From: Streptomyces sp. SCUT-3
Lineage (GTDB): Bacteria; Actinomycetota; Actinomycetes; Streptomycetales; Streptomycetaceae
Direction: 5' to 3'
Assembly: GCF_014083985.1 (NCBI RefSeq)
Contig: NZ_CP046907.1
Location: 4,502,501 to 4,566,500, forward strand
DNA: 64,000 nucleotides
Under the pieces are notes generated by a model. It did not search any database. It was not told the DNA's origin and saw only the letters and a list, made by a program, of their open reading frames with translations. This document shows, one piece after another, positions 1-64,000 of this stretch. Position 1 is the first letter of the stretch; the number at the start of each line of letters is the position of its first letter. Both the position numbers and the translations under genes were made by a program.

Positions 1-949
1 CGAGCCCGGTGCCCTGCGGCCCGTCCACCCGCAGGGCCACCCCGGCCGCCTCCGGTGCCAGCGCCTCGCCGGGCTGCACGGCGAACGGCGTCAGCCGGAC
101 GTCGGGCGGGGCGAGGCAGTCGGGGAAGCGCACCGGCAGCCTGCTGCCGAGCACGCCCCAGCCCAGCCGGGCCGTCCCCGGTGCGTCGCTGCGCAGGACG
201 AGCAGGCCGCTGTCGGGGTCGGCGAGCAGCAGCCGGTCGTCGCTGTCCGGGGTGAGCTGGAGCAGCGGGGTGACGGCCCCGGTGGCCAGGTCCACGACCA
301 CCGTCTTCGCGCCGCCCGTCCCCGGGCCGTCGCCGGCGTGCCGGTCGACGGCGAGCAGCCGGGCCGTGCGGTCGAGCCAGACGCCCCCGGTGCAGCGCCC
401 GTCCACCGAGGCCACGGGGCGCGGCACACCGGCCGTCCGGCCGTCGTGGACCAGCCACACGGTCGTGCGGTCCCCGTGCCGTGCCAGGGCGAACACCAGG
501 TCCGCCGCGGCCCCGGGGCCCTGCACGGGCGGGGGAGGGAGGAGCCGCACCTCGGTCCCGGCGAGCGAGCCGAGCGGCAGCTCGCCGGTCCGGGGGCCGG
601 TGGGGTGGAGCAGGGCCAGGTGGTGGCGCGAGCCGTCCGGCGACGGCCGGCGGATCAGCACCCTCCCGTCGGGAAGTGCGGCCACCTCGCTGCCGGGCCC
701 CTCGGGCCGCGCTCCGGGCAGCGGGACGGTGTACGGCTCGGGGCCGTCCAGCGTCCAGCGCTCGACGTGCGGTCCGGTGCCGTCCGGGCCGGGGGCCAGG
801 CACGCCGCGTAGGAACCGTCCGCGGCGAACGAGAAGCCCGCCCTCCCCGCACCCCGGGCGCCCGCGCCGGACCCGGCCGCCGGGGCGGGCCCGTCCCGGC
901 GGCCGAGGGTCTCGCCCCGGGGGAACGCAGTAGTGACGCAGGCCGTCAT
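1..949 (-). CDS. Beta-propeller-like protein, possibly N-terminal part of an S9-type peptidase (partial)
   Basis: The gene reads leftwards and runs off the left edge of the window, so only about 316 N-terminal residues are visible. I chose the ATG at 949-947 because GGAGG lies seven bases upstream. The protein starts MTACVTTAFPRGE and then shows repeated blade-like segments, for example FSFAADGSYAACLAPGP and LLLADPDSGLLVLRSD, in which a hydrophobic strand, an Asp-Gly turn and a second strand alternate. This resembles beta-propeller domains of prolyl-oligopeptidase-like proteins, but no catalytic domain is visible. There is no signal peptide or membrane segment. It is transcribed divergently from the Nif3-like operon. 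The coding call is strong from codon bias; the family call is an inference and weak. Confidence 0.6.
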   Translation of the reverse strand, partial: MTACVTTAFPRGETLGRRDGPAPAAGSGAGARGAGRAGFSFAADGSYAACLAPGPDGTGPHVERWTLDGPEPYTVPLPGARPEGPGSEVAALPDGRVLIRRPSPDGSRHHLALLHPTGPRTGELPLGSLAGTEVRLLPPPPVQGPGAAADLVFALARHGDRTTVWLVHDGRTAGVPRPVASVDGRCTGGVWLDRTARLLAVDRHAGDGPGTGGAKTVVVDLATGAVTPLLQLTPDSDDRLLLADPDSGLLVLRSDAPGTARLGWGVLGSRLPVRFPDCLAPPDVRLTPFAVQPGEALAPEAAGVALRVDGPQGTGL

Positions 950-971
950 CTTCGGGTCACCTCCGGGCCCG

Positions 972-1001
972 AAGCTAGTTTTCGCACTCCGTGACGACCA
1001 A
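972..1001 (-). promoter_or_regulatory. Sigma-70-type promoter of the leftmost gene
   Basis: On the minus strand TTGGTC (1001-996) and TAGCTT (977-972) are separated by 18 bases and sit about 25 bases before the start codon at 949. Both hexamers are reasonable matches to the HrdB consensus. The stretch is visibly A/T-richer than its surroundings. Confidence 0.5.
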
Positions 1002-1174
1002 CGCGAGACGGGTCGATTCACACGTAAGGGTGTACCGGTCCGATTTACGCAGAAGTTGTGGGCGGGGTGTGCCGACCGGAGGCCGCGGCCCCTCCTCCTC
1101 CGTCCCCGCCCGCCCGCCGGCCCGGCCGCGCCGCGATTGAGGCCGGGATCCCCCGCCGGGGTAACCTCTCACCC

Positions 1175-2110
1175 GTGCCCACACTGTCCGACGTCATCGC
1201 AGCCCTCGAAGTCCTGTGGCCCCCGGAGCGGGCCGAGTCGTGGGACGCGGTCGGCCTCGTCTGCGGCAACCCCGACGCCGAGGTGGGCCGGGTCCTGTTC
1301 GCGGTGGACCCGGTGCAGGAGGTCGTCGACGAGGCGGTGAGCCTGGGGGCCCAGCTCCTGGTCACCCACCACCCGCTCTACCTGAGGGGCACCACGACCG
1401 TCGCGGCGACCACCTTCAAGGGCCGCGTCGTGCACCGCCTCGTCGAGAACGGCGTGGCCCTGCACGTCGCCCACACCAACGCCGACCGCGCGGCCCCCGG
1501 CGTCTCCGACGCGCTCGCGGCCGCCGTCGGCCTGCGCGTCACCGGCCCGCTCGTCCCCGACCCCACCGACCCCGACGGCCGGCGCGGCCTGGGCCGCGTC
1601 GGCGAACTGCCCGAGCCGACGACCCTGGCCGCCTTCGCCGCCCGGGCCGCCGCCGGACTGCCCCGCACGGCCACCGGCCTGCGGGTGGCCGGCGACCCGG
1701 ACGCCACGGTGCGCACCGTCGCCGTCTGCGGCGGCTCCGGCGACAGCCTCTTCGACGACGTCCGCCGCGCCGGGGTCGACGTCTACCTCACCGCCGACCT
1801 GCGCCACCACCCCGCCTCCGAGGCCCTGCAGGCGGGCCCGCCCGCCCTGGTCGACGCGGCCCACTGGGCCACCGAGTGGCCCTGGGTGGAGCAGGCCGCG
1901 GCCCAGCTGGACGACATCGCCGCCCGCAACGGCTGGGACCTGGAGACCTCCGTCTCCCGCACGGTCACCGACCCGTGGACGGCCCACACCCCGAACCCCG
2001 CCCCGGCTCCCGCCCCCGAAGACTCCTCCGCCCCCGCCCCGTCGCCGGCGGCCGGGGCGGCAGCAGCACCCCGATCCGTCCCGACCAGCAGCCCAGGAGC
2101 CCCACGCTGA
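1175..2110 (+). CDS. Nif3-like dinuclear metal-centre protein
   Basis: Encodes 311 residues from a GTG start. The Nif3/YbgI/DUF34 family forms toroidal hexamers with a dinuclear metal site; its substrate is not firmly established, though GTP cyclohydrolase I-like and nucleotide-related roles have been proposed. Family hallmarks are visible: SWDAVGL near residue 22, the metal ligands in LVTHHPLYLRG (about 62-72), HVAHTNAD (about 97-104), and the C-terminal AHWATEWPWVEQ segment that supplies the last His/Glu ligands. The final 40 residues are a Pro/Ala-rich tail. Its stop codon overlaps the start of the zinc-ribbon gene by four bases, so the two are probably translationally coupled. No strong Shine-Dalgarno sequence precedes the GTG. 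Confidence 0.9.
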   Translation: MPTLSDVIAALEVLWPPERAESWDAVGLVCGNPDAEVGRVLFAVDPVQEVVDEAVSLGAQLLVTHHPLYLRGTTTVAATTFKGRVVHRLVENGVALHVAHTNADRAAPGVSDALAAAVGLRVTGPLVPDPTDPDGRRGLGRVGELPEPTTLAAFAARAAAGLPRTATGLRVAGDPDATVRTVAVCGGSGDSLFDDVRRAGVDVYLTADLRHHPASEALQAGPPALVDAAHWATEWPWVEQAAAQLDDIAARNGWDLETSVSRTVTDPWTAHTPNPAPAPAPEDSSAPAPSPAAGAAAAPRSVPTSSPGAPR

Positions 2111-2850
2111 ACGCCTCGCCCGCCGACCAGATCCGACTGCTCGACCTGCAGGCCCTCGACTCGCGCCTGGGGCAGCTGGAGCACAAGCGCAACACCCTGC
2201 CCGAGCACGCCGAGATCGAGAGCCTGGGCAGCGACCTCACCCAGCTGCGCGACCTCCTCGTCGCCGCGCAGACCGAGGAGAGCGACACCGCCCGCGAACA
2301 GGTCAAGGCCGAGCAGGACGTGGACCAGGTGCGCCAGCGCGCGGCCCGGGACCAGAAGCGCCTGGACTCCGGCGTCGTCAACTCCCCCAAGGACCTGGAG
2401 AACCTCCAGCGCGAGATCGCCTCGCTGGCCAAGCGCCAGGGCGACCTGGAGGACGTCGTCCTGGAGGTCATGGAGCGCCGCGAGAGCGTCCAGGAGCGGG
2501 TGGCCGAGCTGACCCGCCGCCTGGAGTCGGTGCAGGCCAAGGCCGCCGAGGCCGAGGGGCGCCGCGCCGCCGCCCTGGAGGGGATCGACGCCGAGCGCGG
2601 CACGCTGGCCAAGGAGCGCGAGGTGGTCGCCGGCTCCGTCCCCGCCGACCTGCTCAAGCTCTACGAGAAGCTGCGCGACCAGCACGGCGGCGTCGGCGCC
2701 GCCCGCCTGTACCAGAAGCGCTGCGAGGGCTGCCGGCTGGAGCTGAACATCACCGAGCTGAACGAGGTGCGCGCCGCCGCCCCCGACGCCGTGGTGCGCT
2801 GCGAGAACTGCCGCCGCATCCTGGTGCGCACCCCCGACTCCGGCATCTGA
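2107..2850 (+). CDS. Coiled-coil protein with C-terminal C4 zinc ribbon, probable CTG start
   Basis: Encodes about 247 residues. Residues from about 15 to 185 form a long charged coiled coil (repeats such as LEHKRNTLPEHAEIESLGS). The C-terminus has two CxxC knuckles, CEGC and CENC, about 24 residues apart, which form the zinc ribbon. Such proteins are widespread next to nif3 in actinobacteria; a nucleic-acid role is assumed, not shown. No ATG, GTG or TTG lies at the expected N-terminus. The CTG at 2107 gives the sequence LNASPADQIRLLD, overlaps the upstream TGA as CTGA, and has AGGAG about eight bases upstream, so I take CTG as the start. The next gene follows 21 bases downstream. Confidence 0.87.
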   Translation: MNASPADQIRLLDLQALDSRLGQLEHKRNTLPEHAEIESLGSDLTQLRDLLVAAQTEESDTAREQVKAEQDVDQVRQRAARDQKRLDSGVVNSPKDLENLQREIASLAKRQGDLEDVVLEVMERRESVQERVAELTRRLESVQAKAAEAEGRRAAALEGIDAERGTLAKEREVVAGSVPADLLKLYEKLRDQHGGVGAARLYQKRCEGCRLELNITELNEVRAAAPDAVVRCENCRRILVRTPDSGI

Positions 2851-2871
2851 GCGGCAGGACGCACCCGACCC

Positions 2872-4137
2872 ATGTCCAACCGTTTCGTCGTCGAGGCCGA
2901 CGGCGGCTCCCGGGGCAACCCGGGGCCCGCCGGCTACGGCGCGGTGGTGCGCGACGCGGCCAGTGGCGAACCGATCGCCGAGGCCGCCGAGTACATCGGC
3001 CACGCCACCAACAACGTCGCCGAGTACCGGGGGCTGATCGCCGGCCTGCGGGCGGCCCACGGGATCGACCCGCGGGCCGACGTCCTGGTCCGCATGGACT
3101 CCAAGCTGGTCGTCGAGCAGATGTCCGGCCGCTGGAGGATCAAGCACCCCGACATGCGTCCGCTCGCCGCCGAGGCCAAGGCGGTCTTCCCGCCCGGCCG
3201 GGTCACCTACGAGTGGATCCCGCGCGAGAAGAACAAGTACGCCGACCGGCTCGCCAACGAGGCGATGGACGCCGGCAAGGCCGGCCGGGTCTGGAAGTCC
3301 AAGCAGACCTTCGCCGTCCTGGGCAGCACCGCCGCCTCCGCCGCCGAGTCCGACGACCCCCTGGCCGAGGCCGCCGCGGAGACCTCCGCCGGGGCCGTGT
3401 CCGCGGCGACGGTGCCCGCGGCGGCGGTGGCGCGTCCGGCCCCCGCGGCCGAGGAGCCGCTGGCCGAGCCGCCCCCCGTCGCCGTCGGCTGGGCCCCCGA
3501 CCTGGGCACCCCGACCACCTTCGTCCTGATGCGCCACGGCGAGACCGCCCTCACCCCCGAGAAGCGGTTCTCCGGCAGCGGCGGCAGCGACCCCGACCTG
3601 TCCGACAAGGGCCGCTGGCAGGCGGAGCGCACCGCCGCCGCCCTCGCCGCGCGCGGCACCGTCCAGGCCGTCGTCAGCTCCCCGCTGGCCCGCTGCCGGC
3701 AGACCGCGCAGACGGTCGCCGACCGGCTCGGGCTCGAGGTGCGGATCGAGGACGGGCTCCGGGAGACCGACTTCGGCGCCTGGGAGGGCCTGACGTTCGC
3801 CGAGGTCAAGGACAAGTACCCGGCGGACCTGGAGGCCTGGCTCGCCTCGTCGAAGGCCGCGCCGACCGGCGGGGAGAGCTTCGCCTCCGTCGCCCGCCGG
3901 GTCTCGGTGGCCAGGGACAAGCTGCTCGCCCGCCACAGCGGCCGCACCGTCCTGCTGGTCACCCACGTCACCCCGGTCAAGACCCTGGTCCGGCTCGCGC
4001 TCGGCGCACCGCCCGAGTCGCTGTTCCGCATGGAACTGTCCGCGGCCTCGGTCTCCGCCGTCCAGTACTACGCGGACGGCAACGCCTCCCTGCGCCTGCT
4101 CAACGACACCTCGCACCTGAGGCAGCCCGGAGCCTGA
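2872..4137 (+). CDS. Bifunctional RNase H / acid phosphatase
   Basis: A fusion of 421 residues. Residues 1-140 are a type I RNase H domain that degrades RNA in RNA:DNA hybrids. Its acidic residues are visible: Asp10 in VEADGGSRGNPG, Glu51 in NNVAEYRG, Asp76 in VRMDSKLV and the Asp in KYADRLANEAMD. An Ala/Pro-rich linker (about 150-210) leads into a histidine phosphatase of the CobC/alpha-ribazole phosphatase type with the RHGE motif at about 221-224 and the second catalytic His in LVTHVTPVK. This architecture is known from actinobacteria; Mycobacterium Rv2228c is the studied example. It is the last gene of the Nif3-like/zinc-ribbon operon. Confidence 0.95.
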   Translation: MSNRFVVEADGGSRGNPGPAGYGAVVRDAASGEPIAEAAEYIGHATNNVAEYRGLIAGLRAAHGIDPRADVLVRMDSKLVVEQMSGRWRIKHPDMRPLAAEAKAVFPPGRVTYEWIPREKNKYADRLANEAMDAGKAGRVWKSKQTFAVLGSTAASAAESDDPLAEAAAETSAGAVSAATVPAAAVARPAPAAEEPLAEPPPVAVGWAPDLGTPTTFVLMRHGETALTPEKRFSGSGGSDPDLSDKGRWQAERTAAALAARGTVQAVVSSPLARCRQTAQTVADRLGLEVRIEDGLRETDFGAWEGLTFAEVKDKYPADLEAWLASSKAAPTGGESFASVARRVSVARDKLLARHSGRTVLLVTHVTPVKTLVRLALGAPPESLFRMELSAASVSAVQYYADGNASLRLLNDTSHLRQPGA

Positions 4138-4167
4138 CGCCCGGCCGCGGCCCGCCCGGGCCGGCCT

Positions 4168-4185
4168 GCCCGGGAAGCCCCGGGC
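4168..4185. terminator. GC-rich hairpin between convergent genes
   Basis: A perfect 7-bp stem, GCCCGGG/CCCGGGC with loop AAGC, lies in the 107-base gap between the convergent RNase H/phosphatase and double-hydrolase genes. It is flanked by further GC-rich partial dyads and has no T tract, as is common in Streptomyces. It could act in both directions. Confidence 0.45.
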
Positions 4186-4244
4186 CGGGCGGACGGGGCA
4201 GGCCGAGCGGGCCGGGCAGGCCCGCGGGGGTCCGGGGCGGGCCA

Positions 4245-5786
4245 TCAGTCCCGCAGGTGTGCCAGCACGGAGCGCACCGCGCGGTCCACGGCCCGGCGCG
4301 CCTCCTCGGTGTGGTCGATCGTCTCGAAGCCGTGCCGGCCGTTCGGCACGTCGACCACCTCGACGTCGGCTCCGCAGTCCCCGGCCGCGGCCAGGAACTC
4401 CTCGACCGTCGCCGCGATCCCGGCGTCCTCCTTGCCCACCCGGGTCAGGACGACGGGCAGCCGTCCCGCGGTGCGCACCGCGGCCACGGGGCGGAACCGG
4501 GGGTCGAAGCGGCCCCAGCCCGGCAGCGGCGCGAGGACGGGGTAGGTCGCCGCCACGCAGCGCAGCCACGGCGGGGGCGCCGCGAGCCAGTCCGCCGACA
4601 GCGGCCCGCCGCCGGAGAAGAACCACAACGCGACGCGCTCCCCGTCCACGCGCGGGTCGGCCCGCACCAGTTCGACCGCCTCGGCGACGTCCCCGGCGGC
4701 CTGCCCGTAGTCGGCGACGTCGTGCAGCCGGTGGTCGAGCGTCACGCCGACCGCCCCCAGCCCCGCCGCGTACTGTGCGTAGCCGACGAGAGTCGGCCAG
4801 TCCCGCGGCGTCGGACGGGCCTCGGCGGGGACCGGGCCGCCGTGGACGAACACCACCGCCGGCCGGGGCCCGTCGGCGTCGGGCAGGTGGAGGTCGACCC
4901 GCCCCGTCCGCTCGCGGGGCCGCTCCGGCACGTCCAGGAGGAACGGCCTCAGGTGCGCGGGCCGCCGGTCCGCCGGCGCGGCCGGCACGTGCCCCTCCCC
5001 GGCGGCGGCCCGGATCAGCACCTCGGCCAGCTCGTCGGGGCGGGAGAGCATCGGCCAGTGGCCGGTGGCGAGTTCGAAGAAGGTCACCCCGGGGCGGGTG
5101 AGCTCCAGGAAGCGCGGGTCGCCGAACCCCACCAGGGCCTCGACCATGGCGATGCTCGCCCCGTTGGCGGTGCACAGGACGCCGGTCGTCGGTATCCCGG
5201 CGGCCGCCCCCGTCAGCCGGAGCGGCTGGACGAGCGTGCCCAGCGGCTGCGGCGCGGCGAGGCGGGCCAGCCGGTCCAGGGCCTCCGCCGGGACACCGTC
5301 GGTGCTGCCCGTACGCGCCCACTCGCCGGGCGCCGGCGGCGCGACCCACGGGCCGTCCCCGGCCGGCCCGGCTCCGGCGGACCCGTCCCCGGCCGGCCCG
5401 TCCTGCTGCTGCAGCAACCGGTCGCGGAGCGCCTGGTCGGGCACCGACACGAGGGCCGGGTCTCCGTCCCCGGGCACGGCCACGTCCAGGCAGACGATGC
5501 GGGCGATGCGCTGCGGGCGCCGGTCGGCGGCGCCGAACACCGGGTGGATGCCGTAGTCGTGACCGACCATCACGATCTCCGGGTCGTCCACGCCGTCGAT
5601 CAGCCGCACCAGGTCCGCCACGTGCGTCTCCAGGTCCGTGCCCGGTTCCGCCGGATTCCGCCCGTCCCCCATGCCGGTGAGCGTCACCGGGTGCGCCCCG
5701 GCCCCCGAGGCCCGCAGCCGGGAAGCCACCTCCTCCCACGCCCAGCCGCCGGTGAAGGTGCCCGGCACCAGGATGAACGCCGTCAT
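4245..5786 (-). CDS. Tandem alpha/beta-hydrolase fusion protein
   Basis: Encodes 513 residues from an ATG with GAGGAG upstream. Two alpha/beta-hydrolase domains are fused. Domain 1 (about 1-240) begins TAFILVPGTFTGGWAWEEV, typical of small lactone/ester hydrolases, but the nucleophile elbow reads GHDYG where Ser is usual, so Asp sits at the nucleophile position. Domain 2 (about 285-513) contains VVFVHGGPVP as oxyanion-hole region, the elbow WFFSGGGPLSAD with Ser, and the late His in NGRHGFETIDH, similar to dienelactone-hydrolase/BAAT-like enzymes. An Ala/Gly/Pro-rich segment lies inside domain 1. The gene is divergent from a MerR regulator and shares its MerR-type promoter region, so it is probably an inducible detoxification or catabolic hydrolase. 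The substrate is unknown. Confidence 0.85.
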   Translation of the reverse strand: MTAFILVPGTFTGGWAWEEVASRLRASGAGAHPVTLTGMGDGRNPAEPGTDLETHVADLVRLIDGVDDPEIVMVGHDYGIHPVFGAADRRPQRIARIVCLDVAVPGDGDPALVSVPDQALRDRLLQQQDGPAGDGSAGAGPAGDGPWVAPPAPGEWARTGSTDGVPAEALDRLARLAAPQPLGTLVQPLRLTGAAAGIPTTGVLCTANGASIAMVEALVGFGDPRFLELTRPGVTFFELATGHWPMLSRPDELAEVLIRAAAGEGHVPAAPADRRPAHLRPFLLDVPERPRERTGRVDLHLPDADGPRPAVVFVHGGPVPAEARPTPRDWPTLVGYAQYAAGLGAVGVTLDHRLHDVADYGQAAGDVAEAVELVRADPRVDGERVALWFFSGGGPLSADWLAAPPPWLRCVAATYPVLAPLPGWGRFDPRFRPVAAVRTAGRLPVVLTRVGKEDAGIAATVEEFLAAAGDCGADVEVVDVPNGRHGFETIDHTEEARRAVDRAVRSVLAHLRD

Positions 5787-5849
5787 GAACGTCTCCTCGC
5801 ACGTCTCGGTCCGCGGCTCCGGCCCCACCGGCCGTCCGCGCTCACCGGT

Positions 5850-5880
5850 ACGGTAGGAACTCCCCCTGAGGGAGGTTCAA
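5850..5880 (-). promoter_or_regulatory. MerR-type promoter with 19-bp spacer and dyad operator
   Basis: On the minus strand TTGAAC (5880-5875) and TACCGT (5855-5850) are separated by exactly 19 bases. An imperfect palindrome, with outer arms GAAC/GTTC and inner CCC/GGG, spans 5858-5879 inside that spacer. A 19-bp spacer with the operator between -35 and -10 is the signature of promoters activated by DNA distortion by MerR-family proteins. It drives the double hydrolase and lies directly before the divergent merR-type gene. Confidence 0.75.
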
Positions 5881-5883
5881 GGA

Positions 5884-6831
5884 GTGTTCCCGTCCCCCGA
5901 CGGCCTGTGGAGCATCGGAGAGCTCGCCGAGCACGCGGGCGTCACCGTCAAGGCCGTCCGCTTCTACTCCGACCGCGGCCTGCTGCCCGAAGCGGCCCGC
6001 AGCGCGGGGGGCCACCGCCGCTACGGCCCCGAGGCCCTCGACCGGCTCCGCCTGATCCGCTCGCTGCGCACCCTCGACCTGCCGGTCCCGGAAGTGGGCC
6101 GGGTCCTCGACGGGGACGACGTGAGGGAGGACGCGCTGGAGGACGCCGTCGCGGGGAAGCTGAAGGAGCTCGGCTCGCAACTGGCCGCCCTCCGCTGGCG
6201 GGAGGCCGCCCTCCGACTGATCCAGGACTGCACCCCCGAGGAACGCGCCGACCGGCTGCGCCTGGTCGGCGCCGTGACCGTGCCGCCCAGCACGGCCGCG
6301 CTGGCGCGCTTCTGGAAGAACTGGCTGCCCCCGAGGCTCCCGGCCCGGCTGACCTCCGTGCTCATCGAGCATTCGGTCCCGCAGCCCCCCGCCGAGCCGA
6401 CCCCCGCCCAGGTGCTGGCCTTCGCCCGGCTGCACGCCTTCGTCTCCGGCCCCTGCCCCGGGACCGGCCGCGGCCAACCCGCGGTCCACCGGTCCGACAC
6501 GGGCTACCGTCCGGCCGTGCTCTACGACGGCCTCCGCGAGGCCCACGAGCTGGCGTCGGCGGAGATGCGGGCGCAGCGGCCGCCGCGTCCGGGCGGGGCA
6601 CTGGACTGCTTCGTCGCCGCCTACGCCCGCTCGCGCGGCACGCAGGACACCGCGGCCTTCCGCCGCCTGCTCGGCGAGCAGCTCGCCGCGGACCCGCGGA
6701 TCGACCACTACTGGCAGCTCGTCGCCGAACTGGTCTCTCCCGCGTCCGGCCCGCCGGAACCGACGCTCGGCGCCACCCATGAATGGCTCCGCGCGGCCCT
6801 GGACGCACAGGTCGCCCGGACGGCCGCCTGA
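5884..6831 (+). CDS. MerR-family transcriptional regulator
   Basis: Encodes 315 residues from a GTG start with GGGAGG upstream. The N-terminal winged helix is clear: WSIGELAEHAGVTVKAVRFY (about 9-28), SDRGLLPEAARSAGGHRRYG, then a dimerisation helix around residues 75-115. The C-terminal 200 residues hold no cysteine-rich metal site and look like a ligand-binding or oligomerisation domain that I cannot assign; the segment LDCFVAAYARSRGTQDTA resembles a TipAS-type all-helical domain only loosely. The gene is divergent from the fused hydrolase. The shared intergenic operator suggests it controls itself and the hydrolase. Lengths above 300 residues are common for drug-sensing MerR proteins of actinobacteria. 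Confidence 0.9.
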   Translation: MFPSPDGLWSIGELAEHAGVTVKAVRFYSDRGLLPEAARSAGGHRRYGPEALDRLRLIRSLRTLDLPVPEVGRVLDGDDVREDALEDAVAGKLKELGSQLAALRWREAALRLIQDCTPEERADRLRLVGAVTVPPSTAALARFWKNWLPPRLPARLTSVLIEHSVPQPPAEPTPAQVLAFARLHAFVSGPCPGTGRGQPAVHRSDTGYRPAVLYDGLREAHELASAEMRAQRPPRPGGALDCFVAAYARSRGTQDTAAFRRLLGEQLAADPRIDHYWQLVAELVSPASGPPEPTLGATHEWLRAALDAQVARTAA

Positions 6832-7002
6832 GGCCGCGTCCCGCATCCCGCGCGGCCTGCGGCCCCTCAGCCCCCTCAGCCCCCGCGACCTCCGGCTTCC
6901 CGGTTCGCCCGCCCCCGTTCCCGGAGCGGTTGATCGACAGGAGGCGACTGCGGGCCCGTGTCAGACTGCGGGAGGGGGCACCCGCACCTCGGTGGAGGCG
7001 AC

Positions 7003-7929
7003 ATGCATGCCGATGCACCGGATCCCCGGCCCTGGCCGCCCCTGCCCGTCGCGCAGTGGCAGGCCACCCGCGACACCCTGCACCTGTGGACGCAGGTCGT
7101 CGGCAAGGTGCGCCTCGCCAGGACGCCGCTGTCCAACCACTGGTGGAACAGCACCCTCTACGTGACCGCCCGCGGCCTCACCACGTCACTCGTCCCGTAC
7201 GCCCCGGGCCGCGGCTTCCAGATGGACTTCGACTTCCTGGACCACCGGCTCGTCACCCTGACCACGGCCGGCGACACGCGCTCCGTCGACCTCGCCCCCC
7301 GCCCGGTCGCCGACTTCTACTCCGACGTCGTGCACTGCCTGGACGACCTCGGCCTCCCGACACGGATCTGGCCCGTCCCGGTCGAGATCGAGGGCGCGAT
7401 CCCCTTCCCCGACGACCGCGTGCACGCGTCGTACGACGCCGCGCAGGCGCAGCGGTTCTGGCGCGTCCTGGTGGAGGCGGACCGGGTGTTCTCGCAGTTC
7501 CGGGGGCGCTTCGTCGGCAAGGTGAGCCCGGTCCACTTCTTCTGGGGCGCCCTGGACCTGGCGGTGACCCGCTTCTCCGGCCGCCCCGCACCGCCCTACC
7601 CCGGCAGCGCCCCGAACTGCGGGCCCCACGTCATGCGGGAGGCGTACTCCCACGAGGTGAGCAGCGCCGGGTACTGGCCCGGAGGGGAGGACGAGGGCGT
7701 CTTCTACTCCTACGCCTACCCCGAGCCGGACGGCTTCCGCGAGTTCCCGGTCGCCCCGGCCGGGGCGTACTACAACGAGGAGCTCGGCGAGTTCGTGCTG
7801 CCCTACCGGGAGGTGCGGACCGCGGAGGACCCGGACGGCACCCTGCTGGAGTTCCTGCAGAGCACCTACGAGGCCGCGGCCGCCCTCGCCCACTGGGACC
7901 GGGCCGCCCTGGAGCACGCCGGTGCCTGA
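7003..7929 (+). CDS. DUF5996 family protein
   Basis: Encodes 308 residues from an ATG with GGAGG seven bases upstream. The sequence matches my recollection of the DUF5996 family: an N-terminal WPPLPVAQWQATRDTLHLW, then KVRLARTPLSNHWWNSTLYV and a central WRVLVEADRVFSQFRGRF. It is rich in aromatic residues, lacks a signal peptide or membrane helix, and is probably cytosolic. Function is unknown; no catalytic motif is recognisable. It stands alone between the merR-type gene and the convergent yaaA-like gene, with 63 bases to the latter. An alternative in-frame start 45 bases upstream lacks a ribosome site. Confidence 0.85.
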   Translation: MHADAPDPRPWPPLPVAQWQATRDTLHLWTQVVGKVRLARTPLSNHWWNSTLYVTARGLTTSLVPYAPGRGFQMDFDFLDHRLVTLTTAGDTRSVDLAPRPVADFYSDVVHCLDDLGLPTRIWPVPVEIEGAIPFPDDRVHASYDAAQAQRFWRVLVEADRVFSQFRGRFVGKVSPVHFFWGALDLAVTRFSGRPAPPYPGSAPNCGPHVMREAYSHEVSSAGYWPGGEDEGVFYSYAYPEPDGFREFPVAPAGAYYNEELGEFVLPYREVRTAEDPDGTLLEFLQSTYEAAAALAHWDRAALEHAGA

Positions 7930-7992
7930 CGGCGCCGGTGCGGAAGGCCCCGCCGCGGCGTCCGGGGCACGCGTGCGACGGCGGTCGGCGGG

Positions 7993-8799
7993 TCAGTGCA
8001 CGTCCGTCACCAGCACGTCCACCTGCCAGGGACGGCCCGCCCGCTGCGGCGCGGAGGCCTCCACCCGGTAGCCCAGGCCCTCCAGCGTCTCCACCAGCTC
8101 CTGCGGGCCGGCCGGCTCGGCGCCCGACACCAGCAGGTCGCGGGTCAGCCGTCCCTTGGTCGCCTTGTTGAAGTGGCTGACCACCGACCGCTTCTCCACC
8201 CCGTCGACCACCTTCACCTGCAGCACCCGCACTGCCGCCGTGCGCCCGGCGACCTCGCCCCCGGGCTTCCACGCGGCCGCGTACGCGGCCGAGCGCAGGT
8301 CCAGCACCAGGCCGCTCCCCGCCGCCTCCGGCATCACAGAATCCATCGGCCCGCGCCAGAACGCGCCCAGTGCCCCCGTCCCCGGGAGCTTCACGCCCAT
8401 CGGGCACCGGTAGGACGGGACCTCGTCCGTCACCCGCAGCGCCCCCCACAGCCCGGAGAAGACCAGCAGCGACCGCGCCGCCCGCTCCGCGGCCGCGCCG
8501 TCCAGCGACCCCAGGCCGAGCGCGTCGTACAGCACGCCGGTGTACAGCCGACCGGCCGGCACGGTCGGGGCCCCGCGCAGTCCGGCGTTCTTGGCGACCT
8601 CGCCGCGCAGCCCCTCGCTCAGCCCCAGCACCTCCCGGGCCTTGTCCCCGTCGCCCGAGCACAGGCCGACCAGCTCCTCCAGCACCGTGGACCGCGCCTC
8701 GTTCAGCCCGGGCAGCGACAGTCCCTCCAGCCCCGGGGACAGGGCCGGGCCGGCCCCTCCGGAGGCCTTCCCCTCGGACGGCGGAAGCAGGACGAGCAC
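7993..8799 (-). CDS. yaaA: YaaA-like peroxide stress protein (DUF328/UPF0246)
   Basis: Encodes 268 residues from a GTG start with AGGAG upstream. The N-terminus VLVLLPPSEGKASGG is the signature of the YaaA family, as are LYTGVLYDALGL, LVFSGLWGALRVTDEVPSYR and the C-terminal SHFNKATKGRLTRDLL. The E. coli protein lowers free intracellular iron during peroxide stress and binds DNA through a helix-hairpin-helix-like cleft; transfer of that role here is inference from family membership. It is a single-gene unit convergent with the DUF5996 gene. Confidence 0.92.
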   Translation of the reverse strand: MLVLLPPSEGKASGGAGPALSPGLEGLSLPGLNEARSTVLEELVGLCSGDGDKAREVLGLSEGLRGEVAKNAGLRGAPTVPAGRLYTGVLYDALGLGSLDGAAAERAARSLLVFSGLWGALRVTDEVPSYRCPMGVKLPGTGALGAFWRGPMDSVMPEAAGSGLVLDLRSAAYAAAWKPGGEVAGRTAAVRVLQVKVVDGVEKRSVVSHFNKATKGRLTRDLLVSGAEPAGPQELVETLEGLGYRVEASAPQRAGRPWQVDVLVTDVH

Positions 8800-9027
8800 G
8801 GCGGATCTCCTCGGGCGGTGGGCGACGGTGCGGCGCGCGGGGCGCCGACCGGCAAGGATAGGCCGCCCCGCGGCAGGTCCCGCAGCGTGCCCCGGCCCGT
8901 CCCCCGCGGCCGCATTTCCTGTCGACGTCCGTCGCCGTGTGCCACGATCGAGTGGAACGATCTCCTTTCCCGAACCGCGACCGTCCCCGGTCCGACAACG
9001 GCCCCGACCACAGGGAGGGGCGTGAGG

Positions 9028-9114
9028 ATGAGCGCCATGGCACACGAGCCGCTCACGCGGGAGGACGTCCTGCTGGAGGGCTTCCTGGCCCTGGACACCT
9101 CCGGGCTCGGCTGA
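9028..9114 (+). pseudogene. Truncated remnant of a Uma2-family endonuclease gene
   Basis: A reading frame of 28 codons starts at ATG 9028 (or 9037) behind AGGGAGGGG and encodes MAHEPLTREDVLLEGFLALDT before diverging to SGLG and a stop. The matching stretch is how I recall many Streptomyces Uma2-like (DUF820) restriction-endonuclease-fold proteins beginning. The remaining roughly 160 residues of such a protein are absent; rnpB begins about 100 bases downstream. It looks like the 5-prime stub left after a deletion. I rely on memory of the family N-terminus, so the call is moderate. Confidence 0.6.
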
Positions 9115-9202
9115 CTCGGCGGCGGTCCGCCGGGGTGGTCCGACAGGGCGGTCCGGCGGGGCGCCCGGCGGGTGATCCGCCGCCCCTCCCGGCGGGTAGC
9201 AT
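9115..9202 (+). promoter_or_regulatory. rnpB promoter region
   Basis: TAGCAT at 9197-9202 is a good -10 hexamer placed eight bases before the predicted 5-prime end of RNase P RNA at 9211. The preceding 80 bases consist of GGTCCGNCGGGG-like imperfect repeats and hold no gene. Confidence 0.5.
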
Positions 9203-9210
9203 GGGCGGCA

Positions 9211-9620
9211 CGGCGGACGAGCCGGCCGGGCGGCCGCGTCGGGGTCTTCGGGCCCCGCCGAGGAACGTCCGGGCTCCACAGGGCAGGGTGGTGGGTAACG
9301 CCCACCCGGGGTGACCCGCGGGACAGTGCCACAGAAAACAGACCGCCGGGGGCCTCGGCCCCCGGTAAGGGTGAAACGGTGGTGTAAGAGACCACCAGTG
9401 CCCAGGGTGACCTGGGCAGCTAGGTAAACCCCACCCGGAGCAAGGTCAAGAGGAGCGCCGCGAGGTGCTCTGCGCGGACGTTCGAGGGCTGCCCGCCCGA
9501 GTCCGCGGGTAGACCGCACGAGGCTGTCGGCAACGGCAGCCCTAGATGGATGGCCGTCTCCCGACGGGCCGCGAGGCCCGCCGGTGACAGAACCCGGCGT
9601 ACAGGCCGACTCGTCCGCCG
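9211..9620 (+). ncRNA. rnpB: RNase P RNA, class A
   Basis: The catalytic RNA that matures tRNA 5-prime ends. The ends CGGCGGACGAG and CTCGTCCGCCG pair as helix P1. The universally conserved blocks are present: GAGGAACGTCCGGGCTCCAC (P4 5-prime strand and CR-I) near 9260-9280, ACAGAAAACAGACCGCC (CR-II/III) near 9331-9347, GGTAAGGGTGAAACGGTG-like CR-III sequence and the 3-prime GACAGAACCCGGCGTACAGG (CR-V). The length of about 410 nt fits the actinobacterial A type. It is followed by a strong hairpin terminator. Confidence 0.97.
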
Positions 9621-9630
9621 CCGCGCTTCG

Positions 9631-9673
9631 CCCCCTCCCGCCCGTCCCGCGGACCGGCGGGTGGGGGCTTTCT
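9631..9673 (+). terminator. rnpB terminator
   Basis: A 12-bp stem (9631-9642 with 9656-9667, one T-T mismatch) around a 13-base loop is followed by CTTTCTCC. It starts ten bases after the 3-prime end of rnpB. Confidence 0.75.
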
Positions 9674-9841
9674 CCTGCTCCCGCTCCCCGCCCGCGCCGC
9701 CGGGAGGGGTGTTCCGCCGGGAATCCCCGCCCGAATTCGCACGTATTGACGACACCGCAGAGGATGACGGGGTGTCACGGGTGGGTATGAAACGTGTGGG
9801 GCGGGGGTGACACCGGAACGGACGAGCCGGAGGGCGGTTCC

Positions 9842-10525
9842 ATGGTGCAGCGTGCCCTTGTGGCGTTGGTGGCGGCCGCCGCGGCCGGGCTGGTGGTGGC
9901 CGGACTGTTCCGGACGGCCGGGGCGGACACCGCCTCCCCGGACATGTGGGTCGCCGTCTCCCTGGCCGGCCTGGTGGCGGCCACGGCGACGGTCGTGGGG
10001 CACTCGATGTCCCACGAGGCGGTGAAGCTGGTGACCGACAGCTGGCAGCGCGCCTACTACCACCAGTCCTCCGCGGACACCCACATCGGAGACCGGCGCC
10101 GGCCCTTCAGCCGCATGGCGCTGCTGGGCGGATGGCTGGTCACCCAGGGCCGCGACGACCCCTGCCTGCACCTGCAGGTGCGGGACGTCTACGACGCCCG
10201 CCGCCGGCTGCGGATGCTGGAGCTGTGGCACGTGCTGTGCCTGGCCGCCGTGGCCTGCATCGCGTACGTCGTGGCCCACCGTGCGACGTGGAACCTGCTC
10301 GACCGCGTCACGCGGGACGGCTGGGGGCCGTCGGACACGGTCCTGCTGATCACCGCGGTCAGCGCCCTGGCCGTCGGGGTCGTGACGGTCGTCGTGGCGA
10401 TCGTCAAGACCCTGGGGGTGATCACCCACGCGCGCGCGGACATGATCCGTGCGCGGGCGGGGCTGCTGCCGCCGGAGGGCGCGGTGGCCGTGGAGTCCGC
10501 CGAGGAGCCGGTGATGCCGCGGTGA
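9842..10525 (+). CDS. Integral membrane protein of unknown function, four predicted helices
   Basis: Encodes 227 residues from an ATG with GGAGGG about nine bases upstream. Two hydrophobic segments lie near the N-terminus (about 5-22 and 36-57) and two near the C-terminus (about 127-146 and 165-190). The central loop, about residues 60-120, is polar and includes SWQRAYYHQSSADTHIGDRRRP. I do not recognise the family. The preceding 170 bases are A/T-richer and contain a dyad, GACACC and GGGTGTC at about 9750-9776, that may be an operator. The gene is convergent with the ABC exporter gene. Confidence 0.75.
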   Translation: MVQRALVALVAAAAAGLVVAGLFRTAGADTASPDMWVAVSLAGLVAATATVVGHSMSHEAVKLVTDSWQRAYYHQSSADTHIGDRRRPFSRMALLGGWLVTQGRDDPCLHLQVRDVYDARRRLRMLELWHVLCLAAVACIAYVVAHRATWNLLDRVTRDGWGPSDTVLLITAVSALAVGVVTVVVAIVKTLGVITHARADMIRARAGLLPPEGAVAVESAEEPVMPR

Positions 10526-10611
10526 CGCGGCGACGCGGCGGCCTGCCGGTGCAGTGGCGGCCTTCCGGTGACGTGGTGGTGCGCCGGGGCCCCGGCGTGG
10601 CCCGGAGGCGG

Positions 10612-12558
10612 TCAGACGGCAGCCGCCGCGGCGGTCCCGGCCGCGTCCCTGCCCCCGTCCGTGTCCCTGTCCGCGTCCGCGTTCCCGTTCTCGTCCTCGG
10701 CCTGTTCGAACTGGGTGCGGTACAACTCCTCGTAGCGGCCGCCCGCGGCGAGGAGCTCGGTGTGGGTGCCGCGTTCGACGATCCGGCCGTCCTCGACGAC
10801 GAGGATGAGGTCGGCCGCCCGCACGGTGGAGAGCCGGTGGGCGATCACCACCGCGGTCCGCCCGTCCAGGGCCTCGGCCAGCGCCTCCTGCACCGCCGCC
10901 TCCGAGGTGGAGTCCAGGTGCGCGGTAGCCTCGTCGAGGATCACCACCCGGGGGCGGGCGAGCAGCAGGCGGGCGATGGTCAGCCGCTGGCGCTCGCCGC
11001 CGGAGAGCCGGTAGCCGCGTTCGCCCACCACGGTGTCCAGCCCGTCCGGCAGGGAGGCGATCAGCTCGTCGAGCCGGGCGCGGCGCAGCACCTCCCACAG
11101 CTCCTCCTCGCCGGCCTCGGGGCGGGCGAGGAGGAGGTTGGCGCGGATGGTGTCGTGGAAGAGGTGGCCGTCCTGGGTGACCATGCCCAGGGTCTGCCGG
11201 AGCGACTCGGCGGACAGGTCGCGCACGTCCGTCCCCGACAGCCGCACGGCGCCGGCGTCGGCGTCGTAGAGCCGGGGGAGCAGCTGGGCGATCGTGGACT
11301 TGCCGGCGCCGGAGGAGCCCACCAGCGCGACCATCTGCCCCGGCTCCGCGCGGAAGGACACGTCGTGCAGGACCTCGGTGCCGCCGCGGGTGTCGAGGAC
11401 GGCGACCTCCTCGAGGGAGGCGAGGGAGACCTTGTCGGCCGACGGGTAGGCGAAGCGGACGCCGTCGAACTCCACGGACACCGGGCCGTCGGGCACCTTC
11501 CGGGCGTCCGGCTTCTCGGTGATCAGCGGCTTCAGGTCGAGCACCTCGAAGACCCGCTCGAAGCTGACCAGCGCGCTCATCACCTCCAGCCGGGCCCCGG
11601 CCAGGGAGGTCAGCGGGGCGTACAGGCGGGTGAGCAGCAGGGCGAGGGCGACGACGGCGCCCGGCTCCAGGCTGCCGCGCAGCGCGTAGAAGCCGCCGAG
11701 GCCGTAGACGAGGGCCAGGGCCAGGGCGGACACCAGGGTCAGGGAGGTGATGAAGACCGTCTGCACCATGGCGGTGCGCACGCCGATGTCCCGCACCCGC
11801 CTCGCCCGGGCGGCGAACTCCGCGGACTCCTCGGAGGGCCGGCCGAAGAGCTTGACCAGGGTCGCGCCGGGGGCGGAGAACCGCTCGGTCATCTGGGTGC
11901 TCATGGTGGCGTTGTGGTTCGCGGCCTCGCGCCTCAGCTGCGCCAGCCGTCCGCCCATCCGGCGGGCGGGCAGCACGAACACCGGCAGCAGGACCAGTGC
12001 GAGCAGGGTGATCTGCCAGGAGATCCCGAGCATCACGACCAGGGTGAGCGTGAGGGTGACGAGGTTGCCGACCACGCCGGAGAGGGTGTCGCTGAACGCC
12101 CGTTGGGCGCCGATCACGTCGTTGTTCAGCCGGCTGACCAGCGCGCCGGTGCGGGTGCGGGTGAAGAAGGCGACGGGCATGCGCTGCACGTGGTCGTAGA
12201 CCGCGGTGCGCAGGTCCAGGATCAGGCCCTCGCCGATGCTCGCCGACAGCCAGCGGACCACGAGCCCCAGTCCGGCCTCGGCCACCGCGATGGCGGCGAT
12301 CAGCAGGGCGAGGCGGACGACCGTGCCCGGTTCGGCCCCGGAGACGATCGAGTCGACCACCCGGCCGGCCAGGACCGGCGTGGCCACCGCCAGCAGTGCG
12401 CCGCCGGCGCTCAGCAGGAGGAACCGGATCAGGCGGGCCCGGTGCGGGCGGGCGAAGGCGCCGATGCGCCGCAGGGTCGCCCGGGAGAAGGGCCGCCGGT
12501 CCTCCTGCGCGTGCATGGTGCGGTAGAGGGAGTGCCAGGCGACGGACTCCATGCTCAT
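10612..12558 (-). CDS. ABC exporter, fused permease and ATPase (MsbA/MDR type)
   Basis: Encodes 648 residues from an ATG with GGAGGT eleven bases upstream. Residues about 70-350 form a six-helix ABC transmembrane domain and about 385-620 the nucleotide-binding domain. Visible motifs are Walker A GSSGAGKST (about 412), the signature LSGGERQR (about 516), Walker B VVILDEATAHLDS (about 535) and the switch HRLST. It is a half-transporter, so it works as a homodimer, probably exporting a hydrophobic compound. Its promoter carries a SoxR-like box in a 19-bp spacer. In S. coelicolor an ABC transporter is among the few SoxR targets, which fits export of redox-active pigments or drugs; that link is inference. 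The C-terminus is a charged Asp/Glu/Ala tail. Confidence 0.93.
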   Translation of the reverse strand: MSMESVAWHSLYRTMHAQEDRRPFSRATLRRIGAFARPHRARLIRFLLLSAGGALLAVATPVLAGRVVDSIVSGAEPGTVVRLALLIAAIAVAEAGLGLVVRWLSASIGEGLILDLRTAVYDHVQRMPVAFFTRTRTGALVSRLNNDVIGAQRAFSDTLSGVVGNLVTLTLTLVVMLGISWQITLLALVLLPVFVLPARRMGGRLAQLRREAANHNATMSTQMTERFSAPGATLVKLFGRPSEESAEFAARARRVRDIGVRTAMVQTVFITSLTLVSALALALVYGLGGFYALRGSLEPGAVVALALLLTRLYAPLTSLAGARLEVMSALVSFERVFEVLDLKPLITEKPDARKVPDGPVSVEFDGVRFAYPSADKVSLASLEEVAVLDTRGGTEVLHDVSFRAEPGQMVALVGSSGAGKSTIAQLLPRLYDADAGAVRLSGTDVRDLSAESLRQTLGMVTQDGHLFHDTIRANLLLARPEAGEEELWEVLRRARLDELIASLPDGLDTVVGERGYRLSGGERQRLTIARLLLARPRVVILDEATAHLDSTSEAAVQEALAEALDGRTAVVIAHRLSTVRAADLILVVEDGRIVERGTHTELLAAGGRYEELYRTQFEQAEDENGNADADRDTDGGRDAAGTAAAAAV

Positions 12559-12644
12559 CGGGTACCTCCGTGGTCTCGCGACCGGTCGTGGCGCGGCGCG
12601 TGCGGCACCGGACCGGACAGTACCGGCCGGGTGTGACACCGGGA

Positions 12645-12675
12645 ACGGTACGACCTCGACAAAGGTTGAGGTAAA
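12645..12675 (-). promoter_or_regulatory. SoxR-like promoter of the ABC exporter
   Basis: On the minus strand TTTACC (12675-12670) and TACCGT (12650-12645) are separated by exactly 19 bases. The 18-bp dyad at 12654-12671 has arms CCTC-AC and GT-GAGG, close to the CCTCAAG..CTTGAGG core of SoxR boxes. The placement between an over-spaced -35 and -10 is as in soxS and in the SoxR targets of S. coelicolor. The ABC exporter starts about 85 bases downstream. Confidence 0.75.
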
Positions 12676-12700
12676 GCCTCCCGGTCCCCGGCCCGCCGGA

Positions 12701-12756
12701 CCCCTGCGCCGGTCCCGATCCCTGCGCCGGTCCCGGGGCCCCTGCGCCGGTCCCGG
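12701..12756. repeat. Three direct copies of a 15-bp GC-rich unit
   Basis: CCTGCGCCGGTCCCG occurs three times (about 12703, 12721 and 12741) between the exporter promoter and the phoX terminator. Function unknown; it belongs to a series of short GC-rich tandem repeats in this window. Confidence 0.7.
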
Positions 12757-12760
12757 CCGC

Positions 12761-12791
12761 CGCCCCGGGGAGGCCCCGCCTCCCCGGGGCG
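12761..12791 (-). terminator. Terminator of the phoX-like gene
   Basis: A perfect 14-bp inverted repeat (12761-12774 with 12778-12791) with a CCC loop sits eight bases beyond the stop codon of the phosphatase gene. Confidence 0.75.
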
Positions 12792-12798
12792 GCGCCGC

Positions 12799-13959
12799 TC
12801 AGGCGCGGAACGGCCCGGTCACCTCGTAGGTGATGCCGCCGGAGGAGCTGCCGCTGGTGCCGCGCTGGCTGGAGAAGTACAGCCGCCTGCCGTCGGGGGA
12901 GAAGGCGGGGCCGGTGATCTCGGACCCGGACTGCCCCTCGATGCGCAGGAACGGGGCGACGACGCCGTCCGGGGTGATCACGCAGATGTCCATGGAGCCG
13001 CCGTCCTCGGCGACGAACAGGTCGCCGGAGGCGGAGCCGGTGACGTTGTCCACGCCGGTCAGAGGGGCGCTGCCGGAGGTCACCAGGGAGTCGTCGTAGG
13101 TGAGGGAGACGGTGGAGGCGGCGGCGTCGTAGGCCCACACCCGGTTGTCGCCCTTGGTGGTGAAGTAGCAGACGCCGTCCGCGTAGTAGCAGCCCTCGCC
13201 GCCGTTGAACCGCTTGGCGCCGGAGACCTGGTTGCGGGTGGCGGTGGGGGAGCCGTCCGGGTCGGGGACCGTCGCCCAGGTGACCGCGCCCGAGGTGCCG
13301 CTGCCGCCGACCATGACCTCCAGGCGGCCGGAGGACAGGTCGCCCCAGGTGGTGGGGGTGAAGCGGTAGAAGCACCCGTCGGTCTCGTCCTCGGTCAGGT
13401 AGACCACCTTGCGGACCGGGTCGCAGGCCGCTGCCTCGTGCTTGAACCGGCCCATGGCCGGGCGCTGCACGGCGGCCTTCACGCCCCACGGATCGGTCTC
13501 GTAGACGTGTCCGCGGCTGACCTCCTCGCAGGACAGCCAGGTCTTCCACGGTGTGGCGCCGCCGGCGCAGTTGGAGTTGGTGTTGGACAGGATGCGGTAC
13601 GCGCCGGTGACCGATCCGGAGGAGTCGAAGCGGACCGCCCCCGCGCCGCCGGTCAGGGAGATCTCGGAGTTGGAGACGTAGATCCAGCCGGTGCCGTCGG
13701 CGAAGCAGGCGCCGCCGTCGGGGGCGTTGTGCCAGGTGTAGGAGGTGCCGGCGACCTTCTGGCCCGAACGGGCGATCACCCGGCTGGTGAAGCCGGCCGG
13801 GAGGCGGACGCCGTTGGCGTCGGCGGCGCCCAGGGCGCCGTAGGGGCCGATGCCGGGCTGGGCGGGCGCGGCGACCGCGGCACCGCGCCACAGCGATCCG
13901 CCGAACGCGGCGACACCGCCGCCGACTACTGCTCCGCGCAGGAAACTACGACGCTCCAT
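12799..13959 (-). CDS. PhoX/DUF839-type Tat-exported phosphatase
   Basis: Encodes 386 residues. The N-terminus MERRSFLRGAVVGGGVAAFGGS is a Tat signal peptide, so a folded, probably metal-loaded enzyme is exported. Downstream segments typical of DUF839/PhoX beta-propellers are visible: YTWHNAPDGGACF, CAGGATPWKTWLSCEE, GRFKHEAAACDP, YLTEDETDGCFYRF and GVDNVTGSASGDLFVAEDGG. PhoX enzymes are calcium/iron-dependent alkaline phosphatases; the acidic and Cys ligands in WLSCEE and YLTEDE are conserved. The gene is divergent from a phoD-type phosphatase gene, and a PHO-box-like sequence lies 65 bases upstream. This supports induction under phosphate limitation, which is inferred. Confidence 0.9.
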   Translation of the reverse strand: MERRSFLRGAVVGGGVAAFGGSLWRGAAVAAPAQPGIGPYGALGAADANGVRLPAGFTSRVIARSGQKVAGTSYTWHNAPDGGACFADGTGWIYVSNSEISLTGGAGAVRFDSSGSVTGAYRILSNTNSNCAGGATPWKTWLSCEEVSRGHVYETDPWGVKAAVQRPAMGRFKHEAAACDPVRKVVYLTEDETDGCFYRFTPTTWGDLSSGRLEVMVGGSGTSGAVTWATVPDPDGSPTATRNQVSGAKRFNGGEGCYYADGVCYFTTKGDNRVWAYDAAASTVSLTYDDSLVTSGSAPLTGVDNVTGSASGDLFVAEDGGSMDICVITPDGVVAPFLRIEGQSGSEITGPAFSPDGRRLYFSSQRGTSGSSSGGITYEVTGPFRA

Positions 13960-14335
13960 GGTCTGCTCCGTGGGTTCGGGGAATCGGACGGGACGGCCGG
14001 AACCGTAGGGGCCGCGGGTCGACGCACCGCCAACGGCCGGTTAACGGCTCATGCGTATACGCGTACATGACAGATTGGGGTCGCGGGGTCATGATGCCGC
14101 ACGGCGATGCACCGCCGCGCGGTGACGCGGCGTCGCACGGCGGCACGGGGCCGCGCGGTGACGCGGCGTCGGCCGTCCGACCGCGCCTGCCTCGGACGGC
14201 GTACCCGGATTACGGCGAATGCCCTTTCGAGGGGCGGAAATCACCGCTCCGTCGCATCGTCTTTGTGCTCACGACAGCGCGCGGCCCCCGCGGGCCGTTC
14301 GAATGCTCTGCGACCGCACAAGTCCGGGAGGGGAC
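13960..14335. promoter_or_regulatory. Divergent phoX/phoD control region with PHO-box-like site, repeats and hairpin
   Basis: This 376-base gap holds no gene. On the minus strand, 14045-14024 carries two 11-base units starting GTTAACC and GTTGGCG, resembling the GTTCACC direct-repeat units of Streptomyces PHO boxes and oriented toward the phoX-like gene. A perfect 10-bp palindrome, GCGTATACGC, lies at 14053-14062. A 21-bp sequence starting CCGCGCGGTGACG is directly repeated at 14115-14135 and 14151-14171. A hairpin with 9-bp stem GCCGTCCGA/TCGGACGGC follows at 14172-14200, possibly in the 5-prime leader of the phoD-type gene. Confidence 0.5.
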
Positions 14336-15967
14336 ATGACAGACGCGCTGTCGTACCAGCACGAGACCGCCCAGGAGATGCGCACCGCGGCCCGCGTCAA
14401 CCGCCGGCGGTTCCTCACCGTCACCGGCGCGGCCGCCGCACTCGCCTTCAGCACCAACCTCCCCACCGCCCACGCCGCGCAGATCCGCCCCAAGGACATC
14501 ACCGAGGACCCCTTCACCCTCGGCGTCGCCTCCGGAGACCCGCTGCCCGGGGGCGTCGTGCTGTGGACGCGTCTGGCCCCCCGGCCCTTCGAGCCGGGCA
14601 ACGGCATGGCGCAGGGCGACGTCACGGTCCACTGGGAGGTCGCCCGCGACGAGCGGTTCGCCCGCGTGGCCCGCCGCGGCGCGGCCACCGCCCGCTGGGA
14701 GTTCAACCACACCGTGCACATCGACGTGCAGGGCCTCGACGCCGACCGGGTCTACTGGTACCGCTTCAGGGTCGGTTCGTGGACCAGCCCCGCCGGCCGC
14801 ACCCGCACCGCCCCCGCGCGGGGGGCGGCCCTCGACCGGGTGCGCTTCGGCATCGTCTCCTGCCAGGCCTACCACCAGGGCTACTACACCGCCCTGCGCC
14901 ACCTCGCCGACGAGGACCTCGACGCCGTCTTCCACCTCGGCGACTACATCTACGAGTACGCCGTCAACGCCACCGGCGGGGACCGCGCCTACACCGACCG
15001 CACCCTGCCGTCCCTGTTCGACCGCGAGACGGTCACCCTCGAGGACTACCGGCTGCGCTACGCCCTCTACAAGTCCGACGAGGACCTCCGGGCCGCGCAC
15101 GCCGCGTTCCCCTGGGTGGTCACCTGGGACGACCACGAGACCGAGAACAACTACGCCGGCGACACCCCCGAGAACGGCGTGCCCCGGGAGGAGTTCCTGC
15201 TCCGCCGGGCCGCCGCCTACCGCGCCTACTGGGAGAACCAGCCGCTGCGCCTCCTCCAGCGGCCGAACGGGCCGGACATGAGGCTCTACCGGCGCTTCCA
15301 CTACGGCCGGCTGGCCCAGTTCGACGTCCTCGACACCCGCCAGTACCGCTCCGACCAGGCGTACGGCGACGGCTGGCAGACCCCCGGGCCCGAGTCCGAG
15401 GACCCCGCGCGCACCATGCTCGGCGAGACCCAGGAGCGCTGGCTGCTCGACGGCCTTCGCTCCTCCGGCGCCACCTGGAACGTCGTCCCCCAGCAGGTGA
15501 CCTTCTCCCGGCGGCGCAACGTCCCCGGCGACGGCTACAAACTCAGCATGGACGCCTGGGACGGCTACCCCGCCGCCCGCGAACGCCTCCTGGCCGGCGC
15601 CGAGCAGGCCGGCGCGGACAACCTCGTGGTCCTCACCGGCGACGTGCACGTCAACTACGGCTTCGACATCAAGCGAGACTTCGACGACCCGTCCTCGCGC
15701 ACCCTGGGCGTCGAACTGGTCGGAACCTCGGTCAGCAGCGGCCGCAACGGATCGGACCGCCCCGCGAGCTACGACAACCAGATGACGGCCAACCCGCACA
15801 TGAAGTTCTTCAACGGCCGCCGCGGCTACGTCACCACCACCCTGGAGCCGCAGCGGCTGACGGCCGAGTACCGCACCGTCGACCGCGTCACCACGCCGGG
15901 CGCCCCGGTGAAGACCGCCGCCGTCTTCGTCTCCGAGGCCGGCGACCCGGGACTGAAGCCGGCCTGA
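14336..15967 (+). CDS. phoD: PhoD-family alkaline phosphatase, Tat-exported
   Basis: Encodes 543 residues from an ATG with GGGAGGGGAC directly upstream. The Tat signal VNRRRFLTVTGAAAALAFS (about 22-40) is followed by the PhoD N-terminal domain (PFTLGVASGDPLPGGVVLWTRL) and the metallophosphatase core: VSCQAYHQGYYTALRHL, VFHLGDYIYEYA, WDDHETENNYAG, FDVLDTRQYRSDQ and VVLTGDVHVNYGF. These supply the Ca/Fe ligands of PhoD phosphodiesterase/phosphatases. It acts outside the membrane on phosphate esters or teichoic acids. It is divergent from the phoX-like gene. No clear PHO box was found on its own side, although the shared region could serve both genes. Confidence 0.95.
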   Translation: MTDALSYQHETAQEMRTAARVNRRRFLTVTGAAAALAFSTNLPTAHAAQIRPKDITEDPFTLGVASGDPLPGGVVLWTRLAPRPFEPGNGMAQGDVTVHWEVARDERFARVARRGAATARWEFNHTVHIDVQGLDADRVYWYRFRVGSWTSPAGRTRTAPARGAALDRVRFGIVSCQAYHQGYYTALRHLADEDLDAVFHLGDYIYEYAVNATGGDRAYTDRTLPSLFDRETVTLEDYRLRYALYKSDEDLRAAHAAFPWVVTWDDHETENNYAGDTPENGVPREEFLLRRAAAYRAYWENQPLRLLQRPNGPDMRLYRRFHYGRLAQFDVLDTRQYRSDQAYGDGWQTPGPESEDPARTMLGETQERWLLDGLRSSGATWNVVPQQVTFSRRRNVPGDGYKLSMDAWDGYPAARERLLAGAEQAGADNLVVLTGDVHVNYGFDIKRDFDDPSSRTLGVELVGTSVSSGRNGSDRPASYDNQMTANPHMKFFNGRRGYVTTTLEPQRLTAEYRTVDRVTTPGAPVKTAAVFVSEAGDPGLKPA

Positions 15968-15980
15968 ACGAGGCCCGCCG

Positions 15981-16006
15981 CGGGCCCGGGGACACACCCG
16001 GGCCCG
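15981..16006. terminator. Bidirectional terminator between phoD and the oxidoreductase gene
   Basis: A perfect 10-bp inverted repeat, CGGGCCCGGG / CCCGGGCCCG with loop GACACA, lies 14 bases after the phoD stop in a convergent gap. Confidence 0.7.
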
Positions 16007-16075
16007 CAGCCGGGAGCGCGGCCGGGAGTACGACTGGGGGTGCGGCCGACGCGGGAGCGCTCCCACGAAGAGGCG

Positions 16076-17089
16076 TCAGCCGTCCTCGCCCGGGTAGCGC
16101 ACGCCGATTCGCTCCCGGACCGCGTCCAGGGTCCGCATCACGGCGAGGGTGCCGTCCAGCGGCACCAGCGGCGACTCCGTCTCGCCCGCGCGCAGCGCCC
16201 GCATCACCTCGGCCGCCTCGAAGGCGTAGGTGTGGGCCGAGGGCGCCCCGCCGTGGTCGGCCAGGGCGAACTCCTGCGGGTCCCGCCCGGGGCGGTGCAG
16301 CACGAAGCGGTCCGGGGCGTAGAAGCCGTGCGGGAACTCGATCCGCCCGCGGGTGCCGCTCACCGTGGCCAGCGCCGGCAGGTCGGCGCCGATCGAGCAG
16401 GCCAGGGTGGCCACCGCCCCGCTGTCGTAGCCCAGCAGGATGCCGGTGTTCTCGTCCACTCCCCGCGGGGTGAGCCGCGCCCACGCCGACACCTGCGCCG
16501 GCTCGCCCAGCAGCAGGTGCGCGAAGGCCACCGGGTACACGCCCAGGTCCAGCAGCGCCCCGCCGCCCTGCGCCGGGTCGAGCAGCCGGTGCGCCGGGTC
16601 GAACGGCCCGGCCAGGCCGAAGTCCGCCTGGACGGCCCGCACCGTGCCGATCGCCCCGTCACGCACCAGTTCGGTCATCCGGCGCACCAGCGGGTTGCAG
16701 TAGGTCCACATGGCCTCCATGAGGAACAGCCCGCGCCCCCTGGCCAGGTCCACCAGCTCCCGCGCCGTGCGGGCGTTCAGGGTGAAGGGCTTCTCGCACA
16801 GCACCGCCCGCCCCGCCCTCAGGCACACCTCGGCCGCCGCCCGGTGGGCGGAGTGCGGCGAGGCCACGTAGACCACGTCCAGGTCGTCGTCGGCGGCCAG
16901 CTCCGCCCAGCTCCCGTAGGTGCGGGGGATGTCGAAGCGCTCGCCGAACCGCTTCGCCGACTCCGCACCGCGCGAGCCGACGGCGAGCACCTCGGCGTCC
17001 GGGAGCGCCGCCAGGTCGCGGGTGAACGCCGCGGCGATCCCCCCGGTGGCCAGCACGCCCCATGCGATCGTTCCACTGCCGTCCCTCAT
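16076..17089 (-). CDS. Gfo/Idh/MocA-family NAD(P)-dependent oxidoreductase
   Basis: Encodes 337 residues from ATG 17089, preceded by GGTGGGA. The N-terminal Rossmann fold reads IAWGVLATGGIAAAFTRDL, then VLAVGSRGAESAKRFGERF and VVYVASPHSAHRAAAEVCL. The family catalytic Lys is in VLCEKPFTLNA (about 93-103), and the C-terminal dehydrogenase domain contains GGALLDLGVYPVAFAHLLLG, in which the Asp/His pair lies. Such enzymes oxidise or reduce sugars, inositol or trans-dihydrodiols; the substrate cannot be told. It is divergent from the Bcr/CflA efflux gene with 244 bases between them. Confidence 0.93.
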   Translation of the reverse strand: MRDGSGTIAWGVLATGGIAAAFTRDLAALPDAEVLAVGSRGAESAKRFGERFDIPRTYGSWAELAADDDLDVVYVASPHSAHRAAAEVCLRAGRAVLCEKPFTLNARTARELVDLARGRGLFLMEAMWTYCNPLVRRMTELVRDGAIGTVRAVQADFGLAGPFDPAHRLLDPAQGGGALLDLGVYPVAFAHLLLGEPAQVSAWARLTPRGVDENTGILLGYDSGAVATLACSIGADLPALATVSGTRGRIEFPHGFYAPDRFVLHRPGRDPQEFALADHGGAPSAHTYAFEAAEVMRALRAGETESPLVPLDGTLAVMRTLDAVRERIGVRYPGEDG

Positions 17090-17171
17090 CGGTTCCCACC
17101 TGTCTCGTACCGGCGCTCCGCGGGGCCGCGGAATGGTGGGAGCATAGGGAAGGTTGTCGTGCGGGAAGAAG

Positions 17172-17196
17172 AGGCATCCGGAACCCCCGGGTGCCT
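17172..17196. promoter_or_regulatory. Inverted repeat in a divergent promoter region
   Basis: A 25-base dyad with arms AGGCATCCGG and CCGGGTGCCT (nine of ten pairs) lies between the oxidoreductase and efflux genes. It may be an operator for one or both; no regulator gene is adjacent. Confidence 0.4.
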
Positions 17197-17333
17197 CCTG
17201 CCGTGCCCGCCCACCGGGCACACCGAGCCCGCAGAGACCACCGCCCCGCGCCCCGGCCCCCGGCAGCCGACCACGGACCGCCGAACGCCGAACCGACGCG
17301 TGTAGCAGCCACAGACCCAGGAGTCCCGACGCC

Positions 17334-18710
17334 ATGCCGGAACCGACGACAGTGCCCCAACCGGACAATGCCGCCGACGCGGTCTCGGGGACGGGGGCCT
17401 CCGGCCCCGCCGCGGTCCCGCCCGCAGCCGGGCCGTCCGCCCCGGGGCTGTCCACCCCGCGCCCGGCGGGGCTGCTCGTCACGCTGATCCTGGGCGGGCT
17501 GACCGCGCTGGGACCGCTGTCGATGGACATGTACCTGCCGTCGCTGCCCCAGATCTCCGAGACCCTGCACAGCCCGGTCGCCACGGTGCAGCTCACCCTC
17601 ACCGCCTGCCTGCTCGGCATGGCCCTGGGCCAGCTCGTCGCCGGGCCGATGAGCGACCGCTGGGGACGCCGCCGCCCCCTCCTGACCGGCCTGGTCGTCT
17701 ACGTCCTGGCCACCGCGGGCTGCGCGCTCGCCCCCACGGCGGAGATCCTGATCGGGGTCCGGCTGCTGCAGGGGCTGGCCGGCGCGGCCGGCATAGTCAT
17801 CGCCCGCGCGGTGGTGCGCGACCTGTACTCGGGGCTGGAGATGGCCCGCTTCTTCTCCACCCTGATGCTGATCTCCGGCACGGCGCCCATCCTCGCCCCG
17901 GCCTTCGGCGGGCAGATCATGCACTTCGCCGACTGGCGCGGCATCTTCGCGGTCCTCGCCCTCATCGGCGTCGTGCTCGTCGTCCTCGTCGCGCGGTGGC
18001 TGCACGAAACCCTGCCGCACGAGCGGCGGCACGACGGCGGGATCGGCCAGAGCCTGCGCACCATGCGCAACCTCTTCGCCGACCGGGTCTTCTCCGGCTA
18101 CCTGCTGACCGCCAGCTTCGGCTTCGCCGCGCTGTTCGCCTACGTCGCCGCCTCCTCGTTCGTGATCCAGGAGATCTACGGCGCCTCCCCGCAGACCTAC
18201 AGCCTGCTGTTCGGCCTGAACTCCGTCGGCCTGATCGCGGTCGGCCAGATCAACGGGAAGATCCTGGTGGGACGGGTGCGGCTGGACCGGGCGCTGGCCT
18301 TCGGTCTGGCCGTCACGGTCGCCGCCGCGGCGGCCCTGGTGCTCATGACCTCCGGGGCGTTCGGCGCGGTGGGCCTGGTGCCGGTGGCCGCCGGGCTGTT
18401 CGTGCTGATGTCCGCGATGGGCCTGGTCATGCCCAACAGCAGCGCCCAGGCGCTGATGCGCACCCCGCACGCGGCCGGATCCGCCTCCGCGCTGCTGGGC
18501 ACCTCGCAGTTCCTGGTCGGCGCGGTCGCCTCGGCGCTGGTCGGGCTCGCCGGCGAGCACACCGCCGTGCCGATGGCGGCGGTGCAACTGGCCTGCGGGG
18601 CGGTCGCGGTGCTGTCCTTCGTGGTGCTTGTGCGGCCCTGGCGCCACCACGACGCCGACGGGAACGCGACGGAAGCCGCGGCCCCCTCCCGCGCCGGGCG
18701 GAACGGCTGA
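17334..18710 (+). CDS. Bcr/CflA-type multidrug efflux MFS transporter
   Basis: Encodes 458 residues from an ATG with AGGAG twelve bases upstream. The first 45 residues are an Ala/Pro-rich cytosolic extension; twelve membrane helices follow. LGPLSMDMYLPSLPQI in the first helix and the LVAGPMSDRWGRRRPLL loop are diagnostic of the Bcr/CflA drug:H+ antiporter (DHA1) subfamily, as is VVRDLYSGLEMARFFSTLMLISGTAPILAPAFGG. It exports drugs using the proton gradient; substrates are unknown. The C-terminus is a short basic tail. A nested hairpin terminator follows. Confidence 0.94.
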   Translation: MPEPTTVPQPDNAADAVSGTGASGPAAVPPAAGPSAPGLSTPRPAGLLVTLILGGLTALGPLSMDMYLPSLPQISETLHSPVATVQLTLTACLLGMALGQLVAGPMSDRWGRRRPLLTGLVVYVLATAGCALAPTAEILIGVRLLQGLAGAAGIVIARAVVRDLYSGLEMARFFSTLMLISGTAPILAPAFGGQIMHFADWRGIFAVLALIGVVLVVLVARWLHETLPHERRHDGGIGQSLRTMRNLFADRVFSGYLLTASFGFAALFAYVAASSFVIQEIYGASPQTYSLLFGLNSVGLIAVGQINGKILVGRVRLDRALAFGLAVTVAAAAALVLMTSGAFGAVGLVPVAAGLFVLMSAMGLVMPNSSAQALMRTPHAAGSASALLGTSQFLVGAVASALVGLAGEHTAVPMAAVQLACGAVAVLSFVVLVRPWRHHDADGNATEAAAPSRAGRNG

Positions 18711-18749
18711 CGGGAACGGCACGCGCGGGAGCGGCACGCGGAACCGCCG

Positions 18750-18812
18750 CCCCGGCCACGGGCCGCGCCCCGACCACGGGCCGCGCCGGTCGGCCCGTGC
18801 CCGTGGCCGGGG
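18750..18812. terminator. Nested hairpin terminator between convergent genes
   Basis: A perfect 14-bp stem (18750-18763 with 18799-18812) encloses a second stem, CACGGGCC/GGCCCGTG. It ends five bases before the SDR stop codon, so it probably serves both convergent genes. Confidence 0.7.
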
Positions 18813-18816
18813 CCGT

Positions 18817-19779
18817 TCAGCGGGTCCGCAGGCGCCGCTGGTTGTAGCGGTCGGCGGCTCGGTCGCCCAGCACGGTGAGGCGGTCGCGCAGGCGGGACGG
18901 CGACGCGGCCGCCGCCTCCGCGCCCTCCTCCTTGTGCGGGTCCGTGCCGCGGGGCATGACCCGCGCCGCCAGCGCGGAGACCCGGGAGACCGTGGCGGGG
19001 GCCACCCCGTGCGCCAGGGAGGCGGCCCTGGTCCACGGGGTCAGCATCAGCAGGGTGCGCCGCCGCCGCACCGCGCGGACGATCCGGGCGGCCGCGCGCT
19101 CGGCGTCCATCGACAGCAGAGGCATGGACGCCAGCGCCGAGAACCAGCCGTACTCGCGCCGCGACGGCCCGCCGAACCGGGCGTGCAGGTGGGAGCCGGT
19201 GCGCATCAGCCCGGGGAAGACCGAGGTCACGCTGACCCCCTGCGGGCCCAGTTCGGCCCGCAGCCCCTCCGAGAGCGCCCCGGCGGCGAACTTGGCGCAG
19301 GTGTAGGGCAGCAGGTGCGGCACGGGGACCCGCCCGCCGATCGAACTGATCACCGCGATCCGCCCGCCCGCCGGACTGCGGCGCAGCAGCGGCAGCGCGT
19401 GCAGCACCGGGTACAGGGCGCCGTAGAACATCGTGTCCATGGCGTCGCGGAAGTCCTCCGTGCGCTGGGCCTCCAACGGCGCGACCTGGATCACCCCGGC
19501 GTTGGCGATCATCACGTCGATCCCGCCGAACTCGCCCTCGACGCGCACCACCGCCTCGCGCACCTCGTCCTCGTCGCGCACGTCGCACGCCACCGGCAGC
19601 ACCTCGACGCCCTCCGCGCGCAGCTGCCGGGCCGCCGCCTCCAGCGATCTCGGGTCGCGTCCCCACACCGACACCGAACAGCCCGCCCGGCCCAGCTCGC
19701 GCGCGATCAGCAGTCCCAGCCCGCGGGACCCGCCGGTGACCACGGCGGTCAGACCGCCCATGTCTCCCGTACCGCCCAT
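18817..19779 (-). CDS. SDR-family oxidoreductase
   Basis: Encodes 320 residues from ATG 19779 with GAGGAGG upstream. Classical short-chain dehydrogenase motifs are present: TGGSRGLGLLIAREL for cofactor binding, CDVRDEDE, NAGVIQ, Ser in VISSIGGRV and the YTCAKFA Tyr-x3-Lys pair. Residues beyond about 225 form an extension (ARIVRAVRRRRTLLMLTPWTR and a basic, helical tail) seen in membrane-associated SDRs. The substrate is unknown. It is divergent from a small conserved gene. Confidence 0.93.
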   Translation of the reverse strand: MGGTGDMGGLTAVVTGGSRGLGLLIARELGRAGCSVSVWGRDPRSLEAAARQLRAEGVEVLPVACDVRDEDEVREAVVRVEGEFGGIDVMIANAGVIQVAPLEAQRTEDFRDAMDTMFYGALYPVLHALPLLRRSPAGGRIAVISSIGGRVPVPHLLPYTCAKFAAGALSEGLRAELGPQGVSVTSVFPGLMRTGSHLHARFGGPSRREYGWFSALASMPLLSMDAERAAARIVRAVRRRRTLLMLTPWTRAASLAHGVAPATVSRVSALAARVMPRGTDPHKEEGAEAAAASPSRLRDRLTVLGDRAADRYNQRRLRTR

Positions 19780-20003
19780 GGCGGCCTCCTCGTGTCGGTG
19801 CCTGCCCGTGCCCGCCCGGCGCCCGCGGCCGTCCCGGGGGCACGGGGCCCGGGGCACGAGCGGCCGCGGGCGGTGCGCGGCCCTTCGCCGTGCTCCTGCC
19901 CGCGCAGAACACCGGTGCACCCGGTTTTCGCCCCGATTGCCGGGGTATGGGCTGCGGGCACAGGATGGTCCCGAGGGCAGTCCCGCCCATGAGGAGGCGT
20001 GCC

Positions 20004-20210
20004 ATGAGCAGTGAAACGAGCAACGACGAGACGAACCTGAGCGTCTTCCGCACCCCGGACAGCAAGCTGCACACGGGGAGCGAGAACCCGATCGACCCCG
20101 AGGACCTCGTGCGCGCCTCCGGGCGCGAGCCCACCCCCGAGCGGCTCGCCCGGGCCGCCAAGCTCCTCGAGGAGGAGGGCCCGTCCGCAGTCGAGCGGTA
20201 TCTGCCCTGA
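20004..20210 (+). CDS. Small conserved actinobacterial protein
   Basis: Encodes 68 residues from an ATG preceded by GAGGAGG. The protein is acidic and hydrophilic, with the segment HTGSENPIDPEDLVRASGREPTPE followed by a helix, RLARAAKLLEEEGPSAVERYLP. No membrane segment, cysteine or known motif is visible. I recall similar small proteins in other streptomycetes, but no function is known to me. Confidence 0.7.
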   Translation: MSSETSNDETNLSVFRTPDSKLHTGSENPIDPEDLVRASGREPTPERLARAAKLLEEEGPSAVERYLP

Positions 20211-20346
20211 GGGCGTGACCGCATCCCGGGCGCCGGCCGGGACCGCCGCAGCAGCGGCCCCGGCCGGCGGTCGTCCCCGGGTCAGGACGCCCGCGAGGCG
20301 GGAGCGCCCGGACGGGCAGGCATGCGACGAACGGCGCCTGCGGCGG

Positions 20347-21543
20347 GTGCCGCGACCCGAGTGCGGAGGGACGACCATCACCACCACCACCGACCCCGAT
20401 CCCGGCAGAGCGCCCGGCCCCCGTCGGCCCGTGCTGCGGCGGGGGAGCGCGGAGGAGGCGGGGCTCGACCCCGGCGGCCTCGCCGCGCTCGTCGACGGCC
20501 TGGCCGCCCACCTCGTCCCCGGCCCGGGGAGGCCGCGTCCGTGGTGCGCGGGGGCCGTCGTCCTGGCCGGGCGCGGCGGCACCGTCGTCCTGGAGGAGGC
20601 CCTCGGCCACGCCTTCCGCTACACCGCCTACGACGAGGCCACCGACACCGGTGTGGAGGCGCCCCCGGAGGAGTGGGTGCCGGCGACCGTCGGCACGGTC
20701 TTCGACATCGCCTCGCTGACCAAGCCGTTCACCGCGCTCGTCGCCGTCCGGCACGCGCTGCTCGGCGACCTCGGCCTCGACGACCCGGTGGCCCGGCACC
20801 TGCCGTCCTTCTCCCGAGCGCGCGAGGCCGGGATCACCGTCCGCCACCTGCTCACCCACACCTCCGGCCTGCGCCCGGAACTGCCCCTGTACGAGGCGGG
20901 GACGGCCGCGGAGCGGCTGCGGATGCTGCGCGACGAGGCCCCGCTGCACGCTCCGGGAACCGCCGTCGTCTACTCGGACCTGAACATGGTCCTCCTGCAG
21001 CTGCTGCTGGAGGAGGTCACCGGGCGGGGCCTGGACGCGCTGGTGGCGGAGGAGGTCACCGGGCCCCTGGGCATGCGCTCCACCCGCTTCGTCCCGCCCG
21101 CCTCCTGGCGTGCGCGCACAGCCGCCACCGAGGACCAGCGCCGGCCCTGGGCCCGGGCGGACCGGGGCATGCTGCGCGGCGAGGTCCACGACGAGAACGC
21201 CCACGCCCTGGGCGGGGTCGCCGGCCATGCGGGGCTGTTCTCCACCGCGCGGGACCTGGCGCTGCTGTGCCGCGGCCTGCTCGACGGCGGGCCGGCCGCC
21301 GACCTCGTGCTCGGGGAGGGGCTCGGCCTCGAACTCGACCGCCCCTGGTACATGGGGGAGCTTTCGGGCCCGCGCACCGCCGGGCACACCGGATTCACCG
21401 GCACCTCCCTGGTCCTCGACCCGGTGCGGGACGTCTTCCTGGTGCTGCTGGCCAACTCGGTGCACCCGGTGCGCTCGTGGCGCAGCGGCAGCGTCCCCCG
21501 CGCGACGGCGGCCACACACCTGGCCCGCGCGTGCCTGCCGTGA
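20347..21543 (+). CDS. Serine hydrolase of the beta-lactamase class C / esterase family
   Basis: The frame codes for a penicillin-binding-like serine hydrolase. SLTK in FDIASLTKPFTALVAVRH is the SxxK nucleophile motif, YSDLN in VVYSDLNMVLL the Tyr motif, and HTGFTGTS the third motif. Such proteins are esterases, peptidases or lactamases acting on unknown substrates; no signal peptide is visible. The start is uncertain. GTG 20347 has no ribosome site. A perfect GGAGGG (20365-20370) sits six bases before an ATC codon at 20377, where homologous sequence appears to begin. An earlier GTG at 20215 would add an unrelated low-complexity leader. Confidence 0.85.
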   Translation: MPRPECGGTTITTTTDPDPGRAPGPRRPVLRRGSAEEAGLDPGGLAALVDGLAAHLVPGPGRPRPWCAGAVVLAGRGGTVVLEEALGHAFRYTAYDEATDTGVEAPPEEWVPATVGTVFDIASLTKPFTALVAVRHALLGDLGLDDPVARHLPSFSRAREAGITVRHLLTHTSGLRPELPLYEAGTAAERLRMLRDEAPLHAPGTAVVYSDLNMVLLQLLLEEVTGRGLDALVAEEVTGPLGMRSTRFVPPASWRARTAATEDQRRPWARADRGMLRGEVHDENAHALGGVAGHAGLFSTARDLALLCRGLLDGGPAADLVLGEGLGLELDRPWYMGELSGPRTAGHTGFTGTSLVLDPVRDVFLVLLANSVHPVRSWRSGSVPRATAATHLARACLP

Positions 21544-21602
21544 CGGGGCTGCGCCTGCCGTGACGGCTGTGCCCGCCATGACGGCTGCGCCTGCCGTGAC
21601 GG
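21531..21602. repeat. Four tandem copies of an 18-20-bp unit spanning a stop codon
   Basis: TGCCTGCCGTGACGG and its variants recur with TGACGG at 21541, 21561, 21579 and 21597. The first copy contains the last codons and stop of the serine hydrolase gene, so the array looks like duplication of the gene end. The remainder of the gap to 21804 holds no other feature. Confidence 0.75.
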
Positions 21603-21804
21603 CCCGTGTCGCCGCGGCAGCGGCCCGGGCCGACCGGTGGCCCTCCCGGCACCCCGGCACCGGTTCCTCCTCCCGTTCCCTCCCCGCCGGCACCCGTCCC
21701 GCACTGTCCCTGTTTCCGCATAAGCCCAGGCCGGGGCCGGGGTCCGTCCGCCCGTGTGAGACGTTGGGGCGGTACGGGGCACGGTTCGAGAGAAGGGGAC
21801 CCGC

Positions 21805-22734
21805 ATGGCACGACCGGCCACCGCGTCCGCTGCTTCCGCGGCAGGCGCCCCGGCCGCCGACGACGGCCGGGGACGACAGGGCGGGGCAGCGCTGCTGGTG
21901 CTCGGCGGGGCGCTGTCCACGCAGTTCGGCGCCGCCGTCGCCGCGCTGCTCTTCCCGGCGGCGGGGCCCCTGGGAGTGGTCGTGCTCCGGCTGGCCGTCG
22001 CGGCCGTCGTCCTGATGGTGCTGGTCCGGCCGCGGCTGCGCGGGCGCAGCCGGGCGGACTGGGGGATCGTCGCCGCCTACGGCCTGGTCCTGGCGGGCAT
22101 GAACGCCACGATCTACCAGGCGATCGAACGGGTGCCGCTGGGCGTCGCGGTGACGCTGGAGTTCCTGGGGCCGCTCGCCCTCGCCGTGGTGATGTCCCGC
22201 CGCCCGCTGGACGCCGTGTGGGTGGTCCTCGCCGGGGCCGGGGTCCTGCTGCTGGCCCGCGCCGAGTCCGGCGGCGGGCACGGAGGGGCCGGGGGCGGAC
22301 TCGACCCGGTCGGGGTGGCCTTCGCCCTGGCCGCCGCCGTCTGCTGGGCCGGCTACATCCTGCTGGCCGCGCGGGCGGGCGCCCGCTTCCCCGGTACCGA
22401 CGGCCTGGCCCTGGCCATGACGGTCGGCGCCCTCGCCGTCCTGCCGCTGGGCGTCGCCGACGCGGGCGCCGCCCTCGTCGAGCCGCGGGTGCTTGCGCTG
22501 GGGGCCGCGGTGGCGCTGCTGTCCTCCGTCCTGCCCTACACGCTGGAGCTGTTCTCGCTGCGGATCCTGTCCACGGGGACGTTCGGGATCCTGATGAGCC
22601 TGGGCCCGGCCCTCGCGGCCCTGGCCGGGTGGCTGGTGCTGGGCCAGGCCCTGGCCTGGCAGCAGACCGCGGCGATCGTCATGGTCGTCCTCGCCGGCGC
22701 CGGCTCCGTCCGCTTCTCCCGCCCGCCCTCCTGA
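21805..22734 (+). CDS. EamA/DMT-family transporter (RhtA-like)
   Basis: Encodes 309 residues from an ATG preceded by AGAAGGGGACCC. After a 28-residue Ala/Gly-rich lead, ten hydrophobic segments follow in two homologous halves of the drug/metabolite transporter fold. LGGALSTQFGAAVAALLFPAAGPLGVVVLRL and GMNATIYQAIERVPLGVAVTLEFLGPL are characteristic of the RhtA branch, which exports threonine and homoserine in E. coli. Substrate is inferred only to be an amino acid or small metabolite. A Gly-rich cytosolic loop lies near residue 160. Confidence 0.92.
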   Translation: MARPATASAASAAGAPAADDGRGRQGGAALLVLGGALSTQFGAAVAALLFPAAGPLGVVVLRLAVAAVVLMVLVRPRLRGRSRADWGIVAAYGLVLAGMNATIYQAIERVPLGVAVTLEFLGPLALAVVMSRRPLDAVWVVLAGAGVLLLARAESGGGHGGAGGGLDPVGVAFALAAAVCWAGYILLAARAGARFPGTDGLALAMTVGALAVLPLGVADAGAALVEPRVLALGAAVALLSSVLPYTLELFSLRILSTGTFGILMSLGPALAALAGWLVLGQALAWQQTAAIVMVVLAGAGSVRFSRPPS

Positions 22735-22744
22735 GAGGGCGGGC
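22721..22744. terminator. Hairpin overlapping the EamA stop codon
   Basis: A perfect 10-bp stem, GCCCGCCCTC/GAGGGCGGGC with loop CTGA, contains the stop codon in its loop and arm. It separates convergent genes. Confidence 0.65.
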
Positions 22745-22777
22745 GTGGCCCGATGCCCGTTTCCCGATCGGGGAGGC

Positions 22778-25429
22778 TCAGCTGCGGCGGCCTCCTCCTC
22801 CGCCACCGCCCGGACTCGTGCCGCTGTTCCCGGAGGTCACGCACCCGGTGCAGGGTCCGGTCCCCTGCTGGAGATACCGGTGCTGGTTCGCCAGGTCGAC
22901 CACCTGCGCCATCGAGGGCTCCTCGACAGGAATGCCGATGCCGAACCGGGCGTAGAAGGCGAGCATGCCGGCGTCGGCACGTTCCACCGCCTCCTGTGTC
23001 CTGCCGTACGCCACCGAAGCCAGGTTCCTGACATCGATGCGGACGAGCCTGCCGCCGTCGGGCGGGGCTTGGCCGGTCCTCTCGGCCCACCGGAGGAAGA
23101 CCTTCTTCACCGGGCCGTCCTCCACCAGCCCGCCCAAGTACTCCTTGAGGATCTGCACGGCCCCGTTGTCTCCCAGGTCGGGGATGTCGAAGGTGCGGGT
23201 GATCGCCAGGGAGGCGAGCTCGGCGAACCGGTCGGCCTGCGCCTCCCGTTCTTCGGCGCGCTGCTGGCCCTCGTCGAGCTGCTCGAGCTGACCTGTGACG
23301 TCCTCGGCCTCCGACACTTCCGCGGGTTGCGGCGGGTCCGGGTCGTCGAGGCCGAGCGTGGCTGCCTGGAACCGGCCGACCTGCCGCGCTGTCTCCAAAG
23401 CCGTCCGGTTCACGGGTCCTCCGGCCGGCGAAGGGGCGGCCCGGTTCACGGCCACCACCACAGCCCTCAGCCGGGCAGCGGCCCGGGGGTGCGTCGTGAC
23501 GTACTGGCGGATCGCCTCGTAGGCGTCCGCAGCGCCCTCGGCGTACTGCCGGCGCTGCACCTCGAACGCGTACCTGTGAGCCAACGGTTTCTTCCACGTC
23601 CCCTCGGACACCGGAGCCAGAACGACGGCGAACAGCAGGGCGACCATGAGTCCGACGTTGATCCCGGTGAGGGACCGCCGTCCGAAGTTGACGAAGGCGC
23701 CCAGCGGCAACCGGGCTTCGCCGAAGCGGGCCGGCCGCAACCGCTGTCTGATCCGCGTAACACGGTCGGGCCGGCGCACCACGGCGTAGCTGCCGACGGC
23801 CAGCAAGGTGTACGCCACCAGCCAGTACAGCCAGTGCACTTCGGTCAGTCCCTGAATCCGTTCCATCACCCTGCGTGTGGCAGCGACTTGAGCCGGCGAG
23901 AACGACAGTGCGTTGGCCAGCCACACCACGAGCAGCGCAAGCACCAGGCCGAGTTCCACGGAGAGGACGATGTCGGCCACCGCCTTCACCGTCGGCCGCG
24001 TGGAGTCCTTCATCTTCCGCCAGCCGCGCCAGGACAGCCCGATCGCCAGCGGGAAGAACAGCCCGGCGGCCGGGGCCGTGGTCAGTACGTCGCCGCGAAC
24101 GAGCTGCTGGGCGGCGAGGGCGACCAGCGCCATTCCGGGAAGGTCGGGAAGGTGGCGCACGACCCAGCGCTCGGACTCACTGCACCGCTTCACCGCGAGC
24201 AGCAGCGCCCAGCCGCCGAAGAAGAGCAGCGTCACCAACGGGACTAACCGGGAGGGAAACTCGCGGAGCAGGAAGAAGCCGAGCGCCACCACCAGGTCGA
24301 CAACACCGAGTGCGAGGGCGCCTGCCGCAGCGTACCGGCGATGTCTTGTCCAGCGGGCCAGCGTTTTGACAAGCGTCTCGCCCGCCGCTGTCGACGCAGC
24401 CGCGAGGGCCAGCCCGAAAACCGCCCCGGAGAATCCTCCCAGGACTGCCCCGAGGGCGGCCAGTAAGAAATCCCCCGCACCCTCGACCTCGTTCCGCGTG
24501 CCCAAGCGCCATGCCGCCCATGCGGCCAGACCGAACGTGACGTACAGCCCCATGAGCGCGAGGGTTTCGCTCATGTCCTCGTCGTTGCGGGCAGCCGGAA
24601 CCGGTGCGGCCGGCGCCCTGCGCCCGTGCAGCCGACGGGCGACATCGAGGAAGACCTCGGCATTGGGTACTCGGTGGAGGGGCTTTGCGTAATGCGACGG
24701 AAAGTCGTTCCCTCGCGAGGCAATGACGAGGCCGTCCCTGTCCGTGAGTGCGACCGAGCCGACGTCCTCCCAGGAAGTGAAGTCGTCCCGGCCGTGGCCG
24801 CGCCGCACGGTCAACCCGTCCTGCCTCACCACGAGGTTCCCGAAGGCGACTTCACCGCCGCTCAGGACCGCTGCGACAGCCGGCCGCGTCCGGGACTCCC
24901 GGACCCCCCGCCGGATCGCCGAACCCCACTCCCTCTCGTCCGGGAACTGGACGCCCCTGATCACCGTCCGGGTACGCATTCCCCGGATCCTGTCCCCGGA
25001 CAGTGGGGGCGTGCGGTAAGCAGCTGCGATCGTGATGACAGTTCCCTCGGAATTGGCCAGCTTGTAGCGATTCCAGCCGTCCATGAAGAGAACGGTCGAC
25101 GACCACGGAAAGACCACTTCCGACCCGTCGGCCGTGACCGCGACCAGACCGTGCTCGTAAAGGTGCATCCCCCTTGCGGGCCTTCGGTACCGCAGCACCC
25201 TGACGGCGGACAGTCCCAGTACCACCAGGCCGGACGTCACCGCGATCGAGGCAGCGCGCGCCAGGCCGAGGATCTCACCGAGAAGGAACACCAGCAGGAG
25301 GACCAGGGCCGACAAAGGCACCAGGGACAGTAACTGCAGCGCATACCTGGCAGGTCCCCAGCGCTGCGGGTGGTAGGTGCGGCGATGGCGCCCCAGGCCC
25401 GGGCGCTCCGCACTGTCCTGTGCCTCCAT
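22778..25429 (-). CDS. Large polytopic membrane protein of unknown function with three TTA codons
   Basis: Encodes 883 residues from ATG 25429, with GGGAGGG about nine bases upstream. Two N-terminal helices (about 26-72) are followed by a soluble region of about 200 residues (HLYEHGLVAVTADGSEVVFPW and later QDGLTVRRGHGRDDFTSWEDV) that resembles DUF6585/PH-like domains. About nine more membrane helices lie between about 290 and 615. A soluble C-terminal domain of some 260 residues ends in CTGC and a Gly-rich tail. TTA leucine codons occur at 25331-25333, 24464-24466 and 24245-24247. Third-position bias is weaker and G+C lower than in neighbours, which suggests transfer. I do not recognise the full architecture. 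A partner gene is not evident. Confidence 0.8.
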   Translation of the reverse strand: MEAQDSAERPGLGRHRRTYHPQRWGPARYALQLLSLVPLSALVLLLVFLLGEILGLARAASIAVTSGLVVLGLSAVRVLRYRRPARGMHLYEHGLVAVTADGSEVVFPWSSTVLFMDGWNRYKLANSEGTVITIAAAYRTPPLSGDRIRGMRTRTVIRGVQFPDEREWGSAIRRGVRESRTRPAVAAVLSGGEVAFGNLVVRQDGLTVRRGHGRDDFTSWEDVGSVALTDRDGLVIASRGNDFPSHYAKPLHRVPNAEVFLDVARRLHGRRAPAAPVPAARNDEDMSETLALMGLYVTFGLAAWAAWRLGTRNEVEGAGDFLLAALGAVLGGFSGAVFGLALAAASTAAGETLVKTLARWTRHRRYAAAGALALGVVDLVVALGFFLLREFPSRLVPLVTLLFFGGWALLLAVKRCSESERWVVRHLPDLPGMALVALAAQQLVRGDVLTTAPAAGLFFPLAIGLSWRGWRKMKDSTRPTVKAVADIVLSVELGLVLALLVVWLANALSFSPAQVAATRRVMERIQGLTEVHWLYWLVAYTLLAVGSYAVVRRPDRVTRIRQRLRPARFGEARLPLGAFVNFGRRSLTGINVGLMVALLFAVVLAPVSEGTWKKPLAHRYAFEVQRRQYAEGAADAYEAIRQYVTTHPRAAARLRAVVVAVNRAAPSPAGGPVNRTALETARQVGRFQAATLGLDDPDPPQPAEVSEAEDVTGQLEQLDEGQQRAEEREAQADRFAELASLAITRTFDIPDLGDNGAVQILKEYLGGLVEDGPVKKVFLRWAERTGQAPPDGGRLVRIDVRNLASVAYGRTQEAVERADAGMLAFYARFGIGIPVEEPSMAQVVDLANQHRYLQQGTGPCTGCVTSGNSGTSPGGGGGGGRRS

Positions 25430-25801
25430 CAGCCCGTCCCTCCCGTGGTGCGCACCTTGCGACACCTGTTGTAGAACCAAGTCGATTTCCGCGGCACGGT
25501 AGCAGCGTCGCCGGTGCCGGGCCCGCCGCGCCGTCCGGATTCCCCGGGTTCCGGACTCCAGAGCCAATCCTTCGATTCTCAGGTATTCGTTCGCCCGGCC
25601 TTCGAATCCCAGAGTTCTTGCTTCCCTGTCTTTGGATCATGGATCCCGGGTGCCGATTCCCCGCGATGCCGTCAGGAACCCGTCAAGATCGTCGGCCGGG
25701 ACGTTAGCGCTGTGTCAATGCCCTCTCCGTGCGGCCTCCCGGGGATGTGTCCTGGTACTCGCGGGCCCTGACGCCCGACAACGCGTCCCGAGGAGCAACC
25801 G
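25430..25801. promoter_or_regulatory. A/T-richer divergent region before kdp and the large membrane gene
   Basis: This 372-base gap holds no convincing gene. Its base composition is clearly less G/C-rich than its surroundings. A 13-base motif, CTTCGATTCTCAG / CTTCGAATCCCAG, is repeated at 25571 and 25601, inside a run of TTC/GGAC-type imperfect repeats (about 25545-25620). A KdpE site and kdp promoter are expected in 25690-25785, but I cannot point to hexamers with confidence. Confidence 0.4.
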
Positions 25802-25885
25802 ATGGCTGATCCGGCCTTCATCGTCACCACCGTCGCGGTGTTCGCGCTGGTGGCACTCGTCGCCCGGGGGGTGGCGAAGCTGTGA
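25802..25885 (+). CDS. Mini membrane protein upstream of kdpF
   Basis: Encodes 27 residues, [20 protein letters not shown] followed by ARGVAKL: a single membrane helix with a basic C-terminus. GAGGAG lies eight bases before the ATG. Its stop overlaps the kdpF GTG start (GTGA), so it is part of the kdp operon. Size and topology resemble KdpF itself, suggesting a second small subunit or a duplicated KdpF; this is inference. Confidence 0.75.
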
Positions 25886-25971
25886 GCGTCGAGAACGTCG
25901 TCGGCCTGGTCGTGGCCGTCGCCCTGCTGGGCTACCTGGTCCTCGCCCTGTTCTTCCCGGAGAGGTTCTGA
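25882..25971 (+). CDS. kdpF: KdpF, small subunit of the K+-transporting ATPase
   Basis: Encodes 29 residues from a GTG start: [20 protein letters not shown] then LALFFPERF. The single helix and the YLVLALxxPERF ending are typical of actinobacterial KdpF, which stabilises the KdpABC complex. It overlaps the preceding mini-gene by four bases, and kdpA starts nine bases downstream. Confidence 0.93.
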
Positions 25972-25979
25972 GCGGCCCG

Positions 25980-27641
25980 ATGAGTCCGATACTCGCCGGC
26001 GTGCTGCAGGTCTCCGCCCTGGTCGCGGCGCTGGCCCTGGTGCACCGTCCCTTCGGCGACTACATGGCGACCGTCTACACCTCCCCCCGTCACCTGCGGG
26101 CCGAGCGGTGGATCCACCGCGCGATCGGCTCCGACCCCGACGCCGAGCAGCGCTGGCCCGCTTACCTGCGCGCGGTGCTGGCGTTCTCGGCGGTCTCGAC
26201 ACTGTTCCTGTACCTGCTGCTGAGGCTCCAGGACCGGTTGCCGCTCTCCCTCGGCTTCCGGGCGATCGACCCGGACCAGGCGTTCAACACCGCGGCGTCG
26301 TTCGTGACCAACACCAACTGGCAGTCGTACGCCGGTGAGTCGGCCATGGGCCACCTGGCGCAGACCGGTGGCCTGGCGGTGCAGAACTTCGTCTCCGCGG
26401 CGGTGGGCATGTCCGTGGCGGTGGCGCTGGTGCGCGGCTTCGCCCGCTCCCGCACCGGCACCCTGGGCAACTTCTGGACCGACCTGGTGCGCGGGGTGGT
26501 GCGGATCCTGCTGCCGGTCTCGGTCGTTGCCGCGGTCGTGCTGGTGGCGGCGGGGGCGGTCCAGAACTTCGCCGCGCCGCAGGAGGTCACCACGCTCAGC
26601 GGTGCCGTTCAGCACCTGCCCGGCGGTGCGGTCGCCTCGCAGGAGGCGATCAAGAACCTCGGCACCAACGGGGGCGGCTTCTTCAACGCCAACGCCGCCC
26701 ACCCCTTCGAGAACCCGAACGCGCTGAGCAACCTGTGGGAGGTCTTCCTGCTGCTGGTGATCCCGTTCTCGCTGCCGCGCACCTTCGGCAGGATGGTCGG
26801 CAGCGTCCGGCAGGGCTACGCGGTCGTGGCGGCGATGGCCGCGATCTGGCTGTGCGCCGTGGTCGCGGTGACGGCCCTGGAGTACGCCCACCCCGGCGCC
26901 GCGGCGCAGGCCGCGGGGGGAGCCATGGAGGGCAAGGAGGCCCGCTTCGGCGAGGGCGCCTCCTCGCTGTTCGCGGTGTCCACCACCATGACCTCCACCG
27001 GTGCGGTCGACTCCGCGCACTCCTCGTACAGCGCCCTGGGCGGCGGCGTCCTGATGCTGGGGATGATGCTCGGCGAGGTCGCGCCCGGCGGGACCGGCTC
27101 CGGTCTGTACGGGATGCTGGTGATCGCGGTGATCGCGGTGTTCGTCGCCGGCCTCATGGTGGGCCGCACCCCCGAGTACCTGGGCAAGAGGATCGGCGCC
27201 GCGGAGATGAAGCTGGCCGCCGCCTACATCCTGGTCACCCCGGCCCTGGTCCTGTGCTTCACCGCCGCGGCCGTGGCCCTGCCCACACCGCCCGACTCGA
27301 CGCTCAACCCCGGCCCGCACGGCTTCTCCGAGATCCTGTACGCCTACACCTCCGGCGCGAACAACAACGGCAGCGCCTTCGCCGGCCTGAACGCCGACAC
27401 GCAGTGGTTCAACACCACGATCGGCCTGGCGATGCTGCTCGGCCGGTTCCTGCCGATGGTGTTCGTCCTGGCCCTGGCCGGCTCCCTGGCCGGACAGAAG
27501 CCCGTGCCGGACACGGCGGGCACCCTGCACACCCACAAGCCCCTGTTCTCGGGGCTGCTGGTCGGCGCGGTGCTGGTCGTGGCGGGGCTGACCTTCTTCC
27601 CCGCCCTGGCCCTGGGCCCGCTCGCGGAGGGGCTGTCATGA
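25980..27641 (+). CDS. kdpA: KdpA, K+-binding and translocating subunit
   Basis: Encodes 553 residues, the usual KdpA length. It is a superfamily-of-K-transporters protein forming the selectivity filter. The four filter loops are visible: [13 protein letters not shown] (about 105), [21 protein letters not shown] (about 225-245), [12 protein letters not shown] (about 340) and [13 protein letters not shown] (about 460). About ten membrane helices surround them. It couples with the KdpB pump for high-affinity K+ uptake when external K+ is low. Its stop overlaps the kdpB start (ATGA). Confidence 0.98.
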
Positions 27642-29842
27642 CCGGTTCCGTCCGCCACCACCGTCCGCCGCGTCCCCGGCCCGCGCACCCTGCGGAGGCT
27701 CCCGCTCCCATGTCCCCGACCTCTTCCGTTCCCCGCCCAGAACCCGCCCCCCACCCCGCCCCCGTCCCGCCGGCCCCGGCCGGGCCCGGGCGCCGCCGGA
27801 CAGCCGGCGGCCTGCTCGACCCGCGGCAGCTGGCCGCGTCCCTGCCGGACGCCGTCCGCAAGCTCGACCCGCGGGTGATGGTCAAGTCGCCGGTGATGTT
27901 CGTGGTCGAGGTCGGCTCGGTGCTCACCACCGCGCTGGCGATCGCCGACCCCGGCTGGTTCGCCTGGGCCGTCGCGGCCTGGCTGTGGCTGACCGTGCTG
28001 TTCGCCAACCTCGCGGAGGCGGTCGCCGAGGGCCGCGGCAAGGCGCAGGCCGACACCCTGCGCAGGGCCAGGACCGACATCACGGCGCGCCGCCTGACCG
28101 ACGGCGGTGAGCAGCGGGTCCCCGGCACCGCGCTGCGCGTCGGCGACCTGGTGGTCTGCGAGGCCGGCGACGTCGTCCCCGGCGACGGCGACGTCGTGGA
28201 GGGCGTGGCCAGCGTGGACGAGTCGGCCGTCACCGGCGAGTCCGCGCCGGTGATCCGCGAGTCCGGGGGCGACCGCTCGGCAGTCACCGGAGGCACCAGG
28301 GTGCTCTCCGACCGCATCGTCGTCAGGATCACCTCCCGGCCCGGCGAGACCTTCATCGACCGGATGATCGCCCTCGTGGAGGGCGCGGCCCGGCAGAAGA
28401 CGCCCAACGAGGTCGCGCTGAACATCCTGCTCGCCTCGCTGACGATCGTCTTCCTGCTCGCCACGGTCACGCTCCAGCCGTTCGCGGTCCGCGCCGGCGC
28501 CGAGCAGTCGACGGTCGTGCTGGTGGCGCTGCTGGTCTGCCTGATCCCGACCACGATCGGGGCGCTGCTGTCCGCGATCGGCATCGCGGGCATGGACCGG
28601 CTGGTGCAGCGCAACGTGCTGGCGATGTCCGGCCGCGCGGTGGAGGCCGCCGGGGACGTGTCCACGCTGCTGCTGGACAAGACCGGGACCATCACCCTGG
28701 GCAACCGGCAGGCCGCCGGGTTCGTGCCCGTGGACGGTGTCACCGCCCGCGAACTGGCCGACGCCGCCCAGCTGTCCTCGCTCGCCGACGAGACGCCCGA
28801 GGGGCGTTCGATCGTGGTCCTGGCCAAGGAGGCGCACGGGCTGCGCGCCCGCCGGGAGGGCGAGCTGGGCCACGTGGCGTTCGTCCCCTTCACCGCGCAG
28901 ACGCGGATGAGCGGGGTGGACGTCACCGGCCCGGGCGCGGCGGTGCGCCGGGTGCGCAAGGGCGCCGCGTCCGCCGTGGACGCCTGGGTCGCCGAGCGCG
29001 GCGGCACCGTCCCCGAGGACGCGCGGCGCGCAGTGGACGCCATCGCCGCCGAGGGCGGCACCCCGCTGCTGGTCGCCGTCGAGGACGGCGGCGGGGCCCG
29101 CGTCCTGGGCGTCGTCCACCTCAAGGACGTCGTCAAGCACGGCATGCGCGAACGCTTCGCCGAGCTGCGCCGCATGGGCATCAGGACCGTGATGATCACC
29201 GGTGACAACGCGCTCACCGCCAAGGCCGTCGCCGAGGAGGCGGGGGTGGACGACTTCCTGGCCGAGGCCACGCCCGAGGACAAGATGGCCCTGATCAAGC
29301 GGGAGCAGGCCGGCGGCCGGCTGGTCGCGATGACCGGCGACGGCACCAACGACGCCCCCGCGCTGGCCCAGGCCGACGTCGGGGTGGCGATGAACAGCGG
29401 CACCTCGGCCGCGAAGGAGGCCGGGAACATGGTCGACCTGGACTCCGACCCCACCAAGCTCATCGAGATCGTGGAGATCGGGAAGCAGCTGCTCATCACC
29501 CGCGGCGCGCTGACCACCTTCTCCCTCGCCAACGACATGGCGAAGTACTTCGCGATCATCCCGGCGATGTTCGCCGCCGCCTACCCGGGCCTGGACGCGC
29601 TCAACATCATGCGGCTGTCCTCGCCGCAGTCCGCGATCCTGTCCGCGGTGATCTTCAACGCCCTGGTCATCGTCGCCCTGGTGCCCCTGGCCCTGAAGGG
29701 CGTGCGCTACCGGCCGGCGGGCGCCGACGCGATGCTCCGCCGCAATCTCGCCCTCTACGGCCTCGGCGGGCTCCTCGTCCCGTTCGCGGGCATCAAGGCC
29801 GTCGACCTGCTCGTCTCCCTCGTCCCCGGGATCGGATCATGA
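27638..29842 (+). CDS. kdpB: KdpB, P-type ATPase subunit
   Basis: Encodes 734 residues. The phosphorylation site is Asp347 in [13 protein letters not shown]; the actuator loop is [36 protein letters not shown] and [21 protein letters not shown] form the P-domain hinge, and SPTK-like filters are replaced by the Kdp-type [15 protein letters not shown]. The first 60 residues are a Pro-rich extension; a second ATG at 27710, with its own GGAGG, would give a protein nearer the family length of about 690-710. It hydrolyses ATP to drive K+ through KdpA. It overlaps kdpA and kdpC by four bases each. Confidence 0.98.
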
Positions 29843-30447
29843 ACGCCGCCGCCCTCCGCAGCACCTCGCGCCTGACGGGCGCCGCCCTGCGCGCCCTGCT
29901 CGTCCTCACCGCGGTCACCGGGGTCCTCTACCCCCTGGCCGTGACCGGGATCGCCCGCGCCGCCCTCCCCGGCAACGCCGGCGGCTCCACGGTCGAGGTC
30001 GACGGCCGGACCGTGGGATCCGCACTGATCGGGCAGGCCTGGAACGGCCCCGACGGCCGCCCCGACCCCCGCTGGTTCCAGCCGCGCCCCTCGGCCGGGG
30101 GGTACGACGCGCCGGCCTCCGGGGCGTCCAACCTGGCGGCCACCAGTCCCGAACTGCTTCGGCTCGTGGAGGAGCGCCGGGCGCAGGTCGCCGCGTTCAA
30201 CGGCGTGCGGCCCGCCGCCGTGCCCGCCGACGCCGTCACCGCGAGCGGTTCCGGCCTCGACCCGCACATCTCGCCTGAGTACGCCCGCCTCCAGGCCGAC
30301 CGCGTGGCCCGGGCCCGCGGCCTGGACCCGGCCGCAGTGCGCGCACTGGTCCGGGAGCACACCCGCGGCAGGCCGGGAGGCTTCCTCGGCGAGCCCGTGG
30401 TGAACGTCCTGGAGCTGAATGCGGCCCTGCACGAGGCGGCCCCCTGA
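29839..30447 (+). CDS. kdpC: KdpC, accessory subunit of the K+-transporting ATPase
   Basis: Encodes 202 residues with one N-terminal membrane helix (about 14-38) and an extracytoplasmic domain. Family signatures are [62 protein letters not shown] and [20 protein letters not shown]. It stabilises the KdpAB complex and raises ATP affinity. Start ATG overlaps kdpB. A 64-base gap separates it from kdpD. Confidence 0.98.
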
Positions 30448-30511
30448 GCGGGCCGGACCCCCGCGACCGACCCGACCCGCCCCGTCCCGTTCCCGACCGG
30501 CAAGGGAGACA

Positions 30512-33060
30512 ATGGCACTCATGGCCCGCGGCACACTGCGCATCTACCTCGGAGCGGCCCCCGGCGTCGGCAAGACCTACGCCATGCTCTCAGAGGCGCA
30601 CCGCCGGGCGGAGCGCGGCACCGACGTGGTGGTGGGCTTCGTGGAGTCGCACGGACGCCCGCGCACCGAGGCGCTGCTGCACGGACTGGAGGTCGTCCCC
30701 CGGCGCGGGATCACCCACCGGGGGGCGGTCTTCACGGAGATGGACCTCGACGCCGTCCTCGCCCGCCGCCCCGCCGTGGCCCTCGTCGACGAGCTGGCGC
30801 ACACCAATGTCCCCGGGTCCCGCAACGCCAAGCGGTGGCAGGACGTCGACGAACTCCTCGACGCCGGCATCGACGTCGTCTCCACGGTGAACATCCAGCA
30901 CCTGGAGTCCCTCGGCGACGTCGTGCAGGCCATCACCGGTGTGCGCCAGCGCGAGACCGTCCCCGACGAGGTCGTCCGCCGCGCCGACCAGATCGAACTC
31001 GTGGACATGTCGCCCGAGGCGCTGCGCCGGCGCATGGCCCACGGCAACGTCTACTCCGCCGACCGGGTCGACGCGGCGCTGTCGAACTACTTCCGGCCCG
31101 GCAACCTCACCGCGCTCCGCGAACTGGCCCTGCTGTGGACCGCCGACCGGGTCGACGAGTACCTCCAGCGCTACCGGGCCGACCACGGCATCTCCTCCAC
31201 CTGGCAGGCCCGCGAGCGCATCGTGGTCGGCCTCAGCGGCGGGCCGGAGGGCAGTACCCTGATTCGCCGCGCCGCGCGGATGGCGGCCAAGGGCTCCGGC
31301 AGCGAGGTCCTCGCCCTCTACGTCGCCCGCAGCGACGGCCTGACCTCGGCCTCGCCCGAGGAGCTCGCCGTCCAGCGCACCCTGGTGGAGGACCTGGGCG
31401 GCACCTTCCACTCCGTCATCGGCGACGACGTCCCCACCGCCCTGCTGGAGTTCGCGCGGGGCGTCAACGCCACCCAGATCGTGCTCGGAGCCAGCCGCCG
31501 CAGGGCGTGGCAGTACGTCCTCGGCCCCGGCATCGGCGCCACCGTCGCCCGCGAGTCCGGCCCCGACCTGGACGTGCACATCGTCACCCACGAGCACGCC
31601 GCCAAGGGCCGAGGGCTCCCCATGACCCGCGGGGCGAGGCTGGGCCGCTCCCGCGTCGTCGCCGGATGGCTCACCGGCACCGCGGGGCCCGCCCTCCTCG
31701 CCCTCGCGCTCACCGCCGCGGCACCCGGTCCGGGCTTCGCCAACGCGATGCTGCTGTTCCTCACCCTGACGGTGGCCGCCGCCCTGCTGGGCGGGCTGCT
31801 CCCCGCGCTGGCGTCGGCCGTCGTCGGTTCCCTGCTGCTGAACTACTTCTTCGCCCCGCCGGTGCGCACCTGGACCGTGGCCCAGCCGGAGAACATCCTG
31901 GCCATCGCGGTCTTCGTGGTGGTGGGCAGCTCGGTGGCGTCCGTGGTGGACCTGGCGGCCCGCCGCACCCAGCAGACCGCGAGGCTGCGCGCGGAGGCCG
32001 AGATACTGAGCTTCCTGGCCGGCAGCGTGCTGCGGGGCGAGACCGCCCTGCCGGCGCTCCTGGAACGCGTCCGAGAGACCTTCGGCATGGAGTCCGTCGC
32101 CCTGCTGGAGCGCACGGAGGACCGCGGCCGGTGGACCCGCGTGGCCGGCGTGGGACCGGACCCGGCGGCCCGCCCCGACGAGGCCGACGTGGACGTCCCC
32201 GCCGGGGACCGCACGGCCCTGGCCCTGCGCGGCCGCGTGCTGCCGGCCGAGGACCGGCGCGTGCTCGGCGCCTTCGCCGCCCAGGCGGTCGTCGTCCTGG
32301 AACGCCGGCGGCTGGTGGACGAGGCCGAGCGGGCCCGCCGGCTGGAGGAGGGCAACCGCATCCGCACCGCCCTGCTCGCCGCCGTCTCCCACGACCTGCG
32401 CAGCCCGCTGGCCGCCGTCAAGGCGTCGGTGTCCTCCCTGCGCTCCGGCGACGTCGCCTGGTCGCCCGAGGACGAGGCCGAACTGCTCGCCGCCATCGAG
32501 GAGGGCGCCGACCGGCTCGACCACCTCGTCGGCAACCTCCTGGACATGAGCCGGCTGCAGACCGGAGCCGTCAACCCCCTGCTGCGCGAGACCGCCCCGG
32601 ACGAGGTGGTGCCGCCGGCGCTCAAGGGCGTGCCCGCGCACAGGGTGCTCCTGGACATCCCCGAGACGCTGCCGATGGTCGCCGCCGACCGGGGGCTGCT
32701 GGAGCGGGCCGTCGCCAACATCGTGGAGAACGCCGTGCAGTACAGTCCCGACGGCGAGCAGGTGCTGCTGACCGCCAGCGCCCTGGGCGACCGCGTGGAG
32801 CTGCGCGTCGTCGACCGGGGCCCGGGCGTGCCCGACGCCGCCAAGGAGCAGATCTTCGAGCCGTTCCAGCGCCACGGGGACGCTCCGCGCGGCAACGGCG
32901 TCGGCCTCGGCCTGGCCGTCGCCCGCGGCTTCACCGAGGCCATGGGGGGCACACTCGCCGCCGAGGACACCCCCGGCGGGGGCCTGACCATGGTGCTGAC
33001 CCTCAAAGCCGCGGCCGGCCGGTCCGCGGCCCGCCCCGATCTCCCGACGGAAGTGACCAC

Positions 33061-33064
<4 letters not shown>
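30512..33064 (+). CDS. kdpD: KdpD, sensor histidine kinase for K+ stress
   Basis: Encodes 850 residues from ATG 30512 (AAGGGAGAC upstream; a second ATG lies three codons later). Domain order: KdpD nucleotide-binding domain (about 5-215) with the P-loop GAAPGVGKTYAML and the FVESHGRPRTE motif; a UspA-like domain (about 235-365); four membrane helices (about 385-490); a GAF-like region; and a histidine kinase core with phospho-acceptor His627 in AAVSHDLRSPLAAVK, N box NIVENAVQYSP and G boxes VDRGPGVPD and GNGVGLGLAVARGF. It senses low K+ and phosphorylates KdpE. It overlaps kdpE by four bases. Confidence 0.98.
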
Positions 33065-33789
<725 letters not shown>

Positions 33790-33799
33790 CCCGGGCCGG

Positions 33800-33827
33800 G
33801 GCGGCCGCCGCGGCGGGGGCGGCCGCC
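33800..33827. terminator. Hairpin terminator after kdpE
   Basis: Two copies of GGCGGCCGCC (33800-33809 and 33818-33827) form a 10-bp stem with an eight-base loop in the 39-base gap between convergent kdpE and the OsmC gene. Each arm is itself palindromic. Confidence 0.65.
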
Positions 33828-33828
33828 G

Positions 33829-34317
33829 TCAGGCCGTGCCGCGGACGGTGACGACGGGCTCGTGGCGGACGGGGAAGTTGACGGAGTTGGCGATGAAGCA
33901 GGCGCGGTGGGCGTCCGCGTGCAGGGCGGCGGCCTTCTCCGCCATTCCCGCCGAGGCGACCTCGACCCGCGGGTTCAGCACCGCCTCGGTGAAGCGGCCG
34001 CCGTCGGCGCTCTCCTGCATCGTGCCGCGGGCCCGGTCGGCGTAGCCGGTGACGACGACGCCGTTGACGGAGCAGAAGTGCAGGTACCACAGCATGTGGC
34101 ACTGGGAGATCGAGGCGAGGAGCAGCTGCTCGGGGTTCCAGCGGGCCGGGTCGCCGCGGAACGCCGGGTCGGAGCTGCCGGGGATCGGCGGCGGGGCGGT
34201 GACGCCGGGCGCGGTCACCTCGTGCTCGCGCCCGTAGGCGCGGTAGGTGCTGGTGCCCTCGCCGCGGTCACCGGTCCAGACGACCTCGGTCTCGTAGGTG
34301 TGCAGTTTCGACGGCAT
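33829..34317 (-). CDS. OsmC/Ohr-family peroxiredoxin-like protein
   Basis: Encodes 162 residues from an ATG with AGGGGGAAG upstream. The two family cysteines are in LASISQCHMLWYLH and AHRACFIANSVNFPV. The N-terminus begins HTYETEVVWTGDRGEGTSTYRAYGREH, typical of the YhfA/OsmC branch. OsmC proteins reduce organic hydroperoxides with lipoyl or thiol donors; the exact substrate is inferred. Upstream is a short run of GTGCG repeats at 34329-34347. Co-orientation with rpsR across 264 bases does not suggest an operon. Confidence 0.93.
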   Translation of the reverse strand: MPSKLHTYETEVVWTGDRGEGTSTYRAYGREHEVTAPGVTAPPPIPGSSDPAFRGDPARWNPEQLLLASISQCHMLWYLHFCSVNGVVVTGYADRARGTMQESADGGRFTEAVLNPRVEVASAGMAEKAAALHADAHRACFIANSVNFPVRHEPVVTVRGTA

Positions 34318-34581
34318 GCTTCCCCCTGCGGTGCGGTGCGGTGCGGTCCGGTCGGGCCGGGGGCGGGCCCGTCCCCGGCGGCAGGCGCAGGATACGGGCC
34401 GGTGCGGCCGGCGCGCCGCCGGTTTCCCGCACCCAGCGCCTTACCCGGCCCCGGCGTCCCTTTCCGAGGGGGCCGGCCGAAGGGCGCCCAGGACCAGCGG
34501 GACGCCGCGCCCTCTTCCCGCCGCGCCCTCTTCGCACCGTGTTCTTTTCGCACCGGGTTCTTTTCGCGCCGGTCGGGTGCG
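34318..34581. repeat. Intergenic region with imperfect TTCTTTTCGCACC repeats
   Basis: Between the OsmC gene and rpsR. 34537-34567 holds two copies of GTTCTTTTCGC, preceded by two degraded CGCCCTCTTC copies. On the minus strand this is an A/G-rich run just after the rpsR stop. 34329-34347 is a GTGCG pentamer run near the OsmC start. No gene is visible. Confidence 0.5.
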
Positions 34582-34827
34582 CTACTTGGTGGCGGTGGGG
34601 AGCAGGGCCATCTCCCGGGCGTTCTTGATCGCCCGTGCGAGGAGGCGCTGCTGCTGCGCGCTCACCCGGGTCACCCGCCGGCTGCGGATCTTCCCCCGAT
34701 CCGAGACGAACCTGCGCAGGAGGTCGGTGTCCTTGTAGTCGATGTACTCGATTCCGGCGGCGTCCAGCGGGTTGGGACGCTTGCGGTCCTTCGCCGCGCG
34801 GGTCTTCGGGTCGGAGCGGTGTGCCAT
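34582..34827 (-). CDS. rpsR: Ribosomal protein bS18, zinc-independent paralogue
   Basis: Encodes 81 residues from an ATG with GAAGGAA upstream. The S18 core is clear: [47 protein letters not shown]. The protein has no cysteine at all, whereas zinc-binding S18 forms carry Cys near the N-terminus. It is last in the minus-strand Zur-type cluster and probably replaces the main S18 when zinc is scarce. It is 22 bases from the CobW-like gene. Confidence 0.95.
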
Positions 34828-34849
34828 GGGCGGTTTCCTTCTCTCGGGT

Positions 34850-36052
34850 CTATCGGACGGGGTCGAGGAGTTCGTCGAAGGCGCGGGGGAGCCGCGCCCA
34901 GGCGCCGGGCCCGCCCGCGTACTCCTCGTCGGTCAGCAGGCAGGACTCCAGCAGTGCGAGCAGGCCCTCCCGGTCCAGGCCCGGCGAGGTGAACGTCAGG
35001 TGCTGGGCCCGGTCGCCGTGTTCGGGGTGCCAGTCCAGGGCGGCGGCCACCCGCCGGGTGGCCGGCACCAGTTCCCAGGCGGCGTCCGGCAGCGAGGCCA
35101 GCCACGGTCCGGCGTCCTCCACGCACAGCGCGCCGCCGGCGGCGTCCCACGACAGCAGGGTGTCCGGACGGTCGGCCAGCCAGAACCGGCCGCGGCTGCG
35201 GGCCGCGCAGCAGGTCAGGTCCTCCAGCGCGGCGTGCAGCCGGCCCGGGTGGAACGGCCGGGTGCGGTGCCACACCAGGGTGGTCACGCCGTCGGCGTCC
35301 GCCTCCTGCGGCAGCAGGGCGCAGGCCGGGTGCTGCCGGGCCGCGGCGGCGGCCGTGTCGAAGCCGGTGCGCGCCGCCGCGGCCAGTGCGCCGGAGCCGA
35401 CGGGCACCTGCCGGGCGGTGGGGTGCAGCTGCGCGAGCAGCGCCGTCCCCTCCTCGGCGTCGGAACCGCCGTCCGGGGCGCCGTCCGGGGCGTCGCCGCC
35501 GTGGAGGGCGAGCAGGGACGGGTACTCCAGCTGCCGGGCGAAGGTGTCGGCCAGGGTGCGCTGGTCGGCGGGGGCCGCGGCCAGACCCAGTTCCGACAGG
35601 TCGTCCCCGCAGGAGATGTAGGGCAGGACCAGCGCGGGGTCCACGGCGGTGACCACACCGGTGAGGTCGAGCACCTCGGCCGAGTGCCGGTCGCCGACCT
35701 GTGTGCCGGTGATCACCTCCGCCATGGACTGCGGTTCGACCGAGTCCCACAGTTCGACGACGGCCAGCCGGCACGTTCCGGAGTCGGCCAGCCGCAGCAG
35801 TTCGGGCACCAGGTCCTCGCGCAGCGCGCAGCAGGCGCAGTCGTTGACCAGGGGCGTCCGGCCGGTGGTGAGGGTGCCGCGGGCGTCCCCGACGGTGCGC
35901 AGCACCGAGCCGTCCTCTGCGGCGGAGCCGAGGTCGTGGTGGAGGACGACCGCGCCGGGCGCCGACCGCAGCAGTTCCGCGACGGCGGCCCGCCGCGCGT
36001 CGGCGTGCAGCCCCGCGACCAGGACGACCGGCAGCCGGGAGGGGTTTTCCAT
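34850..36052 (-). CDS. CobW/COG0523-like protein with degenerate P-loop
   Basis: Encodes 400 residues. CobW-family proteins are GTP-dependent metal chaperones. The Cys motif is present as [16 protein letters not shown] (about 69-84), [17 protein letters not shown] corresponds to the family segment after it, and the C-terminal CobW_C region ends [23 protein letters not shown]. The P-loop position reads [16 protein letters not shown] and lacks the GxxGxGK[ST] consensus, so GTP binding is doubtful. It lies between rpsR and rpmE2 in the zinc-sparing cluster, which supports a role in zinc allocation. An Ala/Asp-rich insertion with [13 protein letters not shown] occurs near residue 190. Confidence 0.9.
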
Positions 36053-36082
36053 GGGTGACCTCTCTGGTCTCTCCGCTGCTCT

Positions 36083-36331
36083 CTACTGCTTCTTGCCGTA
36101 CCGGCGCTCGAAGCGCTCGACGCGTCCGGCGGTGTCCAGCACGCGGCCGCGTCCGGTCCAGAAGGGGTGGCTCGCCGAGGACACCTCGACGTCGACCACG
36201 GGGTAGGTGTTGCCGTCCTCCCACTCGACGGTGCGGTCGCTCGTCATGGTCGAGCGGGTGAGGAAGGCGAAGTCCGCGACCCGGTCGCGGAAGACGACGG
36301 GGCGGTACTCGGGGTGGATTCCGGGCTTCAT
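36083..36331 (-). CDS. rpmE2: Ribosomal protein bL31 type B
   Basis: Encodes 82 residues: [20 protein letters not shown] and the type-B signature [23 protein letters not shown]. Type A L31 binds zinc through four Cys; this form has none. It begins seven bases after the rpmG stop, and the ribosome site (AGGAG) lies within the end of rpmG, so translation is probably coupled. Confidence 0.97.
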
Positions 36332-36338
36332 CGCGGGG

Positions 36339-36503
36339 TCAGCGCTCCTCTCGGTACGTCACGTGGCGGCGGACCACGGGGTCGTACTTGCGCAGGGTGA
36401 GGCGGTCCGGGTCGTTCCGGCGGTTCTTGCGGGTGACGTAGGTGTGGCCGGTGCCCGCGGTGGAGCGGAGCTTGATCACCGGCCTGAGTTCGTTGCGGGC
36501 CAT
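36339..36503 (-). CDS. rpmG: Ribosomal protein bL33, zinc-independent paralogue
   Basis: Encodes 54 residues: [20 protein letters not shown], then [20 protein letters not shown] and [14 protein letters not shown]. The two CxxC pairs of zinc-binding L33 are absent. It is the first gene of the minus-strand half of the cluster and starts about ten bases from the Zur-like site. Confidence 0.95.
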
Positions 36504-36512
36504 GCCACGACT

Positions 36513-36540
36513 ATACAGAAATGGTTTTCGTTTTCATATA
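36513..36540. promoter_or_regulatory. Zur-box-like operator between divergent ribosomal protein genes
   Basis: On the minus strand ATGAAAACGAAAACCAT (36537-36521) lies in a strikingly A/T-rich patch between rpmG and rpmB. It resembles the TGAAAATGATTTTCA core of Streptomyces Zur sites: the left half fits well and the right half is degenerate. Position and the identity of the flanking genes make Zur control likely. Confidence 0.65.
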
Positions 36541-36591
36541 GGGTGCTGCACGACAGCGACCACGACACGACGACAAGGAAGCGGTGCACAC

Positions 36592-36828
36592 ATGTCCGCC
36601 CACTGCCAGATGACCGGGCGCAGCCCCGGCTTCGGCAACTCCGTCTCCCACTCCCACCGCCGCACCCCGCGCCGCTTCGACCCCAACATCCAGCGCAAGC
36701 GGTACTGGCTGCCCAGTGAGGGCCGCCACGTGCGGCTCACCCTGAGCGCCAAGGGGATCAGGACGGTCGACGCGCTCGGCATCGAACAGGCCGTGGCCCG
36801 GATGCGCGCCCGCGGCGAGAAGATCTGA
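36592..36828 (+). CDS. rpmB: Ribosomal protein bL28 paralogue
   Basis: Encodes 78 residues: [20 protein letters not shown], then [20 protein letters not shown]. Only one Cys (Cys5) remains of the zinc-ribbon set. It starts the plus-strand half of the Zur-type cluster, 14 bases before rpsN. Confidence 0.96.
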
Positions 36829-36842
36829 GGGGCCGGGAGACC

Positions 36843-37148
36843 GTGGCCAAGAAGAGCAAGATCGTAAAGAACGAGGCGCGGCGGATCGTCGTCGCCCGGT
36901 ACGCGGCCCGGCGCGCCGTCCTCAAGGCGGTGGTCCGGGACCCGCGGAGCAGCCCGGCCGAGCGTGAGGAGGCGCAGCGCGAACTGCAGCGGCAGCCGCG
37001 CGACGCCAGTGCCACCCGGGTGCGCAACCGCGACAGCGTCGACGGCCGCCCGCGCGGCCACTTCCGGGCCTTCGGGCTCTCCCGGATCCGGCTGCGCGAA
37101 CTTGCGCACGCCGGCCACCTGCCCGGCGTGCGCAAGTCCAGCTGGTAG
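36843..37148 (+). CDS. rpsN: Ribosomal protein uS14, zinc-independent type
   Basis: Encodes 101 residues from a GTG start with GGGAG upstream. The long S14 form is evident: [20 protein letters not shown] and [20 protein letters not shown], ending LPGVRKSSW. The CxxC pairs of short zinc-binding S14 are absent. It probably substitutes for the zinc form in zinc limitation. Confidence 0.97.
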
Positions 37149-37160
37149 AGCGGTTCCCGC

Positions 37161-37178
37161 CCGCCCCGGGCGGGGCGG
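37161..37178. terminator. Hairpin between rpsN and the dimethylargininase gene
   Basis: A perfect 7-bp stem, CCGCCCC/GGGGCGG with loop GGGC, fills most of the 30-base convergent gap. Confidence 0.55.
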
Positions 37179-38246
37179 TCAGCCGGCGTCGGAGGCCGCC
37201 AGCGGGGCCGTCCCGCCGGGCGCACCGCCGCCGTCCGCCGCGGCGGACGCTCCGGAGGCGGCGGCCCCCTCCGGGGCGGCCGCTTCCGACGCCTCGGCCA
37301 GGACCTCGGCGGAGGTTCCGGTCAGGACCTCGACGGGAGCCCCGGCCGGGGTCCCGGGGAAGGACGCGGCCGCGTCCCCGGCCCGTTCCTCCGGCCCGGA
37401 GACGGCCGGCACCGGCGGCCGCAGCTCCATGGTGCAGCACTTCACACTGCCGCCCGCCTTCAGCAGCTCCGACAGGTCCACCCCTACCGGTTCGAAGCCG
37501 CGCTCGCGCAGCGGGCCGAACAGGCCGGAGGCGGCGAGCGGCAGGAAGACGTTGCGGCCGTCGCACACCGCGTTGAGGCCGAACGCCGCCGCATCCTCGG
37601 CCGTGGCCCGCAGCGCGTCGGGGAACAGCCGGGCCAGCACCGCCCGGCTGCCCGGGGAGAACGCCTCGGGGTAGTACATGATCTCGTCCCCGTCGAGCAC
37701 GGCCAGTGCCGTGTCCAGGTGGTAGTACCGGGGGTCGACCAGGTCCAGCCCGATCACCGGGCGGCCGAAGAACTCCTGCGCCTCGGCGTGCGAGCGGTGC
37801 GTGGTGCGGAAGCCGCGTCCGGCCAGCACCCAGGAGTCGGTGACGGCGAAGTCCCCCTCGCCCTCGTTGATGTGCTCGGGCACGCAGACGTCGGTGAAGC
37901 CGTTGAGGCGGAACCATTCCAGGTGGGCCAGCGCCTCGGCCTCCCGCTGCGCGGTGGCGAAGCGGGCCCCGAACACGCGGCCGCCCACCACGGTCGCGCC
38001 GTTGGCGGCGAACACCATGTCGGGCAGCCCGGGGACCGGCGGCAGGAGCTCGACGGTGTGGCCCAGGGCCAGGTAGAGGGCGCGCAACTGCTCCCACTGG
38101 GTGAGGGCCAGTTCGGGGTCGACCGGCCGTTCGGGGTCCATCCAGGGGTTGATGGAGTAACTGACCCGGAAGTGGATCGGCGCACACATCAGGTAGCGGC
38201 GCGGAGTGACGGTGCGGGTGCCGGTGAAGGCTGCGGATGCGCGCAA
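37179..38246 (-). CDS. ddaH: Dimethylarginine dimethylaminohydrolase-like amidinotransferase-fold enzyme
   Basis: Encodes 355 residues. I chose TTG 38246 because GAGGAG lies seven bases upstream and the product LRASAAFTGTRTVTPRRYLM matches how I recall homologues beginning. Motifs of the family: MVFAANGATVV, EHINEGEGDFAV, catalytic His in YYHLDTALAVLDGDEIMYYP, and nucleophile Cys in GGSVKCCTMELRPP (about 264-277). The enzyme would hydrolyse methylarginine to citrulline and methylamine; it could also be an ornithine- or N-acetyl-related relative. The last 75 residues are an Ala/Gly/Pro/Glu-rich low-complexity tail not expected in the family. Confidence 0.88.
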   Translation of the reverse strand: MRASAAFTGTRTVTPRRYLMCAPIHFRVSYSINPWMDPERPVDPELALTQWEQLRALYLALGHTVELLPPVPGLPDMVFAANGATVVGGRVFGARFATAQREAEALAHLEWFRLNGFTDVCVPEHINEGEGDFAVTDSWVLAGRGFRTTHRSHAEAQEFFGRPVIGLDLVDPRYYHLDTALAVLDGDEIMYYPEAFSPGSRAVLARLFPDALRATAEDAAAFGLNAVCDGRNVFLPLAASGLFGPLRERGFEPVGVDLSELLKAGGSVKCCTMELRPPVPAVSGPEERAGDAAASFPGTPAGAPVEVLTGTSAEVLAEASEAAAPEGAAASGASAAADGGGAPGGTAPLAASDAG

Positions 38247-38790
38247 GGGAGTCTCCTCGGGGGAGGGGCTGCGGCAGGTCCGGTTGGAGTGCCTGTGCGC
38301 ATGAATGGTCCCCTCGGCGAGCCGAAAAGGCACCGGGTGGAACGGGTGAAATCCTGACGGGTCCGCATTCGGAGCCCCCTTCGGGGCCTTTTTCGAGACC
38401 CGGCCGGCTCCCGGCAGGCCGACGGTCACCCCCGCCCCGGGCCGCCTGCCCCGGTTCCCCCGCCCCCGGGCCACCTCCCGGCCGCGGGTCCTCCGCCGCC
38501 CGGTGCGGCGTCCGGCCCCGGGGGGAACTCCCGCCCGAGTTCGGCGAGGACCGCCGTGTTGCGGGCGAAGGCGTCCCGGCACTCCTCCACGACGCGGTGC
38601 CGATTCTTCGGCCGGCGGGCCGCCCGGGTCAAAGCGTCACCGTGCCCGCCGCCGGGGAATCCGGCCCCCGCCGGTGGGCACGGGTGTTCGCGGGAAGGCG
38701 GGAAGGGGCGAACCGTGGACCGGTCCGCCTGAATCACCCCCGGGCGTTCCGTAGTGTGGAGGGGCGGCGGAGGTCGAGGAGAGGGGTCCG
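38247..38790. other. Gene-free region with a plus-strand hairpin and T-tract
   Basis: A 544-base gap between divergent genes. At 38374-38393 the plus strand has GCCCC-CTTC-GGGGC followed by CTTTTT, a classical intrinsic terminator form that is rare in Streptomyces. No plus-strand gene lies before it for 1.2 kb, so it could end an unannotated small RNA. The right end has TAGTGT at 38752-38757 as a possible -10 for the prim-pol gene. A weak minus-strand frame (38426-38632) is discussed among the rejected items. Confidence 0.4.
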
Positions 38791-39531
38791 ATGGAGCGCA
38801 GGAGCAGGGTTTCCCGGTGGTGGCGGCGCCGGAGCGGCTCGTCCGGGACGCTCCCGGAACAGGACCGCGACGACCTGCTCCGCCAGGCCGTGGACGCCGG
38901 CTTCCCCGTCGCCCCCGCGGCCCACCCCTCCGGATTCGGCTGCTCCTGCGACCGGATCGGCTGCCCCGCCCCGGGCATGCACCCGGTCTCGTTCGCCTGG
39001 CAGACCCAGGCCACCACCGACCGCGAGACGGTCGAGCGCTGGCTGCGCACCCAGCCGGAGGCCAACTTCGTCACCGCCACCGGCATCGCCCACGACGTGC
39101 TCGACGTCCCCGCGGAGGCGGGCCGAGCCGCCATGGCGCGGCTCGAGGCGCAGGGCGCGGAGATCGGCCCGGTGGCACTCGTGCCCCCGGGGCGCCACCT
39201 GTTTTTCACCGCCACCCGGGGGACCCCGGAGGACGAGGACGAGTGGTGGCCGTGCGTACTGGACTGCCACCCCGAGACCCTCGACGAGCACCCGGGGCTG
39301 CGCTGGCACTGCCGCGGCAGCTACGTGCTCCTGCCGCCCTCCCTGCACCCCTCCGGGGAGCGGGTGACCTGGCTGCGCGGGCCGGGGCTGCCCCTGCCCG
39401 ACCCGCTGCCCCTGCTGGAGGTCCTCACCGACGCCTGCGACCAGGCCGCCGCGGCCGCCGCGGCCGAGGAGGACGAGGCGGGCCGGACCGCGGGCCGCGA
39501 GGCGGCGGGCACTACTCGCCGCGGGCGCTGA
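38791..39531 (+). CDS. Stand-alone bifunctional DNA primase/polymerase (prim-pol) domain protein
   Basis: Encodes 246 residues with GAGGAG upstream of the ATG. It resembles the prim-pol domain of actinobacterial replicative and plasmid primases: LRQAVDAGFPVAPAAHPSGF, a Cys-rich CSCDRIGCPAPGMHP, and the core ANFVTATGIAHDVLDVPAEAG followed by LVPPGRHLFFTA and GSYVLLPPSLHPSG. In full prim-pols the central motif usually has paired acidic residues (D-x-D); here it reads DVLDVP with Ala/Glu around, so activity is uncertain. No helicase domain follows. The role may be in repair or a residual function. It overlaps the convergent lipoprotein gene by 20 bases. Confidence 0.85.
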   Translation: MERRSRVSRWWRRRSGSSGTLPEQDRDDLLRQAVDAGFPVAPAAHPSGFGCSCDRIGCPAPGMHPVSFAWQTQATTDRETVERWLRTQPEANFVTATGIAHDVLDVPAEAGRAAMARLEAQGAEIGPVALVPPGRHLFFTATRGTPEDEDEWWPCVLDCHPETLDEHPGLRWHCRGSYVLLPPSLHPSGERVTWLRGPGLPLPDPLPLLEVLTDACDQAAAAAAAEEDEAGRTAGREAAGTTRRGR

Positions 39532-40507
39532 CCAGGCCCTCGACCCGGTGCAGGAAGGAGACCTTCTCGTCGGGGTCCTTCTTCGCGGCCGCCTTCGAGG
39601 GCACCGTCACCAGCTGCTCGGCCACCCGCACCTGCAGCAGCGCGGTCTTCGGGTCCCCGGTCACCAGCGGCCGCACCGCCGGCGGGACGTTCAGCGGGTA
39701 GCCCTTGCCCACGGTCTCCTTGACCTGGTGGTGGGTGGCGAAGAAGACCAGCGCCCCGCCGTCCTCGGTGCGCAGCGCCACCGGGGCGAAGTCCCCCTTG
39801 CCCGCGGGCTGGTCGGCGTACTGGGTGACCTTGCCCCGCGTGCGCTGCTGCGCGCCGCGGCGCTCGCGCAGCTGCGAGGTGGCCGGCCCGTCGGCGAACG
39901 GCGAGCCGCCGGCCCGCGGGCCCTTCTGCAGGTAGTCGGCGTACTCCCGGCCGAGCCTGCCCGGGGGCACCAGCAGGTCCGACCCCGAGGCCGGGACCGC
40001 CTCGGCGTACCCCTCGTCGTCGAGGACGGGTTCGGGCATCCGCCGCTCGGAGACCACCGACAGGTAGGAGGCGCGCCACGCCTGGTCCGGGGAGGGCCGG
40101 GTGAAGACCACCAGCCAGTGGCCGCCGCCGCGGTTGCTGTCGGCGTCCGCGACGAACCACTTGGGCCACCCGCTGGTGCGGGGTATGAGGAACTTCGGGT
40201 CCGTCAGCTCCAGCGGCTTGAAGCCGGGGTTGCCGTCGGGGTTCCGGGCCGCCCGGGCCTTGATGCCGGCCTGGTCGATGGCGGCCAGCGGACCGGACTC
40301 GACGGGAACGGTCAGCTTCGCGTCCAGCTCGGTGTTGGCCTCGTTGGTGGCCTCGGTGAACCTCTCCAGGACCTCGGCGGCCTCGGTGCGGTCCACGGAG
40401 GGGATCACCGCACTCTCGCCGTGCACCGTGACGCACCCGGTGGCCGCCACGGACACGGCGGCCACCAGCGTGCAGAACCTGCGGACTGCGTGTGAACGGC
40501 GGGTCAT
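39512..40507 (-). CDS. Exported lipoprotein of unknown function
   Basis: Encodes 331 residues from an ATG with GGGAG upstream. The signal peptide RRFCTLVAAVSVAATGC ends in a lipobox (Cys25), so the protein should be anchored to the outer face of the membrane. The mature part is soluble: RTEAAEVLERFTEATNEANTE, WPKWFVADADSNRGGGHWLVVF and VVSERRMPEPVLDDEGYAEAV. No enzyme motif is visible. Such proteins are common next to efe operons and prim-pol genes in streptomycetes; a partner is not known. It lies 33 bases downstream of efeU in the same direction, so it may be co-transcribed with efeOBU. Confidence 0.85.
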   Translation of the reverse strand: MTRRSHAVRRFCTLVAAVSVAATGCVTVHGESAVIPSVDRTEAAEVLERFTEATNEANTELDAKLTVPVESGPLAAIDQAGIKARAARNPDGNPGFKPLELTDPKFLIPRTSGWPKWFVADADSNRGGGHWLVVFTRPSPDQAWRASYLSVVSERRMPEPVLDDEGYAEAVPASGSDLLVPPGRLGREYADYLQKGPRAGGSPFADGPATSQLRERRGAQQRTRGKVTQYADQPAGKGDFAPVALRTEDGGALVFFATHHQVKETVGKGYPLNVPPAVRPLVTGDPKTALLQVRVAEQLVTVPSKAAAKKDPDEKVSFLHRVEGLVSARGE

Positions 40508-40540
40508 CTGACTCCCTGTCGTCTGCCGACCGGGAGAACT

Positions 40541-41419
40541 TTAACGGGTGCCGCTCTCCTGCGGGGCCGCCGTCCCCGCCTGCGCATCCCCGCCGCCCCC
40601 GGCCTTCCCGGGGCGGCGCGCGGCGCGCTGCGGGGCCAGGAAGAGCCCCAGCACCGGGACCACGTACAGCGTCCACGCCACCACCTGCAGGACCGTCGGG
40701 TCCGGCTGGAAGTTGAACACGCCCTTGAGCAGGGTGCCGTACCAGCTGTCCGGGGGGATCGCCGCGCTGACGTCGAACGCCCTGTCGGCCAGGCCGGGCA
40801 GCCAGCGGGCCTCCTGCAGGTCGTGGAAGCCGTAGGCGAGCACCCCGGCGGCGACCACGACCAGCATCGCGCCGGTCCAGGTGAAGAACTTCGACAGGTT
40901 GATCCGCAGCGCGCCCCGGTAGAACAGCCACCCCAGGACGACCGCCGTCAGCAGCCCGAGGACCGCGCCGATCAGCGGGCTGGCGCCGCTCCCGGTGGCC
41001 TGCACCGCGGCCCACACGAACAGGGACGTCTCCAGGCCCTCGCGGCCCACGGCCAGGAAGGCGGTGGCCACCAGCGCGCCGGTGCCGACGGACAGCGCCT
41101 GGTCCACCTTGCCGTGCAGCTCGGACTTCAGGCTGCGGGCGGCCCCGCGCATCCAGAACACCATCCAGGTCACCAGGCCGACGGCGACGAGCGACAGCGT
41201 GCCGCCCAGCGCCTCCTGCGCCTCGAAGGTCAGCTGCGTCGAGCCGTACTGCAGCACGGCGCCGAAGGCCAGGCTGATCCCGGCGGCGATGCCGACCCCG
41301 GCCCACACCGGCGGCAGCTTGTCCCGGTGCCCGGTCTTGACCAGGTAGGCGACCAGGATGCACACCACCAGGCTGGCCTCCAGGCCCTCCCGGAGACCGA
41401 TCAGGTAGTTGGCGAACAT
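40541..41419 (-). CDS. efeU: EfeU, FTR1-family iron permease
   Basis: Encodes 292 residues with GAAGGAG upstream of the ATG. Two REGLE motifs, LIGLREGLEASLVVCILVAY (helix 1) and FLAVGREGLETSLFVWAAV (helix 4), are the iron-binding signature of FTR1 permeases. Seven membrane helices are predicted, and a basic Gly/Ala tail follows. It takes up iron through the membrane in concert with EfeO and EfeB. Order on the minus strand is efeO, efeB, efeU. Confidence 0.96.
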   Translation of the reverse strand: MFANYLIGLREGLEASLVVCILVAYLVKTGHRDKLPPVWAGVGIAAGISLAFGAVLQYGSTQLTFEAQEALGGTLSLVAVGLVTWMVFWMRGAARSLKSELHGKVDQALSVGTGALVATAFLAVGREGLETSLFVWAAVQATGSGASPLIGAVLGLLTAVVLGWLFYRGALRINLSKFFTWTGAMLVVVAAGVLAYGFHDLQEARWLPGLADRAFDVSAAIPPDSWYGTLLKGVFNFQPDPTVLQVVAWTLYVVPVLGLFLAPQRAARRPGKAGGGGDAQAGTAAPQESGTR

Positions 41420-41431
41420 GCGGGGGCTCCT

Positions 41432-42724
41432 TCAGGAGAACAGGGTGCGGCCCCACCAGTCGCCGGCTCCGCCGACGCCCGGGGGTACGGCGAAGACGGC
41501 CGAACCGACGTGCTGGATGTACTCGTTGAGCAGGTCGCTGCGGGCCAGGCTCCGCTGCACGGGGACGAACCCGGAGCGCGGGTCGCGCTGGTAGGCGATG
41601 AAGAACAGGCCCGCGTCCAGCCGGCCCAGCCCGTCGGTGCCGTCGGTGAACGAGTAGCCGCGGCGCAGGATCGTCGCCCCGCCGTTGGTGTCGGGGTGGG
41701 CCAGCCGCACGTGGGAGTCGGCCGGCAGCCGGTTCAGCACCGGCTCGTCGTGCTCGTGCTTCCTGCCGTAGGCCGCGCCCTCGCCCTTGGTGCGGCCGAA
41801 GACGTCCTCCTGCTCCTTCAGCGGGGCGCGGTCCCAGGTCTCGATGTGCATGCGGATGCGCCGGGCGACCAGGTAGGAGCCGCCCGCCATCCACGCGGGG
41901 CCGTCCCCGCGGCTCACCCACACGTGCTTGTCCAGGGCCCCGGTGTCGGTGCCCGCGATGTTGCGGGTGCCGTCCTTGAAGCCCATCAGGTTGCGCGGGG
42001 TCTGCGCCTCGGGGGTGGTGGACGAGGTCTTGCCGAAGCCGAGCTGGGACCAGCGGATCGCGACCCGGCCCATGCCGATCCTGGCCAGGTTGCGGATCGC
42101 GTGCACCGCCACCTGCGGGTCGTCGGCGCAGGCCTGCACGCACAGGTCGCCGCCGCTGCGGGCGGGGTCGAGGTTGTCGCCGGGGAAGTGCGGCAGGTCG
42201 GCCAGCGCCTCGGGGCGGCGGCCGGCGATCCCGAAGCGGTCCTCGCCGTCCTTGTCGAACAGGGTGGGGCCGAAGCCCACCGTGAGGGTCAGCCGGGACG
42301 CGGGCAGGCCCAGGGCCTCCCCGGTGTCGTCCGGCGGGGCCTCGGGGATGCCGCCTACGGCGCCCTCGCCGACCGCGCGGCCCGCGGTCATCGCGGCGGC
42401 GGCCTCCGTCCAGTCCTTCAGGAGCCGGACGAGGTCCTCGCGGTCGTCGGTGGTGACGTCGAACGCGGCGAAGTGCAGCCGGTCCTGGACCGGTGTGGCG
42501 ATCCCGGCCTGGTGCCTGCCGTGGAAGGGGACGACCTGCCGGTCCGGCCCGGACGGGGCGTCGCGGCCCCCCAGGGCGACGGCGGTGCCCCCGGCGGCGG
42601 CCGCGCCCAGGGCGACCCCTGCCCCGGCCCAGCCCAGCACGGCGCGCCGGCCGACCGTCCGCGCGGCGCCCCCGCCCCCGGCGGCCTGCTCCCGCTCCTG
42701 CGCCTGCTCCCGCTCCTGCTCCAT
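41432..42724 (-). CDS. efeB: EfeB, Tat-exported DyP-type haem peroxidase
   Basis: Encodes 430 residues. A short charged run, MEQEREQAQEREQAAGG, precedes a Tat signal, TVGRRAVLGWAGAGVALGAA. The DyP fold is marked by GFKDGTRNI (distal Asp/Arg), the proximal His region SHVRLAHPDTNGG, FIAYQRDPRSGFVPVQRSL and LLNEYIQHVGSAVFAVPPGV. It oxidises ferrous iron or deferrochelates haem outside the cell, delivering iron to EfeO/EfeU. It starts 11 bases after efeO. The start has only GGGG upstream, so coupling with efeO is likely. Confidence 0.96.
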   Translation of the reverse strand: MEQEREQAQEREQAAGGGGAARTVGRRAVLGWAGAGVALGAAAAGGTAVALGGRDAPSGPDRQVVPFHGRHQAGIATPVQDRLHFAAFDVTTDDREDLVRLLKDWTEAAAAMTAGRAVGEGAVGGIPEAPPDDTGEALGLPASRLTLTVGFGPTLFDKDGEDRFGIAGRRPEALADLPHFPGDNLDPARSGGDLCVQACADDPQVAVHAIRNLARIGMGRVAIRWSQLGFGKTSSTTPEAQTPRNLMGFKDGTRNIAGTDTGALDKHVWVSRGDGPAWMAGGSYLVARRIRMHIETWDRAPLKEQEDVFGRTKGEGAAYGRKHEHDEPVLNRLPADSHVRLAHPDTNGGATILRRGYSFTDGTDGLGRLDAGLFFIAYQRDPRSGFVPVQRSLARSDLLNEYIQHVGSAVFAVPPGVGGAGDWWGRTLFS

Positions 42725-42735
42725 GCCGTGCCCCG

Positions 42736-43869
42736 TTACTGCTTCGCCACGGCGGCGGCGAGGCGGGACAGGGGCTCGGCGAGGGAGTTGACCGCGTCGG
42801 ACAGCTCCTTGCGGTCGGCCTTGCCGACGGTGTCGTAGGAGACGAAGCCGTCGCCCTTGCGGTAGTCGTCGAGCTTGTCCTGCAGCGCGGCGAACTGCTC
42901 GTCGAGCTCCTCGGTCAGCTCCGGGTCGTTCTCGGAGGCGACCGGCTCCAGCAGCGCGTACGCCTTCTTCGCCCCCTCGACGTTGGCCCGGAAGTCCCAC
43001 AGGTCGGTGTGGGCGTAGCGGTTCTCCTCGCCGGTGACCTTGCCGGTGGCGACCTCGTCGAGGAGTTCCTTGGCGCCGTTGGCCATGCCGGTGGGGGTGA
43101 GCTCGGCCTTGCCGACCCGCTCGTTCCAGTCCTCGAGGTCGGTCAGCAGCCGCGCGGCGAGCTTCTTCTCGTCGGCGCCGATCTTCCCTTCCTCCCACAG
43201 CGCCTTCTCCAGGCGGTGCCAGCCGGTCCACTCCTGGCCGGGCTCGAGGCCGTCCTCGCGGACGTCGACCTTGGGGTCGATGTCGCCGAAGCTCTCGGCG
43301 ACCGGCTCGATCCGCTCCCAGCCGACGCGGGACTTCGCGTACTCGGCCCTGGCGGCCTCGACGTCGCCGTCCTTCACCGCGTCGGTGAACTTCCACACGG
43401 CGGGGATCGTCAGGTCGGCCTGCTCCTGGACGTAGGCGCGGTAGTCGGCGACCGCGGAGGCCAGGCGGGGGTCGAGCTTCTTCGCGGCGCCCTTGCCGGT
43501 GACGGTGACGGCCTGGCGTATGCCGTCGCCCTTCATGCCGGGCTTGCAGGCGATCTCGTACTCGCCGGCCTTCATCTCGGTGGTGATGGCGGCTTTCGTG
43601 CCGGGGCCGATGTTCTCCCGCTCGGTGACGATGCGGTCGCCCTCGGCGTAGACGTAGACCTCGGTGACCTTGCTGCCCTTGTTGTGCACCGCGAGCTCGA
43701 CGTGCCCGGCCGGGAACTCGGTCCGGGAGAGCCGGCACTCGGAGTCGGTCGCGGTCACCTGCACCGCACCGTCACCGGCCGCGTCGGACTTCTCGGCGCA
43801 GCCGGTGAGGGCGGTGAGGACGACGGCCGCCGACAGGGCGGTGGCCGCGGTGAGTCTGCGGGCGGGCAT
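42736..43869 (-). CDS. efeO: EfeO, cupredoxin/M75-domain iron-binding lipoprotein
   Basis: Encodes 377 residues. The signal peptide ends in LTALTGC (lipobox, Cys25), giving a membrane-anchored lipoprotein. A cupredoxin-like domain (about 35-130) is followed by the M75 imelysin-like domain with the HxxE segment in GWHRLEKALWEEGKIG (about 217-232), YADYRAYVQEQ-type helices and VSYDTVGKADRKELSDAVNSL. It passes iron to the EfeU permease. First gene of the operon, directly behind an iron-box-like operator. Confidence 0.96.
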   Translation of the reverse strand: MPARRLTAATALSAAVVLTALTGCAEKSDAAGDGAVQVTATDSECRLSRTEFPAGHVELAVHNKGSKVTEVYVYAEGDRIVTERENIGPGTKAAITTEMKAGEYEIACKPGMKGDGIRQAVTVTGKGAAKKLDPRLASAVADYRAYVQEQADLTIPAVWKFTDAVKDGDVEAARAEYAKSRVGWERIEPVAESFGDIDPKVDVREDGLEPGQEWTGWHRLEKALWEEGKIGADEKKLAARLLTDLEDWNERVGKAELTPTGMANGAKELLDEVATGKVTGEENRYAHTDLWDFRANVEGAKKAYALLEPVASENDPELTEELDEQFAALQDKLDDYRKGDGFVSYDTVGKADRKELSDAVNSLAEPLSRLAAAVAKQ

Positions 43870-43902
43870 GAAGGCTCCAGCGCTCAGGTGGGAAGAGGCC
43901 GA

Positions 43903-43935
43903 TTAGGCTTACCTAAGTTAACTGAGCCTTACCTG
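43903..43935 (-). promoter_or_regulatory. Iron box (DmdR1/IdeR-like operator) upstream of efeO
   Basis: TTAGGCTTACCTAA (43903-43916) is a near-palindromic match to the TTAGGTTAGGCTAACCTAA consensus bound by DtxR/IdeR/DmdR1 repressors. A second degenerate copy, TTAACTGAGCCTTACCT, follows at 43919-43935. Both lie within 70 bases of the efeO start. Confidence 0.8.
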
Positions 43936-43987
43936 GATCACCTCATGAAAAGGTACAGAATCGGTAATGACTTCCCCAAGCGGACGT

Positions 43988-44836
43988 TCAGGGGAGAGTC
44001 AGCACCTCCGCACCGGAGTCGGTGACCACCAGGGTGTGCTCGAACTGGGCGGTGCGCTTGCGGTCCTTGGTCACGACCGTCCAGCCGTCGTCCCAGATGT
44101 CGTACTCGTGGGTGCCCAGGGTGAGCATCGGCTCGATGGTGAACGTCATGCCCGGCTTGATCACGGTGGTCGCCCGCGGATCGTCGTAGTGCGGGACGAT
44201 CAGGCCGGAGTGGAACGAGGTGTTGATGCCGTGCCCGGTGAAGTCGCGGACCACGCCGTAGTTGAAGCGCTTGGCGTACGACTCGATGACCCGCCCGATG
44301 ACGTTGATCTGCCGGCCCGGCCGCACCGCCTTGATCGCCCGGTTCAGCGACTCGCGGGTGCGCTCCACCAGCAGCCTGGACTCCTCGTCCACCTCGCCCA
44401 CGAGGTAGGTGGCGTTGGTGTCGCCGTGCACGCCGTGGATGTAGGCCGTCACGTCGAGGTTGACGATGTCGCCCTCGTTGAGGACGGTCGAGTCCGGGAT
44501 GCCGTGGCAGATCACCTCGTTGACCGACGCGCACAGCGACTTGGGGAAGCCGCGGTAGCCCAGGTCGGAGGGGTAGGCCTTGTGGTCGCACATGTACTCG
44601 TGGGCGACCCGGTCCAGTTCGTCGGTGGTCACGCCCGGCGCGATGTGCTTGGCGGCCTCCTCCATGGCCCGGGCCGCGATCCGCGAGGCGATCCGCATCC
44701 GCTCGACGACCTCCGCGGGCTGCACCTCGGGGCCGGTGTACGGGGCGGGCGCCTCCTTCCCCACGTACTCGGGCCGCGGGATGTCGGCGGGGACGCTGCG
44801 TGTGGGGGAGAGCTTGCCGGGAACCAGGACAGACAT
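43988..44836 (-). CDS. map: Type I methionine aminopeptidase
   Basis: Encodes 282 residues from ATG 44836. The five metal ligands can be placed: Asp in [11 protein letters not shown], Asp in [11 protein letters not shown], His in [11 protein letters not shown], Glu in [10 protein letters not shown] and Glu in [11 protein letters not shown]. The N-terminal extension [20 protein letters not shown] is typical of actinobacterial Map. It removes initiator Met from nascent proteins. No Shine-Dalgarno is present; a -10 hexamer ends seven bases before the ATG, so the mRNA is probably leaderless. An upstream ATG 60 bases earlier lies before that promoter and is rejected. Confidence 0.96.
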
Positions 44837-44843
44837 GTGGGCG

Positions 44844-44849
44844 AGTGTA
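44844..44849 (-). promoter_or_regulatory. -10 element of a leaderless map transcript
   Basis: TACACT on the minus strand, within CTATACACT, ends seven bases before the map ATG, which would place the transcription start at the A of the start codon. Confidence 0.55.
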
Positions 44850-44907
44850 TAGCCGCCCGGCAGGGCACCATTGCGGCTGTGGAGCAGTGCGGACAAGGAG
44901 GTTGACG

Positions 44908-45147
44908 ATGGGCCTGTTCAGCAGGGGGAGAGCCTCCGGCGGACCGGGGGAGTGGTTCTACTGCCTGGTGCACAAGAAGGTCGAGGAGGGGCCGGAGTGC
45001 CCGGCCAGGGACCGGCTCGGCCCCTACGCGACACCGGCCGAGGCGCAGCACGCGACGGAGATCAGCGAGCAGCGCAACCAGGAGTGGGAGAACGACCCCC
45101 GCTGGCACGACGAGCCGGACGACGGGCCGCGCGGCCCCCGTCCCTGA
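44908..45147 (+). CDS. Small conserved hydrophilic protein
   Basis: Encodes 79 residues from an ATG with AAGGAGG eight bases upstream. Sequence features: [20 protein letters not shown], then [20 protein letters not shown] and an acidic C-terminus rich in Trp, Asp and Pro. [13 protein letters not shown] places two Cys 12 residues apart. I recall similar proteins in streptomycetes next to map, but know no function. It is divergent from map with 71 bases between the start codons. Confidence 0.8.
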
Positions 45148-45240
45148 CCGCCCCGGGCCCCGCGGGCGCCGGCCGGGCCGCCCCGGCCCGCGCCCGCGAG
45201 GCCCGGGGCTGCTCCCGCCGCCCGGGACCGCTCCCGCCGG

Positions 45241-46641
45241 TCAGGGCTGCTCCTGCCGCTCCCGGCGCAGCTCCCGCATGCGCACCGCGTGCTCGTCGGT
45301 GCGGGCGTCGTAGGACATCAGCTTCGGCAGTGCGGCGGCCAGCAGGCCGACCGAGGCCGCGCACATCAGGCCGCCGGACCAGAACGAGGCCCGCACTCCG
45401 ACCAGCGAGGCCGCCGTGCCCGCCCGCACCTGGCCGCCCTGCGGGCCGACGGTGAAGCTGAGAAGCTCCAACCCGGCCAACCTGCCGCGCAGTTCGTCGG
45501 GAATCGTCTGGTTCCACAGGGTGGACCGGAACAGTCCGCTGACCATGTCGGCACCGCCGGCCGCAGTCAGGCACAGCAGCACCAGCCACACGTTCGACGT
45601 CCACCCCGCCGCGGCCACGGCCAGCCCCCAGGCGGCAGCCCCGTACGCCACCGCCCGGCCGTGCCGGTGCACCCGCGAGGTCCACCCGCTGGTCATGCCG
45701 ACCAGCATCGACCCCACCGCCCCGGCGCCGTACATCAGCCCCAACGACCACGGCGCGTCCAGCCGGTCGGCCAGGAACGGGAAGAGCGCGTTCGGGAAGG
45801 CGAAGAACATCGCGGCCGCGTCGACCGCGTAGGTGCCCAGCAGCTCCGGACGGCTCCGGGCGTAGCGCACCCCCTCGGCGATCCTCCTCAGCGACGGCTT
45901 CTCCCCGCCCGTCGGCGGGGGCGAGGTCCGCAGCCGCAGCAGCAGCACCAGCGACACCGCGAAGGAGACCACGTCCAGGGCGTAGGCCGTCTCCACCCCG
46001 CCGGTGGCCACCAGCACCCCGGCCAGGGAGGGGCCCACGATCGCGCCGATCTGCCAGCGGAGGGAGTTCAGAGCGGCGGCCGCGGTGAGCCGGTCGTGTG
46101 CGACGACCTGCGGGACCAGCGCGTCCAGGGAAGGCCGCTGCAGGCCGTCCAGGGCGGACAGCAGGGCGACGAACAGGTACAGCGGCCACAGCATCGGCTC
46201 CGGCAGCAGGGCGTTGACCAGCAGCATCACCGACAGCAGCCCCAGGCCCAGCTCGGAGGCCAGCACCAGCCGGCGGCGGTCGACCGAGTCCGCCAGCGCC
46301 CCGCCCCACAGGCCGAAGACGATCGTCGGCACGATCTCCGCCGCGGCGATCAGGCCGACCGCCAGGTAGGAGCCGGTCATCTCCTTGACCTGGAGGGGGA
46401 CGGCGACGTAGGTCAGGAAACCGCCCAGCACCGACACCGCCCCGGCCGACCACAGCAGCCGGTAGTCGCGGGAGGACCGCAGGGGGGACAGGTCGGGGAG
46501 CATCCCGCGCAGCGGCGACCGTCTCCCCGGAGGGGGACCGTCGTCGTCCGGGGCGCCACCGTCCGCCGGGGCTTCGCCCACGGGGGTGCCCTCCACGGGG
46601 GTGCCCTCCGCGGGGCCGTCGCACACAGGGCCGCTGCTCAC
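45241..46641 (-). CDS. MFS transporter (enterobactin exporter EntS-like)
   Basis: Encodes 466 residues if GTG 46641 is the start. The membrane core begins SPLRSSRDYRLLWSAGAVSVLGGFLTYVA and has twelve helices; WGGALADSVDRRRLVLASELGL and FPNALFPFLADRLDAPWSLGL are typical of the EntS/MFS_3 group of small-molecule exporters. The first 46 residues are a Pro/Glu/Gly-rich lead with short repeats (EGTPVEGTPVGEAP). The alternative ATG 46503 would remove that lead but has no ribosome site. Substrate unknown. It is divergent from the F420 reductase gene. Confidence 0.9.
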   Translation of the reverse strand: MSSGPVCDGPAEGTPVEGTPVGEAPADGGAPDDDGPPPGRRSPLRGMLPDLSPLRSSRDYRLLWSAGAVSVLGGFLTYVAVPLQVKEMTGSYLAVGLIAAAEIVPTIVFGLWGGALADSVDRRRLVLASELGLGLLSVMLLVNALLPEPMLWPLYLFVALLSALDGLQRPSLDALVPQVVAHDRLTAAAALNSLRWQIGAIVGPSLAGVLVATGGVETAYALDVVSFAVSLVLLLRLRTSPPPTGGEKPSLRRIAEGVRYARSRPELLGTYAVDAAAMFFAFPNALFPFLADRLDAPWSLGLMYGAGAVGSMLVGMTSGWTSRVHRHGRAVAYGAAAWGLAVAAAGWTSNVWLVLLCLTAAGGADMVSGLFRSTLWNQTIPDELRGRLAGLELLSFTVGPQGGQVRAGTAASLVGVRASFWSGGLMCAASVGLLAAALPKLMSYDARTDEHAVRMRELRRERQEQP

Positions 46642-46710
46642 GGCCGCCCATGCTCCGCCACGGCGCCGACGGCGGGCAAACGGTTTTACGCCGGGGCCCG
46701 GCGCGCCCGG

Positions 46711-46793
46711 CGGTCGCAGCCGGTCGCAGCCGGTCACGGCCGTTCTCACAGACCGGGAGCCGGGCTGCGATCCGCCGCGCCCGCTGGCAGGAT
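46711..46793 (+). promoter_or_regulatory. Leaderless promoter of the F420 reductase gene with 10-bp repeats
   Basis: CTGCGA (46765-46770) and CAGGAT (46788-46793) are 17 bases apart and the -10 ends seven bases before ATG 46801, with no ribosome site, as in leaderless Streptomyces genes. Upstream, CGGTCGCAGC is repeated at 46711, 46721 and, with changes, 46731. Confidence 0.55.
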
Positions 46794-46800
46794 CACCCCC

Positions 46801-47508
46801 ATGACTACTCCTGACGCCGCGACCAACGACGTTCCCCAGCCCGGCCCCCACGACCTGCCCGACGTGTCCGGCCTCGTCGTCGGTGTCCTCGGCGGCACCG
46901 GCCCGCAGGGCCGCGGCCTGGCCTACCGGCTCGCCCGCGCCGGGCAGAAGGTGGTCCTCGGCTCCCGCGACGCCGGGCGGGCGAAGGCCGCCGCCGACGA
47001 ACTGGGCCTGGGGATCGAGGGCGCGGACAACGCCGAGTGCGCCCGCCGCAGCGACGTGGTGATCGTGGCCGTGCCGTGGGACGGGCACCGGGCCACCCTG
47101 GAGGCCCTGCGCGAGGACCTCGCCGGCAAGATCGTCGTCGACTGCGTCAACCCGCTGGGCTTCGACAAGAAGGGCGCCTACGCGCTCGAACCGGAGGAGG
47201 GCAGCGCCGCCGAGCAGGCCGCCGCGATCCTGACCGACTCCCGGGTCACCGCCGCGTTCCACCACCTGTCCGCGGTCCTGCTGCAGGACCCGGAGATCGA
47301 GCGGATCGACACCGACGTGATGGTGCTCGGCGAGAAGCGCGCGGACACCGACGTCGTCCAGGCCCTGGCCGGGCGCATCCCCGGCATGCGCGGGATCTTC
47401 GCCGGACGGCTGCGCAACGCCCACCAGGTCGAGTCCCTGGTGGCCAACCTGATCTCCGTCAACCGCCGCTACAAGGCCCACGCCGGGCTGCGCATCACCG
47501 ACGTCTGA
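46801..47508 (+). CDS. npdG: NADPH-dependent F420 reductase
   Basis: Encodes 235 residues. After a 24-residue lead the Rossmann fold begins LVVGVLGGTGPQGRGLAYRLARAGQKVVLGSRD; the Ser-Arg after the second strand favours NADPH. VVIVAVPWDGHRATLEAL and VVDCVNPLGFDKKGAYAL match F420H2:NADP oxidoreductases. It transfers hydride between F420 and NADP(H), supplying reduced F420 for cofactor-dependent reductases or NADPH for biosynthesis. Leaderless start as described for its promoter. Confidence 0.94.
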   Translation: MTTPDAATNDVPQPGPHDLPDVSGLVVGVLGGTGPQGRGLAYRLARAGQKVVLGSRDAGRAKAAADELGLGIEGADNAECARRSDVVIVAVPWDGHRATLEALREDLAGKIVVDCVNPLGFDKKGAYALEPEEGSAAEQAAAILTDSRVTAAFHHLSAVLLQDPEIERIDTDVMVLGEKRADTDVVQALAGRIPGMRGIFAGRLRNAHQVESLVANLISVNRRYKAHAGLRITDV

Positions 47509-47673
47509 CCCGCGGCGCGCCGGGCCGCGGTACCGGGGCGCGGCGCCGGCCGGGGTACCGGCCGGTGTGCCGGGTCGCGGCGGCCCGGCACGCCGGGAGC
47601 ACCCCGGGCGGGGGCCGCGCCGGGGGAGGAGGACAATGGACGGGCAGTGTCCGCATCGTCCAGGAGCGCCCCC

Positions 47674-47850
47674 ATGCCCCGTACCGCCCTCTTCGCCGTG
47701 GCCCTGTGCGTGCTCGCGGTCGTCGCCGCCGTCGTGTCCTTCGCGAACGGGACGTGGCTGGGCGTCGTGTGGATCCTGATCGCCGGCCTGTCCAGCAACA
47801 TGGCCTGGTACTACATCCGCCGCGCCCGCCTCGAGCGCCGCGCGCAGTAG
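47674..47850 (+). CDS. Small two-helix membrane protein
   Basis: Encodes 58 residues from ATG 47674 with AGGAG nine bases upstream. Two hydrophobic segments, LFAVALCVLAVVAAVVSFA and WLGVVWILIAGLSSNMAWYY, end in a basic tail RRARLERRAQ, so both ends are probably cytosolic. The GTG 27 bases upstream is possible but has no ribosome site. Family not recognised. Confidence 0.75.
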   Translation: MPRTALFAVALCVLAVVAAVVSFANGTWLGVVWILIAGLSSNMAWYYIRRARLERRAQ

Positions 47851-47877
47851 GGGCGGGCCCGCCGCCGGGCCGCGGGG

Positions 47878-48669
47878 TCAGCCCGCGACCTGCGGCTCGC
47901 CGTCCCAGAAACGGAACCAGTCCAGGCCGAAGGCCGGCAGGTACGGCTCCACCCCGAACAGCCCCATCACCGCGTCGACCAGCCCGAAGAACGCCGCGTT
48001 CACCTCGGGGATCCACAGGCAGCCGAAGACGATCAGCAGCCCGAACGGGGCGACGGGCTCGACCTGCCGCCGGACGTTGTACGACAGCCACGGCTCGACG
48101 ATCCCGTAGCCGTCCAGGCCCGGCACCGGCAGCAGGTTCAGGATCGCCGCGGTCACCTGGAGCAGGGCCAGGAAGGCGATCGCCGCCAGGAACGGGAGCG
48201 GCATCCCCGCGCCCAGGTCCGGCAGCAGGAACGGCAGCATCAGCACCACCGCGAACACCACGTTGGTCAGCGGCCCGGCCGCCGAGATCAGACTGTGCTT
48301 CCACCGTCCGGCGACCCGGTCCCGCTCGATGAAGACCGCCCCGCCCGGCAGGCCGATCCCGCCCATGATCACGAACAGCACCGGCAGCACGATGCTCAGC
48401 AGCGCGTGGGTGTACTTGAGGGGGTTGAGCGTGAGGTAGCCCTTCGCCCCGACGGTGATGTCGCCGCCGTGCAGCGCGGTGCGGGCGTGTGCGTACTCGT
48501 GCAGGCACAGCGAGACGATCCAGCCGGAGACCACGAACAGGAACACCGCGAAGCCGGTGCTCGCCGAGAAGCCGGTCCACACCGCCCAGCCGCTGACCCC
48601 CATGACCGCGACCAGGGCGAGGAAGACCGGGCTGACGCCCCGGTCGCTGCGGGTGGCTGTGCTGCTCAT
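47878..48669 (-). CDS. Site-2 protease family intramembrane metallopeptidase (M50)
   Basis: Encodes 263 residues. The zinc motif HEYAH lies in IVSLCLHEYAHARTALHGGD within a membrane helix, and the third ligand region is NLLPVPGLDGYGI near the C-terminus. About six membrane segments are visible. This compact branch of S2P proteases lacks PDZ and CBS domains. It cleaves membrane-spanning substrates such as anti-sigma factors; no anti-sigma gene is adjacent, so the target is unknown. Confidence 0.92.
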   Translation of the reverse strand: MSSTATRSDRGVSPVFLALVAVMGVSGWAVWTGFSASTGFAVFLFVVSGWIVSLCLHEYAHARTALHGGDITVGAKGYLTLNPLKYTHALLSIVLPVLFVIMGGIGLPGGAVFIERDRVAGRWKHSLISAAGPLTNVVFAVVLMLPFLLPDLGAGMPLPFLAAIAFLALLQVTAAILNLLPVPGLDGYGIVEPWLSYNVRRQVEPVAPFGLLIVFGCLWIPEVNAAFFGLVDAVMGLFGVEPYLPAFGLDWFRFWDGEPQVAG

Positions 48670-48925
48670 GGACGCGTCTCCAGGGCCGGGACCGGGGCCG
48701 GGGCCTGCGGCGGGCGGAATCGGGCCCGGACGGCCGTCCGGGACGTCCGATCATGCCCGCCCGCGCACGGCACGGACAAGCGCCCGGCGCCCCCGCCCCC
48801 GCGCCCCCACCGGAACCGCGGCGGCAAACCGCAACACCAAAGGCGCGAAACGGACAGTACTTCCACGCTTTGCCACCCTGTTCCGGACGGAGGCGCGGGG
48901 GGCGGCCCCGCCCGCAAGCGGGCCG

Positions 48926-50098
48926 TCAGCCCGGCAGGGGAGGGGCCAGCAGGCCGGGGTCGAGACCGGCGGGGCCGGTGTGGCCGGTCAGGGCCAGGGA
49001 GAGGTCGAGCTCGGCGAGCAGGCAGCGCAGGACGTGCCGCACCCCGGCCTCGCCGCCCAGGGCCAGGCCGTGGACGTACGGCCGGCCGACGAGCACGGCG
49101 CGGGCGCCCAGGGCGAGGGCCTTGAGGACGTCCGAGCCGGTGCGCACCCCGCTGTCGAACAGCACGGTGATCTCCTCGCCGACGGCCCCGGCCACCGCGG
49201 GCAGGGCGTCCAGGGCCGCGACCGCGCCGTCGACCTGGCGGCCGCCGTGGTTGGAGACGACCACGCCGTCCATGCCGGCGTCGCGGGCGCGGCGGGCGTC
49301 GTCCGGGTGCAGCACGCCCTTGAGGACGATCGGCCCGTCCCACTGCTCGCGCAGGAACGCCAGGTCCTCCCAGGTCTTGGTGGGGTCGGCGAACATGCCG
49401 GCCCAGTGCGCGACGGCGGCGAGCGGGTCCTCCTCGACCGGCTTGGCGAGCCCGGCCAGGAACGCCGGGTCGCTCAGGTAGTTGGCGATCCCGATCCGCC
49501 GGAGGAACGGCAGGTGGGCGCGGTCCAGGTCGCGCGGGCGCCAGCCCAGCAGCCAGGTGTCGAGGGTGACGACCAGGGCGGTGTACCCGGCGGCGCGGGC
49601 CCGCCGGAGGAGGCTGACGGTGACGTCCCGGTCCTTCGGCCAGTACAGCTGGAACCAGCGCGGGCCGTCGCCCGACGCCTCGGCGACCTCCTCCAGGGTG
49701 GTGGAGGACGCGGTGCTCAGCACCGTCGGCAGCCCCAGGCCCGCCGCGGCCCGGGCCGCGGCGGGCTCCGCGTCGGGGTGCACGATCGACAGCACCCCCA
49801 CCGGGGCGAGGAGCAGCGGGGCGGGCAGCCGGGTGCCGAACAGGGTGTACGACAGGTCGCGCACCCCCACGTCGCGCAGCATCCGGGGCACGAGAGCCCT
49901 GCGTTCGAACGCGGCCCGGTTGGCGCGCATCGTGGCCCCGGTGCCGGCACCGCCCGCCACGTACCCGTACGCCTCGGGGGACATCCGTTCGCGGGCGGCG
50001 TCCTCCAGGCCCGCCGGGTCCGTCCCGAACGGGGGAGCCTCTCCCGTCAGCAGGCCGTGGAGGTAGATCTCGTCCTGGAAGGAGGAGAACGGGGGCAT
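48926..50098 (-). CDS. FMN-dependent alpha-hydroxy-acid oxidase (lactate 2-monooxygenase-like)
   Basis: Encodes 390 residues. The TIM-barrel flavoprotein motifs are visible: YVAGGAGTGATMRANRAAFE, PLLLAPVGVLSIVHPDAE, LSTASSTTLEEVAEAS, WFQLYWPKDRDVT, TLDTWLLGWRPRDLD and the catalytic SNHGGRQVDG. The ALxPVG and WLLGWRPRDLD segments resemble lactate 2-monooxygenase and related actinobacterial oxidases rather than glycolate oxidase. It oxidises an L-2-hydroxy acid. It follows the 2-hydroxyacid dehydrogenase gene by 91 bases in the same direction, so the pair may form an operon controlled from the operator at 51344-51360. Confidence 0.92.
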   Translation of the reverse strand: MPPFSSFQDEIYLHGLLTGEAPPFGTDPAGLEDAARERMSPEAYGYVAGGAGTGATMRANRAAFERRALVPRMLRDVGVRDLSYTLFGTRLPAPLLLAPVGVLSIVHPDAEPAAARAAAGLGLPTVLSTASSTTLEEVAEASGDGPRWFQLYWPKDRDVTVSLLRRARAAGYTALVVTLDTWLLGWRPRDLDRAHLPFLRRIGIANYLSDPAFLAGLAKPVEEDPLAAVAHWAGMFADPTKTWEDLAFLREQWDGPIVLKGVLHPDDARRARDAGMDGVVVSNHGGRQVDGAVAALDALPAVAGAVGEEITVLFDSGVRTGSDVLKALALGARAVLVGRPYVHGLALGGEAGVRHVLRCLLAELDLSLALTGHTGPAGLDPGLLAPPLPG

Positions 50099-50189
50099 GG
50101 GCGTCCCTTCTGGCGGAGCGGCGGGTGCGGGCGGCGGACGGCGGGAGGCGGGTGGGGTCGGCGGGCGCCGGCGGGTGCGGCGGGCGGGG

Positions 50190-51167
50190 TCAGCGGGGGC
50201 GGACCGCGTCGCGGGGGCCGGTGCCGTCGAGGTGGCGTCCGACGTTCTCGACGGCGGCCAGGGCGATGCGCACCAGCGTCTCGCGGGTGACGGCGCCCGC
50301 GTGCGGGGTGAGGACGGTGTTGGGCGCGGAGAGCAGCCGCGAGCCGGCCTCGGGCGGCTCGGGGTCGAAGACGTCCAGGCCCGCGGCGGCGATGCGGCCG
50401 TTCTCCAGGGCGTCGGCGAGCGCGTCGGAGTCGACCAGGGGCCCGCGCGCGGTGTTGACGAGGATCGCGGTGGGCTTGAGCAGGGCCAGGCGGCGGGCGT
50501 CGAGGAGGTTGCGGGTGGAGTCGTCCAGCGGCGCGTGCAGGGTGACGACGTCGGCGGTGCGCAGCAGGTCGTCCAGTTCCGTCCAGCGGGCGCCGGTGCG
50601 CTGCTCGACCTCGGCCGGCGCGCGGCGCGGGGAGGCGTAGAGGACGGTCATGTCGAAGGCGGCGGCCTTGCGGGCGACGTCCCGCCCGATGTGGCCCAGG
50701 CCGACGATGCCGAGGGTCTTGCCCGCCAGCTCGGTCAGCTCCGGGCGCAGCCGGTCCAGGGCCCACTCGCCGCGGGCGAGCGCGGTGTGCGCGGGGACGA
50801 CCTTCTTGGCGCAGGCCAGGATCAGGGCGAAGGCGTGCTCGGCGACGGTGTTGCCCTCGGCCCCGCTGGAGGCGATGGTGCACACCGTCACCCCGCGGCG
50901 GTGCGCGTGCGCCAGGTCGACGTGGTCGTGGCCGTGGCCGACGCACTGGACCATCTCCAGCCGGGGCGCGGCGTCGATGTGCCCGGCCCGCACGGGGGCG
51001 AGCGCGGTGACGATCACCTGCGCGGCGGCGAGCGCGCCGGGGTCCTCGTCGGTGCTCTCCACGACGGTGACGTCGGCGCGGTCGGCCAGGAGCAGGGCGA
51101 CGCCGGCTCCCGCCTCGCGCCCGCCGACCTGCGGGGGGACGACGGCCAGGACGGAGGTGCGGGACAC
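50190..51167 (-). CDS. D-isomer-specific 2-hydroxyacid dehydrogenase
   Basis: Encodes 325 residues from GTG 51167 with GGGAGAG five bases upstream. NAD-binding GLGHIGRDVARKAAAFDM, the catalytic Arg in VNTARGPLVDSDAL, Glu in DVFDPEPPEAGSRL and His in LTPHAGAVTRETL are present. Related enzymes act on glycerate, phosphoglycerate or glyoxylate-type substrates; the exact one is unknown. It precedes the hydroxy-acid oxidase gene in the same direction. Upstream lie a 15-bp tandem repeat array and the TTGTCA-type operator. Confidence 0.94.
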   Translation of the reverse strand: MSRTSVLAVVPPQVGGREAGAGVALLLADRADVTVVESTDEDPGALAAAQVIVTALAPVRAGHIDAAPRLEMVQCVGHGHDHVDLAHAHRRGVTVCTIASSGAEGNTVAEHAFALILACAKKVVPAHTALARGEWALDRLRPELTELAGKTLGIVGLGHIGRDVARKAAAFDMTVLYASPRRAPAEVEQRTGARWTELDDLLRTADVVTLHAPLDDSTRNLLDARRLALLKPTAILVNTARGPLVDSDALADALENGRIAAAGLDVFDPEPPEAGSRLLSAPNTVLTPHAGAVTRETLVRIALAAVENVGRHLDGTGPRDAVRPR

Positions 51168-51185
51168 GGGTCTCTCCCTGCGGTG

Positions 51186-51275
51186 CGCGGCGGCGGTGGC
51201 CCCGGCGGTTGTGCCGGCGACGGCTGTGCCGAGGACGGTTGTGCCGGCGGCGGTCGTGCCGGCGGCGGTTGTGCC
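51186..51275. repeat. 15-bp GC-rich tandem repeat in a promoter region
   Basis: Six imperfect copies of GGCGGCGGTTGTGCC run without gaps from 51186 to 51275, directly upstream of the dehydrogenase start and downstream of its operator. They fill most of the leader region. Confidence 0.85.
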
Positions 51276-51343
51276 GATGGTGGCGGCAGAACCGGCGCGG
51301 GTCCACCGTTCGGACGGCCGCTGTCTCCCCGTGACGGGGGAGT

Positions 51344-51360
51344 TTGTCACCCGGTGACAG
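51344..51360. promoter_or_regulatory. Palindromic operator upstream of the 2-hydroxyacid dehydrogenase
   Basis: TTGTCACCCGGTGACAG contains the perfect dyad TGTCACC-C-GGTGACA. It closely matches the operator at 52729-52745, and both flank the PucR-type regulator gene. Confidence 0.75.
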
Positions 51361-51397
51361 GAGCGGAGCCGCGTACGGGGCGCCGGACGGCGGCGGG

Positions 51398-52681
51398 TCA
51401 ACCGTGGACGGTGCGGGCGATCTCCAGCATCAGGCGCTGCCAGGGGTCGCGGGGGTCGCGGCCGGTGAGCTCGCGGACGCGGCGCATCCGGTAGCGCAGG
51501 GTCTGGGGGTGCAGGTGCAGGGCCTCGGCGGCGGCCGTCGCCGACCCGGTGCCCAGATAGGCGTCGAGGGTGGCCGCCAGGTGCTGGTTGCCCGGGTCCA
51601 GGAGCGGACCGAGGACGTGCCGGCGCACCGTGGCGGGGGTGGCCCCGGGCGTGGCGTTGAGCAGCCCGACCACGTGGGCCTCGGCGGTGTGCAGCAGCCC
51701 GTCGGCATCGAAGGCGCGGGCGGGCGCCGCCCCGAGGGCGTCGCGGGCCAGGCGGTAGGCGCCGGCGAGCTCGTCGGGGCCGTGCCCGGCGACGAGGCAG
51801 CCGCGCCGGGCGGTCCCGCGCAGCAGCGGGCCGGTGAGGGCCGCCAGGCCGGGGTCGAGGAGGAGCACCAGGTGGTCGGCCCGGGTGGTGTGCAGGACGT
51901 CGGCGCCGCCGGCCGGCCGGGCGCGGAGGAGGCGGGCCGCCAGCTCCGCCCCGGCCGCGGCGGTGGCGGTGGTCGCGGTGGCGGTGGGGTGGGAGGTGGC
52001 CGCGGCGGCGGGGGTCCGGTCCGGGGCGGAAGGTGTCCGGTCCGGGGCCGGGGCCGCCGCCGCGGCCGGGGCGCCGGCGGCGAGGCGGACGGGTCCGGCG
52101 ACGAGCAGGACGCCCGACTCCGGGAGGCAGACGCCCAGGGCGCGGGAGCGGTCGGCGACGGCCGCGGGGGAGGCCTGGCGGCCGACGAGCAGGTCGTCCA
52201 GGAAGGCGCGCAGGGCGCGGTCGCGGTCGGCGTCGAGCCGTTCCGCGGCGTCGGCGTGGCCTGCGGCCAGGGCCTCGGTGAGCGTCTCGAGCTCCCGCAG
52301 CCAGATGCGGTTGAGGGCGAACACGTCGCCGGGGGACAGCCGGTCCCCGGCGTGCTCGGCGACGATCCGGTCCGCGGCGGCCGCCCCCACCCGGTAGGCG
52401 CGCACCACGGCGTCGACCGACCTGCCGTCGGCGGCCCGGGCCCGCCCGATCTCCCGGGCCCGTTCGACGTCGGCCGCGGTCGTCCCGGTGTCCTCCGCCC
52501 ACATGCGCAGCAGGCGCGAGGACGCCCACCGGGTGATCGCCCGGACTTCGGCCAGCCGGCTGCCGTGCAGGCCCCGGTAGGCGGGCACCTCCCGGCGGAC
52601 CTCGTCCACGATGCGGGCGACCAGGCCGGGCTCCGCGTGCAGCATGTCGCGGCAGACCGCCTCGCGTTCCGCCCGTCCCAT
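51398..52681 (-). CDS. PucR/CdaR-type transcriptional regulator
   Basis: Encodes 427 residues from ATG 52681 with GGAGGAGGG upstream. The N-terminal half (about 1-165) is helical and resembles RsbRD-type sensor domains (LAEVRAITRWASSRLLRMW; LNRIWLRELETLTEALAAG). The centre (about 210-330) holds an Ala/Thr/Pro-rich insertion and a GGDEF-like fold region. The C-terminus is the PucR helix-turn-helix: HLAATLDAYLGTGSATAAAEALHLHPQTLRYRMRRVRELTGRD. PucR regulators usually control catabolic genes in response to their substrate. Palindromic operators lie on both sides, in front of the dehydrogenase and the divergent KstD-like flavoprotein gene, so it probably controls both and itself. Confidence 0.92.
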   Translation of the reverse strand: MGRAEREAVCRDMLHAEPGLVARIVDEVRREVPAYRGLHGSRLAEVRAITRWASSRLLRMWAEDTGTTAADVERAREIGRARAADGRSVDAVVRAYRVGAAAADRIVAEHAGDRLSPGDVFALNRIWLRELETLTEALAAGHADAAERLDADRDRALRAFLDDLLVGRQASPAAVADRSRALGVCLPESGVLLVAGPVRLAAGAPAAAAAPAPDRTPSAPDRTPAAAATSHPTATATTATAAAGAELAARLLRARPAGGADVLHTTRADHLVLLLDPGLAALTGPLLRGTARRGCLVAGHGPDELAGAYRLARDALGAAPARAFDADGLLHTAEAHVVGLLNATPGATPATVRRHVLGPLLDPGNQHLAATLDAYLGTGSATAAAEALHLHPQTLRYRMRRVRELTGRDPRDPWQRLMLEIARTVHG

Positions 52682-52728
52682 GCGCCCGCCCTCCTCCGGC
52701 CCGCCTCTTCCGGCCCGCCGTCCCGGGC

Positions 52729-52745
52729 TTGTCAGCCGCTGACAA
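52729..52745. promoter_or_regulatory. Palindromic operator between the PucR-type regulator and flavoprotein genes
   Basis: TTGTCAGCCGCTGACAA is a perfect 8+1+8 inverted repeat, 48 bases before the regulator start and 96 bases before the divergent flavoprotein start. See the matching site at 51344-51360. Confidence 0.8.
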
Positions 52746-52840
52746 ACCTCTTCGCACTGTAGCCGCAACACCGTTGCCGCCCGGCCCGCCGTCCATGACG
52801 GTGAACCTCGACACGACAGCCGTGGGAGAGGTGGCGGGAC

Positions 52841-54496
52841 ATGGCGTTCGACGCCGACGTGATCGTGGTGGGTGCGGGCCTCGCGGGGCTGGCCGCCACG
52901 GCGGAGCTCGCCGACGCGGGCCGGAAAGTGCTCCTGCTCGACCAGGAGCCGGAGGCGTCCCTCGGCGGCCAGGCCCACTGGTCCTTCGGCGGCCTGTTCC
53001 TGGTGGACTCGCCCGAGCAGCGCCGCATGGGCATCCGCGACAGCCGCGACCTGGCTTGGCAGGACTGGCTGGGCACGGCCGGCTTCGACCGGCCCGAGGA
53101 CGCCTGGCCGCGGCGCTGGGCCGAGGCGTACGTCGACTTCGCGGCGGGGGAGAAGCGGGCCTGGCTGCGGGCGCAGGGGCTGCGGCTTTTCCCCGTCGTC
53201 GGCTGGGCCGAGCGCGGCGGCTACGACGCCACCGGCCACGGCAACTCCGTGCCGCGGTTCCACATCACCTGGGGCACCGGCCCCGGCCTGGTGGAGCCCT
53301 TCGAGCGCCGGGTGCGGGAGGCAGCCGGGCGGGGCCTGGTGTCCTTCCGCTTCCGCCACCGGGTCGACGAGCTGCTGGTCACCGACGGGCGGGTGCACGG
53401 TGTGCGCGGCGCCGTCCTGGAGCCCAGCGGCGTCGCGCGGGGGCAGGCGTCGTCCCGCACGGAGACCGGGGAGTTCGAGCTGAACGCCCAGGCCGTCGTG
53501 GTGGCCTCCGGCGGCATCGGCGGCAACCACGACCTGGTGCGCGCCAACTGGCCCGAGCGGCTGGGGAAGGCGCCGGAGCGGATGCTCTCCGGGGTGCCCG
53601 CGCACGTCGACGGCCGGATGATCGGCATCACCGAGCGGGCCGGTGGCGCCGTGATCAACCGCGACCGCATGTGGCACTACACCGAGGGCATCGAGAACTG
53701 GGACCCGGTCTGGGCGCGGCACGGCATCCGCATCCTGCCCGGCCCGTCCTCGCTGTGGTTCGACGCCCGCGGCCGCAGGCTGCCCGTCCCGCTGTTCCCC
53801 GGGTTCGACACCCTCGGCACGCTCGAGCACATCATGAGGTCCGGTCACGAGCACACCTGGTTCGTCCTCAACAAGCGGATCATCGGCAAGGAGTTCACCC
53901 TCTCCGGCTCCGAGCAGAACCCGGACCTGACGGGCCGCAGCGTGCGCGGGGTGATCGGCCGCGCCCGCGCCGACATGCCCGGGCCGGTGAAGGCGTTCGT
54001 CGAGGGCGGCGCGGACTTCGTCGTGGAGGAGGACCTGGGCGCGCTGGTGCGCGGCATGAACGCCCTCACCGGGGAGGCGCTGATCGACGAGGCGGACCTG
54101 CACCGGGAGATCACCGCGCGCGACCGGGAGATCGCCAACCCCTACACCAAGGACCTCCAGATCACCGCGCTGCGCGGGGCCCGCTCCTACCTCGGCGACC
54201 GGCTGATCCGCACCGCCGCGCCGCACCGGATCCTCGACCCGAAGGCCGGGCCGCTGATCGCGGTGCGGCTGAGCGTCCTCACCCGCAAGACCCTCGGGGG
54301 CCTGCACACCGACCTGGACTCCCGCGTCCTGGACGCCTCCGCCGAACCGGTGCCGGGGCTGTACGCGGCGGGGGAGGCCGCCGGCTTCGGCGGCGGCGGG
54401 GTGCACGGCTACCGCTCGCTGGAGGGCACCTTCCTCGGCGGCTGCCTCTTCTCCGGCCGCATCGCCGGCCGGGCCGCCGCCGCGGCCACCGCCTGA
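52841..54496 (+). CDS. FAD-binding dehydrogenase, KstD/fumarate-reductase-flavoprotein-like
   Basis: Encodes 551 residues. The ADP-binding fold DADVIVVGAGLAGLAATAELADAGRKVLLLDQE is at the N-terminus, followed by GGQAHWSFGGLFLVDSPEQRRMGI. The middle shows VVVASGGIGGNHDLVRANWP, and the C-terminal flavin motif is GLYAAGEAAGFGGGGVHGYRSLEGTFLGGCLFSGR. This is the group annotated as FAD-binding dehydrogenase near 3-ketosteroid dehydrogenases; a steroid substrate is not established. It is divergent from the PucR-type regulator and shares its operator, so it likely works in the same catabolic route as the hydroxy-acid enzymes. Its ribosome site is GGGAGAGG. Confidence 0.93.
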   Translation: MAFDADVIVVGAGLAGLAATAELADAGRKVLLLDQEPEASLGGQAHWSFGGLFLVDSPEQRRMGIRDSRDLAWQDWLGTAGFDRPEDAWPRRWAEAYVDFAAGEKRAWLRAQGLRLFPVVGWAERGGYDATGHGNSVPRFHITWGTGPGLVEPFERRVREAAGRGLVSFRFRHRVDELLVTDGRVHGVRGAVLEPSGVARGQASSRTETGEFELNAQAVVVASGGIGGNHDLVRANWPERLGKAPERMLSGVPAHVDGRMIGITERAGGAVINRDRMWHYTEGIENWDPVWARHGIRILPGPSSLWFDARGRRLPVPLFPGFDTLGTLEHIMRSGHEHTWFVLNKRIIGKEFTLSGSEQNPDLTGRSVRGVIGRARADMPGPVKAFVEGGADFVVEEDLGALVRGMNALTGEALIDEADLHREITARDREIANPYTKDLQITALRGARSYLGDRLIRTAAPHRILDPKAGPLIAVRLSVLTRKTLGGLHTDLDSRVLDASAEPVPGLYAAGEAAGFGGGGVHGYRSLEGTFLGGCLFSGRIAGRAAAAATA

Positions 54497-54547
54497 CCCG
54501 GCCACCGCCCGGCCCGGCCACCGTCCGGCCCGGCCACCGTCCGCCCC
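54484..54547. repeat. Four tandem copies of a 16-bp unit spanning a stop codon
   Basis: GGCCACCGCCTGACCC, GGCCACCGCCCGGCCC and two further GGCCACCGTCCG copies follow each other without gaps. The first copy contains the stop codon of the flavoprotein gene (54494-54496). Confidence 0.9.
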
Positions 54548-54641
54548 GGGCAGTGGCCGTTCCGGGCCGGGCGGCGGGGCGAGGGCGGTGAGTACGGCCG
54601 ACCGGTGTGGCTGGAGCACAGGGTGCGGGGCGTGGATGTGG

Positions 54642-54663
54642 GGCCCGGGCACGTGCCCGGGCC
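54642..54663. promoter_or_regulatory. Perfect 22-bp palindrome upstream of the lipase gene
   Basis: Arms GGCCCGGGCAC and GTGCCCGGGCC form a perfect dyad 60 bases before the start of the secreted lipase. It may be an operator or part of the 3-prime end signal of the upstream repeat region. Confidence 0.55.
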
Positions 54664-54723
54664 GGAGTGCGAAACCTACTGTGACGCACGTCTCCTGACG
54701 CCCACTCCGACCGGGGAGCGCCC

Positions 54724-56046
54724 ATGCCCGTACATCCGCGCGGTACGTCGGTCCGGCTGTTCGCGGCCGGCTGCGCCGCCGCCCTGCTCGCCCTGCTCCC
54801 CGCCCCGGCCGCGCAGGCGGCACAAGCCGCCTCGGCCGCGCAGGCCGCCCCGGCCGCGCAGGCGGTGCAGCAGGACCCGTCCCACCTGACCCGCGAGGCG
54901 GTCTTCACCTCGGCGGCGAACGGCTGGGAGCGGGTCGAGCGCTACCTCGACACGACGCCCGGGTTCACTCAGGAGGACTACCCGCCCGACGGGCGCGGCG
55001 ACCAGGACGGCCTGCGCCGCACCTACTTCGGTGGCGTCGCGAAGCCCTTCTCCGGCCGGTTCCTGCTCTACTCGGCGCCCGGCTGGGACACCGGCGGCGG
55101 CACCCCCGTCCTCCTCGTGCACGGCGCCAACGACAACCCCGACCGCGCATGGGCCAACCCCGGCGAGTCCGGGGGCTTCGGCTGCGGCGCCGCCTCCTGC
55201 CCCTCCTCCGGCCTGATGCAGTACCTGGACGGGCGCGGCAAGCGGGTCTTCGCGATCGGCTTCGCCCACAAGGAGGGCGACAACCTCATGCAGGCCCAGC
55301 AGGTCGGCGACGCCGTCGCCCTGATCAGGGCGCGCCTGGGCGTGGAGAAGGTCGACCTGGTGGGCTGGAGCAAGGGCATGATGTCGGCCCGCATGTACGT
55401 GTCGTCGGTCAAGCCGTCCTGGGGGCGGCCGTACGCCGGGGACGTGCGCAAACTGATCACCCTGGGCGGCCCGAACGGCGGCTACGACTACCCGTTCGCC
55501 CACGGCTGGGCGCACAATTTCTCCATCTGGAGCGAGTGCGGGGGCTCCGTCAACTCCCCGTCCCCGCACACCTCGATGACCTGCTACGGGGCGAGCCGCT
55601 ACCACCCGGAGTTCTCCTTCGTGCCCACCGACGGGTGGGACGCCTACCCCGGCCAGCGGCAGATGCTCGCCCGCTTCGACCACGTCTACGGGGTCAACCA
55701 GACCCAGCAGGACTGGTACACCACCTACTACGGCGGCCGGGGCTTCTACACCTCCGGCCCCGGCATCCAGGCCGCGATCGACGCCGGCTCCCTGATCGAC
55801 CGCATCCAGCGGGCGGGCGTCCCGGCGGACGTGCAGACGTACCTGCTGGCCGGCGGGGCGGCCACGGTCGTGGGCATCGTCAACGAGACCCGCGGCCCCG
55901 GCGACGGGGTCGTGTTCACCACCAGCGCCCTCGACGGCACCGGCATCGGCAACCTCGCCGGGACCGCCGTCGTGGGCACCGCCAACCACCTCGAGCTGGG
56001 CTGGAAGACCGCGGTGTCCTCCCAGGTCGCGGCGTGGCTGGGCTGA
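54724..56046 (+). CDS. Secreted lipase/esterase, alpha/beta-hydrolase fold
   Basis: Encodes 440 residues. The Sec signal peptide VRLFAAGCAAALLALLPAPAAQA is followed by an Ala/Gln-rich repeat segment (AAQAASAAQAAPAAQA). The mature enzyme contains VLLVHGANDNPDRAW (oxyanion region), the nucleophile elbow VGWSKGMMSARMY (Ser about 218), and a late Asp/His pair in GPGDGVVFTTS and TANHLELG. Cys residues in FGCGAASC and CGGSV...MTCYG probably form disulfides. This resembles extracellular lipases of the EstA/class 2 group. Ribosome site is GGGGAG. It is 20 bases upstream of the next hydrolase and likely in one operon with it. Confidence 0.9.
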   Translation: MPVHPRGTSVRLFAAGCAAALLALLPAPAAQAAQAASAAQAAPAAQAVQQDPSHLTREAVFTSAANGWERVERYLDTTPGFTQEDYPPDGRGDQDGLRRTYFGGVAKPFSGRFLLYSAPGWDTGGGTPVLLVHGANDNPDRAWANPGESGGFGCGAASCPSSGLMQYLDGRGKRVFAIGFAHKEGDNLMQAQQVGDAVALIRARLGVEKVDLVGWSKGMMSARMYVSSVKPSWGRPYAGDVRKLITLGGPNGGYDYPFAHGWAHNFSIWSECGGSVNSPSPHTSMTCYGASRYHPEFSFVPTDGWDAYPGQRQMLARFDHVYGVNQTQQDWYTTYYGGRGFYTSGPGIQAAIDAGSLIDRIQRAGVPADVQTYLLAGGAATVVGIVNETRGPGDGVVFTTSALDGTGIGNLAGTAVVGTANHLELGWKTAVSSQVAAWLG

Positions 56047-56066
56047 CCGTACGAGGAGAGACGACG

Positions 56067-57134
56067 ATGGACCATCTCATGCCGGGCATCACCGCGCGGC
56101 GCGTGCCGACCGCGCGGGTGACCACCCACGTCCTGGAGGCCGGGGAACCGGACGGCACGCCGGTGGTGTTCGTCCACGGCAACGTCTCCTCCGCCCTGTT
56201 CTGGCAGCCGACGATGCTCGCGCTGCCGGCCGGGTACCGGGCGGTCGCCCCCGACCTGCGCGGCTTCGGCTCCACCGACCGGGCACCGGTCGACGCCACC
56301 CGCGGCCTGCGCGACTTCTCCGACGACCTCGGGGCGCTCCTGGACGCCCTCGGCCTGCCCGCGGCCCACCTGGTGGGCTGGAGCATGGGCGGCGGCGTGG
56401 TGCTGCAGCACCTGCTCGACGCCCCCGGCCGGGTCGCCTCCCTCACCCTGGTCAACCCCGTCTCGCCCTTCGGCTTCGGCGGGACGAAGGGGCCGCACGG
56501 CGAGCTGTGCGCGCCCGACGGGGCCGGGTCCGGCGGCGGCGCCGGGAACCCCGACTTCGTCGCCCGGCTCGCGGCCGGCGACACCGGCGACGACTCCCCG
56601 CTCTCCCCCCGGCGCGTCCTGCTCGCGCAGTACGTGAAGGAGGGCTGCGTGCCCGAGCCGCTGGAGGCAATGGTGCACTCCATGCTCACCACGGCCACCG
56701 GCGACGACCACTACCCGGGCACCTCGGCCCCCAGCGGCAACTGGCCCGGCTTCGCCCCCGGCGACCGCGGCGTGCTCAACACGATGGCCCCCACGCACTT
56801 CCGCATCACCGCCGACGACCTCGCCGCCCTGGACCCCAAGCCGCCGGTCCTGTGGATCCGGGGGGCCGACGACGTGATCGTCTCCGACACCTCCATGCAC
56901 GACCTCGCCCACCTGGGGTCGCTCGGGATCGTGCCGGGCTGGCCGGGCGAGGACGCCTGCCCGCCCCAGCCGATGGTCACCCAGACGCGCACCGTCCTCG
57001 ACGGCTACGCGAAGGCCGGCGGCCGGTACACCGAGACGGTGATCGAGGACTCCGGCCACGGACCGCAGCTGGACCGACCGGAGGAGTTCCGCGCGGCCCT
57101 GCTCGCCCACCTCGCCGCCGCGGCGGCGGTGTGA
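56067..57134 (+). CDS. Cytosolic alpha/beta-hydrolase
   Basis: Encodes 355 residues with GAGGAGAG upstream. Canonical motifs: VVFVHGNVSSALFW, APDLRGFGSTDR, the elbow VGWSMGGGVVLQHLL (Ser about 117), DDVIVSDTSM for the acid, and EDSGHGPQLDRPEE for the catalytic His. A cap domain with a Gly-rich insertion occupies about residues 140-240. Substrate unknown. Its stop overlaps the start of the third hydrolase. Confidence 0.93.
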   Translation: MDHLMPGITARRVPTARVTTHVLEAGEPDGTPVVFVHGNVSSALFWQPTMLALPAGYRAVAPDLRGFGSTDRAPVDATRGLRDFSDDLGALLDALGLPAAHLVGWSMGGGVVLQHLLDAPGRVASLTLVNPVSPFGFGGTKGPHGELCAPDGAGSGGGAGNPDFVARLAAGDTGDDSPLSPRRVLLAQYVKEGCVPEPLEAMVHSMLTTATGDDHYPGTSAPSGNWPGFAPGDRGVLNTMAPTHFRITADDLAALDPKPPVLWIRGADDVIVSDTSMHDLAHLGSLGIVPGWPGEDACPPQPMVTQTRTVLDGYAKAGGRYTETVIEDSGHGPQLDRPEEFRAALLAHLAAAAAV

Positions 57135-58441
57135 ACGGCGGTACGAGCGGCGGTCCGGGCAGCGGTGCGGGCGGCGGTCTGAACGGCGGTCTGAGCGGTA
57201 CTGCGGGCACCACCGCCGCCGTCCCCGTGACCGCCCCGGAGGTCCCCGGCGCCGAGCACCGGACGGCCGCACGGCTGCCCGACCTGACGACGGCGGGGAC
57301 GGTCCGCACCGGGCACACCGTGCCGGCCGACTGGCAGGGCCTGCACGCCGCGTCCGCCGTGCGCCGGTACGGCCCCGTCCCCGGGGTGCAGGTCGACGGG
57401 TACTTCCCGGCGCGCACCGGGCTGAACACCCACCACGGGTGGGACCACGACGCCCAGTTCGTCCTGCGGATGCCTGACGCGTGGAACGGCGGGCTCGTCG
57501 TCACCGGCGCGCCCGGGGTCCGCCGCCAGTACGCCGTCGACGTCCTCGTCGGCGACCGGGCGCTGGCCCGCGGCTACGCCTTCGCGGCCACCGACAAGGG
57601 CGGCAGCGGCCCGGAGTTCTTCACCACCGACCCCGCCCCGGGCAGGTCCCTCGCGGGGTGGAACGCGCGGACGACCGAACTGCTGGCCGCCGCCAGGGAG
57701 GCCGTCGCCTCCCACTACGGCGGCCCGCCGCGGCGCACGTACGTCACGGGAGTCTCCAACGGCGGCTACCTCACCCGCTGGCAGCTGGAGAACAACCCGG
57801 ACCTCGTCGACGGCGGCGTCGACTGGGAGGGCCCGCTGTGGCGCGCCGACGGACCCAACCTCCTCACCCACCTGCCCGCCGTGCTCGCGCACTACCCGGC
57901 GTGGCGGGCGAAGGGCGGACGGGAGGACCACGAGGCGCTGCTCGCCGCCGGCTGCCCGCCCGGCTCGGAGTTCCTGTGGGAGGAGCACCACCGCACCTAC
58001 TGGGGCGTCACCCAGCGCATCTACCGGACCGCCGTCGACCCGGACTACCGCGGGGCCGAGGAGGAGTACGCCTACCGGGCCCGCCCGGCCGCCGTCCGCG
58101 CCGCCGTCGCCGGTGTCGAGCTGACCGGTGCGATCGGCAGGCCCCTGCTGTCCCTGCACGGCACCCTCGACGCGCTCCTGCCGGTCGGCCTGCACGCCGA
58201 CGCCTACGCGGAGCTCGTCGCCGCCGCGGGGCGCGGGGACCTGCACCGGCTCTACCGCATCGAGGGCGGGAACCACGTCGACGGGTACTGCGACCTCCAC
58301 CCTGACCGGCTGCGCCCGCTGCAGCCCTGGTACGAGGAGGCGTTCGACGCCCTCGAGCGCTGGGTGGAGGACGGCGTCGAGCCGCCGCCGGGCGGCACCG
58401 TCCCCGCCGGGGCGCGGACGCTCGGCGCGGCCGCGGACTGA
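57131..58441 (+). CDS. Tannase/3-hydroxybutyrate-oligomer-hydrolase-like esterase
   Basis: Encodes 436 residues from GTG 57131, which overlaps the preceding stop as GTGTGA. The nucleophile elbow is YVTGVSNGGYLTRWQLE (Ser about 213), preceded by GYAFAATDKGGSGPEFF; the late His is in IEGGNHVDGYCDLHP. These resemble tannase/feruloyl-esterase and D-(-)-3-hydroxybutyrate oligomer hydrolases. No signal peptide is visible. The first 30 residues are a Gly-rich repeat, NGGTSGGPGSGAGGGLNGG, with no counterpart expected, so a later GTG near 57226 may be the true start. Confidence 0.85.
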   Translation: MNGGTSGGPGSGAGGGLNGGLSGTAGTTAAVPVTAPEVPGAEHRTAARLPDLTTAGTVRTGHTVPADWQGLHAASAVRRYGPVPGVQVDGYFPARTGLNTHHGWDHDAQFVLRMPDAWNGGLVVTGAPGVRRQYAVDVLVGDRALARGYAFAATDKGGSGPEFFTTDPAPGRSLAGWNARTTELLAAAREAVASHYGGPPRRTYVTGVSNGGYLTRWQLENNPDLVDGGVDWEGPLWRADGPNLLTHLPAVLAHYPAWRAKGGREDHEALLAAGCPPGSEFLWEEHHRTYWGVTQRIYRTAVDPDYRGAEEEYAYRARPAAVRAAVAGVELTGAIGRPLLSLHGTLDALLPVGLHADAYAELVAAAGRGDLHRLYRIEGGNHVDGYCDLHPDRLRPLQPWYEEAFDALERWVEDGVEPPPGGTVPAGARTLGAAAD

Positions 58442-58460
58442 ACCCCCGGGCCCGGGAGCA

Positions 58461-58495
58461 GGGTCGGGACCGGAACGGGGGACCGGTCCCGACCC
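58461..58495 (+). terminator. Terminator of the three-hydrolase operon
   Basis: A perfect 13-bp stem, GGGTCGGGACCGG / CCGGTCCCGACCC, with a nine-base loop begins 20 bases after the last stop codon, inside an outer GCCCGGG dyad. Confidence 0.75.
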
Positions 58496-58540
58496 ACGCC
58501 CGGGCCGGGAGCGGACCGGCGGACCGGCGGCCCGCGCACG

Positions 58541-58582
58541 ACGGCGGGGCGGGGACGGCCTGCGCCGTCCCCGCCCCGCCGT
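58541..58582 (-). terminator. Terminator of the DHA2 efflux gene
   Basis: A perfect 19-bp stem (58541-58559 with 58564-58582) closed by a four-base loop lies 27 bases after the stop of the minus-strand efflux gene. It is the longest uninterrupted stem I found here. Confidence 0.8.
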
Positions 58583-58609
58583 CCCCCTGCACGGGGGTCC
58601 TTGTGAGGA

Positions 58610-61349
<2,740 letters not shown>

Positions 61350-61359
61350 GCCCGAATTA

Positions 61360-61391
61360 TTGCACGGACTGCAAACACTGCACGGGGTGCA
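61360..61391. promoter_or_regulatory. Tandem inverted-repeat operators at the tetR-type promoter
   Basis: TTGCACGGACTGCAA (61360-61374) and TGCACGGGGTGCA (61379-61391) are two perfect dyads 19-20 bases centre to centre. They also form an outer ATTGCAC/GTGCAAT dyad. They overlap the promoter and the start of the regulator gene, so autorepression is likely. Confidence 0.75.
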
Positions 61392-61473
61392 ATGGGGGGA
61401 AGGGGCTGTGGGCTGCGTCACCCCTCCCGCGGGGCGGGGCGGCCTGCGGGTCCGGGGAGGGCGGAAAAGCGGC

Positions 61474-61509
61474 CGGCCCCGCGGAGTGCCGGAGCACTCC
61501 GCGGGGCCG
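61474..61509 (-). terminator. panB terminator
   Basis: A perfect 16-bp stem (61474-61489 with 61494-61509) with loop CGGA lies about 85 bases after the panB stop codon and before the regulator promoter. Confidence 0.7.
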
Positions 61510-61592
61510 TGGGGTCGGGCCGGGGGACGGACCCGAGTCCTGCGGGACGCCTCGCGGGCGTCGCGGCGGCCGGGGCCGCCGGGAGGGGGAGG

Positions 61593-62474
61593 TCAGTGGA
61601 AGCTGTGCTCCTCCGCCGGGTAGGCGCCGCCGACGACGTCCTCGGCGTAGGCCTTCGCCGCGTCGGAGAGCACCCGCCGCACGTCGGCGTACTGCTTGAC
61701 GAAGCGCGGCACCCGGCCGCCGGTCATGCCGGCCATGTCGGTCCACACCAGCACCTGCGCGTCGCACGCCGCGCCGGCCCCGATGCCCACGGTGGGGATG
61801 TGCAGGACGCGGGTGACCTCGGCGGCCAGCTCGGCCGGGACCAGCTCCAGCACCACGGCGAAGGCCCCGGCGTCCTGCACGGCCTTGGCGTCGCGCAGCA
61901 GTTGGGTGGCGGCCTCCTCGCCGCGGCCCTGCACCGGGTAGCCGCCGAAGGCGCCGACCGACTGCGGGGTGAGCCCGATGTGCGCCATGACGGCGATCCC
62001 GGACTCGGTCAGCAGCCGGATGCTGTCCGCCGAGCGCTCCCCGCCCTCGAGCTTCACCGCGCCCGCACCGGTCTCCTTGACCATCCGGGTGGCGCTGCGC
62101 AGGGCCTGCACCGGGCCCTCCTGGTAGGTGCCGAAGGGCAGGTCGGCGACGACCAGGGACCGCTTGGTGCCGCGTACGACGGCGGCGGTGAGCATCACCA
62201 TCTCGTCGAGGGTGACCGGGACGGTGGTGTCGTAGCCGAGGTGGCAGTTGGCGGCGGAGTCGCCGACCAGCAGCACCGGGATGCCGGCCTCGTCGAACGC
62301 GGAGGCGGTCAGGGCGTCGTAGGCCGTGAGCATGGGCCAGGCCTCGCCGCGCTGCTTGGCGGCGGCGATGTCCCGGACGGTGACGCGGCGGCTCGAGGTG
62401 CCGCCGTAGAGGGCCTTGTCGTTCGCAGCGGGCTTCGGACCCTGCTCCGATCCCTGGTTCAGGGCGTGCGTCAT
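61593..62474 (-). CDS. panB: 3-methyl-2-oxobutanoate hydroxymethyltransferase
   Basis: Encodes 293 residues. PanB makes ketopantoate from 2-oxoisovalerate and 5,10-methylene-THF, the first step to pantothenate and CoA. Motifs: [53 protein letters not shown] (Asp metal ligand; MGV is replaced by CHL as in other actinobacteria), [27 protein letters not shown] and [18 protein letters not shown]. Ribosome site GAGGAG. Standing alone, without panC or panD nearby. Confidence 0.97.
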
Positions 62475-62618
62475 CGCAACGTCTCCTCTGTGTCGTCTCG
62501 AGGCGCCCTGGCGGCGTCCCCGGACCTCCCCCCATGCTGGCACGGACCGCGGCTGCTTCAAAGCCCCCGTCCGGACTCCCCGCGTTCCGCCTCCCGGGCG
62601 TATTTCCGCCCGCCCCTG

Positions 62619-62641
62619 CGATACGAGACGGTGCCGTATCG
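62619..62641. promoter_or_regulatory. TetR-type operator upstream of the second DHA2 gene
   Basis: CGATACG and CGTATCG form perfect 7-bp arms around a nine-base centre. The dyad covers the -35 region. TAGCGT (62652-62657) is the likely -10, six bases before ATG 62664, so the transcript may be leaderless. No TetR gene is visible within the window on that side. Confidence 0.65.
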
Positions 62642-62663
62642 AAACCTGACCTAGCGTGAGCCC

Positions 62664-64000
62664 ATGACGAGACCGACACCGGAGCCCGCAGCGCCGTCCC
62701 GCGGCGTCCCCGAGGCCGTCCACCGCAGGCGCTGGGCGGTCCTGGCCGTCCTGCTGTCCAGCCTGCTGGTGGTCGTGCTGGACAACTCGATCCTCAACGT
62801 CGCGCTGAAGACCCTGGCCATGCCCCCGCCCACCGGCCTGGGGGCCAGCCAGAGCGCACTGGAGTGGGCGGTCAACTCCTACACCCTGGTCTTCGCAGCC
62901 CTGCTGTTCACCGGCGGCCTGCTGGGCGACCGCCTGGGTCGCAAGAAGACCCTGACGGCCGGCATGGCGGTGTTCGGCCTGGGCTCGCTGCTGTCGGCGT
63001 TCGCCGGCTCCACCGGCGAGCTGATCGCCTTCCGCGCGGTGATGGGCCTGGGCGGCGCCCTCGTCCTGCCCGCCACGCTGGCGATCATCGTGAACGTCTT
63101 CGAGCGCGACGAGCAGCCCAAGGCGATCGGCATCTGGTCCGGGGCCGTGGGCGTGGCCATCGCCCTGGGGCCGGTCACCGGGGGCTTCCTGCTGGAGCAC
63201 TTCTGGTGGGGCTCGGTCTTCCTGGTGAACGTGCCCGTCGTGGCACTCGCCCTCATCGGCATGGCGGTCCTCGTCCCCGACTCCCGCGACCCCCGGCCGG
63301 GCCGCACGGACCCCGTCGGGGTGGCGCTGTCCGTCGTCGGGCTGGTCCTGCTGGTCTACGGCATCATCGAGGGGGGCCGGCTGGCCGACGCCACCGCCCC
63401 CCTGGCGTGGGGGCCGGCCCTGGGCGGCCTGGCCGTCCTCGTCCTCTTCGTGCTCCACGAGCGGCGCACCGCCCACCCCGCGCTGGACGTCGGGTACTTC
63501 CGCGACCCGCGGTTCGCCGTCGCCGTCGGCGCCGTCGCCCTGGTGTTCTTCTCCATGATGGGCGTGACCTTCTTCATGGTCTTCTACACCCAGAGCGTGC
63601 GCGGCTGCACCCCGCTGGAGTCCGGGCTGCTGATCCTGCCGCTCGCCGTGTCGCAGCTGCTCTTCTCCTCGCGGGCCAGACTGGCCGTCGACCGCTTCGG
63701 CGCCCGCGCGGTGTGCACCACGGCCATGGTGTTCGTCGCGGCCGCCTTCCTGGGCTGCCTGCTGCTGGACCGCGACACCCCGCTGTGGGTGCTGGAGGTC
63801 CTGCTCTTCGTCCAGGGCACGGCGACGGCCCACGTCATCCCGCCCGCCACCGTCTCCATCATGTCCTCCCTGCCGCGCGAGAAGGCGGGCTCGGGCTCGG
63901 CGGTCAACAACGTCTTCCGCCAGGTCGGCGCCCTGCTCGGCGTCGCGGTCCTCGGCTCGCTGCTGTCGGCCGTCTACCGCGGCGGCGTCGAGGACGACCT
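62664..64000 (+). CDS. DHA2-family multidrug efflux transporter (partial)
   Basis: The reading frame continues past the right edge; about 445 residues are visible. [28 protein letters not shown] is helix 1 of a 14-helix drug exporter. [15 protein letters not shown] is motif A and [29 protein letters not shown] the DHA2 helix 4/5 loop; [21 protein letters not shown] is motif C. Fourteen helices are not all within the window. Start ATG 62664 has no ribosome site but a close -10. It lies divergent from panB with 189 bases between the starts. Substrate unknown; a TetR-type operator suggests drug-induced expression. Confidence 0.94.

Follow-up and report, generated by a model that had tools for sequence, protein, structure and literature searches.

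The closest described counterparts of the gene considered here are the bldA-dependent TTA genes of Streptomyces. Between 51 and 505 such genes are found in each Streptomyces genome; 92% of TTA ORFs have a single TTA codon, the codons are mostly poorly conserved, and the genes are located towards the chromosome ends (PMC10327506). The interdomain TTA of streptomycete adpA is universal (PMC4255298). For the protein itself, the nearest described relations are the stand-alone DUF6585 proteins of the Streptomycetaceae and the bacterial PH domains, for which oligomerisation, pore or transporter roles and a part in envelope stress have been proposed when they occur in membrane proteins (PMC2817789). 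Here we analyse a window of Streptomyces sp. SCUT-3 (the whole stretch of DNA under study, 64,000 nucleotides) in which one gene, predicted to encode a polytopic membrane protein of 883 amino acids, has three TTA codons. We put at roughly two in three the probability that this is an accessory gene acquired singly, encoding an uncharacterised envelope protein, whose dependence on bldA is a consequence of codons set mainly by drift.

The gene (22778..25429, minus strand; window coordinates are used unless the contig is named) is defined by an open frame of 883 residues with no internal stops, an RBS-like GGGAGGG, and an ATG start that is backed by alignment with 15 homologues. Its three in-frame TTA codons, all on the minus strand, lie at 25331..25333 (Leu33), 24464..24466 (Leu322) and 24245..24247 (Leu395), in agreement with the number and positions given in a preliminary description. 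That description had noticed no TTA in the other genes and proposed a count across the window. The 43 other called genes of at least 100 codons (codon-usage gene call) contain 0 TTA in 16,576 codons; the observation was thus correct for these neighbors, which do not carry the codon at a similar density. The gene caller penalises rare codons (with a cap), and TTA genes may therefore be somewhat under-called. Two mechanically defined ORFs, 7993-9519 and 18817-22806, have one TTA each, outside the genes truly encoded there.

The host genome (6.08 Mb, one contig) falls within the Streptomycetaceae but outside the GTDB genus Streptomyces. We sampled it with twenty 20-kb stretches spread genome-wide plus the window, 464 kb in all, which hold 366 genes of at least 99 amino acids. 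The rarity of TTA that had been assumed is borne out: six of the 366 genes carry one, with 8 TTA codons altogether, and more than one is seen only in the 883-aa gene. These figures and those published for Streptomyces are the same in kind. A tRNA-Leu(UAA) gene is present at positions 3756989-3757072 of the contig (C1), the sole UAA among the nine longest tRNA genes examined (Leu, Ser, Tyr). The genome also has an adpA-like locus (about C1:4018375-4021578, minus strand) with an apparent interdomain TTA; its frame and the following orn-like frame are each spread across several frames in the assembly, through either indel errors or decay.

At the rate of the genome sample, the chance of at least three TTA among the 106 leucines of the 883-aa gene is ~1e-5, and relative to the rate of its homologues it is 0.003; its leucine codons comprise 3 TTA and 10 TTG against 0 CTA and 51 CTG (Fisher P 0.007). 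By these figures TTA is more frequent here than drift by itself would predict; all three P-values are post hoc, because the gene was chosen for its TTA codons. An excess of this kind (three observed, 0.04-0.27 expected, and CTA at zero) is what one might predict for a selected bldA checkpoint, in which UUA codons hold back the protein until tRNA-Leu(UAA) becomes available, in late growth or at sporulation. The position of the first TTA close to the start, at codon 33, would suit such a checkpoint, as would the TTA at the interdomain place of the host's adpA-like locus. The homologues tell against it. Every aligned homologue has another codon at all three TTA columns: CTG or GTG at Leu33, CTG or CTC at Leu322, and CTG, TTC or GCC at Leu395. 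Where homologues have TTA codons of their own (0-1 each, most having none), these occupy unrelated positions. The three codons therefore appear to have been born in this lineage and not to mark a conserved bldA checkpoint, and a conserved developmental role is not supported. Moreover, the 883-aa gene is codon-unadapted along its whole length, with numerous other rare codons. We consider a selected checkpoint unlikely, if still deserving of attention. Drift under weak codon selection is our first choice for the origin of the TTA codons, and the gene resembles an ordinary acquisition with poor codon adaptation rather than a conserved developmental switch.

The lower G+C that had been reported for the gene is confirmed (69.3%, versus 74.5% in the window), and the accompanying check of codon adaptation and GC3 gave likewise low values. 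GC3 is 0.848, versus a mean of 0.948 (sd 0.033) in the genome sample, and codon adaptation is 0.43, the minimum of the window (median 0.78). GC3 across the long-form homologues spans 0.84-0.95; weak codon adaptation is thus a habit of the family. The second-lowest codon adaptation among the called genes of the window belongs to 45241-47424 (CAI 0.56, GC3 0.89), whose start is perhaps over-extended.

Low codon adaptation would also be seen in a decaying or cryptic gene that, being unexpressed, is free to build up rare codons, and at least one homologue, that of Streptomyces sp. HmicA12, is interrupted. The break in HmicA12 falls between the PH-like and membrane parts and leaves two adjacent ORFs. 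In the window, however, the 883-codon frame is intact, dN is below dS in comparison with homologues (0.21/0.47), and the upstream block described below is retained. Of 248 residues that are otherwise invariant, just 17 are changed, as against 34 of 265 in the sister protein. Decay is, on these grounds, most improbable.

Full-length homologues are 56%–68% identical and patchily distributed across Streptomyces. The long form is found in ten of 395 family genomes, the window's own genome counted, and in a scan of 84,980 species every one of the 13 long forms recovered belonged to Streptomyces, the three short forms to Actinacidiphila. The long form is absent from the host's 60 nearest relatives, of which one carries a short form and three show a match confined to the N-terminal region. 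One long-form copy resides on a 578-kb linear plasmid, and in complete assemblies the copies lie largely towards contig ends. In the protein tree the window copy groups with that of Streptomyces sp. HNM0574 (support 96/99), to which it is 61% identical, on a deep sister branch; the highest identity, 68%, is to Streptomyces sp. cf386. Given its foreign composition and patchy distribution, the gene has probably been acquired, and the evidence supports an accessory gene of foreign origin that has been transferred. A near-identical donor copy was not found among the genomes compared, where 68% is the best identity, although a collection may simply not include one; with so distant a best relative and so deep a sister branch, no donor can be named. 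The acquisition had been called recent. Acquisition is supported by composition and distribution, but its recency is not: the nearest relative is 68% identical, and most members of the family share the low GC3. Phage records, IMG/VR and PHROGs gave zero matches that would point to a phage origin.

The genes on either side have normal codon use: an EamA transporter gene (21805-22734, plus strand) and the kdpFAB operon (25882 onwards, plus strand). By Pfam, no mobility genes are adjacent to the 883-aa gene, and no long direct repeats were found at its borders. The EamA–kdp adjacency was not found in relatives, where the kdp flank is not syntenic, which makes an empty-site comparison impossible. 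The homologous loci share no neighbors except within one set of close Streptomyces and the G346/KN37 pair, and conserved neighbors that would suggest a function were not found. An operon with the downstream 1,329-aa ORF (18817-22806) was considered and rejected, as that ORF is largely antisense to the EamA gene, a beta-lactamase-fold hydrolase and a small ORF; only its terminal part is a real gene (SDR).

The best-conserved stretch of upstream DNA consists of a −10-like block and a dyad, and the gene therefore probably carries its own promoter. The block, an extended −10-like TGCTACCGT at 25496..25504 (minus strand), lies 75 nt before the ATG; its consensus, TGCTAnCGT, recurs upstream of 11 of the 14 long forms, some 75-104 nt ahead of the start codon. 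The dyad, CGAC-N17-GTCG (25460..25484, minus strand), has nearly fixed spacing and corresponds to CAAC-N19-GTTG in homologues (27 nt, after the −10-like block). It is operator-like or a hairpin: both sides have changed in one of its four pairs, in one sequence, and this amount of covariation does not decide between the two. Judged from sequence, the promoter-like block probably moves with the gene. A regulon sharing the block was sought and dismissed, as matches to the core in the host genome are no more frequent than those of a reversed control.

Eleven transmembrane helices are predicted consistently by hydropathy, the AF2 helices and the positive-inside rule; two precede a cytoplasmic region and nine follow it. 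The cytoplasmic region runs from residue 82 to about 285-287 (24575..25186, minus strand), and within it residues 190-275 are predicted, from Pfam, AF2 and structural alignment, to be bacterial-PH-like and related to DUF6585. Stand-alone proteins of DUF6585 size align with residues 1-280, and five of 14 homologues match the Pfam DUF6585 model (PF20226; best E 1.7e-6), although the window protein does not. In the AF2 model, residues 190-275 (pLDDT about 66-82) align structurally with many PH, PTB and FERM-F3 domains, the highest Z being 8.6. Foldseek listed the bacterial PH domain 3dcx, and PH-like matches there have E above 0.01; a Foldseek search with the whole model, itself of low confidence (pLDDT 52), returned no match at E 0.001. 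No solved structure matched by sequence. Because nine helices follow the cytoplasmic region, residues 609-883 (22781..23605, minus strand) are expected on the outside, a placement based on the positive-inside rule and alignment; modelled alone, this predicted helical domain is all-helical at low confidence (pLDDT 47.5). The C-terminus (22781-22852) carries an invariant C860-x-G862-C863; after this motif, long forms have a Gly-rich tail that closes with RR, and short forms a His/Glu/Gly-rich tail. PADLOC models of known anti-phage defence were matched by none of 16 family members (E 0.1). The least weak guess at the job of the protein, drawn from a low-confidence model, is a possible envelope-associated channel or scaffold; we regard it as tentative, with the odds against it.

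The topology may also bear on the codons themselves. Leu33, Leu322 and Leu395 begin the hydropathy segments 33-51, 322-340 and 395-413, and TTA encodes three of the four leucines that start a segment (P 0.008 with AF2 helix starts). UUA might then act as a local pause that aids membrane insertion, each codon standing where a predicted transmembrane segment begins. This pattern was spotted post hoc, however, the edges of hydropathy segments favor Leu, and the TTA codons of homologues are located elsewhere; the idea is hardly credible.

If the gene was acquired singly and its codons were set mainly by drift, as we prefer, the sequence of events may be envisaged as follows. A free-standing gene would move among the Streptomycetaceae, bringing its own promoter region, and weak codon selection on it would have allowed TTA codons to rise in a particular lineage. 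A likely consequence is that the full-length protein could not be completed unless charged tRNA-Leu(UAA) is present. The protein would sit in the plasma membrane with the PH-like domain inside, probably for protein–protein contact or oligomerisation, and the outer helical domain, ending in CxGC, could provide a disulfide or a metal site. If the codons are neutral, the gene is a clean example that TTA alone should not mean developmental control, the TTA sites being private to one lineage and the gene family widespread without them. If they are selected, it is a rare and directly testable bldA checkpoint gained after transfer. The stronger form of that proposal, in which TTA has been selected in this lineage, a mobile envelope protein is strictly dependent on tRNA-Leu(UAA), and a checkpoint has been imposed afresh after transfer, strikes us as decidedly unlikely. 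Either way, the locus draws attention to a family, so far undescribed, of polytopic PH-like envelope proteins whose genes have a putative portable promoter.

How does this locus compare with known systems? It resembles the bldA-dependent accessory TTA genes of Streptomyces (PMC10327506; PMC4255298; PMC2000904) in that TTA is rare, the gene is accessory and a tRNA-Leu(UAA) is present, and also in the poor conservation of the TTA codons. It differs in having three TTA where 92% of such genes have one, in being neither a regulator nor biosynthetic, and in residing in a host outside GTDB Streptomyces. Stand-alone DUF6585 (PF20226) proteins of Streptomycetaceae (about 270-335 aa) align with the N-terminal 280 residues at 24%–33% identity, whereas the 883-aa protein adds to this part nine transmembrane helices as well as an extracytoplasmic domain of 275 residues. 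With bacterial PH domains (PHb; DUF1696, PMC2817789) it has in common a predicted PH-like fold that includes a C-terminal helix and lies on the cytoplasmic face of a membrane protein, a likeness that comes from a model region of moderate confidence alone and not from demonstrated sequence similarity. The Actinacidiphila short forms (A. rubida, A. guanduensis and A. yanglinensis; about 740-780 aa) have no counterpart of the N-terminal PH-like region of the 883-aa protein but share its C-terminal half and the C-x-G-C, at 27%–29% identity.
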